Positions 1 through 64,000 of a stretch of DNA of 64,000 nt are shown piece after piece (within the stretch, counting starts at the first letter, position 1; every line of letters starts with the position of its first letter). The stretch covers positions 2,790,992 to 2,854,991 of the forward strand of contig NZ_CP132333.1 in the NCBI RefSeq assembly GCF_030758935.1, read 5' to 3'. The position numbers were made by a program, and so were the translations under genes. The notes beneath the pieces were generated by a model. It did not search any database. It saw only the letters and a program-made list of their open reading frames with translations, and was not told the DNA's origin. Source of the stretch: Geothrix sp. PMB-07 (lineage in GTDB: Bacteria; Acidobacteriota; Holophagae; Holophagales; Holophagaceae).

Positions 1-1
1 G

Positions 2-718
2 TCGCCGCGGCTGGGCCTGGTCCAGAAGCTCGACGAGAACTGGGTGGTCAAGGTGCTCCACGGCTCCGCCCTGCGGGCCCCGGGCATCAAGGAAGTGGAA
101 CTCAACAAGGAATCCTCTGCGGCGCACTCAGGCCTGAACCTGCCCAGCCTGAGCGCCGAACAGTTCGCCACCGATGAAGTGGCCGTGGCCTACCACCGCA
201 GCGGGTGGGGAGGCACCCTGGCCTATTTCTCCAACAAGACCACCGATGCCCTGGACGGGGCCAGTGTGAGCGGTGTGAACGTGTTCCAGAACAGCAACGG
301 CACCACCAAGGCGAAGGGCGTGGAGTTGGAACTTCAGGCCACCGCGGGTTCATGGGCCTCCTGGTTCAACTACAGCGTGGCCAAAGCGGAAACGCCCACC
401 GGCGGCGAGGTAGAAGACGTGCCCACCCAGAAGGCCAATTTCATCCTCAACCGCCAGTTCGAGTGGGGCGTCCCCCTGCAGGCCACGCTCATGGCGCATT
501 GGGTCAAGGACTGGACCCAGGCCGATCCCGCCAAGCCGCGGGTGGAGGGCTTCACCACGCTGGACGCCCGGTTCGGAATGCCCCACACCCAGGGCCTCAG
601 TCTCACGCTGCAGGTTCGCAACCTCACCGACAAGCGATACAAACTCCCCAAACACGGGGTGCCCGATGTCCCCATGCCCGGTCGCACGCTGGTCGTGGAT
701 CTCGGGATGCGTTTCTAG
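2..718 (+). CDS. TonB-dependent outer-membrane receptor, C-terminal part
   Basis: The frame is open from the window edge, so the true start lies upstream and only about 238 residues of the beta-barrel are visible. Seen: 'SALRAPGIKE' near the start, the typical 'RNLTDKRYKLP' turn near the end, and an alternating-strand C-terminus finishing in a terminal aromatic (GMRF), as outer-membrane barrels do. TonB receptors import iron chelates, vitamins or sugars across the outer membrane using ExbBD-TonB energy. The substrate cannot be told from this part. The gene converges on motB, and a strong hairpin separates them. Confidence 0.9.
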   Translation, partial: SPRLGLVQKLDENWVVKVLHGSALRAPGIKEVELNKESSAAHSGLNLPSLSAEQFATDEVAVAYHRSGWGGTLAYFSNKTTDALDGASVSGVNVFQNSNGTTKAKGVELELQATAGSWASWFNYSVAKAETPTGGEVEDVPTQKANFILNRQFEWGVPLQATLMAHWVKDWTQADPAKPRVEGFTTLDARFGMPHTQGLSLTLQVRNLTDKRYKLPKHGVPDVPMPGRTLVVDLGMRF

Positions 719-735
719 CCGACACAGACACCAAC

Positions 736-780
736 TTCCGGTTCCAGAGGTCAGCGTTCAGCCACCCTCTGGAACCGGAA
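736..780. terminator. Long hairpin between convergent genes
   Basis: Arms TTCCGGTTCCAGAGG (736-750) and its exact complement (766-780) form a 15-bp perfect stem with a 15-nt loop. The right arm lies inside the last codons of motB and the left arm lies just past its stop. No clear T-run follows on either side, so it may terminate both transcripts weakly or protect 3' ends. Terminator function is inferred from position. Confidence 0.55.
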
Positions 781-1431
781 GGTCACGCGCCGCTCCAGGG
801 CCCGGCCCTCGGGGCTGGCGCCGTCCCCTTCGGGCTGGCTGTCACCACGGGCTTCAGAAGTGAGGCGCGCCGGGCTCAGGCCGATGCCAATCAGGTAGCG
901 CTGGGCCGCCATGGCCCGTTGGGAGCTGAGTTCCAGGGCGTCCATGCCCCGGCCCTTCTCCCCTTGGGCGGCATGGCCTTCGCACACGAGGGTGAAACCC
1001 TGGTAGCGCAGGGCCAGTTCCGACAGGCGGGTGAGCAGGACATCACTCCCCGTGGTCAGCGTGGCACTGCCTTCCTCAAAGATGAGCGAGCCCCGGAAGG
1101 AAACGATGCGCAGGCGGGAGCCCACATCGGGTCCCTCGCTCACCAGCGCCGTGCTGAGCTGCTTCTCAAGATCCTCGGCCTTGGCAGGATCGAGGCCCTG
1201 GGAGCCCGGGAGGATGCCGTCGCCCACGACCGCCATCTGACCCTTCACGCCCAGCGCCTTCTGAATGGAGGTCAGGGCCTGCTGGAGTTTGGTCTGGTCC
1301 GAGACGGAAAACGAGTAGAGCAGCGCGAAGAAGGCCATGAGCTGCACCATCAGGTCCGCGAAGGTGACCAGCCACAGCGATTCAAGATCCGCTTTGCGCC
1401 GGGCGAAACGAACAGGCGTGATGTTAACCAC
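751..1431 (-). CDS. motB: Flagellar motor stator protein MotB
   Basis: 226 residues. It has a short cytoplasmic N-terminus, one membrane segment (about 19-41) with the stator signature WLVTFADLMVQLMAFF, where D26 is the expected proton-binding aspartate, then a linker and an OmpA-like peptidoglycan-binding domain (about 110-225). The start GTG overlaps the motA stop by 8 nt, so translation is probably coupled. MotB anchors the stator to peptidoglycan and with MotA forms the ion channel that drives the flagellar rotor. It could also be an OmpA/MotB stator for another motility system, since no flagellar genes are in the window. Confidence 0.88.
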   Translation of the reverse strand: MVNITPVRFARRKADLESLWLVTFADLMVQLMAFFALLYSFSVSDQTKLQQALTSIQKALGVKGQMAVVGDGILPGSQGLDPAKAEDLEKQLSTALVSEGPDVGSRLRIVSFRGSLIFEEGSATLTTGSDVLLTRLSELALRYQGFTLVCEGHAAQGEKGRGMDALELSSQRAMAAQRYLIGIGLSPARLTSEARGDSQPEGDGASPEGRALERRVTFRFQRVAER

Positions 1432-2188
1432 GGCGGCGGTCCTGGCCCCGCTCCTTGGGCGCGAGGAAGGCGTTCAGCTGGGCCTCCAGGGCCATCGGGT
1501 GCATTTCCGCCTGAATGCCCAGGATGCCCTCCATCATGATGTGCTTGAGCTGCAGTTCCTCCTTGCTGCGCAGCTCCAGTTTCCCGGCAATGGGGATGGC
1601 CAGCAGGTAGGCGATGACCGCGCCATAGAGCGTGGACAGCAGGCACAGGGCCATGGCGCCGCCCACGCTGGACGGATCCTTGAGGCTGGCGAAGAGCTGC
1701 ACCATGCCGATGAGGGTTCCCACCATGCCGAACGAGGGCGCGCTGAGCGCGATGAACCGGAAGATCTCCTGGCCCTGCAGGTGCCGCTCCTGGGTGGCCC
1801 GCAGCTCCGCCGCCAGCACGCCGTGGATGTGCTCGCGGCTTGCCTGGTCCACCACCATGCGCAGCCCCTTGGACAGGAAACCCTCCACATCCATGGCCTT
1901 CTCCATGTTCAGAAGGCCTTCACGGCGCGCCCGTTGGGACAGGCCCACGATCTGGGATACGAGGGCCTGGGTGCCCGGCGCCCGGGTGAAGAAGGCGCGG
2001 CTGGCGATGGTGAAGGCGTAACTCACGTGCTCGAGCGTGAAACGGATCATGGTCGCGGCGATGACGCCGCCCACCACCACCACGGTGCTGGCCGGATGAA
2101 AGAAGATGCGCGGATTGGGTCCCAGCCCGATGGCCACCGCCAGCAGCGCGAAGCCCAGCAAGACACCCAGGAAACTGCCTCGATCCAT
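1424..2188 (-). CDS. motA: Flagellar motor stator protein MotA
   Basis: 254 residues from ATG 2188, which has a GGGGAGG site seven bases upstream; an upstream in-frame TTG at 2206 lies inside that site and is less likely. The N-terminus holds two hydrophobic segments (about 1-50). A cytoplasmic loop carries the charged region that touches the rotor, followed by two more membrane segments ('APSFGMVGTLIGMVQLFASL' and 'MALCLLSTLYGAVIAYLLAIPI'). The conserved proline and glycine of the third segment are present. It forms the stator with MotB, whose gene overlaps its stop codon. Confidence 0.9.
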   Translation of the reverse strand: MDRGSFLGVLLGFALLAVAIGLGPNPRIFFHPASTVVVVGGVIAATMIRFTLEHVSYAFTIASRAFFTRAPGTQALVSQIVGLSQRARREGLLNMEKAMDVEGFLSKGLRMVVDQASREHIHGVLAAELRATQERHLQGQEIFRFIALSAPSFGMVGTLIGMVQLFASLKDPSSVGGAMALCLLSTLYGAVIAYLLAIPIAGKLELRSKEELQLKHIMMEGILGIQAEMHPMALEAQLNAFLAPKERGQDRRRG

Positions 2189-2256
2189 GGAACCACCCTC
2201 CCCCAACCTTCCCCGCCGCTATCGGCAGAACCGGCCAGGCACCCCAGCATTGACCA

Positions 2257-3117
2257 TTAAAGGCCAGGCGGGAAGCCCAGGGCAAGGCGCACACGGGCGA
2301 TGCCCGGGTCCACACTCCCATCCGCGCGGCGAATGAGGATGGGCGTTTCGGCCTCGGGGCATTCGGCGCGCGTTTCAAAATCTTCCGGATAGTCCTGCCG
2401 ACGACCGGCGGCGAAGACATCCAAACCGTAGGGCTCGCCATCCTTGAAGATGATCTCCCGGCGGTGGAGGCAGAGCAGGCCCGCCTCCCGCAGGGCCGCC
2501 AGGGCCCGCTCCCGCTGGTCGTTGGGAAACACACAGGCGAAGAGGCCGCCGGGTGCCAGCAGGCGGGCCGCCGCCCGGGCGTAATCCGCGATGCTGCCGC
2601 GCACCTCCAGCCGCGCCGGCACCGACTGCGCATGGGCCGCGGGCAGACGGTCGCCCTCGGGCCAGTAGGGTGGTGTGCCCGTCACCAGGTCGAACGGGGC
2701 CTCCCCGGCGAAGAGGGCCTCGTCCCTGAGATCGCCGAGACGGGGGAACATCCGGTGGTCCTGGCCGTTGTAGCGGATGCTCTTCTGAGCCAGGCGCAGG
2801 CTCTGCTCCTGGGCCTCCACGGTATGCACCACGGCTCCCGGGCAGCGCCAGGCGGACAGCAGGGCCACGCTGCCGATGCCCGAGCCCAGGTCGGCGATGC
2901 GGCCTGCCCGGGGGCACCAGGTGGTGCCGTACCAAGCCGTCACCAGATCATCCACACTGAAGCGGTTGCCCTTCGCCAGCTGGAAGATGCGCCAGTGGCC
3001 GCAGAGACCGTCCAGGGTTTCGCCCTCCTCCAGGTCCACCCCACCGGGCGGCACCGGGCCAGGGCGGGTCCACCCCTTGAAGCTGGGGCCATCCATGGGG
3101 GCAGAGCGGCGCGACAT
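2257..3117 (-). CDS. SAM-dependent methyltransferase, TrmN6/RsmC-like
   Basis: About 286 residues. The SAM-binding motif I is IADLGSGIGSVALL, and motif IV is GTPPYW, a variant of the (N/D)PPY motif of enzymes that methylate exocyclic amines of adenine or guanine. The closest family by layout is tRNA1(Val) adenine-37 N6-methyltransferase. The exact base target cannot be decided. The start is uncertain: ATG 3117 or ATG 3096, neither with a good ribosome site. The frame runs on upstream into an intergenic repeat, which should not be counted as protein. Confidence 0.75.
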   Translation of the reverse strand: MSRRSAPMDGPSFKGWTRPGPVPPGGVDLEEGETLDGLCGHWRIFQLAKGNRFSVDDLVTAWYGTTWCPRAGRIADLGSGIGSVALLSAWRCPGAVVHTVEAQEQSLRLAQKSIRYNGQDHRMFPRLGDLRDEALFAGEAPFDLVTGTPPYWPEGDRLPAAHAQSVPARLEVRGSIADYARAAARLLAPGGLFACVFPNDQRERALAALREAGLLCLHRREIIFKDGEPYGLDVFAAGRRQDYPEDFETRAECPEAETPILIRRADGSVDPGIARVRLALGFPPGL

Positions 3118-3149
3118 CCACCGAGTGTCCGATGAATCCGACCTGAAAA

Positions 3150-3262
3150 GCAAAATCGGAAACACCGATGAATCCCGAGAACTGAATGATGAACACCGGA
3201 AAAACACAGCTGGGCGTTATCGGTGTTTTTCAGCTTTTATCGGTGTTCATCGGTGTTCAAGC
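3150..3262. repeat. Intergenic inverted repeat, word GAACACCGAT (copy A)
   Basis: Between the methyltransferase and rel. The left arm contains AACACCGATGAA and GATGAACACCGG; the right arm contains their complements ATCGGTGTTCATCGGTGTTC and TATCGGTGTTTTTCAGC. Each arm repeats a word close to GAACACCGAT two or three times. AT-rich compared with its surroundings. Belongs to the repeat family described in the findings. Confidence 0.75.
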
Positions 3263-3351
3263 TCGATCACCCTGCATTTCCATCCCCAGCATCTTCTGTG
3301 GCTCCCGTATTTCCGTCTGGCATCCGGGGTTGGCCTGCGCGACACTCACAC

Positions 3352-5577
3352 ATGGCCGTGTCTGGGAAAGCCCCGGAACCGATCCTCCGCGAGGGGGAAG
3401 GGTCTGCCTGCGATGGCGACGGTTGCCTGACCCTCGAGGGCGCCTTCGAGCGGGTGAAAGCGGCCTTCCTCCAGCACCACCCGAATGGGGATATCGCGCT
3501 GCTGCACCGGGCCTTCACCGTGGGCCGGGACATGCACGCCACCCAGATCCGCAAGAGCGGTGAGCCCTACTTCTTCCATCCCCTTTCGGTGGCCCAGAGC
3601 CTGGCCGACTGGCGCCTGGATGCCGTGAGCGTGGCCTGCGCCATGCTGCACGACGTGGTGGAAGACACCCTGATGACCCTGCCCCAGGTGAAGGCCCAGT
3701 TCGGCGAGGAGATCGCCGAGATCGTGGATGGCCTCACCAAGATGAGCAAGCTGGCCTTCACGGACAAGCACCTGCTGAATGCCGAGAACGTCCGCAAGCT
3801 GCTGGTGGCCATGGGCAAGGATGTGCGGGTGCTGCTGGTGAAACTGGCGGACCGGCTGCACAACATGAAGACCCTGGGCGTCATGGAAGAGGAGAAGCGC
3901 CGCCGCATCTCCCGCGAAACGCTGGAGCTCTACGCGCCCCTGGCCAACCGCCTGGGTATGGGCGTGGTGCGCCTCGAGCTGGAGGACCTGGCCTTCCGTC
4001 AGCTCGAGCCCAATCAGTACGAAAGCCTGCGCAATGCCGTGGAGGCGAAGCGGGCGAAGCTCTCAGGCACCATCCAGGAGATCCACGGCTCCATGCAGGC
4101 CATCCTGCGCCAGCAGGGCATCGCCGCCCACGTCTACGGCCGCATCAAGCATCTCTATGGTATCTGGAAGAAGATGGGCACTCAGGCCAAGGGCTTCGAG
4201 GACATCCACGACTGGCTGGCCTACCGCATCATCTGCCCCGATCGCGCCAGCTGTTACACGGCCCTGGGCTTGGTGCACGGCCTGTTCAAGCCCGTGCCCG
4301 GCAAGTTCAAGGACTACATCAGCCTGCCCAAGGAGAACGGCTACCAGAGCATTCACACCACCGTGCTCATGGGCTCGGGCGACCTCTTCGAGGTGCAGAT
4401 CCGCACCGAAGAGATGCACGTGCACGCCGAGGCCGGCATCGCCAGCCACTGGACCTACAAAGATGGCCGCATCGCCAACCGCTCCGAGATCAACCAGGTC
4501 TCCTTCCTCCGCCGCATGGTGGAGCTGCACCAGGACGCCCAGGACAGCCGCGACCTCGTGGCCAACCTCCGCGGTGAGCTGACCTTCAACCGCATCCAGG
4601 TGTTCACGCCCAAAGGGGATTTGCGCAGCCTGGTGGAGAACAGCACGCCGGTGGATTTCGCCTACGCCATCCACACCCAGGTGGGCCACCGCTGCGTGGG
4701 TGCCAAGGTGAATGGCCGCATCGTGCCCCTCAAGCACACGCTGCAGAACGGCGACCGCGTGGAGATCCTCACGCGGCCCGACCACAAGCCCAGCCGCGAC
4801 TGGCTGGGCTTCGTCAAGTCCGCGGGCGCCAAGAGCCGCATCCAGGCCTTCATCCGCGAAGAAGAGCGGGCCCACGCCATCGTCCAGGGCAAGGAGCGCC
4901 TCGAGCGCGAGGCCCGCAGCATGGGCGTGCGGCTGGATGAACCCGAGGCCCAGGCCAAACTGGAGGCACGGATCGCCGAACTGAAGCTGGCCAACTGGGA
5001 AGCAGCCTATGCCGCTCTGGGCTTTGGCCGCCTCACGGTGCACAAGCTCATCGAGCCCCTGGTGCCCGAACCCGAGCGGGCCAAACCGAAAGCCAACACC
5101 TCGAATCTGCTGGATTCCGTGGTGGTGGGCGACACCACGGGCATCCTCTACGCGCTGGCGGCCTGCTGCAAACCCATCTGGGGCGACGAAGTGGTGGGCT
5201 ACATCACCCGCACCCGGGGCACGGCCATCCACCGCGCGGACTGCCCCCAGCTCAACACCGCCACCCTGCACCCGGAACGCCGCGTGAACGTGGCCTGGGG
5301 CAAGCACGGCACCGAACTCTACGACACCGAGATCGCCCTCACCACCGAAGATCGCCCGGGCATGGTCGCCGCCATCTCCGAAGGCATCCAGCGCGTGGGC
5401 ATCAATGTGCAGCGCTTTCACGGCTCGGCCACGGAGGAAGGCGCGGGCCTCTTCCACATCGCCCTGCGGGTGCGGGACCGCGCCCACCTGGTGGAACTCA
5501 TGGCCAGCCTCCGCCGCATCCGCGGCGTTTACACCGTGGAGCGGGTGAAGGGATCGGTCTTCGGGAAGGTGAAGTAA
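3352..5577 (+). CDS. Bifunctional (p)ppGpp synthetase/hydrolase, Rel/SpoT family
   Basis: 741 residues from ATG 3352; the frame is open further upstream, but only through the repeat. Domain order: HD hydrolase (about 40-200) with HP, HDVVED near residue 99 and DRLHNMKTL near 166; synthetase (about 250-370) with RIKHLYGIWKKM and ENGYQSIHTT near 330; TGS (about 405-465); a helical and conserved-cysteine region with ACCKPIWGDEVVGY; and a C-terminal ACT domain. Both catalytic sites keep their key residues, so it probably makes and degrades (p)ppGpp, the stringent-response alarmone. No other RelA homologue is in the window. Confidence 0.95.
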   Translation: MAVSGKAPEPILREGEGSACDGDGCLTLEGAFERVKAAFLQHHPNGDIALLHRAFTVGRDMHATQIRKSGEPYFFHPLSVAQSLADWRLDAVSVACAMLHDVVEDTLMTLPQVKAQFGEEIAEIVDGLTKMSKLAFTDKHLLNAENVRKLLVAMGKDVRVLLVKLADRLHNMKTLGVMEEEKRRRISRETLELYAPLANRLGMGVVRLELEDLAFRQLEPNQYESLRNAVEAKRAKLSGTIQEIHGSMQAILRQQGIAAHVYGRIKHLYGIWKKMGTQAKGFEDIHDWLAYRIICPDRASCYTALGLVHGLFKPVPGKFKDYISLPKENGYQSIHTTVLMGSGDLFEVQIRTEEMHVHAEAGIASHWTYKDGRIANRSEINQVSFLRRMVELHQDAQDSRDLVANLRGELTFNRIQVFTPKGDLRSLVENSTPVDFAYAIHTQVGHRCVGAKVNGRIVPLKHTLQNGDRVEILTRPDHKPSRDWLGFVKSAGAKSRIQAFIREEERAHAIVQGKERLEREARSMGVRLDEPEAQAKLEARIAELKLANWEAAYAALGFGRLTVHKLIEPLVPEPERAKPKANTSNLLDSVVVGDTTGILYALAACCKPIWGDEVVGYITRTRGTAIHRADCPQLNTATLHPERRVNVAWGKHGTELYDTEIALTTEDRPGMVAAISEGIQRVGINVQRFHGSATEEGAGLFHIALRVRDRAHLVELMASLRRIRGVYTVERVKGSVFGKVK

Positions 5578-5581
5578 CGAT

Positions 5582-5625
5582 GCACCACGGAGGCACGGAG
5601 ACCACGGAGAAGAGCACGCGGAGGA
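5582..5625. repeat. Single arm of CACGGAG-word repeat (copy B)
   Basis: Just after the rel stop: CACCACGGAG, CACGGAG, CCACGGAG and CGCGGAG occur in tandem. No complementary arm is visible before the Nudix gene, so this looks like half of an element. The words match those of the copy near 26.25 kb. Confidence 0.6.
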
Positions 5626-5689
5626 CCGCCTGCTTGGACTTCGACAGGTCTTGGTTCGCGCTGCACTTGGCCTTGGGACAGGCCTTTCC

Positions 5690-6325
5690 ATGAGTGTCTG
5701 GCGCCCCCCGGAGGAAACCCCGGTGGTGCCCTGGGCGCGCATCGCCGAAAGCCTGCGCCGGGCCCAGCTGGGCCCCAGTCCCCACAAGATCAGCGCCCGC
5801 ATACCCGACGATCCCCGCCGGGCCGCCGTGGGCGTCCTCCTTTGGGGCGATGCCGAAGGTGCAAAAAAGATCGTGCTGGTGCAGCGGGGTTTCGGCGCCC
5901 CCCACCATCCCGGCGAGCTGGCCCTGCCCGGCGGCATGGTGGAGCCCCGGGACCGGGATCTGCCCGCCACGGCCCGCCGGGAGGTGGCCGAGGAAATCGG
6001 CGTGTCCGACGGCCTCTGGGAGCTGGGCTGCTTCCCGGATGGCGTGGCCAAGGCCCGCGTCCGGTTCACCCCGGTTTTCTTCCGCTGGGAGGCCCCCGAA
6101 CCCCGCTTCCGGCTGGACCGGGAACTGGAACAGGTGCTCCTGCTGCCCCTGGCGCCCCTGATGGACGCCCCCTGGACCACGGAATTCCTGGAGCGCCGGG
6201 GCCTCGCCCTGGAGGTGCCCCGGCTGGAACTGCCGCAGGCCCCCCTGTGGGGCGCCACGGCCTTTGTCCTCAAGGCCTGGCTGGATCTGTTAAAGCGCAC
6301 CGGCGCCAATCAAACGCACGACTAG
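5690..6325 (+). CDS. Nudix hydrolase, CoA pyrophosphatase (NudL)-like
   Basis: 211 residues from ATG 5690. The Nudix box reads LPGGMVEPRDRDLPATARREVAEEIGV in outline: GG near residue 80, with the REVAEEIG catalytic core holding the metal-binding glutamates. The preceding VLVQRGFGAPHHPGELALPGG matches the upstream extension typical of CoA pyrophosphatases, which cut CoA and its derivatives to 3',5'-ADP and phosphopantetheine. Assignment to CoA is from family resemblance; other nucleotide-diphosphate substrates are possible. It follows a 112-nt gap that contains a repeat arm. Confidence 0.8.
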   Translation: MSVWRPPEETPVVPWARIAESLRRAQLGPSPHKISARIPDDPRRAAVGVLLWGDAEGAKKIVLVQRGFGAPHHPGELALPGGMVEPRDRDLPATARREVAEEIGVSDGLWELGCFPDGVAKARVRFTPVFFRWEAPEPRFRLDRELEQVLLLPLAPLMDAPWTTEFLERRGLALEVPRLELPQAPLWGATAFVLKAWLDLLKRTGANQTHD

Positions 6326-6408
6326 ACTGGGCACCCGGCTAGACTGTTACCGCTTCCCCACGCCTTCATCCCTGGGCCGCAAGGCCCGCGCCTTACCAGG
6401 AGCTGTCC

Positions 6409-7554
6409 ATGAGATTCCTGCGTCCCCTCACCCTTGGCGCCACGCTGGCCCTGTTGCCCCTGGGCCTCTCATTGGCCCTAACCCTGGGCTGTGATCACAA
6501 ATCCAGCGCCGAAGCCGAATCCAAGGACCTCACCAAGAAAGTGGCCGAGGCCGAAAGCGCCACCGGCAAGGCTCAGGAAGCCACCAAGGCCCAGAGCCAG
6601 GCCCTGGCCAAGGCCGGTTTGCAGCCCAATCCCGACAACGTGCAGCTGACCGAGGCCCAACGCGCCCTGCTGGAGAAGCGCGTCAAGGATGAGAAGAACA
6701 ACGGCGTGGCCTCCCTGCTGCAGGAGATTCTCGACCGGGACAAGCAGATCGCCGATCTCACCGCCAAGGCCGCCAAGCTGCGGGCCGACCTGCCAAAGCC
6801 CCAGATCGCCGGCGACAAGGACAATCACTTCGCCATGGCCGTGCGCTTCCTCAAGAGCAAGGGCCTTTCCGAAGAGAAGGCCAAAACCCTGGCGGCCCGC
6901 GCCAACCTCATGGAAGAGCTGCAGCCCGGCTGGCAGGTCTACCAGCAGTACGTGGACGGCGTGTACCTCACCACCGTCACCCAGGGCAAGGCCACCATCG
7001 GCCCCTCGGAGTATGTGCGCAGCCAGCGCGCCGCCCTCCAGCGGGACTACGACGACACCATGCTCATCGCCCACGGTCTGGCCGACGAGGTGCAGAGCCT
7101 GGTGGCCCAGCGCCAGAAGGTGCAGGAGGAAGTGGACACCCTGCAATCTGAAAAGACGTCGCTGCTCTCCCAGGTCAACGAACTGTCCACCCTCAGCCAG
7201 TCCCAGAAGGCGAAGCTCAACGCCATGCACTACCTGGTGGGGCGGCGGAAGCAGCTGGAAGAGGATGGCGTCATCGTGGTGCCCGTCTTCGCCAAGGACC
7301 GCATGGGACCCAAGGCCCTGGCCGCCAAATTCGACAAGGATCTGGCCCTGGATGGCCCCAGCCCCGAGCTCACCATCAAGGCCGCGGACCTGGGCCTGAA
7401 GACCCTCAGCAAGGTGAGCGTCATTCCGGGCTCTCTGGAAAAGGACCGCCACTACACAGTGACCCTCTCGGAAGATCGCACCAGCGCCAAGGTGCGCATC
7501 CTGGATCCCGAGCGCCTGCGCAACGACCGCGTGGTCTTCGCGGTGGCGGACTGA
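6409..7554 (+). CDS. Coiled-coil lipoprotein of unknown function
   Basis: 381 residues. It has a lipoprotein signal ending in LALTLGC (lipobox cysteine near residue 28), then long Ala/Lys/Glu/Gln-rich heptad stretches (about 35-130 and 215-285) consistent with coiled coil, and a C-terminal small beta-like domain (about 295-380). I do not recognise a family. The layout suggests an envelope-anchored, periplasm-spanning or scaffold protein. ATG 6409 has AGGAG seven bases upstream. The gene ends before a strong terminator, so it is probably its own transcription unit. Confidence 0.65.
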   Translation: MRFLRPLTLGATLALLPLGLSLALTLGCDHKSSAEAESKDLTKKVAEAESATGKAQEATKAQSQALAKAGLQPNPDNVQLTEAQRALLEKRVKDEKNNGVASLLQEILDRDKQIADLTAKAAKLRADLPKPQIAGDKDNHFAMAVRFLKSKGLSEEKAKTLAARANLMEELQPGWQVYQQYVDGVYLTTVTQGKATIGPSEYVRSQRAALQRDYDDTMLIAHGLADEVQSLVAQRQKVQEEVDTLQSEKTSLLSQVNELSTLSQSQKAKLNAMHYLVGRRKQLEEDGVIVVPVFAKDRMGPKALAAKFDKDLALDGPSPELTIKAADLGLKTLSKVSVIPGSLEKDRHYTVTLSEDRTSAKVRILDPERLRNDRVVFAVAD

Positions 7555-7569
7555 AACAGCTGAACCCGG

Positions 7570-7605
7570 CAAGGAAAAGCGCCCGTCACTGGGCGCTTTT
7601 CCTTT
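7570..7605. terminator. Bidirectional intrinsic terminator
   Basis: The 14-bp stem AAGGAAAAGCGCCC / GGGCGCTTTTCCTT with a 6-nt loop lies between the convergent lipoprotein gene and the YHS-like gene. The TTTTCC run serves the plus strand and the complementary run serves the minus strand. Confidence 0.85.
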
Positions 7606-7621
7606 GGGCCGACTGAAGGAC

Positions 7622-7861
7622 CTACTTCTTCTTTTCAGCCTTCACGCTGCCATCCTTCTCCAGGAACTTGTCCGGATCCTTCTGCAGAGCCTCGCCGCAG
7701 TGCTTGTTGCACACGCGATAGGACTGGCCCCGCACCACCACAGTGGCGGATTTGGCAGTCACATCCATCTTGCAGACGGGATCCTTCACATTGGTGGCGG
7801 GCTTCGCCTGATCCGCGGGCGCGGCCAGGACGGCGAGGGTGAACAGGGCGGCGTGCAGCAT
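7622..7861 (-). CDS. Small exported YHS-like metal-binding protein
   Basis: 79 residues: a signal peptide (about 1-15, MLHAALFTLAVLAAPA), then one YHS/TRASH-like domain with DPVCKMDV and YRVCNKHCGEAL, giving three or four cysteines and a histidine suited to binding a soft metal. A lysine-rich tail follows. It is the last gene of the copper efflux cluster and a paralogue of the next gene upstream; both end in KDPDKFLEKDG. Probably a periplasmic copper-binding or delivery protein. That role is inferred from motif and context. Confidence 0.75.
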   Translation of the reverse strand: MLHAALFTLAVLAAPADQAKPATNVKDPVCKMDVTAKSATVVVRGQSYRVCNKHCGEALQKDPDKFLEKDGSVKAEKKK

Positions 7862-7938
7862 GGATCCTCCGGGTGGGCTGGAACCAGTGTAGCGGACCGC
7901 CCTGCGACAACTTGACGCAGGGCGGCTGGGTCCGTTGC

Positions 7939-8172
7939 CTACTTCTTGGCGTTCTTGGGTGTGCCATCCTTCTCCAGGAATTTGTCCGGGTCCTTCAGCA
8001 GCTTGGCGTCACAGCCCGCGCAGCAGATGCGGTACTCGTGGCCGCGCACCGTGACCGTCTTAGATTTTTCGGTCACCTTGCCGCCGAGCACGGGACAGGC
8101 CGTGTTGGTGGCTGGAGCGGGTTTGGCGCCGGGTGCAGCCAGAAGGGAGAGGGCGAGGAGGGGTGCGAGCAT
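7939..8172 (-). CDS. Small exported YHS-like metal-binding protein
   Basis: 77 residues: a short signal peptide (MLAPLLALSLLAAPGA), then TACPVLGGKV and YRICCAGCDAKL, a four-cysteine YHS-like domain, and the shared KDPDKFLEKDG tail. It starts 29 nt after the cusA stop on the same strand with a GGAG site before ATG 8172. It differs from its paralogue in the metal-site spacing (CCAGC against CNKHC), so the two may bind different metals or oxidation states. Function inferred. Confidence 0.75.
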   Translation of the reverse strand: MLAPLLALSLLAAPGAKPAPATNTACPVLGGKVTEKSKTVTVRGHEYRICCAGCDAKLLKDPDKFLEKDGTPKNAKK

Positions 8173-8201
8173 GGGAGCTCCTTTCAGTGGGGCGGTTGAG
8201 C

Positions 8202-11200
8202 TCAGGCTTCGACAGGAACCGGAGCGGGGTTAAGGGAACGTTTTTTCCAGAGGTAGTAGATGGCCGGGTAGACGAGCAGCTCCAGAAGGAAGCTGGTGGC
8301 CAAGCCGCCCACCATGGGGGCGGCGATGCGCTTCATCACGTCGGCGCCGGTGCCCGTGCTCCACATGATGGGCAGCAGGCCCATGAAGGCCGCGAACACG
8401 GTCATGGCCTTGGGCCGCACGCGCTTTACAGCACCGTGGATGATGGCTTCCACCAGGTCATCGGACGTCTTCAGGCGCCCCTCCCGCTGGGCCTCTTCGT
8501 AGCTGAGATCCAGGAAAAGCAGCATGAACACGCCGGTCTCGGCATCCAGACCCATGAGGGCGATGAGGCCCACCCACACGGCGATGCTCATGTTGTAACC
8601 CAGCGTCCAGAGGAACCAGAAGGCGCCGATGGCGCTGAAGGGCACCGCCAGCATGACGATGGAGGCTTTGAAGGCGCTCTTGGTATTGGCATAGAGCAGG
8701 CCGAAGATCAGCACCAGGGTGATGGGCAGGATGAGCTTGAGGCGCTCCTTCACCCGGATCATGTTTTCGTACTGCCCCGACCAGGTGAGGCTGTAGCCTG
8801 CGGGCAGCTTCAGTTCCCGTTCCACCGCGGCCTTGGCGTGATGCACGTAGGAGCCCACGTCGATCTTCGAGGTGTCGAAGTCCACCAGTACGTAGCCATT
8901 CATCTGGCCGTTCTCGTCGCGGATCATGGCCGGGCCGTTGGCCCACTTCAGGTCGGCGATCTCTTCCATGGGGATCATGGCCCCGCCCGGCGCGGGGATC
9001 AGCACCCGCTTCAGGGCTTCGGGATCCTCCCGGTAGTCCCGGGCATAGCGCACGTTGATGGGATACCGCTCCCGCCCCGCGTAGACCGTGCTCTGGTTGT
9101 CGCCGCCGATGGCGGTCATCACCAGCATGTTGGCCTGCTCCACACTGAGGCCGTAGCGGGCTAGCTGATCGCGCTTCAGGACGAAATCCAGGAAGTAGCC
9201 CTGGGCGGTGCGCTCCGCGAAGGCACTGCGGGTGCCCGGCACGCCCTGGAGGATGCGCTCAGCCTCGATGGACACCTGCTGGATGACCTCCAGGTCGGCG
9301 CCATTGATCTTGAGGCCCACGGGCGTGCGAATGCCCGTGCTGAGCATGTCCAGCCGCGCCTTGATGGGCATGGTCCAGGCATTGGGAATGGCCGGGAGTT
9401 TCACCACGCGGTCCAGCTCGGCGACGATCTCCTCCTGGGTGATGCGATCGCGCCAGATGGGCCGGAGCACCGCCTTGAGGAAGTCCGGCGCCCAGGAGCT
9501 GTACCAGCGGGGCTTCTCCCGCCACTGGTCCTCGGGCTTCAGGTTGATCACCGTCTCCATCATGGAGAAGGGCGCCGGGTCCGTGGAGGTGTCGGCCCGG
9601 CCTGCCTTGCCGAACACGCGGTCCACTTCGGGCACGGTGCGGATGAGCCGATCCTGCACCTGGAGGATGCGCTGGGCCTCGGTCTGGCTGAGGCCCGGCA
9701 ATGTCGAGGGCATGTAGAGCAGCGTGCCTTCATTGAGAGGAGGCATGAACTCGCTGCCCAGACTCAGGAAGGCCGGGATGGTGGCAGCCACCAGCAGCAC
9801 CGCCACGGCGATGGTCGCCTTGGCGTGCTTTACCACGAAGCGGCAGGGGCCTTCGTAGATGCGGTGAAGGAAGACGCTGATGGGGTGCTTTTCTTCGGCG
9901 TAGTACTTGCCGACGACCATCTGGGTCGCCGTCCAGGCCAGCCAGCGGGGCTTGAAGCTGAAGGGCTCCACCCGGGCGAAGAGCATGCGCATGGCCGGGT
10001 CGAGGGTGAGCGCCAGCAGGGCCGCGATGGCCATGGCGAAGTTCTTGGAGAAGGCCAGCGGCTTGAAAAGGCGCCCTTCCTGATCCATCAGCGTGAAGAT
10101 GGGCAGGAAGCTCACCGCCACCACCAGCAGCGAGAAGAAGACCGAGGGTCCCACTTCCATGAGGGCCTCCAGGCGCACCTGATAGAAGCTCCCGGGCTTG
10201 CCGGCCTCAATCCACTTCTCGATTTTCTTGTAGGCGTTCTCCACTTCGACGATGGCTCCGTCCACCAGCACGCCGATGGAGATGGCGATGCCCGCCAGGC
10301 TCATCAGGTTGGCGTTCTGCCCCACGCCGAACATCGGCAGGAACGCCAGCGCCACACTGACGGGGATGGTAACGATGGGCACGATGGCCGATGGGATGTG
10401 CCAAAGGAAGATGAGGATGATGATGGAGACGACGATCATCTCCTCGATGAGCTTGTGCTTCACCGTCTTGATGGCGTTGTGGATCAGCTCGGAGCGGTCG
10501 TAGACCGTCACCACCTCCACCCCTTCGGGCAGGCCCTGCTTCAGCTCCTTGATCCTGGTTTTGACGGCGTCGATGACGTTCAGGGCGTTCTCGCCCTGGC
10601 GCATGATGACGATGCCGCCCACGGCATCGCCCTGGCCATCCAGGTCCGCGAGACCCCGGCGCATCTCCGGCCCCAGGGTGACGGTGGCCACCTCGCCGAT
10701 GCGCACCGGGGTGCCATTCTCCGCGCGCAGGACCGCTTGTTCGAGATCCTTGGTGGTTTTCACGTAGCCACGGCCGCGAACCATGTATTCTCGGCCCCCG
10801 TATTCGACCAGGCGCCCGCCCACCTCTGAGTTGGCGGACTTTACGGCGCCGATCACCGATTCGATGGGAATCCGATAGGCGGCCAGCTTGTGCGGATCCA
10901 CCTGCACCTGGAACTGCCGGGCCTGCCCCCCAACCGTGGCCACTTCGGACACGCCGGGCGTGCTCTGGAGGCCGAAGCGGAGGAACCAGTCCTGGAGGGA
11001 TCGCAACTCATCGGTGCTGCGCTTGCCGCTGCGATCCGCCAGGGCGTACTGGTACACCCAACCCACGGAGGTGGCATCGGGGCCCAGCGAAGGCTGCACG
11101 CCCGGAGGCAGGCTGGTGGTGATCTTGCTGAGGTACTCGAGGGTGCGGGACCGCGCCCAGTAGATGTCGGTGCCGTCCTCGTAGATCACGTACACGTACG

Positions 11201-11507
11201 AGAAACCGAAATCCGAAAGGGCGCGGACGGCCTTCACCTTCGGCGCGCCCAGCAGGGCGGTGACGATGGGGTAGGTCACCTGGTCTTCCACGATGTCCGG
11301 GCTGCGGTCCCACTTGGTGTAGACGATCACCTGGGTGTCGCTGAGATCCGGTAGGGCGTCCATGGGGATGTGGCGCATGGTCCAGAAGGACAGGGCGATG
11401 AGCACCGCCGAGGCGGCCATCACCAACCAGCGGTTCTCCGCCGAGAAGCGGATGATGCGCTGGAGAATCGTCGGGTGTTCGGGGTCGTAGCTGGCGTGTC
11501 CGCTCAT
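8202..11507 (-). CDS. cusA: Heavy-metal RND efflux pump permease, CusA/CzcA family
   Basis: 1101 residues, the full family length. It has an N-terminal membrane helix and two large periplasmic loops, each followed by a block of membrane helices. The fourth-helix region has the charged proton-relay (GVLVDGAIVEVENAYK). RLDMLSTGIRTPVGLKI and MMETVINLKPEDQW are typical of the copper/silver branch. It exports Cu(I)/Ag(I) from periplasm or cytoplasm using the proton gradient, in complex with CusB and CusC. It starts 10 nt after the cusB stop. Metal choice is supported by the HMBD of CusB and the YHS genes beside it. Confidence 0.93.
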   Translation of the reverse strand: MSGHASYDPEHPTILQRIIRFSAENRWLVMAASAVLIALSFWTMRHIPMDALPDLSDTQVIVYTKWDRSPDIVEDQVTYPIVTALLGAPKVKAVRALSDFGFSYVYVIYEDGTDIYWARSRTLEYLSKITTSLPPGVQPSLGPDATSVGWVYQYALADRSGKRSTDELRSLQDWFLRFGLQSTPGVSEVATVGGQARQFQVQVDPHKLAAYRIPIESVIGAVKSANSEVGGRLVEYGGREYMVRGRGYVKTTKDLEQAVLRAENGTPVRIGEVATVTLGPEMRRGLADLDGQGDAVGGIVIMRQGENALNVIDAVKTRIKELKQGLPEGVEVVTVYDRSELIHNAIKTVKHKLIEEMIVVSIIILIFLWHIPSAIVPIVTIPVSVALAFLPMFGVGQNANLMSLAGIAISIGVLVDGAIVEVENAYKKIEKWIEAGKPGSFYQVRLEALMEVGPSVFFSLLVVAVSFLPIFTLMDQEGRLFKPLAFSKNFAMAIAALLALTLDPAMRMLFARVEPFSFKPRWLAWTATQMVVGKYYAEEKHPISVFLHRIYEGPCRFVVKHAKATIAVAVLLVAATIPAFLSLGSEFMPPLNEGTLLYMPSTLPGLSQTEAQRILQVQDRLIRTVPEVDRVFGKAGRADTSTDPAPFSMMETVINLKPEDQWREKPRWYSSWAPDFLKAVLRPIWRDRITQEEIVAELDRVVKLPAIPNAWTMPIKARLDMLSTGIRTPVGLKINGADLEVIQQVSIEAERILQGVPGTRSAFAERTAQGYFLDFVLKRDQLARYGLSVEQANMLVMTAIGGDNQSTVYAGRERYPINVRYARDYREDPEALKRVLIPAPGGAMIPMEEIADLKWANGPAMIRDENGQMNGYVLVDFDTSKIDVGSYVHHAKAAVERELKLPAGYSLTWSGQYENMIRVKERLKLILPITLVLIFGLLYANTKSAFKASIVMLAVPFSAIGAFWFLWTLGYNMSIAVWVGLIALMGLDAETGVFMLLFLDLSYEEAQREGRLKTSDDLVEAIIHGAVKRVRPKAMTVFAAFMGLLPIMWSTGTGADVMKRIAAPMVGGLATSFLLELLVYPAIYYLWKKRSLNPAPVPVEA

Positions 11508-11517
11508 GGTCGCCCCC

Positions 11518-12873
11518 TCAATGCCGATGCTCGCCCGCAGGGGCAGGAGTGGGTGTGGAAGGCCCGGCCTGCCGGCTCAGATGGGCCAGGGCCGCCTTCA
11601 GGCGGGATTCAGAATCCACCAGGAAGTTGGCACGCACGACCACTTCCTCACCAGCCCGGAGGCCGGAGCGGATCTCGACCTTCTCGCCCAGCCCGGTGCC
11701 GGTGCTGACGGCGCGGGGCTCGAACCGGCCCTCTCCCAGCGACACGAACACCACCTTGGTGGTGCCCGCATCCAGCACCGCATCCAGGGGCACGATGAGC
11801 CCCTTGCGACCCTGGGCCATGAGGCGGACGTCGCCGAACATCTCAGGTTTCAGCTCGCCGTGCGGATTGGCGAACTCCAGCCGGGCCCTGGCCGTGCGGG
11901 TCTTGGGATCCATGCTGGGATCGATGAAGGCCACGCGGCCCTTGAAGGTCTTCCCTGCCGACGAGGCCACCGTGAGCTCTGCGGGCATGCCTACCTTCAC
12001 GCGCCCCAGCTCGGCCTCGTAGATGTCCGCCTGCACCCAGACATGGCCCAGGTCGGTGATTTCCAGGGGGATGTCAGCGGAGGTGATGCGGGCCCCTTCC
12101 ACCACGTTCTTGGCCGTCACCACGCCCGAGATGGGGCTGCGCAGCGTGAGCGCACGCTGCACCTCGCCGGTCTTTTCGAGGCGATCCAAAGCCTCCTGGG
12201 GGACGTCCCAGAGCTGCAACCTTCGGCGGGCGGCCTCCAGCAACTCGCCTCCGCTGCCCTGCAGGCTTCCGCCCGCCAGGGCCTTCTGGGTTTTCTGGGC
12301 CAGCAGGAATTCGCGCTGGGCGCTGACAAAGTCGGGGCTGTAGAGGCTGAACAGGGGCTGGCCTTTGGCCACGGGCTTGCCCACGAAATCCACGAAGAGC
12401 TTCTCCACGAAGCCCTCGACCTTCACGTTCACCTTGCGGACGCGGGTCTCATCCACCACCACACGGCCCACTGTGCGCAGTTCGCCCCCGACCTCGCCCT
12501 CGACCGCCTTTTCGGTGCGCAGGCCGATGAGCTGCTGGCGCTCATGGTCGATGACCACCGCCGCGTGGGTGTCCGTTCCGGTTCCCTCTTTCCCGTGCTC
12601 GCCCGGATGGGCCAGAGCGCCCCCTTCCATGGGCACCAGGTCCATGCCGCAGATGGGGCAGGTGCCCGCATGATCCTGGATGATCTGCGGGTGCATGGGG
12701 CATTGGTACATCTGCTTCTTGGCTGCGACCTGACTGACGGCTGACGCCGCCGGGTTGCGGAAGAGCAACATGCCGCCGGCACCCACCACGAGACCAAGGG
12801 CCGTAAAAGCGATGGCGCGGATGGAGAAGGTTTTGCGGGCAGAGGGATCGAAGGAAGGCTTCTCGAGGCTCAT
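11518..12873 (-). CDS. cusB: RND periplasmic adaptor CusB with heavy-metal-binding domain
   Basis: 451 residues. It has an N-terminal membrane anchor (about 22-40), then the heavy-metal-binding motif YQCPMHPQIIQDHAGTCPICGMDLVP in outline (two CPxC/MH blocks, about 55-80), then the barrel-sandwich, alpha-hairpin and beta-barrel domains of a membrane fusion protein. A His-rich C-terminus (GEHRH) may also bind metal. It hands metal to CusA and links it to CusC. It lies 8 nt after cusC and 10 nt before cusA, so the genes are co-translated or nearly so. Confidence 0.93.
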   Translation of the reverse strand: MSLEKPSFDPSARKTFSIRAIAFTALGLVVGAGGMLLFRNPAASAVSQVAAKKQMYQCPMHPQIIQDHAGTCPICGMDLVPMEGGALAHPGEHGKEGTGTDTHAAVVIDHERQQLIGLRTEKAVEGEVGGELRTVGRVVVDETRVRKVNVKVEGFVEKLFVDFVGKPVAKGQPLFSLYSPDFVSAQREFLLAQKTQKALAGGSLQGSGGELLEAARRRLQLWDVPQEALDRLEKTGEVQRALTLRSPISGVVTAKNVVEGARITSADIPLEITDLGHVWVQADIYEAELGRVKVGMPAELTVASSAGKTFKGRVAFIDPSMDPKTRTARARLEFANPHGELKPEMFGDVRLMAQGRKGLIVPLDAVLDAGTTKVVFVSLGEGRFEPRAVSTGTGLGEKVEIRSGLRAGEEVVVRANFLVDSESRLKAALAHLSRQAGPSTPTPAPAGEHRH

Positions 12874-12881
12874 GGAATCTC

Positions 12882-14270
12882 CTACATCTTGGTCATGGCG
12901 GGGCCGGCGTCCTGAGCGCCGCCTGCGGCGGCACCCGGGGTCCTGGCGGATGTCGTCGGCGCGGCGGAAGCCCCAGAACCCATGGCGGCGGAACCCAGGG
13001 AGCCGCCCGCTACAGAGGCCGTGGCGCCCAAGGCCGCCTCGCGCAGAGCGATGTGCTGGGCCTGCAGTTGGGCGAGGGTCTGCAGGAAGGCGCCCTGATC
13101 ACTCACCCAGCCGTTGAGGGCGTCCAGCGTGCTCAGGAAGGGAGCCCGGCCCGCCTCGTACTGGGCCAGAGCCGACTTGAAGCTGGCCTCGCTCTGCACC
13201 AGCAGGCCCTGGCGGTAGAGCTCGCGCGTGCGGCGCAGGGCCTGGATCTGGAGGCTGCGCTCCTCGGTGCGCTGCCGCAGCAGCGAGCGCACGGAATCGA
13301 CTTCGGCGCCCTGCCCCTGGCGGTGGTGCTCGTGCTCGGCCACGGCCCGCTGCTGCTTGTGGCGGCCGTAGATGGGCAGCGACATGCTGACGCCCACCTG
13401 CCACATGGGATCGAGGCTGCCCCGAGGCATCAGCCCCGCGGTCACGGCGAAATCCGGCCGACGGTCCAGCTTCGCCAGATCCAGCTGGCGCTCGGTCTGC
13501 CGCACGGTGGCCCGGGCACCGGCCAGTTCGGGACTGATGGCCTCCACCGCCTCGGGCCCCAGCAAGTCGGGCTCCGGCAGATCCGCCAGACTGGCAGAGG
13601 TGTCGATGGAATCCGCTGGCTCGTGCTGACGCAGGCGGTTGAGCCCGGCCACCGCGGACTTCTCCTCAGCCTCCAGCGCCCAGGTGGCCACCTGCAGGCG
13701 GGTGCGCTCCAGCTGCGCCCTCAGCAGATCGCCCTGGCTGCCCTGCCCCACCTCGTAGCGGGTGCGGGCCAGCTGTTCGGCCTGCTCGAGGAAGGTCCGC
13801 TGCTCCGCCTGCAGGGCCTTCTGGCCGCGGATCAGCAGCAGGTTCGTGTAGCCCCGGCGCACGTCGGCCTCCAGGCCCAGGCGCACCCGCGACCGCGCGG
13901 CCTCGGACACTTCCACGCCGATCGCGGCAACCTCCTTGCGCAGGCCGCGCTTGCCGGGCCAGGGGAAGGGCTGGGTGAAGGCGACGCTGTAGAAGCTGGT
14001 CTCCATGCGGCCCACCTCCAGCCGCTTGAAGCCGTCGTTCTGGAGGCCCAGCGACAGGGAGGGATCGGGCAGCACACCCGCCTGGGGCACGCGCTCCTGA
14101 TCCATGCGGACGGCGGCGGCCGCCTTCTGCAGATCCGGATGCGAGTCCAGCGCCTCGCGCAGCAGGGCCGACAACACGGGATCGGCAGATGGAGATTCGG
14201 TGGGAGGGACCTGGGCCAGGCCCGGCGCGAGAAGCACCAGGGCCGGCCACAGGCGCGAGGGCCTGGACAT
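12882..14270 (-). CDS. cusC: Outer-membrane efflux channel, CusC/TolC family
   Basis: 462 residues from ATG 14270, preceded by GGAG at five bases. It has a signal peptide with ALVLLAPGLAQ, then two repeats of the long-helix TolC fold (LREALDSHPDLQKAAAAV at the start, typical outer-membrane efflux protein repeats around residues 30-210 and 230-420). The C-terminus is rich in Ala/Gly/Ser. It forms the outer-membrane exit duct of the pump. The frame is open upstream to 14315, but that start lacks a ribosome site. Confidence 0.9.
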   Translation of the reverse strand: MSRPSRLWPALVLLAPGLAQVPPTESPSADPVLSALLREALDSHPDLQKAAAAVRMDQERVPQAGVLPDPSLSLGLQNDGFKRLEVGRMETSFYSVAFTQPFPWPGKRGLRKEVAAIGVEVSEAARSRVRLGLEADVRRGYTNLLLIRGQKALQAEQRTFLEQAEQLARTRYEVGQGSQGDLLRAQLERTRLQVATWALEAEEKSAVAGLNRLRQHEPADSIDTSASLADLPEPDLLGPEAVEAISPELAGARATVRQTERQLDLAKLDRRPDFAVTAGLMPRGSLDPMWQVGVSMSLPIYGRHKQQRAVAEHEHHRQGQGAEVDSVRSLLRQRTEERSLQIQALRRTRELYRQGLLVQSEASFKSALAQYEAGRAPFLSTLDALNGWVSDQGAFLQTLAQLQAQHIALREAALGATASVAGGSLGSAAMGSGASAAPTTSARTPGAAAGGAQDAGPAMTKM

Positions 14271-14355
14271 GGAAACTCCGGGAAAGATCAACAGGACAAG
14301 GGGCCCGAGCCGCATCGATTCGCGGCGTTCAGGCAGAGCTCCGCTCAGTCCCTGA

Positions 14356-14751
14356 TCAAATCCGGAAGGTGCTCAACCCAGCCAAGTGGCGGCCCAGGTC
14401 GGGCGCGCGCCCCCGGAGGCTGCTCCCCACAACAGGGGTTTCACCCTCAGCATTGAAGGTCGCCCAAGTGGCGGGCTCGGGCCTGGCCTCCACACGCCGC
14501 TGCGCCTGGGTCCGGCGGGTGGCCGGCGCGGCCACGACAGCCGTGCGTTCGCTGCAGGCGTTCTGGGAAGGGCCACGGTTCCCTTCGGGCTTGGGGCAGG
14601 GGCAGGCATCCTCCATGCCCGTGGGTTCGCCACAGCAGCAGGACTCATGCGTCAATGCCGCCGCGGAACCAAGCGGCTCAGCGGTCCAATCCCCCAGCCC
14701 GCCGCCCAGGAGCAGCGCGAGCATCAGGATGGCGCGCAGAACCGTCCGCAC
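14356..14751 (-). CDS. Small membrane/exported Cys-rich protein, first gene of the cus operon
   Basis: 131 residues from GTG 14751, which has GGAGG seven bases upstream. A hydrophobic segment (about 4-20, TVLRAILMLALLLGGGLG) is followed by a Cys cluster SCCCGEPTGMEDACPCPKPEG: five cysteines plus a methionine, a possible copper-binding site. The rest is Arg/Ala-rich and low complexity. No family recognised. It is the most upstream gene of the operon, 85 nt before cusC. A metal-sensing or chaperone role is only inferred from the cysteines and position. Confidence 0.55.
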   Translation of the reverse strand: MRTVLRAILMLALLLGGGLGDWTAEPLGSAAALTHESCCCGEPTGMEDACPCPKPEGNRGPSQNACSERTAVVAAPATRRTQAQRRVEARPEPATWATFNAEGETPVVGSSLRGRAPDLGRHLAGLSTFRI

Positions 14752-14887
14752 GGGAAAACCTCCGAAGATCTCATGATAGGACCTCCACCCATGTGGCAAC
14801 ACGGAATCCTTGACGGGGGTCACAGGCCGGGAGGTCAGAACGGCCCCGGAACCGGGCTGGCACCGGCTTAGGCGCTAGGATGATTCC

Positions 14888-15955
14888 ATGGGCAAGGTTG
14901 AGACGGCAGAGGTGGCGATCATCGGCGGGGGCATCGCGGGATTAAGCCTCGCCTACCACCTCGCTCGGGCAGGCCAGGGCGGCATCGTCCTGCTGGAGCG
15001 GGAGGATCAGCCCGGCACCTACGCCAGCGGCCACAACGCCGCCGTGGCCCGTTCCCTCACGGGCCGCGACGAGCACACAGCGCTCACGGTGGAAGGGCGG
15101 CGGCGCCTCGCCGAGGCCGACCTCCTGAGCCCGGGCGGCGGCCTGCTGGCCAGCGCCGAACCCGGCCCCCTGGATGCCTTCGAGGCCGAGGCGGCCCGCC
15201 ACGGCGTGGAGGTGCAGCGCGGGCCCGGCATCCCCCTGCCCGGCCTCCGGGCCGTCGAGCACCTGGCCATTCCGGGCGATGGTGTCATCGACATCGCGGG
15301 CCTGCTGCGCGCCTGCGCCGAGGGCGCACGGGCAGGAGGCGCCGACCTGCGCTTCGGCTGCGCCCTCCAAGGCCTGAAGGCCGATGCGACAGGTTTCGAC
15401 CTGGATACCGATCAGGGGCCCCTGCGGGCGGCCACCCTGGCCATCGCCGCCGGTGCATGGGCCGGAGAGCTGGGGCGGTTGGCTGGTTCCAACATTCTCT
15501 TCACGCCGCTGCGGCGTTCTCTCGTGTGGAGCGGCGCGGCGCATCCCCAGAACGAACCCTGGGCCTGGTGGGTGGATCGCCCCTTCTACCTGCGCCCCGA
15601 GAGTGGCGGCCTGCTCATGTGCCCCTGCGAAGAAGCCGCCGTGGCCCTACCTCCGCGCGGCCGTCAGCCGGAGACTGATGCCGCCGTGCTCGAGGGCCTC
15701 TACGGCAGCCTGCGGGAACTGGCGCCGCACCTGGCGGAGCGGCCGGTCACCCGTTACTGGACGGGCATCCGCACCTTCGCCCCGGACCGGCGCTTCGTCC
15801 TCGGCTGGGATCCCTGGAACCCGCGCTTGTTCTGGTCCGCGGGTCTGGGTGGCCACGGCATGACCAGCGGCTTGGCCGTGGGAGCCCACGCGGCGGATCA
15901 ATTCCTCCGGCGTCAGCCCCAGGGCCCCCTCGACCCGGCCCGATTCCGCGCCTGA
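14888..15955 (+). CDS. FAD-dependent oxidoreductase, DAO family
   Basis: 355 residues. It has an N-terminal Rossmann dinucleotide motif, VAIIGGGIAGLSLAYHL (about 9-25), with LLERE 20 residues on. A C-terminal FAD-contact motif, WSAGLGGHGMTSGLAVG, is typical of the D-amino-acid oxidase / glycine oxidase / sarcosine dehydrogenase superfamily. The substrate, probably an amino or hydroxy acid, cannot be told. Divergent from the cus operon with a 136-nt gap, and followed by an inverted repeat. GGAT before ATG 14888 is the likely ribosome site. Confidence 0.85.
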   Translation: MGKVETAEVAIIGGGIAGLSLAYHLARAGQGGIVLLEREDQPGTYASGHNAAVARSLTGRDEHTALTVEGRRRLAEADLLSPGGGLLASAEPGPLDAFEAEAARHGVEVQRGPGIPLPGLRAVEHLAIPGDGVIDIAGLLRACAEGARAGGADLRFGCALQGLKADATGFDLDTDQGPLRAATLAIAAGAWAGELGRLAGSNILFTPLRRSLVWSGAAHPQNEPWAWWVDRPFYLRPESGGLLMCPCEEAAVALPPRGRQPETDAAVLEGLYGSLRELAPHLAERPVTRYWTGIRTFAPDRRFVLGWDPWNPRLFWSAGLGGHGMTSGLAVGAHAADQFLRRQPQGPLDPARFRA

Positions 15956-15995
15956 TACCGGGTTGCCGCAGCTTCCTTTGGAAAAGCTTTTTTGT

Positions 15996-16094
15996 AAGCG
16001 GAGGAGAACGGAGGGGCTGAGGAAAGCGGAGAAAGAAAAGGCATTTGGCTTTACTTTCTCCGCTTTCCTCGGCCCTTCCGCAAACCTCCGCTTC
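15996..16094. repeat. Inverted repeat with 40-nt arms, word AAGCGGAG (copy C)
   Basis: The left arm (15996-16035) and right arm (16055-16094) match at about 34 of 40 positions, with a 19-nt AT-rich loop. The innermost part GGAAAGCGGAGAAAG is perfect. The word GCGGAG/ACGGAG recurs three times per arm. It lies between the convergent FAD oxidoreductase and symporter genes, so it could also act as a transcript end. Confidence 0.85.
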
Positions 16095-16130
16095 CAATAT
16101 TTCTTTCTTGGGCCACCGATACCCACGGGT

Positions 16131-16169
16131 GACCACGGATGAAGGTCTGATCGATCTCCATCCGTGGTC
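16131..16169. repeat. Small inverted repeat, word CCACGGAT
   Basis: GACCACGGATG (16131-16141) and its complement CATCCGTGGTC (16159-16169) form an 11-bp stem with a 17-nt loop. It lies 36 nt downstream of copy C. The same gap also contains CCCACGGGTGACC, another variant of the word. Confidence 0.7.
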
Positions 16170-16208
16170 AAAACCTTATTTCCATCCGCTCGCTCTAGGT
16201 TGGAAGCG

Positions 16209-17516
16209 TCACTCCACGCCGGCGGCCAGAACGGGTGCTTTCACCGCGGGTTCTGACGCCTGCTTCCGCCCAAGGGTGGCGTGGAAGGTGTCCCAGTCCA
16301 ATTCCTTCTCCCAGCTGGCCATGACCACGGCGGCGATGCAGTTGCCGATGTGGTTGGTGATGGCGCGGGCTTCGGACATGAACTTGTCGATGCCGAGGAT
16401 GAGCGCCATGCCGGCCACGGGAATGCCCGGCACCACCGCCAGGGTGGCCGCCAGGGTGATGAAGCCCGAGCCGGTGACGCCAGCCGCGCCCTTGCTGGTG
16501 ATCATCGCCACTACCAGGATCGCCATCTGCTGCCCCAGGGTGAGCTGGATGCCCAGGGCCTGGGCGATGAAGATCGAGGCCAGGGTCATGTAGATGTTGG
16601 TGCCATCCAGATTGAAGGAATAGCCCGTTGGAATGACCAGGCCCACCACGGATTTCGAGAGGCCCAGCTTTTCCATTTTCTCCATGAGCGGGATCAGGGC
16701 CGACTCGGAGGAGCTGGTGGCCAGCACCAGCAGCAGCTCGCTCTTGATGTAGCCCACCACCTTGAAGATGTTGAAGCCCGCCAGCCGCGCGATGAAGCCC
16801 AGCACGAGGAAGACGAAGATGGCGCAGGTGGCGTAGAAGAGCAGGATGAGCTGCGCCATGGGCACCAGCGACTTCAGCCCGAACTTGCCGATGGTGAAGG
16901 CGATGGCCGCTCCAGCGCCGAGGGGAGCCAGGTAGAGGATCTGGTTCATGACGCCGAAGAACATCTTGCTGAGGTTCTCCAGGAAGCCGATGAGCGACGC
17001 CTTGTATTTGTCATTCATGGCGGCCACGGAGAAGCCGAAGAGCACCGAAATGAGCAGCACCTGCAGCACGTCCCCTTCCGTGAACGCGCTGAACACCGTC
17101 TTGGGAATCATCTTCAGCAGGTGGTCCGTCACCGTCAGGTGCTGGGCCTGGGCCACGTAACCCGCCACCAGTTTCGGATCCAACTTGGAGGGATCCGCGT
17201 GGAAGCTGCGCCCGGGGCCGAACACGTTGGCCATGACCAGGCCGATCACCAGGGCCAAGGTGCTCACCACCTCGAAGTAGAGGATGGCCTTCCCGCCCAC
17301 ACGGCCAGCCTTCTTGATGCTGCCGGACCCGGCGATGCCCAGCACCACGCTGCAGAGAATCACCGGCGGAATGAGCATCTTGATGAGGCCGATGAAACCA
17401 TCGGCGAGGGGCTGCATCTTCACGGCGATGATGGGATAGAAGTGGCCCAGCAGCGCGCCGAGGATGATGGCCACTGCGACCCAGTTGTACAGCTTCGAGG
17501 CGAATTTCTTCATCAT
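16209..17516 (-). CDS. C4-dicarboxylate / glutamate:cation symporter (DAACS family)
   Basis: 435 residues from ATG 17516, with GGGAG upstream. Eight membrane helices and two re-entrant loops are expected. The serine-rich hairpin LATSSSESALIPLMEKM and the substrate motif GYSFNLDGTNIYM followed by TSKGAAGVTGSGFI are present, and SEARAITNHIGN closes the site. It imports dicarboxylates (malate, fumarate, succinate) or glutamate/aspartate with cations. The DcuSR/CitAB-type two-component genes immediately upstream on the same strand favour C4-dicarboxylates (DctA-like). Confidence 0.9.
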   Translation of the reverse strand: MMKKFASKLYNWVAVAIILGALLGHFYPIIAVKMQPLADGFIGLIKMLIPPVILCSVVLGIAGSGSIKKAGRVGGKAILYFEVVSTLALVIGLVMANVFGPGRSFHADPSKLDPKLVAGYVAQAQHLTVTDHLLKMIPKTVFSAFTEGDVLQVLLISVLFGFSVAAMNDKYKASLIGFLENLSKMFFGVMNQILYLAPLGAGAAIAFTIGKFGLKSLVPMAQLILLFYATCAIFVFLVLGFIARLAGFNIFKVVGYIKSELLLVLATSSSESALIPLMEKMEKLGLSKSVVGLVIPTGYSFNLDGTNIYMTLASIFIAQALGIQLTLGQQMAILVVAMITSKGAAGVTGSGFITLAATLAVVPGIPVAGMALILGIDKFMSEARAITNHIGNCIAAVVMASWEKELDWDTFHATLGRKQASEPAVKAPVLAAGVE

Positions 17517-17718
17517 GTCGGTCTCCCTTTCAGGCTTTGGATGGGAATGGAGTGGCGTGAACCGGCGCGTGCGGCACAGGTTCAGGGGCCAGCCGGAAAG
17601 GCAGCCAAAGGAACTGCGGCAGCAGTGGGAAAATTCACATGACCTCCGGGTGGTTAACCCATGCTGCGCCACCGGCAGGTCTTCTGCGGATTTCGGAAGT
17701 TGATTCGGGCTTTTGGAA

Positions 17719-18435
17719 CTAAAGGAAGCGGCGCAACGCTTCCATCCGGGCCTTCAGCAGGCGGTACCGATGCACCGGGCGTCCCATGCCGCCGTAACCG
17801 GGCTCCATCTTCAGGACCTTCAGACCGCAGAGGTACTCCAGGTATTTCCGCACGGAGACACGGCTGATGCCGACAAGCCCCGCCTGCTCCTCAGAGGTGA
17901 ACCAGGGCGAATCCCCGGGCAGGTCGAGGATGGATTGGCAGACCCGCGTGAGCGTGGCCCGATCCAGCCCCTTGGGCAGATCCACCTCGCCTGCGGTGTC
18001 CCGGGGGCGCCGGCTGAGGGCCGCGTCCAGCTCGCTCTGGCTGAGGGCCTGCTCCGTTCGCACCAGGCGCAGGGTCTCGCGGTAGCCCTCCAGGGCCTGC
18101 TGCAACCGCTCGAACTCGAAGGGCTTGATCAGGTAGTCCACCGCGCCGAGCTTGAGGGCCTTGCCGATGGTCCGAGCATCCCGGGCGGCGGTCACGAAGA
18201 TCACGTCCACATCCAGGCCCAGGCTGCGGATGTCGGCCATCAGGTCCAGCCCCGTCTGCCCGGCCATGAAGATGTCCAGCAGCAGCAGCTCCACGGGCTG
18301 CTCCCGGAGAAGCGCCAGTCCCTCTGCCGCGGTGCGAACCGAAGCCACCACCTGGAAGCCGCCCACGCGGTCCACATAAATGCGGTTCAGCTCCGCCACC
18401 ATGGGATCGTCTTCCACCAGCAGCACACGGATCAC
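17719..18435 (-). CDS. Response regulator, CitB/DcuR-type
   Basis: 238 residues from GTG 18435, with GGGAGG seven bases upstream. The receiver domain (about 1-120) has VEDD, a phospho-acceptor Asp in LLLLDIFM, T in VTAA and K in IKPFEF. The C-terminus (about 165-230) is a helix-turn-helix (GISRVSVRKYLEYL), typical of the CitB/DcuR/DpiA group. Its start overlaps the kinase stop by 4 nt. The symporter gene follows after 202 nt, so it is the likely target. Confidence 0.9.
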   Translation of the reverse strand: MIRVLLVEDDPMVAELNRIYVDRVGGFQVVASVRTAAEGLALLREQPVELLLLDIFMAGQTGLDLMADIRSLGLDVDVIFVTAARDARTIGKALKLGAVDYLIKPFEFERLQQALEGYRETLRLVRTEQALSQSELDAALSRRPRDTAGEVDLPKGLDRATLTRVCQSILDLPGDSPWFTSEEQAGLVGISRVSVRKYLEYLCGLKVLKMEPGYGGMGRPVHRYRLLKARMEALRRFL

Positions 18436-20042
18436 GGAAACGCCTCCCCGGGGAACAAACGGATCGAGGCCTCGAAGACCGCGCCTCCGCCTTCGCGGGC
18501 ATGCGCCACCAGGCGACCTCCTCGGGCCTCCACGGTGCGGGCCGCATGCCACAAGCCGAAACCACGGTTATCGCCCTTGGTGGAGAAACCCCGCTCGAAC
18601 AGCCGCTCGGCACTCCCTTCAGGCAGGCCCGGCCCGCTGTCCTCCACCCGCAGGCGGAGCCAGTCCTCTTCCTGCCACAGGCCCAGCACGATCTCCCGCC
18701 GGGGCGCCCCCTGCAGGGCCTCCACGGCGTTCTCCAGCAGGTTCCCCACGATGGTCACGATGTCGTGGGCTTCCGATTCGCCCGGGCAACGGGGCACGGA
18801 GGTGGCGTCATCCAGGGTCAGCAGAATGGCCTGCTCCCGGGCTGCCGCGAAACGCGCCAGGAGGAACCCTGCCACCACCGGATCCTTGACCCGCTGCAGC
18901 ACGTAGCCCACCTCATCATCCAGGCGGCCGGCAATGCCCGCCACGTAGGCTTTCAGCCGCTCCTGTTCGCCGAGCTTCACCAGGCCCAGGATCACGTGCA
19001 GCTTGTTCATGAACTCGTGGGTCTGGGCCCTCAGGGCATCTGCGAAATGGCGCACTCCCGTGAGCTGCTCGGCCAGGCGGCTCACTTCGGTCTTGTCGCG
19101 GAAGGTGGCCACGGCCCCGGCGATGCGCCCATCCACCAGCACCGGCACCCGGTTGCTGAGGATCTTCAGTCCATTGATGTCGCCTTCCTGGTCGTACTGA
19201 GGCTCGCCGGTTTCCACCACCGTGCGCATGCCCTTCACCGGGATCGCCTCCTCGTGCCGGCGGCCGACCAGATCCCCGTGAATGCCCGCCAGCGCGAAAA
19301 GCCGCGTCGCCTCCTCGTTGACCAGGGTGATGGTCATGTCACGGTCCACCGCCACCACGCCTTCCCGCACGGACTGGAGCAGGGCGCTGCGCTGCTGCAG
19401 CAAAGTGGCGATCTCCGCGGGCTCCATGCCCAGCAGGATCTGTTTGATGCGACCGGCCACGATCATCGCCCCCGCGATGCCCGCGCAGAAGCCGATGAAG
19501 ACGCCCAGGGCCACCCGCTTCCGCAGGCTGAGAACGGTGCGGTCCAGTTCCGTCACCAGAAGCCCCACGGCCACCGCGCCGATCTGGCGACCGTTTTCGG
19601 GATCCACTACCGGCGTGAAGGCCCTCAGCGAAAGCCCCAGGGTTCCCCGTGCGGCGGACACGTAGGAGCGCCCCTTGAACACCTCCGCCTCGTCGCCTCC
19701 CGCAAAGCGGGCGCCGACCTGGGCCGGGGTGGGATGGGTGAGCCGGATCCCGTTCATGTCCATGACGGTGATGTAGTCCACCTTTGCATCCAGACGCAGG
19801 CGTTTGGCGTAGGCCTGCAATTTGGCCGCAGGCCACTGGCCGCTGAGCCCCTTGATCACCGCATCGGATTCCGCCGCGGCCCGGGACAGCAGCACCAACC
19901 TTTCAGTGAGGGATTCCCGGGTTTGCCGCTCGATCTTCCAGTTCACCATGAAGCCCGTGGTCACCAGCACCAGGGCCAGCACCGTGGCCACCAGGAGGGT
20001 GATCCTGGCCCGGAGCCGCAAGATGGGCCGCTTCCTCGACAT
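18432..20042 (-). CDS. Sensor histidine kinase, CitA/DcuS-type
   Basis: 536 residues from ATG 20042, with GGAAGG upstream. Order: membrane helix (about 9-32), periplasmic sCache/PASC-type sensor (about 35-165), second membrane helix (about 168-190), cytoplasmic PAS domain (about 205-310), the dimerisation/phosphoacceptor box AQTHEFMNKLHVILGL, and a HATPase domain with NLLENAVEAL, DSGPGLP and GFGLWHA. The THEFMNKLH box is diagnostic of sensors for citrate and C4-dicarboxylates. It overlaps the regulator gene by 4 nt. It probably senses the substrate of the downstream symporter. Confidence 0.92.
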   Translation of the reverse strand: MSRKRPILRLRARITLLVATVLALVLVTTGFMVNWKIERQTRESLTERLVLLSRAAAESDAVIKGLSGQWPAAKLQAYAKRLRLDAKVDYITVMDMNGIRLTHPTPAQVGARFAGGDEAEVFKGRSYVSAARGTLGLSLRAFTPVVDPENGRQIGAVAVGLLVTELDRTVLSLRKRVALGVFIGFCAGIAGAMIVAGRIKQILLGMEPAEIATLLQQRSALLQSVREGVVAVDRDMTITLVNEEATRLFALAGIHGDLVGRRHEEAIPVKGMRTVVETGEPQYDQEGDINGLKILSNRVPVLVDGRIAGAVATFRDKTEVSRLAEQLTGVRHFADALRAQTHEFMNKLHVILGLVKLGEQERLKAYVAGIAGRLDDEVGYVLQRVKDPVVAGFLLARFAAAREQAILLTLDDATSVPRCPGESEAHDIVTIVGNLLENAVEALQGAPRREIVLGLWQEEDWLRLRVEDSGPGLPEGSAERLFERGFSTKGDNRGFGLWHAARTVEARGGRLVAHAREGGGAVFEASIRLFPGEAFP

Positions 20043-20251
20043 GATGGAACGCCTTCCGGAAGTGAATGGGAAATGCCTGCGCAAAGCCTCGGGAAGGCTG
20101 GATCCGCCCATGGAATCCGCGCCATCCCGGTAGGCCTCTCTGCTGGGAACTGTGTGGGGAAAAGAACTGCTGACATTCAACCACACAACCAACGGCTGCG
20201 ATTGATCCGGCTGGGCTCCCCCCCGGCGCCTCCGGGCGGTAGGATCAACCC

Positions 20252-21082
20252 ATGGCCGCATCCTCCCTTCGCATCGCCCTGATCCAACAAGACACCGTCT
20301 GGCAGGACCCGGAGGCGAACCTGGCGCGGGCCCGCGTCTTCGTGCAGGCAGCCGCCAAGGCTGGGGCCCGGGTGGCGGTGTTCCCAGAACTCTTCACGCT
20401 GGGCTTCACCATGGCGCCGGAACCCTTCGCAGAAAGCCTTCCGGGGCAGACCAGCGACGCCCTGTCGGCGCTGTCGCGGGAATTCAACCTCTACCTCATC
20501 GGCACCGCCGTGGAGGCCAACGCGCCCCATCCGCGCAATGCAGCCTTCGTCACCGGCCCCGATGGTACGCTGATCGCGACCTACCGCAAGATCCACCCCT
20601 TCTCCTACGGCGAGGAGAACCGCCACTACAGCGGCGGCACCGAGTGCCCGCTTTTCAAGATCGACGGCATCCCCTGCGGTCTGCAGATCTGCTATGACCT
20701 GCGCTTCCCCGAGCCCTTCCGCAGTCTGGCGGGCCGGGGCGCGGAAGTCGTCTTCATCCCCGCCAATTGGCCCCAGCGGCGCATCTCGGCGTGGTCCACC
20801 CTGCTGGCGGCCCGGGCCATCGAGAACCAGATGGCCGTGTGCGGCGTGAACCGCGTGGGCCGCGATCCCCATCTGGAATACCCCGGCTGTTCTGCCATCC
20901 ACGATGGGTTTGGCGAGATCATCGCGGCTGGCGATGCCAGCGAAGGCCTGGTGGTCGGCGACCTCGACCTCCTGAAACTGCGGGCCTGGCGCGAACGGTT
21001 TCCCGCCCTGCGTGACCGTCGGCCCGAGGTCTACGCGGACCTGGCGCTTCCCGATGGACCAACGAAAACCGGCGGATTTTAG
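20252..21082 (+). CDS. Carbon-nitrogen hydrolase, omega-amidase (YafV/Nit2)-like
   Basis: 276 residues. The nitrilase-fold triad is present: E in VFPELFTLGF (near 47), K in TYRKIHPF (near 112) and C in GLQICYDLRFPE (near 146). The RKIHPFSYGEE and YDLRFPE context matches omega-amidases, which hydrolyse alpha-ketoglutaramate or alpha-ketosuccinamate to the oxo-acid and ammonia, clearing by-products of glutamine transaminases. No signal peptide, so cytoplasmic. Divergent from the kinase. It ends overlapping the stop of the convergent M15-like gene. Confidence 0.85.
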   Translation: MAASSLRIALIQQDTVWQDPEANLARARVFVQAAAKAGARVAVFPELFTLGFTMAPEPFAESLPGQTSDALSALSREFNLYLIGTAVEANAPHPRNAAFVTGPDGTLIATYRKIHPFSYGEENRHYSGGTECPLFKIDGIPCGLQICYDLRFPEPFRSLAGRGAEVVFIPANWPQRRISAWSTLLAARAIENQMAVCGVNRVGRDPHLEYPGCSAIHDGFGEIIAAGDASEGLVVGDLDLLKLRAWRERFPALRDRRPEVYADLALPDGPTKTGGF

Positions 21083-21570
21083 CTCTTGGCCTTCCACACC
21101 CGCAGCAGCGGGTAGTGGCGGGTGCCATCAGGATCATAGGTCTCGCCGCGCAGCTCGCAGCGGGGGGTGTTGTTGTGGGCGGGCACAGCCAAGCCCATGT
21201 GGACGCAGCCGCGCTCGATGATCAGCTGATCCACCGTGGCCATGAAAGTGGGATGGTCGGCCAGCTTGTTGAAAGCCTCCTCCACGCTCATGCCGTGAGG
21301 CAGCATGTCCACGCCCAAGGCCAGCACGTGGGCGGACGTGTCGCTGGATTTCAGCGCGCGGTTGACCTCCAGGGGGCGCCAGCAGCAGGAATTGCTGAGG
21401 CCCACGTTGAGGATGGCCCGGGCCTCCTCCTCCTTGGCGTTCACCTTGCGGATGTTCTCGAGGATGTCCGCCGGTGGATTGGAGAGATCCACGCCCAGCT
21501 TGGCGGCGCTATCCGAATGGAGGTAATCGAACCACACGAAGTGTTCGCTGATGGGATCAGACAGATTCAT
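21079..21570 (-). CDS. M15A-like zinc peptidase, D-Ala-D-Ala carboxypeptidase-like
   Basis: 163 residues. The family pattern is visible: WRPLEVNRAL, then S-x-H-x6-D (H81 and D88 in SAHVLALGVD) and a third ligand H124 in CVHMG. The family acts on peptidoglycan cross-bridges. There is no signal peptide, so export is unclear; a phage-type endolysin-like role or a cytoplasmic role is possible. The gene overlaps the stop of the omega-amidase gene by 4 nt in convergent orientation. Moderate confidence in catalytic activity. Confidence 0.65.
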   Translation of the reverse strand: MNLSDPISEHFVWFDYLHSDSAAKLGVDLSNPPADILENIRKVNAKEEEARAILNVGLSNSCCWRPLEVNRALKSSDTSAHVLALGVDMLPHGMSVEEAFNKLADHPTFMATVDQLIIERGCVHMGLAVPAHNNTPRCELRGETYDPDGTRHYPLLRVWKAKS

Positions 21571-21631
21571 GGGAGATCCTGGGGTTTTGACCCAAGATGC
21601 GCCGAGGCCTCCCCTTGGTCAAGCGCTGGTT

Positions 21632-23239
21632 CTAGGGTGCGCTCCGCTCCAACCGGCTGGGCGCATCCACCAGCGCCACGGTGCGGGGGTCCAGCTCGAT
21701 GAAGGAGGGCGCAGCCTCGGCGGGGAACGTGAACCGGTGCTGTTTCTGGGACAGCTCCACGGTTTCCTTCTGTCCCCCCAGATCCAGCCCCAGCGGGAAC
21801 TGGAAGGCCTCTGACGCCTGCGTCTGCTGCAGGTCCAGGATCACCTGTTTGGCCACCGAGTCGTAGGTCCAGCGGCCTGCCAACTTCGGCACGCCAGGGC
21901 GGGTCAGCCACTGCCGGAAGAAGGCCTCCAGGTTCCGGCCGCTGGCCTCCTCCATGGCATGGCGGAAATCCTGGGTGGTGGCGTTGCCGTGCCGGTGGCG
22001 CAGGAAGTAGATCCGCAGGCCCTTCCAGAAGGCATCGTCCCCCACCTGGCTGCGCAGCATGTGCAGCACCCATCCTGCCTTCTCGTAGACGAAGGGGTTC
22101 AGCACCTTCTCCATGTCGGCCAGGTTGCGGTGGATGATGGGCGTATCCGGCATCCTCACTTCCGCCGCGATGACATCCTTCCGTTCCCGTTTCAGCGAGG
22201 CGACAAAGGCTTCCCGCCCCTGCGCGTGCTCCTGGAAGCAATTGGCGAGGTAGGTGGCGAAGCCTTCGCTCAGCCAGACATCATCCCAGTCGGCCTCGGT
22301 GACGGCGTCGCCGAACCACTGATGGGCCACCTCATGGGCCACCAGGAAGGTGAGAGGCATGCCGCGAAAGGAGGACTCACCATAGGAAATGGCCGTGGCG
22401 GATTCCATGCCGCCGTGGATGCCCGCGGCCTCCACATTGGCCAGCTTGTCGTAGGGAAAGGGGGCAATGCGGGCGCTGTAGAAGCCCACCACCTGCCGCG
22501 CCGGTTCCTCCAGGGCCTGCCAGGCGCTGTCGCGCTCCTGGGGGAACACCCAGCTTTCGAGGGCCAGCGATCCGATGGGCGCCGCGTGGTGGACCGCGAA
22601 GGATCCAAGGCCCAGGGTGTACAGCCAGACCGGCAGGGGCTGGTCCTGCTTCCAGTGGGTGCGCCGCTTGGCGCCAGGCAGATCCGTGGTCTCCACCAGC
22701 AGGCCGTTGGACACCACCTGGTGCTGGGCGGGGGCAGTGACGATCATCTCGGCGGTGGCCTTGTCCGACGGATGATCCACCACGGGCAGCCACTGGTGGG
22801 CCTGGTTCGGCCAGCTCTCGCTGAAGACGCAGCGCTCCCCGTGCTTGTTGGTGAGGAACTTCAGCCCCGCCGCAGGACGGCCGCTGTAGCGGACCTCCAC
22901 GGAGAGCACCTCCCCGGCCTTCCGATCTGGGCCCAGGGGGACATGGAGGCGGTCGCTCTCATGGCGGAAGGTCACGGGCTTGCCCTCCACGGTCACGGCC
23001 GAGACGGTCATGCCCTTACCGTCCTTGGCAGAGGCCAGGTCGAGGATCAGCTCCGACACCCCATCCTGGCGCAGCCCCGCCACGGCGGTGGTCTGCCCCA
23101 GGATGCTGTCGGCATCAGCACTCAGCTCGAGGCGGAACACGTAGTGCTGGAGGTCGATGCCGGGCTGGCGGGGATAGGTATCGGCCCCGAGGGGCGACAG
23201 GGTCAGAAGGCTCGCGAGAACCAGGAATGCCACACGCAT
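21632..23239 (-). CDS. M1-family metallo-aminopeptidase, exported
   Basis: 535 residues. It has a signal peptide (MRVAFLVLASLLTLSPLGA), an N-terminal beta-saddle domain (about 25-210), and a catalytic domain with GGMES in place of the usual GxMEN, the zinc site HEVAHQWFG with the third ligand E in WLSEGFATY, and Y in the VYEKAGWVLHML region. It cuts N-terminal residues from peptides in the periplasm or outside the cell. Shorter than full ERAP-type enzymes because the large C-terminal helical domain is reduced. It fits with the S46 dipeptidyl-peptidases nearby. Confidence 0.88.
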   Translation of the reverse strand: MRVAFLVLASLLTLSPLGADTYPRQPGIDLQHYVFRLELSADADSILGQTTAVAGLRQDGVSELILDLASAKDGKGMTVSAVTVEGKPVTFRHESDRLHVPLGPDRKAGEVLSVEVRYSGRPAAGLKFLTNKHGERCVFSESWPNQAHQWLPVVDHPSDKATAEMIVTAPAQHQVVSNGLLVETTDLPGAKRRTHWKQDQPLPVWLYTLGLGSFAVHHAAPIGSLALESWVFPQERDSAWQALEEPARQVVGFYSARIAPFPYDKLANVEAAGIHGGMESATAISYGESSFRGMPLTFLVAHEVAHQWFGDAVTEADWDDVWLSEGFATYLANCFQEHAQGREAFVASLKRERKDVIAAEVRMPDTPIIHRNLADMEKVLNPFVYEKAGWVLHMLRSQVGDDAFWKGLRIYFLRHRHGNATTQDFRHAMEEASGRNLEAFFRQWLTRPGVPKLAGRWTYDSVAKQVILDLQQTQASEAFQFPLGLDLGGQKETVELSQKQHRFTFPAEAAPSFIELDPRTVALVDAPSRLERSAP

Positions 23240-23281
23240 GGATGCCTCGGGGTTGGCCTCCAGTCTAGCGGCCTTCAGCCC

Positions 23282-24622
23282 TCACTTCGGCGGATTGGCC
23301 GGAGCATCCCGCTTGTACCAGGAGGCCTGCCCATAGACGGGCTTCACCTTCTGCTCCAAAGCTTCCAACTGCGCGGGGCTGGCCGGCAGGAAGGAACGGG
23401 CGATGGCCACGTTCTCCTCCAGTTGGGCGACGGTGTCCACGCCGATGATGACCGTGCTCACGGGATGGCTGAGGGTGTAGCGCATGGCCTCCCGCATGGT
23501 GAGGGTGCCGGGGCGATCATGCTTGGCGGTGCCGCGCTGCTGCTCCGGCGGCGGGGGCTGGACGCCCTCGAGGATGCGGCCCCGGGCGGGGATCTTCATG
23601 CCGATGATGCCCATCTCCTTCTCGACGGCCAGGGGCAGCAGCGTCTTCTTGAAGGGCAGGTGCCAGGTGTCGGCGGCGTGAGGGCTGCTGACAAAACCCC
23701 ACGGAGCCGCGCGAGGGTCGCCGGGCGAGCGAGGCGAGGAACGCGAGTCGAAGCGTAGCAGGTACTACGCGCGACGAGCGTGACGCGGCATCGCGACGCC
23801 CGCCGCCCCTCGCCCGAAGGGATGAAGCCAGGCAGGCGCTCCGCGGCGTCAGGCCCCTTGAACAACGAGTCACGTTGCCCTGCGGGCCCTTCCTTGCGGT
23901 GCATCCTGCCTGGCTTCATCGCGGCGTCGTCGGGTTTTGTCAGCAGCCCTTCGGCCATGAGCACCGTATCGAAGGGGAAGCGGCGGATGGCCTCGGCCAG
24001 AATGTCGGGATCCGTGTGGCCGCTGAGGCCCAGGAAGCGGACCAGCTTTTGATCCCGGGCCTTCTGGAAGGCTTCCAGGGCGCCGCCCTTGGCGCAGACG
24101 CACTCGACGTCATCCATGGTGCTCATGGCATGGAGCTGCCAGAGGTCCACGTGATCCGTCTGCAGCAGCTTCAGGGAAGTCTCCAGCAGCCGCAGGGAAC
24201 CGTCCGCCGTGCGGTCGTGGGTCTTGGTGGCGAAAGGCCTCCTTGCGCCGGCGCTTCATCACCTGGCCGAAGTAATGCTCACTCCAGCGGGCCTCGCCGC
24301 CGTAGCGGGCGGAGGTGTCCAGGTAGTTCACGCCCAGATCCAGGGCCCGTTCGATGAGAGGAATGGCCACCTTTTCGTTGTCGGACTTTTCGATGGCCGC
24401 CTGCCCGCCGAGGCTGAAGAGGCCCACCAGGTGCCCGGTGCGGCCCAGGTTGCGGGTGGGCATGGCGGCGGCGGTGGCGGGGTTGAAGGGGCCCTCGGGC
24501 AGACGCTTGGCCGCTGGTGGATCCTCCGCGGAGGTGGCGCCCAGCCTCGTGGCAATCAGGCCCGCGGCTGTGGCGGCGCCCAACTTGAACAAGTCGCGGC
24601 GAGTGGTTCCGGTATCCGGCAC
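23282..24622 (-). pseudogene. Aldo/keto reductase, disrupted by a frameshift and an inserted element
   Basis: The N-terminal part (from 24622) has a twin-arginine-like leader (TRRDLFKLGAATAAGL) and the AKR fold start, NLGRTGHLVGLFSLGG. The frame shifts near 24229: after KEAF the expected ATKTHDRTADGS continues in another frame. The middle part, with DHVDLWQLHAMSTMDDVE and LSGHTDPDILAEAI, is then broken at 23950 by a 270-bp element. The rest (ADTWHLPFKK ... MGIIGMKIPARGRIL ... STVIIGVDTV) resumes after 23680 in a third frame. Two independent lesions make it very likely non-functional. Confidence 0.85.
23681..23950. mobile_element. 270-bp element with 19-bp terminal inverted repeats (MITE-like)
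   Basis: The left end AGGGCTGCTGACAAAACCC (23681-23699) is exactly complementary to the right end (23932-23950). Inside is a second perfect 16-bp inverted pair, GATGAAGCCAGGCAGG (23821-23836) and its complement (23905-23920), plus a 6-bp stem GCGTAG/CTACGC. It contains no transposase gene and sits inside a reductase reading frame, so it was inserted. No target duplication can be seen with certainty. Confidence 0.8.
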
Positions 24623-24661
24623 GGCCCCCTCCTGGATCGGAAAGGCCTAGTATCGCGCCAT

Positions 24662-25363
24662 ATGGTCCTCATAGGTCAGGAATGGGTAGGATCATCTCAG
24701 CGTGTGAGCTCGGAGTCTGACTTGACCTTTTTCCTGAACACCATGTTGTTTGCGTTCCTGGCGCTGTTTCCCATCCTGAACCCGCCGGCCATGGCGCCGG
24801 TCTTCCTGCAGCTCACGGGCGGTGTAAAGGAATCCCAGCGCAATCACCTGGCAGCCCTCATCGGCTTCTACACCTGGGTATTCCTCACCACCCTCCTGGT
24901 GGTGGGTGGCTGGATGCTCAAGCTCTTGGGCATCTCCATTCCCGTCATCGCCATCGCCGGGGGACTGCTGCTCTTCCACAGCGCCTGGCACATGCTGAAC
25001 CGCGATCCCAAACTGAGCGAATCCGACAAGGCCGAGTTGCAGACCTACCTGCTGGACCAGGCCTTCTTCCCCCTCACCATGCCCGTGACGGCGGGCCCCG
25101 GCGCCATGGCCGTCACCCTCAGCCTGGTGCCCCGCGGTCCCATCTGGCATCCCCAGACGCTCATGAGTTTCCTGGGCACCACCTGCGGCATCGGCCTGGC
25201 CGCGCTCACCGTGTTCCTCTTCTACCGCTACGGCACCAAGGTGATCCGCAAACTCGGAGCCACCGGCGAAGCCACCATCACCCAGATCTCGGCGTTCGTG
25301 CTGCTGGCCATCGGCGTGCAGATCGTCTGGGGAGGCTTGCGGGAACTGATCCGCGGAATTTAA
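24662..25363 (+). CDS. MarC-family inner-membrane protein
   Basis: 233 residues if started at ATG 24662; GTG 24704, with TAGGA about 12 bases upstream, is an alternative that begins nearer the first helix. Six membrane segments are visible. The family core FLALFPILNPPAMAPVFLQLT and the conserved PLTMPVTAGPGAMAVTLSL are both present. The function of MarC proteins is not known despite the name. It is transcribed away from the broken reductase and followed directly by an IS element. Confidence 0.85.
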   Translation: MVLIGQEWVGSSQRVSSESDLTFFLNTMLFAFLALFPILNPPAMAPVFLQLTGGVKESQRNHLAALIGFYTWVFLTTLLVVGGWMLKLLGISIPVIAIAGGLLLFHSAWHMLNRDPKLSESDKAELQTYLLDQAFFPLTMPVTAGPGAMAVTLSLVPRGPIWHPQTLMSFLGTTCGIGLAALTVFLFYRYGTKVIRKLGATGEATITQISAFVLLAIGVQIVWGGLRELIRGI

Positions 25364-25481
25364 TACCAGCTCGCCGTCAGCGCTAGGGCCTGTTTTCAAA
25401 GTCAAGAAAGGCAAATGGACGTAAGGGGTTGTACAAATTGCCTAACTGCGGTACCTCATGGGTATGACGTTGAGGTAGAGC

Positions 25482-25868
25482 GTGGCGAGAACTTTTCTGA
25501 CTGAACGAATGTGGGCCAGGCTAGAGCCTCTGCTGCCGAGCGAGCAGGGTGGAATGGGGCGCCCTCGCCTGGACAATCGCCCCATCGTTGAAGCGATCCT
25601 CTGGAAGCACAGAACGGGAGCGCCCTGGAGAGATTTGCCTGAATCCTTCGGACCTTGGAACACGGTCTTCACGCGCTTCAATCGGTGGAATCGGAGCGGA
25701 GTCTGGCAGCGGGTCCTCGAAGCCCTTCGAGGTGAAGCGGATTGCGAATGGGTCATGGTCGACGGAACCGTTATCCGCGCCCATCAGCATGCGGCTGGTG
25801 CAAAAGGGGGACCTACATCCAAGGGCTTGGCCGCTCGCGCGGCGGTTTCTCGACCAAAGTCCACCTGA
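25482..25868 (+). CDS. IS5-family transposase, first frame (ORF A)
   Basis: 128 residues. It carries the N-terminal DNA-binding region (MARTFLTERMWARLEPLLP, RNRPIVEAILWKHRTGAPWRDLP-like) and the first catalytic aspartate in VMVDGTVIRAH. The family sequence is followed as far as AAGAKGG, after which this frame becomes unrelated. The full transposase is expected by a -1 frameshift on AAAAGGGGG (25802-25810), which joins AAGAKGG to TYIQGLGRSRGGFSTK of the second frame. Confidence 0.85.
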   Translation: MARTFLTERMWARLEPLLPSEQGGMGRPRLDNRPIVEAILWKHRTGAPWRDLPESFGPWNTVFTRFNRWNRSGVWQRVLEALRGEADCEWVMVDGTVIRAHQHAAGAKGGPTSKGLAARAAVSRPKST

Positions 25869-26236
25869 TCGGGGATGCCCACGGCAACCCCGTCGATTTC
25901 GTGCTGACACCAGGCCAGTCGCACGAGAGCAAGCAACTCGGAAGCCTATTAATGGGCCGGGAGGCCGGGGCTGTTCTCGGTGATCGTGCCTACGACGGAA
26001 AGTCCTGCCGGGATCAGATCGCGTCTATTGGAGCAGAGGCAGTTGTTCCACCTCATCCATGCAGGAAGGATCCAGCCGCCTTCGATAAGCATTTCTACAA
26101 GGCCCGCCACGCCGTCGAGAACCTGTTCGCGAAGCTCAAACAATACCGAAGCCTCGCTACCCGTTACGACAAAACCATGCGCAACTACAGCGCCATGGTC
26201 GCCATTGCCTGTGTCCTTACCTGGCTCCGACTTTGA
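25742..26236 (+). CDS. IS5-family transposase, second frame (ORF B)
   Basis: Real homology begins near 25806 with GLGRSRGGFSTKVHLIGD. The second catalytic aspartate is in VLGDRAYDG and the glutamate is in RHAVENLFAKLKQYR, completing the DDE triad. It is read by -1 frameshifting from ORF A, so the listed upstream start is not meant as a separate protein start. All catalytic residues are intact, so the element may still be active. Confidence 0.85.
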   Translation: MRMGHGRRNRYPRPSACGWCKRGTYIQGLGRSRGGFSTKVHLIGDAHGNPVDFVLTPGQSHESKQLGSLLMGREAGAVLGDRAYDGKSCRDQIASIGAEAVVPPHPCRKDPAAFDKHFYKARHAVENLFAKLKQYRSLATRYDKTMRNYSAMVAIACVLTWLRL

Positions 26237-26249
26237 AAACACATCCTAG

Positions 26250-26381
26250 AGATCCACCACGGAGCCACAGAGCCCACAGAGACGGCACGGAGGCCTCTTT
26301 GTTCCTCCCCATAGGCAGGCCAAAGGCCACTTCCGGCCAGGCCGGAAGCCTTCGCAGGCGCAGTGCCTCCGCGATGGATCC
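26250..26381. repeat. Inverted repeat, CACGGAG word (copy D), with central palindrome
   Basis: Left arm ATCCACCACGGAGCCAC followed by further CACAGAG and CACGGAG words; right arm complement ATCCATCGCGGAGGCAC (about 26365-26381). The arms are degenerate (about 16 of 19). In the middle is a perfect palindrome CTTCCGGCCAGGCCGGAAG (26330-26348). The IS5-type element ends four bases before the left arm. Confidence 0.65.
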
Positions 26382-26412
26382 TTGACGGTTGCTGGCGGAA
26401 CAGTACGAGGCG

Positions 26413-26844
26413 CTACCAGGTCATGCGCCCGGCCTCGGTGAGGAAGGCCTCCATCTGCCCGCAGGCTTCCTCCATGGTCCCGTAGGTTCGGAACACGAAT
26501 CCGGGATGCTGAATGCCCGTAAGCATCTTGCTGACCCGGACACCCGCCCGGGCCAGACAGAGGATGGGTCGCCCCCGGCCCAGGGCTGAGGCAATCTCGA
26601 AGCCCACGCCGTGGGAGGGCGTGGACACTTCGGCGATGAGGGCCTCGCAGGTCCACAGCCAGGCCATGTCGCGTTCGTAGATCTCCTTGGGCGAAACCTT
26701 CCCCTCCTGGCCCTCGATGGCCGGAGACGCGAGATGCTCCGTCAACACCCGGTGGCCGAGCGCCTTGAGGTGGGCCACCAGAGCCGCGTAGGCCGGCTGA
26801 TCCTGGCGGCCCCCGGTGAGGGAGCAGGAGAAATAGAGATCCAC
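26413..26844 (-). CDS. Nucleoside 2-deoxyribosyltransferase-fold protein, DNPH1-like
   Basis: 143 residues from GTG 26844, which has CAGGG eight bases upstream and lies one base after the stop of the S46 gene; ATG 26865 inside that gene is an alternative. The sequence YFSCSLTGGRQDQPAYAALV, VLTEHLA, ERDMAWLWTCEALIAEVSTPSHGVGFEIASAL follows the 2'-deoxynucleoside 5'-phosphate N-hydrolase pattern (catalytic Glu in GVGFE, Asp in ERDM). Such enzymes split deoxynucleotide monophosphates such as hydroxymethyl-dUMP, cleaning the nucleotide pool. The exact substrate is inferred. Confidence 0.78.
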   Translation of the reverse strand: MDLYFSCSLTGGRQDQPAYAALVAHLKALGHRVLTEHLASPAIEGQEGKVSPKEIYERDMAWLWTCEALIAEVSTPSHGVGFEIASALGRGRPILCLARAGVRVSKMLTGIQHPGFVFRTYGTMEEACGQMEAFLTEAGRMTW

Positions 26845-26845
26845 G

Positions 26846-28915
26846 TTATTTCCCTGCGATTTCATCCGCAAGATGGTCCGCGTCCATGATCTTGCGCAGG
26901 GCTTCGAGGATCGCGCGCGCATCGGTGGCCACGGCCCGCTTGGTGTCGGCGTCGTAGACGTAGTAGCCGCCCTGCCCTTCGTAGACGCTGTCGAAGTTGA
27001 TGCCCACGAATTCACCCTTCACGTTCACCACGGGGCTGCCGCTGTTGCCCCCCACGGTGTCGCAGGCGTAGATGAAATTGAAGGGCGTTGTGAGGTCGAG
27101 CTTGGCCTGCCGGTCCAGCCAGCGCTGAGGCAGCGTCCAGGCGCCTTCCTCCGCAGCCGCGGCATTGCCGCCCCAGCCCAGGTGCCGGTCGTACATGCCC
27201 ATGTAGGTCGTGAAGGGCTGGGCCAGGGTGCCGGTGCCGTTGTGGTAGGTGGCGACGGGACCATAGCCCAGGCGCAGGGTGAAGGTGGCGTCGGGGTAGA
27301 GCGCCTTCCCGAAGGCCTTGAAGCGCGCTTCCGCGATGCGGCCCCCATGCTCGGTGAACACGCTGGTGACCTCGTCCTCCACCTGCTTGCGGATGGCGCG
27401 GTTGAAGGGATCCAGTTTCTTCGCCAGCTGGATCATGGGATCGGTGCTGGCTTCCAGGGCGGCCTTGCCGCCCTCGGCCAGTTGCTTGCGCACGGTCGCA
27501 TCCTCGAGGCGGCTGCCGTCCACCGCGGCCTTGGCCACGGCCTCGGGGCTCTGGCCGCCCAGCATGGCCACGACGAAAGGATGGTTCGCGCCCAGCTCAT
27601 CCTTGGCTTCCTGCAGGCTGGCCGCCAGCAGCGCGGTATCCACGGCTTTCTGGACCGGGCGGGGGGACACCAACCGGGCCTTGGTGGCCTTGAGGTTGCC
27701 CTCGCTGAATTCCGTGAGCCGCTGGGCGGTGGGCTTGGCCTCCTCTTCTGCGAGACGCACCAGGGTGAGCGCGTGGCCCAGCAGGGTGACGCGGCCGGTG
27801 CCCGTGAAGGCAGATTCCTTCAGGAGAGCCTTCTGCCGCTCCACCGCCAGGGAGACACGATCCCAGCTGCCGCCGATGCGGGCCATGAGGGCGGGATCCT
27901 TGGCCACGGCGGCCTTGAGGGAGGCCTCGGCCTCGGCCACCTTCTTGAGGTTCTCGGGCTTGGCCAGGCCCAGCAGCTGGCCGCTGAGGCGCTTGTAGCC
28001 GTTCTCGATGCCGTAGATCACCTCGGCGGCCACGCGGCGGGCTTCGGGAGACGTGGCCGAAAGGGCCTGGAGCGCGGCCTTCTGCCGGTTCAGGGATTTC
28101 AGCTGGAAGGGAATCCCGATGTCGCGGGCGTAGACCATCTGGGCGTGGGTCTGCTGGCGAAACGTGGTGCCGGGATGGCCGGAAATGAAGGTCAGCTCGC
28201 CCATGGCCACGCCCTTGGGCGCGAAGGGCAGGATGGCCTCGGGCCGGTAGGGCTGGTTGTTCTCGTAGACGCGGAAGAGCGAGAAATCCAGGTTGTGGCG
28301 CGGGTAGGTGTAGTTGTCGGGATCACCGCCGAAGGCGGCCACCTGCAGCTCGGGCGCCGCGGCGAGGCGAACGTCCGTGAACTTCTTGTAGCGGTAGAGC
28401 CAGTACTCGCCGCCTTGGTACAGCGTGACCGGCTCGCAGGTGAGGCCGGTGCGTGCCTCCTCCTGCTTGCGGAGGTCGGCCAGGGCGTTGCGCCGGGCCG
28501 TGAGGGCATCCTTCTCGGCGGTGCCCGACTTCACGGCCCCGTTCACTTGCGCCGTCACGTTCTCCATGGAGACGAGCATCATCAGTTCCAGGCCCGGCAC
28601 CTTGATCTCGTCGGCGCGGGTGGCGGCGGTGAAGCCATCGCGCACGAAATCCGCCTTGGCGCTGGACACCTGGGCGATGGCGCCCCGGCCCACATGGTGA
28701 TTCGTCACCACCAACCCATCCTTGCTCACGAACGCGCCCGTGCCGCCAGGGAAACGCACCGTGGCCAGCTGCAGGTTCTTCAGCCAGGCTGCCTCAAGGC
28801 TCACGCCGTAATTCGCCTTGATCTTCTGCACGGGGATGTTGTCGAAGGTCCACATGCCCTCATCGGCGCGGAGCGCGGGCAGAGCGAGCAGAAGGGCGAG
28901 GGCAGTGAGGCGCAT
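26846..28915 (-). CDS. S46-family dipeptidyl-peptidase (copy 1, DPP7/DPP11-like)
   Basis: 689 residues from ATG 28915, with GGGAG five bases upstream; the longer frame translates part of a repeat. Signal peptide MRLTALALLLALPALRA. The trypsin-like triad is visible: His in TNHHVG, Asp in RHNLDFSLFRVYENN, Ser in GGNSGSPV. After the serine the amine-binding aspartate motif reads GINFDS, where DPP7-type enzymes have FDG and DPP11 has FDR (from memory), so its P1 preference may differ from the two neighbouring paralogues. It removes dipeptides from peptide N-termini in the periplasm. Confidence 0.9.
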   Translation of the reverse strand: MRLTALALLLALPALRADEGMWTFDNIPVQKIKANYGVSLEAAWLKNLQLATVRFPGGTGAFVSKDGLVVTNHHVGRGAIAQVSSAKADFVRDGFTAATRADEIKVPGLELMMLVSMENVTAQVNGAVKSGTAEKDALTARRNALADLRKQEEARTGLTCEPVTLYQGGEYWLYRYKKFTDVRLAAAPELQVAAFGGDPDNYTYPRHNLDFSLFRVYENNQPYRPEAILPFAPKGVAMGELTFISGHPGTTFRQQTHAQMVYARDIGIPFQLKSLNRQKAALQALSATSPEARRVAAEVIYGIENGYKRLSGQLLGLAKPENLKKVAEAEASLKAAVAKDPALMARIGGSWDRVSLAVERQKALLKESAFTGTGRVTLLGHALTLVRLAEEEAKPTAQRLTEFSEGNLKATKARLVSPRPVQKAVDTALLAASLQEAKDELGANHPFVVAMLGGQSPEAVAKAAVDGSRLEDATVRKQLAEGGKAALEASTDPMIQLAKKLDPFNRAIRKQVEDEVTSVFTEHGGRIAEARFKAFGKALYPDATFTLRLGYGPVATYHNGTGTLAQPFTTYMGMYDRHLGWGGNAAAAEEGAWTLPQRWLDRQAKLDLTTPFNFIYACDTVGGNSGSPVVNVKGEFVGINFDSVYEGQGGYYVYDADTKRAVATDARAILEALRKIMDADHLADEIAGK

Positions 28916-28938
28916 GAAGGCTCCCAAGAAAAATCGGT

Positions 28939-29008
28939 CCACAGATTCCACGGATTTCACAGATTTCAAAGAGGCATGAATCTGTGTGAATCTGCGAAAT
29001 CTGTGGAT
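28939..29008. repeat. Inverted repeat, CACAGATT word (copy E)
   Basis: The left arm has TCCACAGATT, CCACGGATT and CACAGATT in tandem; the right arm carries the complements, with about 25 of 31 positions pairing and a loop of about 8 nt. It fills the gap between S46 copies 1 and 2, upstream of the start of copy 1. Confidence 0.8.
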
Positions 29009-29019
29009 AAAGGTCTTTG

Positions 29020-31077
29020 CTACTTGCCGGTCAGCTCGGCCACCAGGTGCTTGGCGTCGTAGACCTTGGCGAGGGCCTCGACGATGGCGCGGGCATCGAC
29101 GGAGAGGCAGCGGTTCACGCGGGAATCGAAGTAATAGCGGCCCGCATTGCTTTCGATGTTGCCGTCGAAGGCCAGGCCCACCAGCTCACCGCGCTTATCC
29201 ACCACGGGGCTGCCGGAGTTGCCGCCGATGATGTCGTTGGACGAAATGAAGTTGTAGGGCGTGAACAGATTCAGCTTGTCGCGGCGCTCAATCCAGCGCG
29301 GGGGCAGTTCCCAGGATCCCTCCTCAGCCTTGGGCCCCCAGGCCGCCGCGCGGTCGTACAGGCCCGCGAAGGTGGTGAAGGGCTGGGCCAGGGTGCCGGC
29401 ACTGGGATAGGTGGCAACCGCGCCGTAGGACAGGCGCAGGGTGAAGGTGGCGTCGGGATAGGTGGTGGTGCCATAGACGGCGAAGCGGGCCTTGGCGATC
29501 TTCGTGAGGTGCTCGGAGATCACCGCTTGCAGGGCCTGCTGCTTCTTCTGCGTCGCCTCCAACCGGGGCGCCAGCTGCCGGGCCAGGGTCAAGGCGGGAT
29601 CGGCGCTCTCCAGGATGGCCTTGGGATCGCCGTCGATGAGGGCGGCCCGCGTGGCCGGATCCAACAGCTTGGTGCCAGCCACCAGGGCCTTGGCCGCGGC
29701 CTCGGGCGTCTTGCCACCCAGGAGGACCTGCACCACGGGGTGATCCGCGGGCAGTTCCTGCTGCGCGGAGGCCAGGGTGCCCTGCAGGGCCAGCTGTTCC
29801 TGCTCCGCCTGTGGGGGCTCATCCCCCTTCAGGCGCTGCTTCATGGCCGCAATGCCCTTCTCATCTCGATACTGGGGCAGACGCTGGTCGGCGGGTTTCT
29901 GCATCTCGGTGGCGTACCGGGTGAGGGCGATGGCGGTGCCCATCACCTCGTCGCGGAAGGCGCCTGCCAGGAAGGTCTCCCGGGCCAGGGCTTTCTGCTG
30001 GGCCACGGCCTCTTCGATCCTCGTCCAGCTGTCGCCTGCCAGGGCCTTCAGCTTGGGATCCGCGGCCACCTTGGCGCGCAGTTCGGCCTCGGCGGCGGCA
30101 ACCTTGGCCATGGCTTCCTTGTCCTTCAGGCCATCGGTCTCGCCCACGACGACCTTGTAGCCATTCTCAATGCCCATGATCTGGGCCGAGACTTGGCGCG
30201 CCTGTTCCTCGCCCTTGGCCGCATAAGCGTGAAGCGCCGCACGGCCCCGATCCAGCGAGCGGATGGTCATGGGATTGGTCACATCCCGCTTGGCCTCCAT
30301 CTGGGCCAGGGTCTCCAACCGAGAGGTGCGGCCGGGATGCCCCACGGTGAACGTGAGATCCCCAAACGCGATGCCCTTGGCAGTCCAGGTGAGGTGGTGC
30401 GCAGGGGCGTAGGGCTTGCCGTTCTCGTAGACACGGAAGAGGCTGAAATCCAGATCGTGGCGGGGCCAGCTGAAGTTGTCCCAATCCTTGCCGAAGGCGG
30501 CCACGCCGTACTCGGGGGACATGACCAGCCGCACATCGGTGTGCTTCTTGTAGCGGTAGATCCAGACCTGGCCACCCTGATAGAGGGAGACCGGCTGGCA
30601 GTCCAGGCCCGTCTTGGCGCTCTGCTCTTTCACCAGGGCCGCCAGGGCCGCGGCCTTGGCCTTGGCCGCCGCCTGCTCGTCGGCGCCAGCGGGCACGGCC
30701 TTTTCAACCTGCTCGGTGACGTTCTCCATCTCCAGCAGGGTGAAGAGGGCCAGGCCCGGCACCTTGATCTCCTGCTCGCGGTTCATGGCCACGAACCCAT
30801 TCTTCACGTAGTCGTGCTTGGCGTCGGAGACGGACTGCGTCCAGCCATGGCCCACATGATGGTTGGTGAGTACCAGCCCATCCTTGCTGACGAAGGAGCC
30901 GGAGCCGCCGGGGAAGCGCACCGCCGACAGCCGCACGTGATCCAGCCAGGCCTGATCGGGCGCCCAGCCGTACTGGGCCTGGATCTTCTTGGTGGGCAGG
31001 TTGTCAAAGGTCCACATGCCCTCGTCGGCGCGAAGCGCAGGCAGGGCGAGCAGAAGGGCCAGGGCGGTGAGGCGCAT
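29020..31077 (-). CDS. S46-family dipeptidyl-peptidase (copy 2)
   Basis: 685 residues from ATG 31077 (TGGAG five bases upstream). Its signal peptide is identical to that of copy 1 (MRLTALALLLALPALRADEG), showing recent duplication at the 5' end. Triad: His in TNHHVG (near 73), Asp in RHDLDFSLFRVYENG, Ser in GGNSGSPV. The S1 motif is GLAFDG, as in DPP7, which favours hydrophobic P1 residues. The middle third differs most from the paralogues. Periplasmic dipeptide release is the expected role. Confidence 0.9.
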   Translation of the reverse strand: MRLTALALLLALPALRADEGMWTFDNLPTKKIQAQYGWAPDQAWLDHVRLSAVRFPGGSGSFVSKDGLVLTNHHVGHGWTQSVSDAKHDYVKNGFVAMNREQEIKVPGLALFTLLEMENVTEQVEKAVPAGADEQAAAKAKAAALAALVKEQSAKTGLDCQPVSLYQGGQVWIYRYKKHTDVRLVMSPEYGVAAFGKDWDNFSWPRHDLDFSLFRVYENGKPYAPAHHLTWTAKGIAFGDLTFTVGHPGRTSRLETLAQMEAKRDVTNPMTIRSLDRGRAALHAYAAKGEEQARQVSAQIMGIENGYKVVVGETDGLKDKEAMAKVAAAEAELRAKVAADPKLKALAGDSWTRIEEAVAQQKALARETFLAGAFRDEVMGTAIALTRYATEMQKPADQRLPQYRDEKGIAAMKQRLKGDEPPQAEQEQLALQGTLASAQQELPADHPVVQVLLGGKTPEAAAKALVAGTKLLDPATRAALIDGDPKAILESADPALTLARQLAPRLEATQKKQQALQAVISEHLTKIAKARFAVYGTTTYPDATFTLRLSYGAVATYPSAGTLAQPFTTFAGLYDRAAAWGPKAEEGSWELPPRWIERRDKLNLFTPYNFISSNDIIGGNSGSPVVDKRGELVGLAFDGNIESNAGRYYFDSRVNRCLSVDARAIVEALAKVYDAKHLVAELTGK

Positions 31078-31101
31078 GGGAACTCCAGGAGGAAAAGATT
31101 G

Positions 31102-31174
31102 ATCCACAGATTCCACCGATGACACAGATTGAATAAGGGCATTGAATCTGTGTGAATCTGCGGAATCTGTGGAT
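31102..31174. repeat. Inverted repeat, CACAGATT word (copy F)
   Basis: Left arm ATCCACAGATTCCACCGAT then ACACAGATT; right arm complement, about 29 of 34 pairing and a short loop. Nearly the same words as copy E and the same position relative to the S46 gene start, so copies E and F may have been duplicated together with the genes. Confidence 0.82.
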
Positions 31175-31188
31175 GAAAATGCTTTGAA

Positions 31189-33270
31189 CTACTTGCCCGT
31201 CAGCTCGGCGGCCAGGGCGGTGGCGCCATAGACCTTGTCGAGGGCGTGCACAATGGCGCGGGCATCCACGGAGACGCCGCGGTTCACGGCCTCGTCGTAG
31301 AAGTAGTTGCCGGGCAGGCTCTCGATGTTGCCATCGAAGATGAGGCCCACCAGTTCGCCCTTCTTGTCGACCACGGGCGAGCCGGAGTTGCCGCCGATGA
31401 TGTCGACCTTGTGGACGAAGTTGAAGGGCAGGGAGGGATTCAGGTCGGCGCGCTTGTCCAGCCAGCGCTGGGGCAGGGTCCAGGCGCCGCCGTGGACCTT
31501 GGCCTCATTGCCGCCCCAGGCGTCGTAGCGGTCGAAGAGGCCGCCGAACGTGGTGAAGGGCTGGATGAGGGTGCCGTTGCCCTTGTACTCGGCCACGGGG
31601 CCGTAGGAGAGGCGCAGGGTGAAGGTGGCATCCGGATAGGTGTTCTTGCCGTAGACGGCGAAACGGGCCTTGGCGATGCGGGTGCCGTGCTCGGTGATGA
31701 CGCTGGCCACCAGGTCTTCCTGCTTCTTGCGCAGTTCGCGGCTGATGGGATCCAGCTTCTTGGCGAGGAGAATCATGGGATCCGTGCTCTCGGCGATGGC
31801 CTTCTTGCCGCCAGCCAGCAGGGCCTTGCGGGCTTCGGGATCAGCCAGCTTGGAACCTTCCACGGCGGCCTTGGCCACCTCGGCGGGCGTCTTGCCACCC
31901 AGCATCGCCTTCACGAAACGGTGCTGCGGGCCCAGTTCCTTGGCGGCTTCTTCAAGCCCGCGGGTGAACAGGAAGACTTCCTGCTCCTGGTAGTAGGGGC
32001 TGGGGATGCCGATGCGGGCCTTGGCGGACTTCAGGTTGGCATCGCTGAACTCGGGCAGGCGCTTCTCGCTGGGCTTGGTTTCCTCATCGGCGATGCGCAC
32101 CAGGGCCAGACCGTAGCCCAGCAGGGTGGAGCCAGCGGTGCCGACATTGAGGCTCTCCTTGGCCATGCCCTTCGCCACCGCAGTGGCCTGTTCGATCTTG
32201 GTCCAGCTCTGCCCCGCAGAGGCGGTCAGCTTGGGATCCTTGGCCACCTTGGCGCGGAGATCCTTCTCGGCCTCCGCGATGCGGGCCATGGCCTCCTTGT
32301 CCTTCAGGCCCGACCAGTAGCCAGTGGTGGCCTTGATGCTGTTCTCGATGCCGAAGATCTGCGTGTTGACCTGGCGAGCGCCCTCGGGCGAGGTCTTCGC
32401 ATAGGCCACGAGGGCATCTTTGCGGCGCTCCATGGCCTTCAGGCGCATGGGGATGGCGAAGTCACGGGAGTAGATCATCTGGGCCAGGGTGTCCTGGCGG
32501 CTGGTGCGACCGGGGTGGCCGGTCACGAAGGTCAGATCACCGGCCTTCACGCCCGTCTGGGTCCAGTGCAGGAAATCCTTGGGCTGGTAGGGCTGGCCGT
32601 TCTCGTAGACGCGGAAGATGGAGAAATCCAGGTTGTGGCGGGGGAAGGTGAAGTTGTCGGGGTCGCCGCCGAAGAAGGCGATCTGCTGCTCGGGCGCGAA
32701 GACCAAACGCACATCGGTGTGCTTCTTGTAGCTGTAGATCCAGTTCTCGCCACCCTGGTAGAGGGTCACGTGTTCGCAGGTGAGGCCGCTCTTCTCCTGC
32801 ATCTCCTTTTTGATCTTCTCGATCTCCGCCTCACGGGCCTTCAGGGCTTCCTTCTCAGGCAGGTTGGCCTTGACGGCCTTGGCCAGGCGCTCCGTGATGT
32901 TGTCCATGGCCATGAGGGTCATCACCTCGAGGCCCGGCACCTTGATCTCCTGCTCGCGGGTGGCGGCGGAGAAGCCGTTCTTCACGTAGTCGGCCTCCTT
33001 GCTGCTGACGCGCTGGATCCAGCCGCGGCCCACATGGTGGTTGGTGAGCACCAGGCCATCCTTGCTCACGAAGGAGCCGGAGCCGCCGGGGAAGCGCAGG
33101 GCGGACAGGCGGACGTGGTCCAGCCAGGCCTGATCAGGCGCCCAGCCATATTTTTCGGAGATCTTCTTCGTCGGCAGATTGTCGAAGGTCCACATCCCTT
33201 CCTCAGCTCGAAGGGAAGCGCCGACCAGGGACAAGGCCAGAAGGGAAAGGACGAGAGAACGCGACTTCAT
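31189..33270 (-). CDS. S46-family dipeptidyl-peptidase (copy 3)
   Basis: 693 residues from ATG 33270, with GGAG six bases upstream. It has a different signal peptide (MKSRSLVLSLLALSLVGASLRA) from copies 1 and 2, but EEGMWTFDNLPTKK follows as in copy 2. Triad: TNHHVG, RHNLDFSIFRVYENG, GGNSGSPV. The S1 motif GLIFDGNIES is of the DPP7 type. As the most upstream copy, with its own 201-nt leader region, it is probably the first gene of the three-gene array. Confidence 0.92.
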   Translation of the reverse strand: MKSRSLVLSLLALSLVGASLRAEEGMWTFDNLPTKKISEKYGWAPDQAWLDHVRLSALRFPGGSGSFVSKDGLVLTNHHVGRGWIQRVSSKEADYVKNGFSAATREQEIKVPGLEVMTLMAMDNITERLAKAVKANLPEKEALKAREAEIEKIKKEMQEKSGLTCEHVTLYQGGENWIYSYKKHTDVRLVFAPEQQIAFFGGDPDNFTFPRHNLDFSIFRVYENGQPYQPKDFLHWTQTGVKAGDLTFVTGHPGRTSRQDTLAQMIYSRDFAIPMRLKAMERRKDALVAYAKTSPEGARQVNTQIFGIENSIKATTGYWSGLKDKEAMARIAEAEKDLRAKVAKDPKLTASAGQSWTKIEQATAVAKGMAKESLNVGTAGSTLLGYGLALVRIADEETKPSEKRLPEFSDANLKSAKARIGIPSPYYQEQEVFLFTRGLEEAAKELGPQHRFVKAMLGGKTPAEVAKAAVEGSKLADPEARKALLAGGKKAIAESTDPMILLAKKLDPISRELRKKQEDLVASVITEHGTRIAKARFAVYGKNTYPDATFTLRLSYGPVAEYKGNGTLIQPFTTFGGLFDRYDAWGGNEAKVHGGAWTLPQRWLDKRADLNPSLPFNFVHKVDIIGGNSGSPVVDKKGELVGLIFDGNIESLPGNYFYDEAVNRGVSVDARAIVHALDKVYGATALAAELTGK

Positions 33271-33424
33271 GGTGTCTCCTTACTAGGGGGTATGACGGAA
33301 CATCGTATCACTAAGTATCGACTCCCCCTTTTCACGCACGGGGTCGCCTTTGTCAGAATCAAGCGGAAATCTCCAGGCACGATAAGCGATTGTGCGGGTC
33401 TTCGTCGCCAGCATTTCATGACCC

Positions 33425-33440
33425 AGTGATCAAGATCACT
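33425..33440. promoter_or_regulatory. Crp/Fnr-type operator upstream of an outer-membrane gene
   Basis: AGTGA-TCAAGA-TCACT is a perfect 7-bp inverted pair around a 2-nt centre and fits the Crp-family pattern GTGA-N6-TCAC. Its centre is about 40 nt before ATG 33472. It could also act on the divergent S46 array. The protein that binds it is not in the window. Confidence 0.6.
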
Positions 33441-33471
33441 TGTTTACCCTGACATCTTGAATGGAGATCAA

Positions 33472-34341
33472 ATGAGACTCAATATCATATTCATGACGAA
33501 CCCACCCCCCTCTCCCCTCGCCCGCCTGCTGCCCGCCTTCCTCCTGGCCATGACCCTCGCCGCCCAGGAAAAGACCGCGGAAAAGAAGGAGGGCCCCATC
33601 CAGGACAACTCCTTCCTCGTGGAGGAGGCCTACAACCAGGAAGCAGGTGTGGTGCAGCACATCAGCACCTTCACGCGCTACCAGGAAACCAAGGACTGGC
33701 TCTACACCTTCACCCAGGAATGGCCCATCGGCGGCATCACCCATCAGCTGAGCTACACCCTGCCCTGGCAGCGCCTAGGCGCCTCCCTGGATGGCAAGCA
33801 GGCCTTCGGTGATGTGGCCCTCAACTACCGTTACCAGCTGCTGGGTGACGGCGATGCGAAGGTGGCTGTCGCGCCGCGTCTCTCGGTGCTGCTGCCCACC
33901 GGCGACGAAAAGAAGGGGTACGGGCGGGGTGCCACGGGCGTTCAGGTCATGCTTCCCGTGAGCTGGGTGCTGACGGACTCCCTGGTTTCCCACTGGAACA
34001 TCGGTGCCACCCGCACGCCCAACGCCAAGAATACGGATGGAGAGAAGGCCACCACCCAGGATCTCGCCTTCGGCCAGAGCTTCATCTGGCTGGCGAACCC
34101 ACGCTTCAACGTGATGCTGGAGTATGTCCACACGCGCAACCAGGCGGTGGTGGGCCCGGGTCGCACGGAACTGCAGACGGCCACCTACCTCAGCCCCGGC
34201 ATCCGCTGGGCCTACAACTTCCCCAGCGGCCTCCAGATCGTGCCAGGCATCGCCGTTCCCATCGGCGTGGGGGCCAGCCGCGGCGAGAAGGCCATCTTCC
34301 TCTACCTGAGTTTCGAGCATCCCTTCCTCAAGGGGAAATAA
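33472..34341 (+). CDS. Outer-membrane beta-barrel protein, transporter-like
   Basis: 289 residues from ATG 33472 (GGAG upstream); an earlier in-frame ATG at 33457 is less likely. The signal peptide ends near TLAAQ. The rest is alternating strands with GDVALNYRYQLL, VAPRLSVLLPTGDEKKGYGRG, TYLSPGIRWAYNF, and a final aromatic strand. The layout resembles the meta-pathway phenol-degradation-like / transporter barrel family of unknown substrate. It is preceded by a Crp-type operator and followed by a strong terminator, so it is a single-gene unit. Confidence 0.72.
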   Translation: MRLNIIFMTNPPPSPLARLLPAFLLAMTLAAQEKTAEKKEGPIQDNSFLVEEAYNQEAGVVQHISTFTRYQETKDWLYTFTQEWPIGGITHQLSYTLPWQRLGASLDGKQAFGDVALNYRYQLLGDGDAKVAVAPRLSVLLPTGDEKKGYGRGATGVQVMLPVSWVLTDSLVSHWNIGATRTPNAKNTDGEKATTQDLAFGQSFIWLANPRFNVMLEYVHTRNQAVVGPGRTELQTATYLSPGIRWAYNFPSGLQIVPGIAVPIGVGASRGEKAIFLYLSFEHPFLKGK

Positions 34342-34373
34342 CCCTCAGACGCTGTCATCCGACCTTTCGAGAA

Positions 34374-34412
34374 CCCGCGAGCCCCGCCCTTGGCGTGGGC
34401 TCGCGGTGTTTT
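34374..34412 (+). terminator. Intrinsic terminator
   Basis: The 10-bp stem CCGCGAGCCC / GGGCTCGCGG with a 12-nt loop is followed by TGTTTTC, 33 nt after the stop of the barrel gene. The remainder of this 341-nt gap holds the promoter at 34511 and no further gene. Confidence 0.85.
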
Positions 34413-34510
34413 CATAGAATCCTTTCCTGCGCCACCCCGGTGTGGCCTCAGGCAACCCGGAACCAAGGCCGAGGAGCGTTCCTACAAATTCTCACGGCAC
34501 GGTTTAACTT

Positions 34511-34540
34511 TTGAACCAGCCGGGTCGAAGTGGCTATAAA
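34511..34540 (+). promoter_or_regulatory. Candidate sigma-70 promoter of the RND operon
   Basis: TTGAAC (34511-34516) and TATAAA (34535-34540) are 18 nt apart in a locally AT-rich stretch, about 140 nt before the adaptor gene. The gap between the promoter and ATG 34683 would be a long 5' leader in which I see no clear hairpin. Confidence 0.45.
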
Positions 34541-34682
34541 GATCCATCCCATGTCCAAGGTTTTGTTCTTTCTTTGTGGACCGGCGATGACGGTCAGGGC
34601 CTGACAATCCTCAATCAGACGCATCCCGCATCCGCCACGCCCGAACCATGCGTAAGCGCAGCGCACCTGCGAAGGAGTGCCC

Positions 34683-35777
34683 ATGAAAGCCATCGGCGTT
34701 TTGCTCCCCATCACCCTGATATTCCTGTCCGGGTGCGGAAAAACCGACTCCACCGCACCGGCGCCAGTCCCCGTCCAGGTGCGGCAACCGGCGGTGACGA
34801 ACCAACCCGACAGTGTGAATGTGAGCGGTTCCCTGCTGCCCGAGAACGGCCTGGTGATGGTTTCCTTCCTGGTGCCCGGCCGGGTGCTCAGTGTGGCCCA
34901 CCGGGAAGGCGATTTCGTGCGCAAGGGCGCGGTCCTGGCCGTGCTGGATTCCATCTCGCTCAAGGCCGCGGCCGATGCCGCGGCGGCCCAGGCGGCGGCG
35001 GCCCAGGTGGCCGCGGACCGGGCCGACGATGAGTGGCACCGCATGCAGCAGCTCTACGAATCCAGCAGCCTGGCGCCCAACGACTACCAGAAGTTCAAGG
35101 CGGGCCGCGAGGCCACGCAGGAGCAGCTGCGCCAGGCCCAGGCCGCGCAGGCCGCCGCCCGCAAGAACCTGACCGAGACCACCCTGGTGGCGCCTGTGGA
35201 CGGCTACATCTCCCGCCGGCTCATCGAACCCGGAGCCATGGCCGGCGCGGGCCAGCCCGTCTTCGAGCTGGGCGCCCTGGATCGCCTCGAGGTCTCCGTG
35301 GGGGTGCCGGAGGCCGACATCCCCCAGGTGCGCGTGGGACAAAAGGCGCTCGTCCGCATTCCCACCCTGCCCGGCCGCTCCTTTGAAGGCGTGACGAAGG
35401 TGGTGGGCGTCTCCGCCGATCCCGGCACCCGCACCTACCTGGTGCGCGTGGGCGTGCCGAACCCCGAGCACGTGCTGCGCCTGGGCATGGTGGCTGAGGT
35501 GAGCATCCTGGGGGACAAGGCCCGCGAAGTGGTCACCATTCCCGTGGAGGCCGTGGTCCGCGACACCCGCGGCGTCACCCAGGTCTACCAGTACTTCCCC
35601 GACAAGAAGCGTGTCTTCGCCCGGCGCGTGGAGCTGGGGGCCACCTCCGGCACCGAGGTGACCGTCAAGTCCGGTCTGGCCAAGAGTGACTGGCTGGTGA
35701 CCGCGGGCCAGGAGCGCCTGTGGGAGGGCGCCGCCGTGGAACCAGCCACCACGCCTGCTGCTGCCGGCCGGAGGTAG
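34683..35777 (+). CDS. RND periplasmic adaptor (membrane fusion) lipoprotein
   Basis: 364 residues from ATG 34683, with GGAG six bases upstream. Lipoprotein signal ending LIFLSGC. Order: barrel-sandwich half (FLVPGRVLSVAHREGDFVRKGAVLAVLD), an Ala-rich alpha-hairpin (about 95-160), the second half (TTLVAPVDGYISRRLIEPGAMAGAGQPVFEL), then beta-barrel and membrane-proximal domains. It couples the permease to an outer-membrane duct. The permease starts 4 nt after its stop. Substrate unknown; the permease looks like the multidrug rather than the metal branch. Confidence 0.9.
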   Translation: MKAIGVLLPITLIFLSGCGKTDSTAPAPVPVQVRQPAVTNQPDSVNVSGSLLPENGLVMVSFLVPGRVLSVAHREGDFVRKGAVLAVLDSISLKAAADAAAAQAAAAQVAADRADDEWHRMQQLYESSSLAPNDYQKFKAGREATQEQLRQAQAAQAAARKNLTETTLVAPVDGYISRRLIEPGAMAGAGQPVFELGALDRLEVSVGVPEADIPQVRVGQKALVRIPTLPGRSFEGVTKVVGVSADPGTRTYLVRVGVPNPEHVLRLGMVAEVSILGDKAREVVTIPVEAVVRDTRGVTQVYQYFPDKKRVFARRVELGATSGTEVTVKSGLAKSDWLVTAGQERLWEGAAVEPATTPAAAGRR

Positions 35778-35781
35778 GCCC

Positions 35782-38700
35782 ATGACCACGCCCATCAAGG
35801 CGGCCCTGCGCCATCCGGCCGTCACGATCATCCTCATCGCCATGGCCGTGGCGCTGGGCATCCACGCCTTCCGCAACATGCCGCGCATGGAGGATCCCAG
35901 CATCACCATCCGCACGGGCCTGGTCTTCGCCGCCTACCCGGGCGCCACGTCGGAGCAGGTGGAGCAGCAGGTCACCAAGACGCTGGAGGCCCACCTCTTC
36001 CGCTATCCGGAGATCCGCAAGGACAAGACCTTCTCCACCAGCCGCCCCGGCCTCTGCATCATCAACATGGAGCTGGAGGACAGCGTCAAGCAGGCCGATG
36101 TCTTCTGGGCCAAGCTGCGCCAGAACCTGGATCTGGCCAAGGCCACCGAGCTGCCCCGCGAAGTGATGGGGCCCATCATCAACTCCGACTTCGGCGACAC
36201 CGTGGCCCTGCTCATCGCCATCCGGGGCCAGCGCTACGGCTACCGGGAACTCACCGATTACGTGGACCGCATCAAGGACGAGGTGCGGCAGGTGCGCGAG
36301 GTGGGCAAGCTGGCCACGTACGGCGGGCAGAACGAACAGATCCGCATCTCCGCCAGCCTGGACCGCCTCTCCCAGTACTTCGCCAACCCCATGGACACCA
36401 TCCAGGCCCTGCAGCAGCGCAACATCATCCTGCGCTCCGGCAACCTGGAAGTGGGCGCCTCCAAGGTGCCCATGCGCACCACCGGCGCCTTCACCGCTGA
36501 GGAGGAGGTCCGCAAGGTGATGGTGGGCCTCTCCCGCACGGGCCAGCCGGTCTACATCCAGGACTTCGCCCAGGTGGAACGCTTGTACTCGGATCCCACC
36601 TTCCTGGTGCGCTACGACGGCGACCCATGCGTGCTGCTGGCCGTGGAGATGCAGAAGGGCAAGAACATCGTCCAGATGGGCGAGAAGCTCTCCGCCGTCT
36701 TCCAGCGCATGGAGCGCACCCTGCCGCCGGACCTCAAGATGGACTTCATCGCCAACCAGCCCCAGGTGGTGGAGGAGCGCATCTCCGGGCTCACCCACGA
36801 GTTCCTGCTGGCCATCGGCTCAGTGATCCTGGTGACCATCCTGCTGCTGCCCATCCGCGTGGCGCTCATCGCGGCCCTGGCCATCCCCATCACCATGCTG
36901 GCCACCCTGGGCGCCATGAATGGCCTGGGCGTGGAGCTGCACCAGGTCTCCATCGCGGCGCTCATCGTGGTGCTGGGCATCGTGGTGGACGATGCCATCG
37001 TCATCGCCGACAACTACATTGAGCTGCTCGACCACCAGGTGCCCCGGGCCGAGGCCGCCTGGCGCTGCGCCACGGAGGTGGTGGTGCCCGTCACCACCGC
37101 CACACTGACCATCATCTCGTCCTTTCTGCCCCTGCTGATCCTGGCGGGCAGCTCCGGCGAGTTCATCTTCGCCCTGCCCATCACCGTGGCCGTGGCGCTG
37201 GTGGTCTCCTTCTGCGTGGCCATCTTCCTCACGCCCCTGCTCTCCCACACCTTCATCAAGCAGGGCCTCCATGCGGAAGAAGGCCAGAAGGCCGGCGGCT
37301 TCGACATGCTGGGCCGCCTTCAGGCCGTCTACAACCGCGCCATCGCCCACTTCATGGCCCACCACAAGCAGGCCATCCTGCTCGGCGTCGCCGCCTTCCT
37401 GCTGGGCCTGGGCCTCATGAAGGTCATCCCGCAGCAGTTCTTCCCCGCGGCGGAGCGCGACCAGTTCGTGATTGACGTGTGGATGCCCGCGGGCACCCGC
37501 ATCGCCAGCACAGACCAGGTCATGCGGCGCATCGAGGGCCACCTGGCCAAGGAGGGCCGCGTGGCCCACATGGCCAGCTTCGTGGGCCAGAGCGCCCCGC
37601 GCTTCTACTACAACGTGAACCCCCAGCAGCCCGATGAATCCTACGGCCAGTTCATCATCCAGTCCAAGTCCGCCAAGGCCACGCCTGGCCTCGTGGCGGA
37701 TCTGCAGAAGGGCCTGGGCCAGCTGGTGCCCGAGGCCATGGTGCTGGTGAAGGAGCTGCAGCAGGGCTCCCAGCAGGAGGCGCCGGTGGAGGTGCGCATC
37801 TCGGGACCTGAGCTCGGTGAGCTGCGCCGCCTGGGCGACCAGGTGCAGGGCTTCATGCGCGAGGCCTCCTTCTCCCGCTTCATCCACACGGACGGCCGCA
37901 ACGACTCCATGCTGCTGGACGTGGACGTGAACCAGGAGCTGGTGAACCGCCTGGGGCTCAGCAATGCGCTGGTGTCGGGCACCCTGGCAGGCGCCTTCGA
38001 CGGCGCGCCCGTGAGCACCTTCTGGGAGGGCGACCGGGCCGTGGCCATCACCCTGCGCCTGGCCCCCGAGAACCGCAACAGCTTCGGCGATGTGAAGGAC
38101 GCCTACATCACCTCGCCCCTGACGCGCACCAGCGCCCCGGTGCGCGCGGTGGCGACCCTGAAGCCCGAGTGGCAGAACAGCCGCATCGTCCACCGCAACG
38201 GCGTGCGCACCCTCACGGTGCGGGCCTTCACCGAGCGCGGCCACTACGGCTCGGAGCTGCTGCGCGCCATTGATCCCAAGGTCAAGGGTCTGCAGCTGCC
38301 CACGGGCTACCGCATCGCCTACGGCGGCGAGATCGCCAACCAGAACGAGACCTTCCCCCAGATGGTGCTGGCCCTCTGCATCAGCCTGGTGGGCATCTTC
38401 CTCATCCTGCTCATCCAGTTCCGCACCATCTCCGATCCGCTGGTGGTGATGTCCTCCATCCCCCTGGCCCTCTTCGGCGCCATGGCCGGGCTGCTGCTCA
38501 CGGGCAACCCCTTCGGACTCACGGCCTTCATCGGCCTCATCAGCCTCTGCGGCATCGTGGTGCGCAACGGCATCATCCTCGTGGACTACATCAAGGAGAA
38601 GGTGGCCGAAGGGCACAGCCTGGAGCAGGCGGCCATGGAGGCCGGCGAGCGGCGCCTTCGCCCCATTTTCCTTACCACCATGGCCGCGGCCGTGGGCGTC

Positions 38701-39096
38701 ACGCCCATGATCCTGTCGCGCTCGGCCATGTGGAGCCCCCTGGCCAGCGTCATCGCCGTGGGCCTCATCTTCTCCATGTTCTTCACGCTGCTGGTGGTGC
38801 CGGTGCTCTACGTGATGGTGGAATCCAAGGTGGAGCAGCGCCATCACGGCGGCGCCAATGCCACTTCCCAGGCCACCGGTCTGGCGCTGCTGCTGGCCTG
38901 CCTCGCCCTGCCCCTGCAGGCGCAGGAAACCCAGCCGCCCGCCCCCCGAAAGGTCACAGTGAATGAGGCCATCCAGCTGGCCCTGACCCAGAGTTCCGCC
39001 GTGAAGATCGCGCGGGCCGCTGTGCAGGAGAACCGCGCCAAGGTCACCGCCGCCACCGGCGACTACTTCCCGCAGTTGTCGCTGGACGCCACCTAA
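35782..39096 (+). CDS. RND efflux permease fused to the N-terminus of a TolC-like protein
   Basis: 1104 residues. About 1-1025 is a complete RND permease: N-terminal helix, two porter loops, the proton-relay IVVDDAIVIADNYIELL, and a last helix FFTLLVVPVLYVMVESK. The frame does not stop there but goes on through QRHHGGANATSQ, a hydrophobic segment GLALLLACLALPLQAQ, and the start of an outer-membrane efflux protein (KVTVNEAIQLALTQSSAVKIARAAV), then stops at TAA 39094. The next frame continues that protein. The fusion is unusual; similar permease-TolC fusions exist among metal pumps of Bacteroidetes, as far as I recall. Confidence 0.85.
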   Translation: MTTPIKAALRHPAVTIILIAMAVALGIHAFRNMPRMEDPSITIRTGLVFAAYPGATSEQVEQQVTKTLEAHLFRYPEIRKDKTFSTSRPGLCIINMELEDSVKQADVFWAKLRQNLDLAKATELPREVMGPIINSDFGDTVALLIAIRGQRYGYRELTDYVDRIKDEVRQVREVGKLATYGGQNEQIRISASLDRLSQYFANPMDTIQALQQRNIILRSGNLEVGASKVPMRTTGAFTAEEEVRKVMVGLSRTGQPVYIQDFAQVERLYSDPTFLVRYDGDPCVLLAVEMQKGKNIVQMGEKLSAVFQRMERTLPPDLKMDFIANQPQVVEERISGLTHEFLLAIGSVILVTILLLPIRVALIAALAIPITMLATLGAMNGLGVELHQVSIAALIVVLGIVVDDAIVIADNYIELLDHQVPRAEAAWRCATEVVVPVTTATLTIISSFLPLLILAGSSGEFIFALPITVAVALVVSFCVAIFLTPLLSHTFIKQGLHAEEGQKAGGFDMLGRLQAVYNRAIAHFMAHHKQAILLGVAAFLLGLGLMKVIPQQFFPAAERDQFVIDVWMPAGTRIASTDQVMRRIEGHLAKEGRVAHMASFVGQSAPRFYYNVNPQQPDESYGQFIIQSKSAKATPGLVADLQKGLGQLVPEAMVLVKELQQGSQQEAPVEVRISGPELGELRRLGDQVQGFMREASFSRFIHTDGRNDSMLLDVDVNQELVNRLGLSNALVSGTLAGAFDGAPVSTFWEGDRAVAITLRLAPENRNSFGDVKDAYITSPLTRTSAPVRAVATLKPEWQNSRIVHRNGVRTLTVRAFTERGHYGSELLRAIDPKVKGLQLPTGYRIAYGGEIANQNETFPQMVLALCISLVGIFLILLIQFRTISDPLVVMSSIPLALFGAMAGLLLTGNPFGLTAFIGLISLCGIVVRNGIILVDYIKEKVAEGHSLEQAAMEAGERRLRPIFLTTMAAAVGVTPMILSRSAMWSPLASVIAVGLIFSMFFTLLVVPVLYVMVESKVEQRHHGGANATSQATGLALLLACLALPLQAQETQPPAPRKVTVNEAIQLALTQSSAVKIARAAVQENRAKVTAATGDYFPQLSLDAT

Positions 39097-39100
39097 CCTG

Positions 39101-40210
39101 GTGCTGGACAAACCGCAGGGCGTGACCTTCCCGGCGGGGAGCTTCGGCACCATCCCCGGCCTCGGCCCCTTCCCCACCCAGCCCATGACGATCAACCAGG
39201 GCTCGAACCACCTCACCCTGGCCAACGCCACCCTGGCCCAGCCCCTGACCCAGCTCTTCAAGGTGCGGCAGGGGGATCACGTGGCCACCTCCGATCACCA
39301 GGTCGCGGACGCGGAGCTGAAGAAGACCGAGGCCACCGTGGCCTTCGGCGTGCGGCAGCTCTGCTACGGCATCCTTGTGGCAAGCCGACAGTGCGAGGCG
39401 GGCAAGGCGGGCGTCGAGGCCTCAGAGCTGGCCCTGCGCGACAGCGAGAAGGCCCAACAGGCCGGGAACGTGCTCAGCGTGGTGGTCACCGGCGCCAAGG
39501 CCGCCTGGCTTCAGAGTCGGCAGAGCCTGCTGGCCGCCGAGAACCAGCTGGCGGACCTCCAAGGCGACCTGGTGGACCTCCTGGGCCTGCCCACGGGCAC
39601 GCCGCTGGAGCTGGTCGACACCGAGACTTCCAGCCCCGAGCCGGAGCGGTCGGCTCTCCTTCAGGCCGCCCAGGCCCGCAACCCCGAGCTGCTGGCCGCC
39701 CGCCAGACCCTGGCCAAGGCCCAGGCAGGGCACCGTGCCGCCCAGCTGGACTACATCCCCAACATCGGCGCCTTCGCCCGCTACACCCAGCAGAGCGGTG
39801 TCCCCTTCATCGCCGACCACGGCTTCACCTACGGGCTGCAGGCCAGCTGGACCCTCTTCGACTGGGGCAAGCGCCGGGGGCTGGTGGGCCAGCGCTCCGC
39901 CCAGGTGCTCCAGGCCGAAGAGAACCTGCGCCGCCTGGAGAACAAGGTGGCCCTCGACGTCGAGAAGGGCCTCCGCAAACTGGGCCAGGCCAAACTGACG
40001 GAGGAGATGGCCCAGGAAGCCCTGGCGCTCCGCACCGAGTCGGATCGCCTGGCGGCCAACCAGCTCAAGGCGGGGGTCATCGCCCCCGCCAAGCGCGCCG
40101 AGGCCGTCGCCGCCGCCCGCAAGGCCGAGGCCGACCACCTGCAGGCCCGCCTGGGCGTGCGGCTGGCCCTGGCGGAGCTGGACCGGCTCTCAGGCAAGGC
40201 CCTGCCCTAG
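39101..40210 (+). pseudogene. Remainder of the TolC-like efflux protein, out of frame
   Basis: About 369 residues of outer-membrane efflux protein: LANATLAQPLTQLFKVRQGDHVA, QLDYIPNIGAFARYTQQSGVPF, GLQASWTLFDWGKRRGLVGQ. It has no signal peptide of its own. Removing one A from the TAAC at 39094-39097 would join the permease frame as LDATYLVLDKPQG and give one protein of about 1475 residues. Either a real 1-nt insertion, a sequencing error, or a frameshifted gene. Its stop overlaps the convergent ferritin-VIT gene's stop. Confidence 0.75.
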
Positions 40211-41319
40211 CTCAGCTGGGCCCCGAACAATCGGCCCAACCCGAAGGTCGCCGCGGCGCAGGCCCCGGCCGTCAACAGCTGCCGCAGGGCCGAGAAGGAG
40301 GCCGACCGCCCGTTGAACAGCGAGGTCACCATGCCCACCAGCAGCAGGGCCAGGGCGCTCAGCAGCACGCTGCCGACCATGGCGACGCGCCCCTGCAAGA
40401 ACAGGAAGGGCAGCAGGGGCATGAGGGCGCCCAGGGCGAAGAGCACGAAGGAGGTCGCCGCCGCCCGCCAGGGATTGCCGCCCAGCTCCTTCGGATCGAG
40501 GCCCAGCTCCTCCCGGGCCAGGGCATCCAGGGCGGTGGCCGGGTCCGCCATGAGGTGGCCCGCCACGCGCTCGGCATCCTCCTGGGACATGCCCTTGGCG
40601 CGGTAGATGAGCACCAGCTCCTGCTGCTCGGCTTCGGGCGTCTCCTCCAGCTCCTGGGCCTCCCGGGCCAGCTGCGAGCCAGCCAACTCACGGGCGTTGG
40701 TCACTGACAGCCACTCGCCCAGGGCCATCGACATGGCCCCCGCCAGCAGGCCCGCCACACCCGTGAGCAGCACCGTCCGGGGCTCGGCGCCCGCGCCGGC
40801 CACGCCCAGGATGAGGCAGAGGTTGGACACCAGCCCATCGTTGGCCCCTAGGACGGCCGCGCGCAGATCATTGCCGCTGGCCACGCCCTGGTGCCAGGGC
40901 TCGGCCTCGGCGATGGTGGGGCCGCCCACAGGACCCCGGGCGATGGCCTGCACGATGGCGGCGTGCCCGCGTTCCTCGCCTGACAGGGCCGCAGCATCCG
41001 CCTGTCCGGCGTACTTGTTGCGATCCGCGAACTCGGCGGCGGCCACGGTGGTGATGACGAAGCCCGGTCCGAACCAGCGGATGAGGCGGCGCATGAGGCG
41101 GGTCTTCAGCTCCGGCCGAAAGCGCGGCGCGGGCACGCCTGCAGCCTCGAGCTTGGCCAGCCAGACCTTCGCGTGGCGGCGCTCGGACTCCGCCAGCTGG
41201 CGGAAGATGTCCTTGCGGGTGGGCTCGGGCTCCGCCTGGGACAGGGCGTCATAGATGGCCGCGCCGTTCATCTCGTCCCGCCAGTTGTCCAGGTGGCGCT
41301 GGGTCTTGGCGTGGGTCAT
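40207..41319 (-). CDS. Ferritin-like domain fused to VIT1/CCC1 iron transporter (MbfA-like)
   Basis: 370 residues from ATG 41319, with GGAG five bases upstream. Residues about 1-140 form a rubrerythrin/ferritin-like helical domain with iron ligands E17 and ExxRRH near 45 (AESERRHAKVW), and SGEERGHAAIV near 115. Residues about 160-370 are a VIT/CCC1 transporter (DGLVSNLCLILGVAGA, GAMSMALGEWLSVTNARE, and the typical cytoplasmic metal-binding loop QEDAERVAGHLM). Such fusions (MbfA) export iron or manganese from the cytoplasm. Convergent with the TolC remnant. Confidence 0.88.
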   Translation of the reverse strand: MTHAKTQRHLDNWRDEMNGAAIYDALSQAEPEPTRKDIFRQLAESERRHAKVWLAKLEAAGVPAPRFRPELKTRLMRRLIRWFGPGFVITTVAAAEFADRNKYAGQADAAALSGEERGHAAIVQAIARGPVGGPTIAEAEPWHQGVASGNDLRAAVLGANDGLVSNLCLILGVAGAGAEPRTVLLTGVAGLLAGAMSMALGEWLSVTNARELAGSQLAREAQELEETPEAEQQELVLIYRAKGMSQEDAERVAGHLMADPATALDALAREELGLDPKELGGNPWRAAATSFVLFALGALMPLLPFLFLQGRVAMVGSVLLSALALLLVGMVTSLFNGRSASFSALRQLLTAGACAAATFGLGRLFGAQLS

Positions 41320-41485
41320 GGCGGCTCCGGGTGCGAGGGGGACGGTTCTGTCCATACTGCCCGGTCTCTGGCGGGCTCACCCGCTGCATGTCTGCGAAAA
41401 CCATCCGGAAAAGCCGGGCCCCGCCAACCCTGGCCGAGATCTCCCTCAAACGCCAGCTGACCTTTTCACCGGCCATCACTGTTGG

Positions 41486-41578
41486 ATGCTTGCTTCTGAT
41501 GAGATGTCCCGCACCGCCTCAGATCTCGCCCGCATCGCCGAGCAGCTCTCTTCGCTCATGAGGCAGTTCAAGATCTGA
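41486..41578 (+). pseudogene. Remnant: C-terminal tail of a methyl-accepting chemotaxis protein
   Basis: A 30-residue frame ends in DEMSRTASDLARIAEQLSSLMRQFKI, which matches the usual last 25 residues of chemotaxis receptors (amphipathic helix ending FKI/FRL). No signalling domain precedes it; the similarity starts abruptly near 41497. Best read as what is left of a deleted receptor. A real 30-residue protein cannot be ruled out, since ATG 41486 has GGAT just before it. Confidence 0.5.
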
Positions 41579-41587
41579 ACGCCCGCT

Positions 41588-43981
41588 TCAGAAAGTCCAT
41601 TTCACCCGGGCGGCCAGGGTGCGCGGAGGAATCACGTGCGTCCCGCCGAAGGTGCTGAGGAAGTTGTAGAGCCCCTTTTCGTCGGTGGCATTGAGGAGAT
41701 CGACCCCCACCGTGAGTCGCTTGCCGGTGGCCAGCTTCCAAGCCTGGCTCAGGCTCAGATCCCAGGTGGTCCTGGGCTTGATGCGCCAAGTGCCTTCGGA
41801 ATCCTGATGCACGTAGGCGGCGCCGAAGGCGTAGTCGGGGTTGCCCCTGACCTCGCCCGGATCGCTGGCAACCAGGCCCGAATCGTAGCGACCGATCACC
41901 TGGGCCGTGAAGCCTTCGTGCTCGTAGGCGATGCCCACCTGGACGCTGAGCTTTTGATCGTGATCGATGAGGAAACGCTCCCCCGGCGCGGCCTCAGGCG
42001 CCTCCAGCTGCAGGCCGCCGACGAGCGGCGCCTGGAAGATGGCGCGGGTCTTCCCCAGGCTTGCGTAGCCCGACCATCCGTTCACGGGCACCAGGTCCAC
42101 CCGCAGGTTCATGCCCCGGAAGAGGCCGCGGTCCGCGCCCACTGGGAACAGCACACCGGTGTTGAGGAATTGGGCATTGTCACCGGCATTCCGGCTGTGT
42201 TTCTCCCAGTACTCCACCATCACCCGCCCGGCCCTGCCGAGCTGCTGCTCCACGCCGTAGCTGAAGGAATCCTGGTGTTCCGGGCGCAGGGGCTGGCGGG
42301 GCGTGCCCGCCTGGGGGCCCAGGTCCCAGGCCTGCTGCGAAAGCGAGAGCGCGAGGTTCTCGTGCTCCCGGAGGATCATGAGCCGGTCGTAGCTGGCGCG
42401 CAGGACGGTTCCCGTGGCATCCACCCGGTAGCTGAGCCCGATCCGGGGCTGCAGCTGGTTGTCCGAGATCTCGGCCACGGTGTAGGCGTCGTGGCGCAGC
42501 CCCAGGGCGAGGAAGAAGGCACCCAGGTGGATGTCATTCTGCACGAAGGCCGACGTGAGGGTGGGACGCAGACCCGCATCGAAGTGGAAGATGTGGCCCC
42601 CGCCCGAAGGGGTGTAAGGATGCATGCGATCCGTCGGATCGGGGAAGACCGTGTCATCGGTGATCGCAAAATCAAAGCGCTCCTGCAGCGGGAAGGCGAT
42701 GTGCTGGACACCGACCTTCAACAGGTTTTCCTTGCCCCAGCGTTGGGTAAAGGAGGCCATCAGCCCCAGGTTGTCCAGGCTGCGATCCTGCCGGGCCCAG
42801 TAGGGGAAATCGGGATGTCCGGAATCGGTGAACCCTTCTGCCAGGGCCGTCGTGGGCTTCAGCTCCGCCCGCGAGGTCCGGTAGAACAGTGAAGCATCCA
42901 GGCTCTGAGCCGCACTGAAGAGGTGCGTCCAGGCGAGGCTGGCATTCGCATCCGAGGTGCTGGCCCGCTGATCCTGTCCCTGGGCCTGCTGAGAGGTCAG
43001 GTTCGCCACCTGCCGGTCGGTACGACCACCGGACACCGAGAAGCGAAGCGTGTCCGCGCTTCCAAGGATCCAGTCGAAGCGGGAGAAGGCCCGGCCCGTC
43101 TTCCCGTGGTTGTGCAGGTTCTCGAAGTTGACAGGATCCAGGAAGCGGTCGCTCTCGCTGGCCGCGCCGCTCACGAACCAGCCGAACGAGGCAGACCCGC
43201 CACGGGCATTGAACCCAGCCTCGAAGGTCTGGAACCGGGCGGCCCCGAAGGAGGCCTCCCCTTCAAAACCGTTGGCCGCGCCAAGACCGGACTTCGTGGT
43301 GAGGTTCACCACCACCACCGGCTTGCCGCCGTACTCGGCGGAGATGCCGCCGGTGATGACCTCCATGCTCTCCACCTGGGAGGGGTCCATGCTGTTGCTG
43401 AAGGTGGCGTGCATCTGGTCCGACACCGGAATGCCATCCACCACGTAGGTCATCTGGCCATGGCTGCCCCGGAAATGGAAACGGCCATTCTCATCGGCGA
43501 TGAAACCGGGCGTGGCCAGGAGAATGCTTTCCATCGCCCGGCTCTGGACCGCCGCAGGGGTGCGCTCGATGGCGCTCTTGTCGATGTCCAGGTGGGTGGA
43601 GGGGTGATCCTCCACCAACCGGAGATTCTCCTCCACGGCCACCACGGCGCCCTCGGGTTTGAGCGCAACGGCCACCACCAGGGGCAGCTGGCTGTGGACG
43701 TCCACGTCGAGGTGACCCGGCAACAGGCCCGCGGCCCTGGTGTCCAGGTGATAGGTGTTGAAGGGCACATTCTGAAAGGTGAAGCCCCCTTTGGCATCGC
43801 TCCGGACCCGCTGCCGGTAGCCAGACACGGGATTCGACAGGATGAGGGTGGCGCCGCCCACCGGCCGCCCCTGATCATCGGCCACCTGGCCTGAAACCAC
43901 CCCGCTGCTCGCGGAGGCCGCCATGGCGGAACCCGCAGCCAGCGTGCAAACCAGGGATGTGCGCATCAAGGATCGAAGCAT
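41588..43981 (-). CDS. TonB-dependent receptor with carboxypeptidase-like regulatory domain
   Basis: 797 residues. Signal peptide, then a beta-sandwich regulatory domain (about 30-110, GQVADDQGRPVGGATLILSNP), a plug (about 125-235, with MTYVVDGIPVSDQMHATFSNSM and VESMEVITGGISAEYGGKPV), and a full barrel ending in ARVKWTF. No TonB box is easily seen. It imports an unknown ligand. Upstream are an AT-rich 19-bp palindrome and 8-bp inverted arms that fit a metal-type repressor site. Start: ATG 43981, with alternatives a few codons upstream. Confidence 0.9.
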   Translation of the reverse strand: MLRSLMRTSLVCTLAAGSAMAASASSGVVSGQVADDQGRPVGGATLILSNPVSGYRQRVRSDAKGGFTFQNVPFNTYHLDTRAAGLLPGHLDVDVHSQLPLVVAVALKPEGAVVAVEENLRLVEDHPSTHLDIDKSAIERTPAAVQSRAMESILLATPGFIADENGRFHFRGSHGQMTYVVDGIPVSDQMHATFSNSMDPSQVESMEVITGGISAEYGGKPVVVVNLTTKSGLGAANGFEGEASFGAARFQTFEAGFNARGGSASFGWFVSGAASESDRFLDPVNFENLHNHGKTGRAFSRFDWILGSADTLRFSVSGGRTDRQVANLTSQQAQGQDQRASTSDANASLAWTHLFSAAQSLDASLFYRTSRAELKPTTALAEGFTDSGHPDFPYWARQDRSLDNLGLMASFTQRWGKENLLKVGVQHIAFPLQERFDFAITDDTVFPDPTDRMHPYTPSGGGHIFHFDAGLRPTLTSAFVQNDIHLGAFFLALGLRHDAYTVAEISDNQLQPRIGLSYRVDATGTVLRASYDRLMILREHENLALSLSQQAWDLGPQAGTPRQPLRPEHQDSFSYGVEQQLGRAGRVMVEYWEKHSRNAGDNAQFLNTGVLFPVGADRGLFRGMNLRVDLVPVNGWSGYASLGKTRAIFQAPLVGGLQLEAPEAAPGERFLIDHDQKLSVQVGIAYEHEGFTAQVIGRYDSGLVASDPGEVRGNPDYAFGAAYVHQDSEGTWRIKPRTTWDLSLSQAWKLATGKRLTVGVDLLNATDEKGLYNFLSTFGGTHVIPPRTLAARVKWTF

Positions 43982-44019
43982 CGGAATCACCACCAGATGA
44001 AATCATTTTCTATTAGCGC

Positions 44020-44065
44020 GTGAACGTCAATGAAAATTATTTCCATTTACGATCTCGACGTTCAC
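44020..44065. promoter_or_regulatory. Nested palindromes between divergent transport genes
   Basis: GTGAACGT (44020-44027) and its exact complement ACGTTCAC (44058-44065) enclose an AT-rich 19-bp palindrome AATGAAAATTATTTCCATT (44029-44047, one mismatched pair). The 19-bp size recalls a Fur-type box; the outer arms recall a TetR-type half-site pair. Placed to control the TonB receptor, the MacA-like operon or both. Confidence 0.5.
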
Positions 44066-44127
44066 TAAACCACTTGCTCTGCCGGGCGAAGCATATGCAT
44101 CTTTAGCCCCTTGGGGAGGCCTTTGAC

Positions 44128-45348
44128 ATGAAGCGCAAGCAACTATGGATTCTGGGCGGTGGTCTGGCCGTGGTCCTCATTGGCGGACTGAGTGTCGCCG
44201 GCATGCAGGACAAGGGCCAGGCGGTGCAGATCGCCACTGTCGGGCGGGAGAGCCTCCAATCGAAGGTGAGCGCCAACGGCAAGGTGCAGGCGGTCACCAA
44301 AGCCGACATCTCCGCCAACGTCATGGGCCAGGTCACGCGGCTGGCGGTCAAGGAGGGCGACCGGGTCAGCAAGGGCCAGTTCCTGATGGAAATCGATCCC
44401 CGCAGCGCGCGGGCCAACGCCGATGCCATGCAGGCGAGCCTCCAGGCCGCGCAGTCCGATCTCACCTCCGCCACGGCGAACCTGGCCCAGGCCAAGGCGG
44501 ATTTCGAGCGCGCCAAGGCCAACCGTGCGGCGGGCATCATCGCCGCGGCGGATTTCGAGCGCGCCAAGACCGCCTATGACACGGCGCAGGCCGCGCAGGA
44601 GACCTCCCGCCGCCGGGCCGACCAGGCCAAGGCCACCTTGGCCCAGTCCCATGTGGGCCTGGGATACGCCACCATTTCCGCGCCCATGGATGGCGTCGTC
44701 ACCGCCCGCCGCATCGAGCTGGGCGAGACGGCGGTTCCCGGCATCCAGAACCAGGCGGGCACGGTGCTTGTCACCATCTCCGACATGAGCAAAGTGGAAG
44801 CCGAGATGGAAGTGGACGAAGCCTCCATCCCCACCGTGAAGCTGGCCCAAAAGGCCCAGGTGCGCATCGACGCCTATCCCAATCAGACCTTCGATGGCGA
44901 AGTCACCGAGGTGGGCGGCAGCCCCATCCTGAAGGCCAATGCGAATGAGGCCATCAAATTCAAGGTGAAGGTCTGGATCAAGAACCCGCCGCTCACCATC
45001 AAGCCCGGCCTCTCGGCCCAGGCGGACATTTTCACCGGCAGCCGCGATCAGGTGCTCGCCATTCCCATCCAGTCCCTGGTCACCCGCGAGATCAAGGCCA
45101 AGCCCGGCGAGACCCTCAAGCCCGGCGCGCCCCGGGATGAGGAAGGCGTGTGGCTCTTCGACAACGGGAAAGCCAAGTTTGTGCCCGTGAAGACTGGCCT
45201 GCTGGGCGATCTGAATGTGGAAGTGCTGGATGGCCTGAAGGGCGGTGAAACCGTGATCACGGGCCCCTTCCGCATCCTGCGCGACCTCAAGGGCGGCGAG
45301 CTGGTGCGGGAAGACAAGAGCAAGAAGAAGGACGAGAAGAAGGGCTAG
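44128..45348 (+). CDS. Periplasmic adaptor, MacA/HlyD-like
   Basis: 406 residues, GGGAGG upstream. It has one N-terminal membrane anchor (about 5-25), then the barrel-sandwich motif (KVQAVTKADISANVMGQVTRLAVKEGDRVSKGQFLMEID), a coiled-coil hairpin (about 95-175), and ISAPMDGVVTARRIELGETAVPG. The C-terminal membrane-proximal region ends in a Lys-rich tail. Adaptors of this type link ABC permeases of the MacB type to TolC. Two such permeases follow, starting 4 nt after its stop. Confidence 0.88.
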   Translation: MKRKQLWILGGGLAVVLIGGLSVAGMQDKGQAVQIATVGRESLQSKVSANGKVQAVTKADISANVMGQVTRLAVKEGDRVSKGQFLMEIDPRSARANADAMQASLQAAQSDLTSATANLAQAKADFERAKANRAAGIIAAADFERAKTAYDTAQAAQETSRRRADQAKATLAQSHVGLGYATISAPMDGVVTARRIELGETAVPGIQNQAGTVLVTISDMSKVEAEMEVDEASIPTVKLAQKAQVRIDAYPNQTFDGEVTEVGGSPILKANANEAIKFKVKVWIKNPPLTIKPGLSAQADIFTGSRDQVLAIPIQSLVTREIKAKPGETLKPGAPRDEEGVWLFDNGKAKFVPVKTGLLGDLNVEVLDGLKGGETVITGPFRILRDLKGGELVREDKSKKKDEKKG

Positions 45349-45352
45349 CCCC

Positions 45353-46582
<1,230 letters not shown>

Positions 46583-46590
46583 GAGCTGAC

Positions 46591-47889
<1,299 letters not shown>

Positions 47890-47987
47890 CCATCATCCAG
47901 GATCCAGGGCCGACATGCGGGAGGTGACCAGATTCAGCTCCCGCGCCGGGGCACCCGATCTGTTGGACAGTCCATGCCGGAGCGTCC

Positions 47988-48806
47988 ATGCGCGTACTGC
48001 CCCTTCTTGCCCTGACCGCAGCCCTGTCCCTCCAAGGTCAGGAACACGAGCCCGCCGCAGCCACCAAGGCGAAGCCCAAGGCCAAGCCGGAGGCCCACGC
48101 CGCAGCACCCGCCGGCCAGGTTGCCACCCCGGCGGCCCATGGCCCCGCACCCTCAGCCGACACCCCGGATAGCCCCAGCGCGGCGCTTACGGAGCTGGCC
48201 ACGGGCAATGCCCGTTTCGTGGCAGGCAAGCGTGTCCGCACCCTCGATACGGGGCACGATGTGGCCATGCGCGCGGCCCTGGTGGGTGGCCAGTCGCCCT
48301 TCGCCATCGTCATCACCTGCTCAGACAGCCGCGTACCGGACGCGCTGGTGTTCGATCAGGAGGCCGGGCGCCTCTTCACCATCCGCGAAGCGGGCAACGC
48401 GCCGGATCTTCAGGGCATCGCCTCCGCCGAGTACGCCGCCGACCACCTGGGCTCGAAGCTCATCGTCGTCATGGGCCACACCAGCTGCGGCGCCGTGAAA
48501 GCCATCCGTGAAGCCAACGGCAAACCCTTGCCGGGCAACCTCTGGGCCCTCCAGGCGGGCATGTCGGGCCTGCTGGAAAGCACACCTCACGATCCCAACG
48601 AGGAAGCCAAGGCCCACCTGAGCCGCCTGGAAGAGGCCAACGCCAAGCGGCAGGCCCAGGCCATCCTGGACCGCTCCTCCCTGCTGCATGAGAAGGTCGC
48701 CGCTGAGCAGCTTTGGGTGGTACCCGCCCTCTATCATCTGGACACCGGCAAGGTGCAGTTCTTCAAGCCGCTTTCCCTGGCTCCGGCTGCGTCGGCCCAC
48801 CACTGA
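47988..48806 (+). CDS. Exported beta-class carbonic anhydrase
   Basis: 272 residues from ATG 47988 (GGAG five bases upstream). It has a signal peptide (MRVLPLLALTAALSLQG), then a long Ala/Pro/Lys/His-rich linker (about 20-65), then the enzyme domain with zinc ligands in TCSDSRVPD, and H and C in VMGHTSCGAV. It interconverts CO2 and bicarbonate in the periplasm, possibly supplying bicarbonate or balancing pH. The 98-nt gap before it and different spacing suggest it is outside the permease operon. Confidence 0.9.
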   Translation: MRVLPLLALTAALSLQGQEHEPAAATKAKPKAKPEAHAAAPAGQVATPAAHGPAPSADTPDSPSAALTELATGNARFVAGKRVRTLDTGHDVAMRAALVGGQSPFAIVITCSDSRVPDALVFDQEAGRLFTIREAGNAPDLQGIASAEYAADHLGSKLIVVMGHTSCGAVKAIREANGKPLPGNLWALQAGMSGLLESTPHDPNEEAKAHLSRLEEANAKRQAQAILDRSSLLHEKVAAEQLWVVPALYHLDTGKVQFFKPLSLAPAASAHH

Positions 48807-48823
48807 TCTGCCACACTGGGGGC

Positions 48824-50236
48824 ATGGACGCCCAAGAATTCCGCCGCCTCGGTTACCAGCTCGTGGATTGGATCGCGGACTACCGCGAGGGGTTGGAGCG
48901 CCTGCCCGTCATGAGCCGGGTGCAGCCCGGAGACATCCGGGCGGCCTTCCCGGACCATCCGCCGCTCAAGGGCGGCCGCATGGATGCCGCCCTGGCGGCC
49001 CTGGAACGGGACGTGATGCCGGGCATCACCCACTGGAACCATCCCTCCTTCTTCGCCTACTTCCCCAGCAACACCAGCTACGCCTCGATCCTCGGGGATC
49101 TGGCGGCCTCAGGCATCGGCGCCCAGGGCATGAGCTGGCAGACCAGCCCCGCCGCCACCGAAGTCGAAGAAGTGGTCATGGATTGGCTGCGGCAGATGGT
49201 GGGCCTCAGCCCCGCGTTCACGGGCGTCATCCACGACACCGCCAGCACCGCCACCTTCACGGCCCTGCTCTGCGCCCGGGAGAAAGCCTCCGGCTACGCC
49301 CAGAACGAGGAGGGGCTCCAGAGCGGCGAGGCGCCCCTGGTGGTCTACGCCTCGGACCAGGGGCATAGCTCCATCGAGAAGGCCGCGCTGCTGGCGGGCT
49401 TCGGCCGCAGCTTCCTGCGCCTCATTCCCACCGATGAGAACCACGCCATCCGCCTGGACCTGCTGAAGGCGGCTATCGAGAAGGATCTCGAGATCGGCCT
49501 GCGTCCTTGCGCGCTGGTGGCTGCGGTGGGCACCACCGGCACCACGGCCGTGGATCCCGTCGCGGCCATGGCCGACCTTGCCGAACAGCACGGTCTCTGG
49601 CTCCACGTCGATGCGGCCCTGGCGGGCACGGCCATGGTACTGCCCGAGTGCCGCTGGATGTGGGAGGGCGTGGAGCGGGCCGACAGCCTGATCTTCAACC
49701 CCCATAAATGGATGGGCGTAGGCTTCGATTTCAGCGCCTACTACGTGCGCGATCCCCAACACCTCATCCGCGTCATGAGCACCAACCCCAGCTACCTGCG
49801 CACGGCGCAGGATGGTCAGGTGAGCAACTTCCGCGACTGGCACATCCAGCTGGGCCGCCGCTTTCGGGCCCTCAAGCTGTGGTTCTACCTCATGGACGTG
49901 GGCGTGGAGGGCCTGCAGGCGCGCCTGCGCCGCGACCTGGAGAACGCCCAGTGGCTGAAGGCCCAGGTGGACGGAGCTTCGGATTGGGAACGGCTGGCGC
50001 CCGTGCCCCTGCAGACCGTGTGCATCCGGCACCTGAAGCCCGGCCTGGATGAAGCGGCCCTCGCCGCCCACAACCTGGAGCTGGCCCGCCGTTTGAACGA
50101 CAGCGGCAAGGCCTACCTGACGCCTTCGATGCTCAAGGGCAAGCAGATGCTGCGCGTGAGCATCGGCGCTGAAACCACCGAACGGTCGCATGTGCAGGCC
50201 CTGTGGGAAGCTCTGAACGCAGCAGCCCAGGCCTGA
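48824..50236 (+). CDS. PLP-dependent aromatic-L-amino-acid decarboxylase-like enzyme
   Basis: 470 residues. Group II decarboxylase fold with WNHPSFFAYFPSNTSYASILGDL at the start, HxD site HVDAALAGTAMV, and PLP lysine in FNPHKWMGVGFD (near 295). This matches aromatic amino acid (DOPA/tyrosine/tryptophan) decarboxylases, which give amines and CO2. Its place just after a carbonic anhydrase may be chance. Substrate within the aromatic group not decided. Confidence 0.88.
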   Translation: MDAQEFRRLGYQLVDWIADYREGLERLPVMSRVQPGDIRAAFPDHPPLKGGRMDAALAALERDVMPGITHWNHPSFFAYFPSNTSYASILGDLAASGIGAQGMSWQTSPAATEVEEVVMDWLRQMVGLSPAFTGVIHDTASTATFTALLCAREKASGYAQNEEGLQSGEAPLVVYASDQGHSSIEKAALLAGFGRSFLRLIPTDENHAIRLDLLKAAIEKDLEIGLRPCALVAAVGTTGTTAVDPVAAMADLAEQHGLWLHVDAALAGTAMVLPECRWMWEGVERADSLIFNPHKWMGVGFDFSAYYVRDPQHLIRVMSTNPSYLRTAQDGQVSNFRDWHIQLGRRFRALKLWFYLMDVGVEGLQARLRRDLENAQWLKAQVDGASDWERLAPVPLQTVCIRHLKPGLDEAALAAHNLELARRLNDSGKAYLTPSMLKGKQMLRVSIGAETTERSHVQALWEALNAAAQA

Positions 50237-50240
50237 TAGC

Positions 50241-51752
50241 TCAGTCCCAGTGCTTCAGTTCAGGCCACATGGCCCGGATGTTCCGCTTGGGGCCGCGGCA
50301 CAGGTAGATGGGCCGGTTCTCCTCCGCCATGCCCCAGGGATGGTGGTGGACAGCCGCGACCTGGACCGATTCGAACACCCGTGAAAGCCCCTCGTCACAC
50401 CCCAAGCAGATGAAGGTCGTGTAGTCGCGGTCGGGGGCTGGCCAGAATGAGTGGGCCTGGTGGGCACAGAGGGCTGATGGCAGGCCCCGCGCTGGTCCCA
50501 GATGGTTGATGGCACCGGCCTCGCCATAGCTGGCGGCGTAGATGGCCGTATGTGCCTGCTCCTCAGGTGTCAGCGAGTGGTAGATCCGCGCCACCTCATC
50601 GGTCATCTCGGGCCACCCGAACTGATCGCCCAGGCGCTGATCCAACGGACCGTCATGACGCACCTCCAGCTTGGCGGGCCGGATTCCCAGCGCGCGCTGG
50701 TAGGCCAGCAGCCGGGGAGGAGAGAGGAAGGGCAGCAGCGCAGGAATGAGCAGGGCCGTGACAGCACCGATGCCCGAGAGCAGAACCACCTTGGGCCAAA
50801 GGCGGCCGCGGCTCCAGTCCCGCCCGGCCAGCCAGGCCTCAGTGGCCACGGCGCCCGCGGCGAAGAGCATCGGGTAGATGGCGGCCAGGTAGTAGTCCTT
50901 GGCCTGGAGGGCGATCATCAGTGCGAGCATGCCCAGGTAGAGGAGTCCCAGCACCCGCAGCCGGGAGAGGCGCCCGAACAGCAGCGAGCAGAGCCCCGAA
51001 AACCAGATGGGAAACAGCAGGGGGTTCAGGAATCCGATCTGCTGCTTCACGAAGGTCCAGGGCCCCAGCACCACGTTCTTTCCCATGCGCCGGATGTTGG
51101 CCATGTCCTCCAGCAGGGGATACCCGTGGCGGATCTGCCACAGCAGGGTGGGCAGGAAGATCAGCAGCGCCAGCAGCCCAGCCGCCCAGATCCAGGGCCT
51201 GCGCAGATCGCGCCGGAGCGGCGACAGCAGGATGGCCACCAGTGCCGCCAGGCCGAAGACCAGCATGGCGTACTTGGTTTCCAGCCCCAGTCCCGCCAGC
51301 AGGCCGAACCAAAGCCACAGCCGGTCGTTGCCCGTGCGCACGAGTTCGATGAGCATGGCCGCGCAGCCCATCCAGAGCAGCGGCTCGAAGGCGCCCACAC
51401 ACAGAATGCTGTCCGTGCCGAGGAAGACGGGCACCCCGAGCAGGCAGAGCCCCGTCAATCCCTGCGCGAATCGTCCCCCACCCATTTGCCGCGCCAGCCC
51501 CATGCCCAGGGCCACCTTGGCGGCCCCGGCCAGGGCGGGCAGCAGCCGCACCGCTGGCAGGGAACCCCCCAGGCCCAGGGACACCTTGGCGAGGAGGGCG
51601 ATCATCGGCGCATCGTCCACGTAGCCCCAACCCAGGTGGCGCGCACAGTCCAGGAAGTACAGCTCGTCGCGGAAGAAGCCATAGGCCTGGCTGGACAGGA
51701 GGTGGACCAGCAGTTTGAGCCCCGCCAGCAGAGCCACCAGGCGCCAGTCCAT
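50241..51752 (-). CDS. ArnT-like membrane glycosyltransferase (GT39/GT83 type)
   Basis: 503 residues from ATG 51752; GGAG is about 10 bases upstream. An in-frame TTG at 51821 has a better-spaced site but adds a polar stretch before the first helix. The first periplasmic loop has FRDELYFLDCARHLGWGYVDDAPM, with the catalytic-type DE and DD of lipid-linked-sugar transferases. About ten membrane helices follow, then a soluble C-terminal domain (about 390-500). It transfers a sugar from a polyprenyl-phosphate carrier to lipid A, protein or glycan; acceptor unknown. Confidence 0.82.
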   Translation of the reverse strand: MDWRLVALLAGLKLLVHLLSSQAYGFFRDELYFLDCARHLGWGYVDDAPMIALLAKVSLGLGGSLPAVRLLPALAGAAKVALGMGLARQMGGGRFAQGLTGLCLLGVPVFLGTDSILCVGAFEPLLWMGCAAMLIELVRTGNDRLWLWFGLLAGLGLETKYAMLVFGLAALVAILLSPLRRDLRRPWIWAAGLLALLIFLPTLLWQIRHGYPLLEDMANIRRMGKNVVLGPWTFVKQQIGFLNPLLFPIWFSGLCSLLFGRLSRLRVLGLLYLGMLALMIALQAKDYYLAAIYPMLFAAGAVATEAWLAGRDWSRGRLWPKVVLLSGIGAVTALLIPALLPFLSPPRLLAYQRALGIRPAKLEVRHDGPLDQRLGDQFGWPEMTDEVARIYHSLTPEEQAHTAIYAASYGEAGAINHLGPARGLPSALCAHQAHSFWPAPDRDYTTFICLGCDEGLSRVFESVQVAAVHHHPWGMAEENRPIYLCRGPKRNIRAMWPELKHWD

Positions 51753-51901
51753 GGGACCGATGCTCCATTCCACGATGGAATGGGCGCCGCTTTCTCCGCC
51801 TGGTTTCCAAGTGCTCTTCAACCCTGACTCCTTGCCCTGACGGTTTGTGCGACAGCCCGGAGGTTTCGTTCCAGCCTGCTCATGAGGTTAGTGGACCTTC
51901 G

Positions 51902-52130
51902 ATGCTTGCGGCGGATTTGCAGCCAGAACAGAGAAGAAAGCCCCTCTGTCTGAACAGCCACTTGTGCCGAGAACCGACACCCCCCACACTGACAGCATCG
52001 TGACCGGCCACCTGACCCCCAACCCTCGCCCTAGCCACAGCCAGTCGGTGGCCGGAGGGAGCGTCTGATCTAGCAGCAGCCAACCCTGTTTCCCGCCCCC
52101 GACCCACACCCGGATCGGGGGTTTTTCTTT
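51902..52130 (+). promoter_or_regulatory. Structured leader before proB, possible attenuator
   Basis: The 388-nt gap before proB holds, in order: a short frame at 51902-52003 rich in proline (EPTPPTL near its end); a large hairpin (CCGGCCACC 52004-52012 / GGTGGCCGG 52047-52055); and a terminator hairpin (52096-52121). The short frame stops one base before the first hairpin. This arrangement resembles transcription attenuation sensitive to proline supply. It is inference from layout; the rest of the gap shows nothing else. Confidence 0.35.
52096..52129 (+). terminator. Terminator-like hairpin directly upstream of proB
   Basis: CCCCCGA (52096-52102) and TCGGGGG (52115-52121) form a 7-bp stem with a 12-nt loop, followed by TTTTTCTTT. 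The ribosome site GGAGG of proB begins 10 bases after the stem. It may end transcription of an upstream transcript or regulate proB. Confidence 0.75.
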
Positions 52131-52140
52131 GGAGGCATCC

Positions 52141-53028
52141 GTGACGTCGCCCTCATCTGCCCTCGGCGCCATCGCCATGAATCCGCGCGCCAGCGTCCCT
52201 GCCGCCCGACGCATCATCGTGAAACTGGGCACCCAGGTGGTGGTGGACACCGACGGCCGCCCTGCCCTCAGCCGCCTCTACGGCCTCATGGAAAGCGTGG
52301 CCGCCCTGCGACAGCGCGGCGCCCAGCCCTTGCTCGTTTCTTCGGGAGCCGTGGGGCTGGGGGCCCGTCAGCTGGGCCTCCAACCCCGAGACCGGCCCCT
52401 GGCGCTGGCTCAGAAGCAGGCCTGCGCCGCCGTGGGTCAGGGCCAACTCATGGCCCTCTACCAGGAGGGATTCGCGCGGCTGGGGCTTTGCGCCGCCCAG
52501 GTGCTGCTCACCGAGGATGACTTCTCCGACCCCCTGCGCCACCTCAATCTGCGACACACGCTGGAAACGCTGCTGGAGCTGGGGGCCATTCCCGTGCTCA
52601 ACGAGAACGACACCGTTTCCACCCTGGAGCTGGAGCGCCCGGACCCGGGACCCGATCCCGGCCCACGCCCCATCTTCAGCGACAACGACCACCTCTCCGC
52701 CCTGGTGGCCGCGCACCTGGAGGCCGACCTGCTCATTCTGCTTTCGGATGTGAGCGCCCTCCACACGGAGGATCCGGGTCAGAATCCCAGCGCCGCACCC
52801 TTGGCCTGGGTGCCCTTCGGCGCCGATCTGCCGGTGAACCTGGCGGGCACCTCTCCAGGAGGACGCGGGGGCATGGCCAGCAAGGTGGCGGCGGCTCGGC
52901 AAGCTGCCCAGGCCGGAGTGCCCGTGGCGCTGGCCTCGGGGCTGGTCCCCCGCATCCTCGATCAGATCCTTGCGGGAGAGGCCGTGGGCACCTTCTTCCA
53001 ATGCGCCGAGAAAGGAGTTCTTTCATGA
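52141..53028 (+). CDS. proB: Glutamate 5-kinase
   Basis: 295 residues from GTG 52141, which has GGAGG five bases upstream. Amino acid kinase fold: IIVKLGTQVVVDTDG for phosphate binding, SSGAVGLGARQLGL, LLTEDDFSD, PVLNENDTVS for glutamate binding, FSDNDHLSALVAAHLEADLLILLSDV, and GRGGMASKVAAARQA near the end. The C-terminal PUA domain of the E. coli enzyme (367 residues) is absent. It phosphorylates glutamate as the first step of proline synthesis. Overlaps proA by 4 nt. Confidence 0.93.
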   Translation: MTSPSSALGAIAMNPRASVPAARRIIVKLGTQVVVDTDGRPALSRLYGLMESVAALRQRGAQPLLVSSGAVGLGARQLGLQPRDRPLALAQKQACAAVGQGQLMALYQEGFARLGLCAAQVLLTEDDFSDPLRHLNLRHTLETLLELGAIPVLNENDTVSTLELERPDPGPDPGPRPIFSDNDHLSALVAAHLEADLLILLSDVSALHTEDPGQNPSAAPLAWVPFGADLPVNLAGTSPGGRGGMASKVAAARQAAQAGVPVALASGLVPRILDQILAGEAVGTFFQCAEKGVLS

Positions 53029-54350
53029 CCGCCACCACGAATTCCGCCGCCAAGGCCGAAATCCAAGTCTGGGCCGAAGCCTCCCGGCAGGCCTCCCGCC
53101 GCCTGGCCACCACCTCTTCCACACAGCGAAACGCCGCGCTGCACCACCTGGCCGACCTCCTGCAAGGGCAGACGGCATCGCTGCTCGCAGCCAATGCCGA
53201 AGATGTCCGTGCGGCCAGCGCCTCGCTGGAGGCCGCCACTCTGCAGAGGCTCCGCCTGGATCCCGCCAAGGTGGTGGCCATGGTGGAAGGCGTCCGCGCC
53301 GTGGCCGCCCTGCCCGATCCCCTGCAGCAGGTGCAGCTGCGCCGGGAGCTGGATGAAGGCCTCGAACTCACACGCGTCAGCTGCCCCCTGGGGGTGCTCT
53401 GCGTGATCTTCGAGGCCCGACCCGATGCCCTCATCCAGATCAGCGCCCTGGCCCTCAAGAGCGGCAATGCGGTGCTGCTCAAGGGGGGCAGCGAGGCACA
53501 GCGCTCCCATGCGGTTCTCACGGCCTTGATTCAGGAAGCCCTGCGCCAAGCGGATCTGCCTGAAGCCGCTGTCCAGAGCCTGCCGGATCGCGAGGCCATT
53601 CACGCCCTGCTGCAGCGGCCCGATCTGGTGGATCTCGTCATCCCCCGAGGCTCCAAGGCGCTGGTGCAGGCCATCCAGTCCGCCACCCGCATTCCCGTGC
53701 TGGGCCATGCCGACGGCGTGTGCCACATGGTCCTTGATGAGGCCGCCGACACGGCCATGGCGCTGGCGTTGGTGCGGGATGCGAAGCTGCAGTACCCCGC
53801 CGCCTGCAACGCGGTGGAGACGGTGCTCATCCACCAGGGGGCCGCGGTCCGCCTGCTGCCGCCCTTGGTGGCAAACCTGCGCCAACACGGCGCGGAGCTG
53901 CGCGGCTGCGCGTCCTGCCGCACGCTCGTCCCCGATCTTCTCCCCGCCACTGAGGCCGATTGGGATGCCGAGTACGGCGCACCGATCCTGGCGCTGAAAA
54001 TCGTGGCGGATCTCGATGAAGCTCTGGCGCATATCCGCGCTCACGGCAGCGGGCACACGGAAGCCATCGTCACCGAGGATGCATCTGCCGCGACGCGCTT
54101 TCTGGCGGACGTCGATGCAGCGGGCGTCTTCCACAATGCGTCCACCCGCTTCGCCGACGGCTACCGCTACGGCTTCGGCGCCGAGGTGGGCATCAGCACC
54201 GGCCGCATCCATGCGCGGGGTCCCGTGGGCCTGGAAGGCCTGCTCAGCCACCGCTACCTGCTGCGCGGAAACGGCCACCAAGTGGCCGATTACACCGGCC
54301 AGGGTGCCCGACTTTTCCGACACAAAGACAAGGAGATCGGCCAGGCATAA
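53025..54350 (+). CDS. proA: Glutamate-5-semialdehyde dehydrogenase (gamma-glutamyl phosphate reductase)
   Basis: 441 residues from ATG 53025, with AAAGGAG upstream inside the end of proB (ATGA overlap). Aldehyde dehydrogenase fold with CPLGVLCVIFEARPDALIQI, LKSGNAVLLKGGSEA, VIPRGSKALVQAIQ, and catalytic cysteine in YPAACNAVET (near 260). It reduces gamma-glutamyl phosphate with NADPH to the semialdehyde that cyclises to pyrroline-5-carboxylate. proC is not in the window. Confidence 0.95.
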   Translation: MTATTNSAAKAEIQVWAEASRQASRRLATTSSTQRNAALHHLADLLQGQTASLLAANAEDVRAASASLEAATLQRLRLDPAKVVAMVEGVRAVAALPDPLQQVQLRRELDEGLELTRVSCPLGVLCVIFEARPDALIQISALALKSGNAVLLKGGSEAQRSHAVLTALIQEALRQADLPEAAVQSLPDREAIHALLQRPDLVDLVIPRGSKALVQAIQSATRIPVLGHADGVCHMVLDEAADTAMALALVRDAKLQYPAACNAVETVLIHQGAAVRLLPPLVANLRQHGAELRGCASCRTLVPDLLPATEADWDAEYGAPILALKIVADLDEALAHIRAHGSGHTEAIVTEDASAATRFLADVDAAGVFHNASTRFADGYRYGFGAEVGISTGRIHARGPVGLEGLLSHRYLLRGNGHQVADYTGQGARLFRHKDKEIGQA

Positions 54351-54366
54351 GGATCATTTATAAACA

Positions 54367-54385
54367 GATAAAAAGGGCTTTTATC
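54367..54385 (+). terminator. AT-rich hairpin after proA
   Basis: GATAAAA / TTTTATC with a 5-nt loop, 16 nt after the proA stop. A weak terminator or part of a leader. A second small hairpin TGAACCG/CGGTTCA lies at 54401-54422, and a longer imperfect pairing (CAAATTCTCAGTC near 54473 with GACTGAGTTTG near 54516) follows. The 248-nt gap holds no gene. Confidence 0.45.
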
Positions 54386-54598
54386 GTGCCACAGCGGATC
54401 TGAACCGCACATGATCGGTTCATCGCCAATTGAACGATTTGTCAGGTTTTTATCCTTTGGAATTGCCTTCATCAAATTCTCAGTCTTGGCCCAGGCCCAT
54501 CCACTGCTATTCTTGGACTGAGTTTGTCGTCCTTGCGGTTCCGCAGGGGCGACCTTTTCATATCGGCCCACCTGCGTCCCCCCGCACCTGGAGGATCC

Positions 54599-55909
54599 GT
54601 GTCCCACCTGCTCTCTCCCGAGACCCCAGCCTTCGCCGTACCTCAGGCGAACCTCGTCCCCGTGAGCGATCACCTGGGTCATATGGCGCCCATTCCGGCG
54701 TCCCGGATGTTCCTCATCAACAAATCGCTGAAAGTGTTCCAGGAGAAGCAGCCGGGTGTGCCGGTCTTCGACGCCAGCCAGGGCGATGGCGGTGCCTCGC
54801 TGCCCGGCGTGCCCGAAGCCCTATTGGATCGCGCCTTCGACCTGCAGAAGCAGCACGGCACCGCCTACGACATGCCCTTCGGCACCGAGGCCTACCGCAA
54901 GATCGTGGCCGAGTCCTACTGGAAGCTGGCGCCGGACACTGGCTGGGGCACAGCGAACGTCATCGGCACCCAGGGTGGCCGCGACGGTCTGCAGAAGGCC
55001 TACCAGGCCATGCTGGCCCTGGGCCACGGCCGCCAGGGCGATGTGATCGTGGTCAGCCGCGTGCCCTGGATCAGCTACAACTGGGGGCCGTATGGCATCG
55101 GCGCCAACGTGATGTGGGCTCCGGGTCGCGCCGAAGAAGGCTGGGCTTATTCCGAAGACGGCATCCGCGCCTGCGTCACGGAGGCCGCCAAGACGGGCCG
55201 CAAGGTGGCGGGCCTCGTCATCACCAGCCCTGACAATCCCACGGGCCAGACGCTCACCCTGCAGCGCCAGATCGAGCTCGCCCGGGCGGCGCTGGAGGCG
55301 GGCATCGCCTTCGTGCTCTTCGACTGGATGTACCACGCCGTGGGCGACGATGAGCCCTACGATGTGAACGTGCTGCTGCGCGCCTTCGAGCCGGAGCTGC
55401 GCAAGCGCCTCATGGTGCTCGACGGCATCACCAAGAGCCTGGGCGGCTCCAACATCCGCAATTGCCACCTGCTGGCCGATGCGGAGGTCACCAAGACCAT
55501 CGTGGCCCAGGCTTCGCACACGGTGATCCCCTCCTTCTTCAGCCTGGCCGTGGCCATGGCGGCCTACGAGAAGGGTCTGCAGGTCGCCGCCGCGCCCATC
55601 GTCGGGCCCTGCCGCACCAGCCGCGCCTGGATCCGCGAGTTCCTGAAGACCCAGGGCCGCACCCACATCATCGGCCAGGGCTACTACGCCTTCATCAAGG
55701 TGGCCGATGCGCTGCAGGCCAAGGGCTGGGCCGACTCCGAGCCCCTGGGTCAGCACCTGGCCGAGAACCATGGCGTGGCGGTGGTGCCCGGCGCCTTCTT
55801 CAGCCCCTATGGCGCGGAGTGGATCCGCTTCTCCTATGCGACGCCCGTGGAACGCACCCAGGGCGCGGCGACTCGGCTGATCGATGCGTTGAAGGCCCTT
55901 CAGCAATAA
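54599..55909 (+). CDS. PLP-dependent aminotransferase, class I/II
   Basis: 436 residues from GTG 54599, with GGAGG four bases upstream; the frame is open further up but without a site. Fold-type I: GTQGGRDGLQKAYQAM, VVSRVPWISYNWGPY, VITSPDNPTGQTLTL, aspartate in FVLFDWMYHAVGDD, and PLP lysine in LDGITKSLGGSNIRN. The substrate is not clear. It has its own structured leader. It is followed, across a repeat, by the ligase-peptidase fusion, so a shared role in amino acid or peptide metabolism is possible. Confidence 0.85.
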   Translation: MSHLLSPETPAFAVPQANLVPVSDHLGHMAPIPASRMFLINKSLKVFQEKQPGVPVFDASQGDGGASLPGVPEALLDRAFDLQKQHGTAYDMPFGTEAYRKIVAESYWKLAPDTGWGTANVIGTQGGRDGLQKAYQAMLALGHGRQGDVIVVSRVPWISYNWGPYGIGANVMWAPGRAEEGWAYSEDGIRACVTEAAKTGRKVAGLVITSPDNPTGQTLTLQRQIELARAALEAGIAFVLFDWMYHAVGDDEPYDVNVLLRAFEPELRKRLMVLDGITKSLGGSNIRNCHLLADAEVTKTIVAQASHTVIPSFFSLAVAMAAYEKGLQVAAAPIVGPCRTSRAWIREFLKTQGRTHIIGQGYYAFIKVADALQAKGWADSEPLGQHLAENHGVAVVPGAFFSPYGAEWIRFSYATPVERTQGAATRLIDALKALQQ

Positions 55910-55922
55910 ATGACAAAAGGAT

Positions 55923-56004
55923 TCACCACCAAGACACGAAGACACCAAGAACTGATGAAAACAGTCTTTTGGTTTTTCTTGGTGCCTTGGTGTCTTGGTG
56001 GTGA
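55923..56004. repeat. Inverted repeat, CACCAAG word (copy G)
   Basis: The left arm TCACCACCAAGACACGAAG then ACACCAAGAA (to 55951) pairs with the right arm (55976-56004) at about 27 of 29 positions, loop 24 nt. The word CACCAAG recurs three times per arm. The gap is between the aminotransferase and the fusion gene; the fusion gene's ATG lies 35 nt beyond. Confidence 0.85.
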
Positions 56005-56039
56005 TCAGTTGCAGTTCCCATGATGAGCACGGAGTTTCG

Positions 56040-58856
56040 ATGTTCGATCTGAATGCCTTCGTCGAGAAGTTCCAGCTGGCCCGCCAGACCGCGCTGGAGA
56101 CCCGCCCCTCCGGCGGTCTCTGCGGCCTGGAGCTGGAGTGGAACCTCATGGATCCCCAGTTCCGCCCCCTGCTCACGGTGGGCACGGGGCCAGACCGCAT
56201 GTCCTTCGTGGACCACCTGCGTGCCAAGGTGCTCGCGCCCTGGACCGAGGAATACCACCAGCTCGAAGTCTTCCACTGGATGATCGAGTTCGTCACCAAG
56301 CCCTACCACACGCCCAGGGGCGCCGTGTACGAGGGCCGCCTGCTGGAAGGCGCGCTCATCAACGCCCTGGCCAAGGCGGGCCGCGCCTTCGGCGAGCCGC
56401 TCCACTACTGGCACGGCAACCTGCTCGTGCTGCCCAAGATCGGGCCCGACTGTGTGCCCGAGTCCTGGCACCTGGCCAAGCGCCGCTACCTGCAGCGCTG
56501 CGTGGACATGTACGGGACGGAGCTGGCCACGGCCGGCACCCACTCCAACCTGAGTCTGCCGGAGCCCATGCTGGCCTGGGACTTCATGCACCTGAGCGCC
56601 GCCGAGCGGGGCGACATCCACCTGGACGACTACAAGAACCAGGTCTACATCACGGGCACGCGGCTCATGCGCGCCTTTGCGGCCGTGTTCATCGCCGCCA
56701 GCGCCAGCACGCCCCTGCAGGCCTCCGAAGAGGACGGCAAGCCTGTCGTGCGCCTCACGCCCTTTGAATCCGTGCGCAACCTCACCTTCCCCAACCCGCC
56801 CGCGCTGGATGTGCCGGACCTCAACCGCAGCCACCCGGATTACCTGCGCCTGTCCTACGAGCTGGTGCGCAGCGGCGTGCGCTTCGGCAACAACAACTGG
56901 ATCCCGGTTCGCGCCCGCTCCCAGGCCGAGCCCGTGGAGCGCCTCATCCAGGTCACCAGCGACCAGCTGCATGACATCTACGCCCGCGGCCTCTTCGCCG
57001 CCGGCGAGACGCGCAACGTGGAGGACATGGCCGCCCAGATCGAGCGGCAGAACCTCTTCGCCCGCATCGACCTGCCCATGGCCCGCGTGGAAGTGCGCAC
57101 GGACGACCCCTGCCACGACCTGGCCCTCGATGTGGCCAACCTCACGCTGAAGCACCTGCTCCTGCTCCGCTTCTACGCCGATCCCGACTTCGCCCGTGGC
57201 TTCCGCTACGACGCCGAGGACATCAAGCGGGCCCGCCGCAACGAGAACCTGGCGGCCAAGGAAGGTCTGCGCGCGATCATCGAGGATCCCCTCACCGCCA
57301 AGCCCATCGCCTTGTCGGCGTTCCTCGACTGGACGCTGCAGCAGATGCGGCCGATGGCCGAGGCACTGGGCCTCTGGGACGACCTGCAGCCCCTGCGCGA
57401 CCTCGCCGCGGGCGCGCCCAGCACCGCCGAGAAAATCCGCCAACGCCTGAAGGCCAAGCTCGGCAGCTCGGACATCGTGCCGGCCGACCTGCTGGTGGAC
57501 CTGGCCGAGGCCCGCAAGGAGCAGGTGCGCAGCGATGTGGAAACCATCACCGCCCACCTGTCAGACCTGGGCGGAGAACAAGGCAAGCTGCGCGACTTCG
57601 TGGAGCATGCGCGGGATGAGGTGCACCTCGATCCCCAGGCGCCGGTGCGCTTCCAGCCCCGGCCCGAGGCCCTGGTGGAAACGGAATACGCCGACAAAAC
57701 GGCCGAAGTGCTGGATCTCTCCCAGCGTCTGGTGCGCATCCCCAGCGTCACCGCCTGCCCCCAGGAGCGGCTGCCCGAGGTGCACCGCGCCGCCACCTTC
57801 GTCTACGACTACCTCCGCAACCACGGCGTGCCCGTGCGCACCTTTGACGCGGGCCCCTTCCCGGCCGTGTTCGCCCATTTCCCCGGCGGCGAGCACGCCC
57901 CCGCCATGCTCTGCGGCCACTTCGATGTGGTGGAACCCGAGCCCGATGACAGCCAGTTCGAACCCAAGATCGAGGGCGACTACCTCTGGGGCCGCGGTGC
58001 CGCGGACATGAAGACGGTGGTGTCCACCTATCTGGTGTGGATGAAGGACACGCTGAAGAAGGGCGCCCCCTACCCGCCCGTGAACCTGCTGCTGCTCGGC
58101 AACGAGGAGAACGGCGAGCAGGAGCCCATGGGCACGCCCCACGTACTGAAGGTGCTCAAGGAAGAAGGCCACGGCTACGAGCCCTCCTTCCTCATCGCGG
58201 GCGAACGCACCGGCGAAAAGGGCACCGAGCTCTGGGGCGAGGTCTGCACCCAGAACCGCGGCGTGCTGCGCTTCGAGCTGGTGGCCCACGGCACCCGGGG
58301 CCACAGCGGCCTGGTGGGCGGCGCCGATCTCACGGAGCGGCTGCTGAGCGCCCGCGAGGCCCTGCGTGAGCTCTTCGCCAAGCACCTCACCCTGAAATCG
58401 GCGGACGGCTGGCAGTCCCTGGCCCGTTTCGCATACATCCAGGTGGGCACGCCCGGCGTGTTCAACATCACGGCGGATCGCGGTGCCCTGGGCGTGGAAA
58501 TCCGTCCCATCCCGCAAGATGACGTGTCGAAGCTGCGGGCCGAGATCGAAGCCCTCGTGGCCGAGCGCCAGCTGGAGTTCATCCCTTCCGCCTGGGAACC
58601 CGGCGTGGCCTGTGATCCCGAGAACCCCTACCTGAAAGCCTTGCTGGCAGGCATCACCGCCGCCGGTGGGGATGTGCGCATCGGCCGCAAGGGCGCCGGC
58701 ACCTCCGCGCGTTTCGCGCCGGGTGGGCAGGCCGTGGTCTGGGGCCAGACCGGCATCGGCCCTCACGCCGCCGGCGAGCGCCACTACATCCCCAGCGTCG
58801 ATCCCTACTACCGGGCCTTGAACGCCTTCGCGGCGCAGCTTCTCAGCACAAAATAG
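56040..58856 (+). CDS. Fusion of glutamate-cysteine-ligase-like domain and M20 metallopeptidase
   Basis: 938 residues from ATG 56040, with GGAG upstream. About 1-420 is a GCS2-type carboxylate-amine ligase domain (GLCGLELEWNLMD, FHWMIEFVTKPYHTPRGAVYEG, GTHSNLSLPEP, RNLTFPNPP). A helical linker follows (about 420-545). About 545-938 is a full M20 peptidase: CGHFDVVEPE (H near 626), WGRGAADMKT (D near 655), GNEENGEQEP (E near 688), GERTG (E near 721), GPHAAGERHY (H near 908). All five metal ligands and the catalytic glutamate are present. It would join making and cutting of amide or peptide bonds in one protein. The product is unknown. Confidence 0.85.
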   Translation: MFDLNAFVEKFQLARQTALETRPSGGLCGLELEWNLMDPQFRPLLTVGTGPDRMSFVDHLRAKVLAPWTEEYHQLEVFHWMIEFVTKPYHTPRGAVYEGRLLEGALINALAKAGRAFGEPLHYWHGNLLVLPKIGPDCVPESWHLAKRRYLQRCVDMYGTELATAGTHSNLSLPEPMLAWDFMHLSAAERGDIHLDDYKNQVYITGTRLMRAFAAVFIAASASTPLQASEEDGKPVVRLTPFESVRNLTFPNPPALDVPDLNRSHPDYLRLSYELVRSGVRFGNNNWIPVRARSQAEPVERLIQVTSDQLHDIYARGLFAAGETRNVEDMAAQIERQNLFARIDLPMARVEVRTDDPCHDLALDVANLTLKHLLLLRFYADPDFARGFRYDAEDIKRARRNENLAAKEGLRAIIEDPLTAKPIALSAFLDWTLQQMRPMAEALGLWDDLQPLRDLAAGAPSTAEKIRQRLKAKLGSSDIVPADLLVDLAEARKEQVRSDVETITAHLSDLGGEQGKLRDFVEHARDEVHLDPQAPVRFQPRPEALVETEYADKTAEVLDLSQRLVRIPSVTACPQERLPEVHRAATFVYDYLRNHGVPVRTFDAGPFPAVFAHFPGGEHAPAMLCGHFDVVEPEPDDSQFEPKIEGDYLWGRGAADMKTVVSTYLVWMKDTLKKGAPYPPVNLLLLGNEENGEQEPMGTPHVLKVLKEEGHGYEPSFLIAGERTGEKGTELWGEVCTQNRGVLRFELVAHGTRGHSGLVGGADLTERLLSAREALRELFAKHLTLKSADGWQSLARFAYIQVGTPGVFNITADRGALGVEIRPIPQDDVSKLRAEIEALVAERQLEFIPSAWEPGVACDPENPYLKALLAGITAAGGDVRIGRKGAGTSARFAPGGQAVVWGQTGIGPHAAGERHYIPSVDPYYRALNAFAAQLLSTK

Positions 58857-59057
58857 GCCCTTCTCACCCCTTGGATGGGCTCGCCTTGCCTGCGTCCCGC
58901 CTTGCCAATGTCCCACGAATGTTGCACCATTTTGCCTGTGGAATCGTGGACGCCATGCCTCGAACCCCAGGCAGTATTCCTGGGTTCGGAGACGGAGCCT
59001 GGGCTGGCTGCGCGCCCCCGGCCTGAAAGAACAAACCCGCGCCTGTCGCGCATCAGC
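58857..59057. other. Intergenic stretch with a hairpin
   Basis: Between the fusion gene and the zinc-ribbon gene. CGAACCCCAGG (58961-58971) pairs with CCTGGGTTCG (58979-58988) with one bulged C and a 7-nt loop. No tRNA can be folded here and no promoter is clear. The frame of the small gene is open upstream from 58875, but the protein similarity starts only at 59058. Confidence 0.4.
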
Positions 59058-59219
59058 ATGGCCTCAGTCTGCAGTTGGTGCCATCGCACTCGTGACCGCC
59101 GAGGCGTCTGGGCTCCGGCCCACCGGCTTCTCTTCGATCACCCAGAACTCGCACAGACCCATGGCGTCTGTCCGGAGTGCATCAAGACCCACTTCCCCAA
59201 CCGGATCTCCGTGGCCTGA
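59058..59219 (+). CDS. Small zinc-ribbon protein
   Basis: 53 residues: VCSWCHRTRDRRGVW near the start and GVCPECIKTHFP near the end, two CxxC pairs about 35 residues apart. The same CSWCK-RD ... GICPDCLKKHYP pattern is often found at the end of PAS/response-regulator proteins; here it stands alone. Probably binds zinc. Function not known. ATG 59058 has no strong ribosome site; the frame extends to 58875 upstream. Confidence 0.6.
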   Translation: MASVCSWCHRTRDRRGVWAPAHRLLFDHPELAQTHGVCPECIKTHFPNRISVA

Positions 59220-59228
59220 GGCCTGTCT

Positions 59229-61103
59229 TCAGAAATCCAGGTTCTCGGTCAGCCGGGTGCCATCCTTCTTGAAGGCCGCCAGGAAGCGGGTGATGCGCCG
59301 CTCGGCTTCGCCGAGGCTTTCCACGCCCAGGTTGAGGTTCAGCAGGTCCACATACCAGGGGGCCTTGAGGTCGCTCTGCACGTAGGTCTGCACGATGGCG
59401 CGGGCGATGGGCAGGGTGGTGTCCTTGGAATCGTCATGCACGTCGCGATTGCTGGCCTTGCGGAGCTTGGCGTATTCCTCTTCCAACAGCCGAGCAAACA
59501 GGGCCGGAGTGAAGGCGTCCCCGGCGGCACAGCCGGTCTCGGCATCGGCCTCGGTCAGCACCGCGCCCTTGTGGATCCATTCCCACAGGATGGAGAGGCG
59601 GATCTCGCCGGTGGCCATGTCCTCCATGAGGTAGAGCACATCGTCGTTACCGAAGAAGTCCGCGGGCTTGAGGGCTGCCGCCTGAAAGCCGCGCAGGAAG
59701 GCGTTGCCGTACTGCAGGGCCACGGAAAGCAGGTCGCGGGCGCCCGCGATGGTGCGCGGCGCGGGCTCCAGCTGCATGAGGCCCGCCGCGTCCTCCGCGG
59801 TGTAGGTGAGGGCCGGGAAAGCCCGCCCGGCCTGGTTGTCCTGGCCCACCTGCTCCCACACGGGACGGACGATGTGGACCATTTTCCAGTGGGCCACCCA
59901 CTTGCCCGAAGCCCCCTCGCGCTGCTCGCGCTCGGCGCCCGCCACCGCCTTCTTCATGCTGGCGGAAACCCCGGCTTCGGAACCCACGGGAATGTTGGGC
60001 TCCATGCCACCCTGCCAGAGGGCGAAGCGGCCATTGCGGTCGGGCGTGTTCATGGCCCGGCGCACGCGGTCCTCATAGACCCGCATGTAGCCGTAGGTCA
60101 TGGTGATCGAGGTGATGTTGGGATTCACGAAGGCCTGGTCCCAGGCCAGAGCATCCGAGACGCTGTTGATGTAGTCCCAGCGGCCGGTGTTGAAACCCAC
60201 GAAGTGCGGCGACAGCGCGGCACGGATCTCCATGAGCTGGAAGCACTGCTCGATCTGCTCCACCAGCACGTAGCACTTGATGGCGCCCACAGGCAGGCCC
60301 AGGTGGTTTTCCAAAGCCAGGATGAAGCTGTTGAAGCAGGCGGCATCCTCGGCGGTTTGCGTCTTGGGCAGGTAGAGGACGATGCTGCGGCCCGCGGCGC
60401 GCAGGCGCTCCTGGTTGTTCACCACGTAGAGCACCATGTCGGCGATGGAGGCGGAGAAGCCGTGGCCATCCAGGCGGATGTGGCGGTCCTCCAGATGCAG
60501 GCCCCGCACCCGGTAGATGATCGTGGTGAAGTCCAATTGCTGCCGCCAGTCGGCGATGATGGGATGACCGAAGAAGCCCTGGGCCCATTGGTTCATCTCG
60601 CGGGAGACGTCTTCCGCCACCTCCAGGAAGAGCGGGCTGCGCGCGATGGCGAGCTTGAGGTTGCGGTGGTTGTCCAGGGACATGGTATCCACCTGGCCCA
60701 GGGCATCCTCGCCGTCGAACATCCAGCCGTCGGCGCCGGAGAGCAGCGCGTAGGCCGCGTTGCGGATGCCGGAGCGTACGTCAGAACGCGGCTTGGTGGC
60801 CGGGCCTGTGCCCTGGATCCACTGCCGCTGAAGGTCGGCCGGGATTATGGCCCCGTCGAAGTTGCCGGCGCGGGCGTCGGCGACGGTGATCTGGGTACCG
60901 GGAATGAGCGAGGCAGGGTCCAGGAAGGCGATGCGCTCGCCGTTGTCCGCGCGGCGTTTCCGCCGGGCCGTGCGCTGGGCCATCAGCTCGCGCCGCCGCG
61001 CATCCAGGGGCGCCAGGGCCTCCAGAGCGCGGAGCACCTCGGGCGTGTAGACGTCGGCGTAATCCTCCAGAATCCCCGAACGGAATTCGAGGTCGATGCT
61101 CAT
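59229..61103 (-). CDS. Malate synthase
   Basis: 624 residues, GGGAGG five bases before ATG 61103. TIM-barrel malate synthase with DGWMFDGEDALGQ, TGRWDYINSV, TMTYGYMRVYEDR, WVAHWKMVHIV and the catalytic region YLMEDMATGEIRLSILWEWIHKG (catalytic Asp near 492), matching the MEDAATAEI of isoform A (AceB). About 90 residues longer than E. coli AceB. It condenses glyoxylate and acetyl-CoA to malate. No isocitrate lyase in the window; glycerate kinase lies just upstream on the same strand. Confidence 0.9.
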   Translation of the reverse strand: MSIDLEFRSGILEDYADVYTPEVLRALEALAPLDARRRELMAQRTARRKRRADNGERIAFLDPASLIPGTQITVADARAGNFDGAIIPADLQRQWIQGTGPATKPRSDVRSGIRNAAYALLSGADGWMFDGEDALGQVDTMSLDNHRNLKLAIARSPLFLEVAEDVSREMNQWAQGFFGHPIIADWRQQLDFTTIIYRVRGLHLEDRHIRLDGHGFSASIADMVLYVVNNQERLRAAGRSIVLYLPKTQTAEDAACFNSFILALENHLGLPVGAIKCYVLVEQIEQCFQLMEIRAALSPHFVGFNTGRWDYINSVSDALAWDQAFVNPNITSITMTYGYMRVYEDRVRRAMNTPDRNGRFALWQGGMEPNIPVGSEAGVSASMKKAVAGAEREQREGASGKWVAHWKMVHIVRPVWEQVGQDNQAGRAFPALTYTAEDAAGLMQLEPAPRTIAGARDLLSVALQYGNAFLRGFQAAALKPADFFGNDDVLYLMEDMATGEIRLSILWEWIHKGAVLTEADAETGCAAGDAFTPALFARLLEEEYAKLRKASNRDVHDDSKDTTLPIARAIVQTYVQSDLKAPWYVDLLNLNLGVESLGEAERRITRFLAAFKKDGTRLTENLDF

Positions 61104-61146
61104 GACAGCCTCCCTATGGAGCCAATGGAATGGGTGTTCCCATTGT

Positions 61147-62298
61147 TCACTGAAATGACTGTAGGAACATGCCTACCTTCAGTAGACGGCAGACCCGCGA
61201 CGCGGCGGCCTCCACCAGGGCACTGCCCTGGGCCATGCAGGCCTCCAGCGCCATGGGCCGGGGCACCACGCTGGCGAGGGCATCGATGCCCTGCGCCAAC
61301 ACCTCATCCGCACCATCCCCCAGGCCGCCCGACAGGCAGATCACCGGCACGCCATAGTGCTTGGCCACCTCGGCCACGCCCACGGGGGCCTTCCCCATGG
61401 CTGTCTGCGCATCCGTGCGCCCTTCGCCGGTCATGACCAGATCCGCGGCCTGGAGGAGGGCGTCGAATCCGGTGGTTTCCAGAACGATGGACACACCCGG
61501 TCGCAGCTTCGCAGCCGTGAAAAAGAGCAACCCTGCACCCAGGCCTCCGGCCGCTCCGGCACCGGGCCGCAGGGCCACCTCGCGGTAGGTGGCGGCGGCG
61601 GCCACGCGGGCGAAGACCGCCAGGGCTGCATCCAATTCGGCCACCATCTCGGGCGTGGCGCCCTTCTGCGGGCCGTACACGGCGGAGGCGCCCCGCGGGC
61701 CACAGAGCGGATTGTCCACGTCGCAGGCCACCAGGATGGAGGCTTCCTGCAGGCGGGGATCCAGGCCGCTGACATCGATCCGGGCAAGGCGTGCGAGGGC
61801 CGCGCCACCCTCGGGCAGATCCCGGCCCTCGGCATCCAGGAAGCGGGCGCCCAGAGCCCGCGCCATGCCCGTGCCGCCATCGTTGGTGGCGCTGCCGCCG
61901 ATGCCCACCACCAGCCGGGCCAGCCCCGCATCCATGGCCGCCTTCATGAGCTGGCCTGTGCCGTAGGTGCTGGTGATCCTGGGATCGCGAGATTCCTTCG
62001 GCACCAGGGGAAGGCCCGAGGCCGAGGCCATTTCAATGAAGGCCGTGGTGCCATCGCCGGAGATGCCCCAGTGGGCGCGCACCGGCTCACCGAGGGGCCC
62101 GCGCACCTCCGTGTGCATGAGCCGCCCTCCCGTGGCGGCCACCAGGGCTTCGACGGTACCCTCGCCCCCATCGGCGATGGGCACCTTGACGACTTCGGCA
62201 TCGGCGAACACCGCGAGGATGCCCCGCTCCATGGCCTCGGCCACGCCCAGGGCCGACACACTGCCTTTGAACGAATCCGGAGCCACGATGATGCGCAT
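61147..62298 (-). CDS. Glycerate 2-kinase, GlxK/GarK type
   Basis: 383 residues. MRIIVAPDSFKGSVSALGVAEAM, VPIADGGEGTVEALV, VGIGGSATNDGGTGMARALGARFLD and MTGEGRTDAQTAMGKAPVGVA are all signatures of the family. It phosphorylates D-glycerate to 2-phosphoglycerate, feeding glycolate/glyoxylate carbon into central metabolism. The gap to malate synthase downstream is 43 nt on the same strand, so the two are probably one operon for glyoxylate use. Confidence 0.93.
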   Translation of the reverse strand: MRIIVAPDSFKGSVSALGVAEAMERGILAVFADAEVVKVPIADGGEGTVEALVAATGGRLMHTEVRGPLGEPVRAHWGISGDGTTAFIEMASASGLPLVPKESRDPRITSTYGTGQLMKAAMDAGLARLVVGIGGSATNDGGTGMARALGARFLDAEGRDLPEGGAALARLARIDVSGLDPRLQEASILVACDVDNPLCGPRGASAVYGPQKGATPEMVAELDAALAVFARVAAAATYREVALRPGAGAAGGLGAGLLFFTAAKLRPGVSIVLETTGFDALLQAADLVMTGEGRTDAQTAMGKAPVGVAEVAKHYGVPVICLSGGLGDGADEVLAQGIDALASVVPRPMALEACMAQGSALVEAAASRVCRLLKVGMFLQSFQ

Positions 62299-62327
62299 GG
62301 GTTCAGGTCTCCATTGCCTTAAAAGAT

Positions 62328-62452
62328 TTCACCACCCTATTTCATCTTGTCTCGCGTATCGGCATGGCCGATACCGAGAAGGCACCAGGGCACCAAGAAT
62401 CACCCAAAAATCCGTTCGCTTTTCTTGGTGGCTTGGTGCCTTGGTGGTTTGC
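62328..62452. repeat. Inverted repeat, CACCAAG word (copy H), interrupted by an insert
   Basis: The right arm (62422-62452) carries TTCTTGGTGGCTTGGTGCCTTGG-type words. Its left partner is split: TTTCACCACC at 62327-62336 and AAGGCACCAGGGCACCAAGAA from 62379, with 42 foreign bases between. The loop is about 21 nt. Same words as copy G. Confidence 0.82.
62337..62378. mobile_element. 42-nt palindromic insert within repeat copy H
   Basis: Splits the left arm exactly between CACCACC and AAGGCACC. It contains the perfect palindrome GTATCGGCATGGCCGATAC (62356-62374), extended by TCTCG/CGAGA on the outside. It looks like a second, smaller palindromic element that landed in the first. Mobility is inferred. 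Confidence 0.55.
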
Positions 62453-62472
62453 ATTTCATGACCAGACGAAGA

Positions 62473-62598
62473 TCAGGGTACCAATCCCGGGAACAGGAAC
62501 GCGAAGCCCCAGGCCATGAAGGCCAGCAGGATCACTTGGGGGATCGTGGACTTGATGGTCTGCCACAGGATGAGGCCTTCCTTTCCGGCCGCCGTGAC
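62473..62598 (-). pseudogene. Remnant: C-terminal end of a membrane transporter, lactate-permease-like
   Basis: Directly after the chemotaxis receptor's TAG the same frame continues for 41 codons: VTAAGKEGLILWQTIKS, then a hydrophobic helix IPQVILLAFMAWGFAFLF, ending GLVP and TGA. The GKEG-L-TIKS pattern recalls the very end of L-lactate permease (GKEGDLFRFTVKHS, from memory). It has no start of its own. Probably the tail of a gene whose body was deleted or replaced. Confidence 0.5.
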
Positions 62599-63999
62599 CT
62601 ACAGGTGGAAGCCCCTGACCACGCCCATAAGACCCTCGGCCACATGGGCCAGCTCCTCGGAGGTCCTGGTGACCTCGCGGACGGTAGCTGCGAGTTGCTG
62701 GGTGGCCGCGGCATTCTGGGTCAACTGCCCAGCGGTGCGGTCCATGAGCGCTTCCACGGTGGCCCCGGTCTGGGCCTCCTGGTGGTCCAGCTTGTCCACT
62801 TCCTGAATGTTGGCCGCGATGGCGCCGATCTGGCTCCGGATGGATTCCAGGTTGCGCAGCGTCTCGGCCACACGATCAGTCCCCTGCGAAACCGTTCCCT
62901 GCGCCTGCTGGATGAGTTGTTCGATATCCTTGGCCGCCTCGGCGCAGCGCTCTGCCAATTTGCGGACTTCCTCCGCGACCACGGAGAAGCCCTTGCCCTG
63001 TTCGCCCGCCTTGGCAGCTTCGATGGCGGCATTCAGGCTCAGGAGGTTGGTCTGATTGGCGATTTCCTGGATGACCTGGACGGCCTGGAAGATGTCTCCG
63101 GTTACCCGCTGGATGTTGCCCATCCCCTCCGAGGCGGCCTGCCCAGACAGCGTGCCCCTCTCGGTTTCCGCCACGGCCAGGCTGCTGCGCTCACCCACCT
63201 GCTGAGTCTGCGTGCTCACCTCAGCCAGATTCCGGCTCAGCCCCTTCATGGCCTGCACCACCTGATCGCCTGAAGACTGCAGCGTCTCGCCGACCCGGGC
63301 GATTTCCTCCACCGAGCGCGCCATCTGTTCTGACGAGGCGGACAGTTCGGTGCTGCCAGAAGCCACCCGCTCCGCCAGCTGCTTCACCTCCAGCACCGTA
63401 GTGCGCAAGCCCGCATTGTAGGCGTTGAAGGCACGGGCCGCGGCCCCCACCTCATCCTCGGATTCGATGGCCAGTTCCCGGGACAGATCGCTGTTCAGCA
63501 GCCCATCCACCAGCCGCCCAAGGGGCCGGGTGATCTTCTTGGCGAACTGAAGCGAAAGGATGAACACCGCTCCGGACAGCAGCAGGGTGGCCCCCAGCAT
63601 CCAGAAAAAGGTGACCGTCACATCCCTTCGCACGTCATCCGTATACACCCCGGTGCCCAGGGTCCAGCCCCAGTCCTTGTACCGCTTCACGTAGGAGACC
63701 TTCGGAACCAATCCCGACTCGCCGGGGCGGGGCCATTCATACTCCAGGAATCCGCCCTCGGCGGCATCGGCCAGCCGATCGAAGTCCCGGAACAGCTTCG
63801 CCTGGCGCGGCTCCAGCGAATCCGTGGCCTTGCCCACCAAGGTGGCCATGGGGTGCTGGATGATGCGCGGGCCTTCGCCCTGGATCCACAGGTAGTTCTT
63901 GCCATCGAAATGGAGGTTGGAGATGAGCTCCTTGGCCCGGGTCTCCGCGTACTGGCGCGTGCGGCGCCCTGCCCGGACCTCCACCTCCTGGTTCTCCAG
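62599..63999 (-). CDS. Methyl-accepting chemotaxis protein, N-terminus beyond the window
   Basis: 466 residues visible; the frame is open to the window edge. Order: end of a single-Cache sensor (KNYLWIQGEGPRIIQHPMATLVG, YVKRYKDWGWTLGTGVYTDDV), a membrane helix (FFWMLGATLLLSGAVFILSL), a HAMP domain (about 170-225 of the visible part), and a signalling domain with the hairpin tip NQTNLLSLNAAIEAAKAGEQGKGFSVVAEEVRKLAE. It senses a small molecule in the periplasm and controls CheA. The C-terminus ends FHL without a CheR-binding pentapeptide. Confidence 0.92.
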   Translation of the reverse strand: MENQEVEVRAGRRTRQYAETRAKELISNLHFDGKNYLWIQGEGPRIIQHPMATLVGKATDSLEPRQAKLFRDFDRLADAAEGGFLEYEWPRPGESGLVPKVSYVKRYKDWGWTLGTGVYTDDVRRDVTVTFFWMLGATLLLSGAVFILSLQFAKKITRPLGRLVDGLLNSDLSRELAIESEDEVGAAARAFNAYNAGLRTTVLEVKQLAERVASGSTELSASSEQMARSVEEIARVGETLQSSGDQVVQAMKGLSRNLAEVSTQTQQVGERSSLAVAETERGTLSGQAASEGMGNIQRVTGDIFQAVQVIQEIANQTNLLSLNAAIEAAKAGEQGKGFSVVAEEVRKLAERCAEAAKDIEQLIQQAQGTVSQGTDRVAETLRNLESIRSQIGAIAANIQEVDKLDHQEAQTGATVEALMDRTAGQLTQNAAATQQLAATVREVTRTSEELAHVAEGLMGVVRGFHL

Positions 64000-64000
64000 G

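Follow-up and report, generated by a model that had tools for sequence, protein, structure and literature searches.

Results

A ligase-hydrolase fusion encoded beside an aminotransferase

We analysed a stretch of 64,000 nucleotides (the window, to which all coordinates refer) from Geothrix sp. PMB-07, whose genome is a single contig of 4.24 Mb. On the forward strand an open reading frame runs from an ATG at 56040 to a stop codon that ends at 58856 and encodes one protein of 938 residues, as the initial annotation had read it. That annotation saw an amide-forming, ligase-like domain joined to an M20 peptidase, and both domains and their active-site residues are confirmed here. The features of the locus are:

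54569..55909, + strand: partner aminotransferase, PLP fold type I (PF00155, 3.5e-20; same-strand neighbour of the fusion in 76 of 84 loci)
56040..58856, + strand: GCS-M20 fusion gene, 938 aa (fusion kept in the 80 loci read)
56040..57644, + strand: predicted N-terminal GCS-like (carboxylate-amine ligase) domain, residues 1-535 (NCBIfam matches of 21 members, fold match, mapping of GshA motifs)
57684..58853, + strand: predicted C-terminal M20 metallohydrolase, DapE/2rb7-like, residues 549-938 (Pfam, PDB sequence and fold matches, invariance)

The partner gene ends 130 bp upstream of the fusion; its start codon is uncertain, and the conserved part begins at about 54626. Between the two genes (55927-56000), and again at 62383-62446, lie imperfect inverted repeats built on CACCAAGACACCAAG, a repeat found 8 times in the window where 0.13 occurrences are expected; they look like a REP-type intergenic element. 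Downstream of the fusion, on the reverse strand, a malate-synthase-like protein of 624 aa is encoded (59229-61103; 244 bits, with the malate synthase A cut-off at 594), a gene kept near the fusion in Holophagaceae loci only.

Both halves of the fusion keep their catalytic residues

The assignment of the N-terminal half emerges from the family rather than from the single sequence. Alone, the window protein scores 12 bits against PF04107 (GCS2), under the gathering cut-off of 21 bits, and a PF04107 search of the whole host genome gave no match. In an NCBIfam scan of the family the YbdK model was matched by 21 of 21 members, the PRK13517 glutamate-cysteine ligase model by 20 (best 2.3e-10) and the cyanobacterial GshA model by 19 (best 8.9e-11). 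The equivalog cut-offs of GshA and EgtA are missed by a wide margin (15-21 bits for the window ligase domain against 371-425), and hhalign comparisons of the family with a single GshA or YbdK sequence, where one side is only a single sequence, gave low probabilities of 8% and 66%. An AlphaFold model of residues 1-533 (pTM 0.88, mean pLDDT 81) has its best fold matches among YbdK-type proteins (1tt4, 5.5e-11; 1r8g, 1e-10), followed by GshA from Francisella (3nzt, 1.8e-9) and E. coli (2d32, 9e-8); Dop and PafA are further structural matches, weaker than those of GshA and YbdK.

The catalytic positions of this half (E31, E33, E83, H168, R246, E351 and R353) are all invariant, as judged for both halves in an alignment of 26 members and in another of 11 that includes sequences of greater divergence. 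E27/E29 of E. coli GshA correspond to E31/E33, E67, which binds the amino group of glutamate, to E83, R235 to R246 and E328/R330 to E351/R353, several of these pairs, including E67/E83 and R235/R246, having been matched by eye. GshA H150 (in SGVHYNFSLP) maps to H168 (AGTHSNLSLP), and the GxHxNxSLP and VEVRT motifs resemble GshA at least as much as YbdK. GshA Q144 aligns with A163, hence this glutamine is not kept; the divergence of this half is too great for acceptor residues to be read from known GCS enzymes. Judged by sequence and structural model, residues 1-535 are predicted to be a divergent ligase-like domain of the GCS superfamily. The earlier label of a GCS2-type domain is right about the superfamily, but "GCS2" is loose, as the Pfam GCS2 threshold is not reached on the window sequence.

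The C-terminal half is more readily recognised. PF01546 matches at 3.2e-16 (60.3 bits, cut-off 24.6) and the dimerisation domain PF07687 at 22.4 bits (cut-off 21). The metal ligands and the catalytic glutamate pair, H627, D629, D656, E689, E690, E722 and H909, are all invariant, and the nearest PDB entries are 2rb7, an uncharacterised M20 protein from Desulfovibrio, and DapE. The DapE equivalog model is matched at 90.8 bits, below its cut-off of 284. Residues 549-938 are thus best read as a complete M20 metallohydrolase of DapE type, and the claim of a complete M20 domain with all metal ligands is borne out by Pfam and the invariant ligands. For the two halves and the partner alike we claim membership at the superfamily level only, the equivalog cut-offs of GshA, YbdK, DapE and GntC all being missed.

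The fusion is sporadic and kept in the 80 loci read

Relatives were read in the best 80 of 112 candidate stretches from other genomes. Among these 80, copies from Geothrix and other Holophagaceae are 82-95% identical, one other Acidobacteriota genome has a copy at 75% and one Aminicenantes genome at 61%, and copies from Anaerolineae and other Chloroflexota lie at 56-67%; additional Acidobacteriota copies show about 46-51% identity. Recurrence of the fusion in Geothrix, in other Acidobacteriota and in Anaerolineae, at 48-95% identity, shows that it is no artefact. A search with the GCS domain gave 38 matches in 396 Acidobacteriota genomes, including every same-genus genome in the table, and 12 in 400 Chloroflexota genomes, some matches being truncated at contig ends. 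No stand-alone ligase domain was found among these roughly 800 genomes; a lone weak match in one genome (G172) is a separate GCS-like protein of 23% identity. A plasmid collection searched with the ligase half gave no match. The initial annotation had named two findings that would speak against its reading, the loss of ATP- and substrate-binding residues from the ligase part and orthologues split into separate GCS and M20 loci. The key residues are all kept, and split orthologues were absent from the roughly 800 genomes searched with the GCS domain. At one locus (L045) the place upstream of the intact fusion where the aminotransferase is expected is taken by a broken additional copy of the initial part of the ligase domain (236-517).

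An open reading frame of 1385 residues at another locus (L167) joins aminotransferase, GCS and M20 parts, and we rejected it as a three-way fusion. The C-terminus of the aminotransferase carries on in a different frame and reaches a stop of its own shortly before the ligase begins, and the long frame carries no evidence for such a fusion because a frameshift near the aminotransferase end joins two abutting genes.

The aminotransferase is a constant and co-inherited partner

Conservation of the neighbouring PLP aminotransferase was a check that the initial annotation had proposed, and the neighbour turned out to be real, of fold type I and with the canonical residues. In 76 of 84 loci it is the gene immediately upstream of the fusion, in the same orientation, and the remaining 8 lie less than 2 kb from a contig end on the upstream side. 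The gap to the fusion is at most 200 bp in 60 loci and at most 30 bp, or an overlap, in 13; in one (L168) the aminotransferase stop overlaps the fusion start codon by 4 bp (ATGA). Y81, N204, D233, Y236, K270, R278 and R401 (P0002 numbering) are invariant and include the PLP lysine, the Asp, the Asn-Pro, the Tyr and the alpha-carboxylate Arg (R401). The NCBIfam model of GntC is matched by 15 of 15 partners and is the top NCBIfam match of the window's own aminotransferase, at a score (91 bits, cut-off 415) barely above that of ordinary aspartate aminotransferases. No C-S lyase model occurs among the listed matches of the partner.

The pairwise distances of fusion and aminotransferase show a correlation of 0.976, and the trees of the two proteins are broadly similar; the two co-evolve. 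In both trees the Geothrix pair falls within a clade dominated by Chloroflexota and away from the remaining Acidobacteriota pairs (families f5 and f6), a position that suggests joint transfer of the two genes. Of the 400 Chloroflexota genomes, 14 have the aminotransferase, namely all 12 with the fusion and two others (G487 and G654), both draft assemblies, in which no fusion was detectable. Two Chloroflexota genomes (loci L208 and L209) carry the partner aminotransferase without a fusion nearby; the copy in L208 adjoins an imidazolonepropionase-like gene on the opposite strand.

Other neighbours vary with the lineage. A proB-proA pair lies upstream in the Holophagaceae group only, a LysE exporter gene adjoins the fusion at two loci (L031, L070), argG/argH lie near it at three (L060, L068, L072), and an APS kinase and a PHP-domain gene follow a few kb downstream in three Acidobacteriota genomes of family f5. 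These lineage-specific neighbours yield no single functional reading. Besides the aminotransferase, no neighbour common to all lineages was found among the loci read, and the pair therefore looks self-contained.

Discussion

A proposed two-gene module for amide-protected transamination

The constant aminotransferase neighbour in unrelated bacteria points to a small-molecule pathway that has not been described. We propose a two-gene metabolic module in which a glutamyl group is attached to an amine and later removed, with the aminotransferase as third activity, and we give this reading a probability of roughly 0.4. What we observe are two domains with intact catalytic residues, their constant pairing with the aminotransferase and the co-inheritance; glutamate as the donor, the order of steps and a single compound for all three activities are what we infer from them. 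The N-terminal domain would join a carboxylate to the amine of a small molecule at the expense of ATP, the donor most likely being the gamma-carboxyl of L-glutamate. The partner would interconvert the alpha-keto acid and alpha-amino acid forms of this compound or of its precursor, and the M20 domain would later hydrolyse the amide, so that the product is released and the glutamyl group recycled. In this proposal ligase and hydrolase share one chain because they would open and close the same sequence of tagged intermediates, comparable to DapD-DapC-DapE and LysX-LysJ-LysK. Synthesis and editing of a gamma-glutamyl amide by the fusion would be plausible, and there is precedent for GCS-like ligases encoded beside glutamyl-removing enzymes (PMC2588565). 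The proteins of the pair are 56-69% identical between Geothrix and Chloroflexota; a pair that is compact, strongly conserved and sporadic fits one specific metabolic product.

Some points count against the module. Being part of one chain does not oblige ligase and hydrolase to act on a common substrate, the aminotransferase occurs without the fusion in G487 and G654, and the chemistry does not fit lysine or arginine synthesis, as discussed below. Both domain families were already known, while their fusion with a co-inherited aminotransferase appears to be undescribed: in the part of the literature searched we found no paper describing a GCS and M20 architecture, in line with the initial annotation, which knew of no characterised protein of this kind. 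A more specific version, with free glutamate as a removable amino-protecting group around transamination, put on by a GCS-fold ligase that is fused to the deprotecting hydrolase, and with the two genes exchanged as one module between Chloroflexota and Geothrix, is tentative and on balance somewhat doubtful. Both halves look catalytically intact from their sequences, and the pathway should thus be approachable with two purified proteins.

Alternative readings

The ligase might instead make gamma-glutamylcysteine or another dipeptide as an end product, such as a redox buffer or osmolyte, with the M20 domain as a recycling dipeptidase and the aminotransferase merely supplying an amino acid. The closest models of the ligase half are indeed GshA and YbdK, the latter with gamma-glutamyl:cysteine ligase activity according to the title of a reference cited in PMC2588565; a separate PF04107 protein was not found in the host genome, and the M20 family includes dipeptidases such as carnosinase. 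However, permanently fused synthesis and degradation would amount to useless cycling unless regulated, a single constant aminotransferase partner is left unexplained, and GshA glutamine 144 is not conserved, and we consider a dipeptide pool rather unlikely. The same ligase product also appears in a sulfur-transfer cassette after the logic of ergothioneine or gliotoxin, where the GCS half would form gamma-Glu-Cys, another enzyme would conjugate it, the M20 half would strip the glutamyl group and the PLP partner would be a C-S lyase freeing the thiol. In ergothioneine synthesis EgtA is a GCS-type ligase and EgtC an Ntn-type amidohydrolase, and together with EgtE these are the same three kinds of enzyme. 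EgtE is described as a PLP-dependent C-S lyase (PMC4493562). The APS kinase and PHP genes downstream in the three f5 genomes would fit as well. The partner, however, keeps all aminotransferase residues including R401 and matches GntC and aspartate aminotransferases best, and a conserved conjugating enzyme was not found nearby, which makes this cassette quite improbable. It is even less probable that the GCS-like half is a hydrolase, as Dop is, or a scaffold, and that the M20 half alone acts: the weaker Dop and PafA matches and the low similarity to characterised GCS enzymes speak for it, but the metal and ATP residues of the GshA core do not vary, and GshA and YbdK match far better than Dop.

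A ligase, a transaminase and an M20 hydrolase together represent the chemistry of acyl-protected synthesis, and for this reason we tested an alternative lysine (DAP) or ornithine/arginine route in which gamma-glutamyl replaces succinyl or acetyl. The chemistry agrees step by step and the M20 half is DapE-like. Searches of 21 fusion-bearing genomes gave no ArgJ in any of them and no DapH or plant-type DapL above cut-off, an apparent gap at first sight, and the argG/argH and LysE neighbours mentioned above would suit such a route. Yet Geothrix has a cluster of lysC, dapB, dapA, dapD (confirmed by its THDPS domain), a DapC-like aminotransferase and lysA, its dapF adjoins an M20 gene, and its arginine set comprises argC and an M20 gene, to which the set of a relative adds argB and a carbamoyltransferase. 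Those lysine and arginine genes of Geothrix that had no family search, and the LysW-type genes of Anaerolineae, were assigned by inspection of their sequences. DapB is missing from 24 of 32 fusion-bearing genomes and DapF from 12 of 21, so tetrahydrodipicolinate is no general substrate. The five Anaerolineae arginine/lysine clusters inspected hold a LysW-type set, and one complete chromosome (G017) has the fusion and no ArgC/LysY match above cut-off. We reject replacement of a lysine or arginine pathway in view of the other routes in Geothrix, the missing DapB and DapF and the LysW sets of the clusters inspected; as a general role of the fusion the idea is largely refuted, and we regard such a route as highly improbable.

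Two side observations can be added. A 350-aa protein with no family assigned (MRIH.DK..SVTRNL...) is encoded among the arginine genes of the host genome and a relative (L128, 7828-8877; L136, 10496-11548), and tandem carbamoyltransferase genes about 1-1.6 kb apart occur in the fusion-bearing Chloroflexota genomes G006, G007, G008, G012, G018 and G574.

Comparison with known systems

With GshA and YbdK the fusion has in common the fold and the ELE, E67-like, GxHxNxSLP, SxR and VEVR motifs. It differs in falling far under the curated cut-offs, in an identity of about 13-16% in fold alignments, in the attached hydrolase and in an acceptor site that is not kept. Similarly, the M20 half shares the whole domain, the dimerisation insert, the metal ligands and the catalytic glutamate with the DapE/ArgE branch (2rb7 and DapE structures), whereas it scores 91 of the 284 bits set for DapE, is attached to a ligase domain and has other partner genes. 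The partner aminotransferases can be set beside the PLP enzymes GntC (guanitoxin; arginine-derived), MppQ and VioD, although the GntC model is matched far below its cut-off.

EgtA, EgtC and EgtE likewise combine a GCS-type ligase, an amidohydrolase and a PLP enzyme. In contrast, the hydrolase of the fusion is of M20 and not Ntn type, its PLP partner is of the aspartate aminotransferase type, and EgtB and EgtD were not seen in the loci read. The DapD-DapC-DapE and LysX-LysJ-LysK systems perform the same trio of amine acylation, transamination and M20-type hydrolysis. Unlike these, the module proposed here would take free glutamate as its acyl donor by way of a GCS fold, and two of its steps are fused; in Geothrix it coexists with other routes to lysine and arginine, and elsewhere DapB is mostly absent. 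If glutamate indeed serves as a removable tag, the module would be a small-molecule counterpart of amino acid biosynthesis on the carrier LysW.
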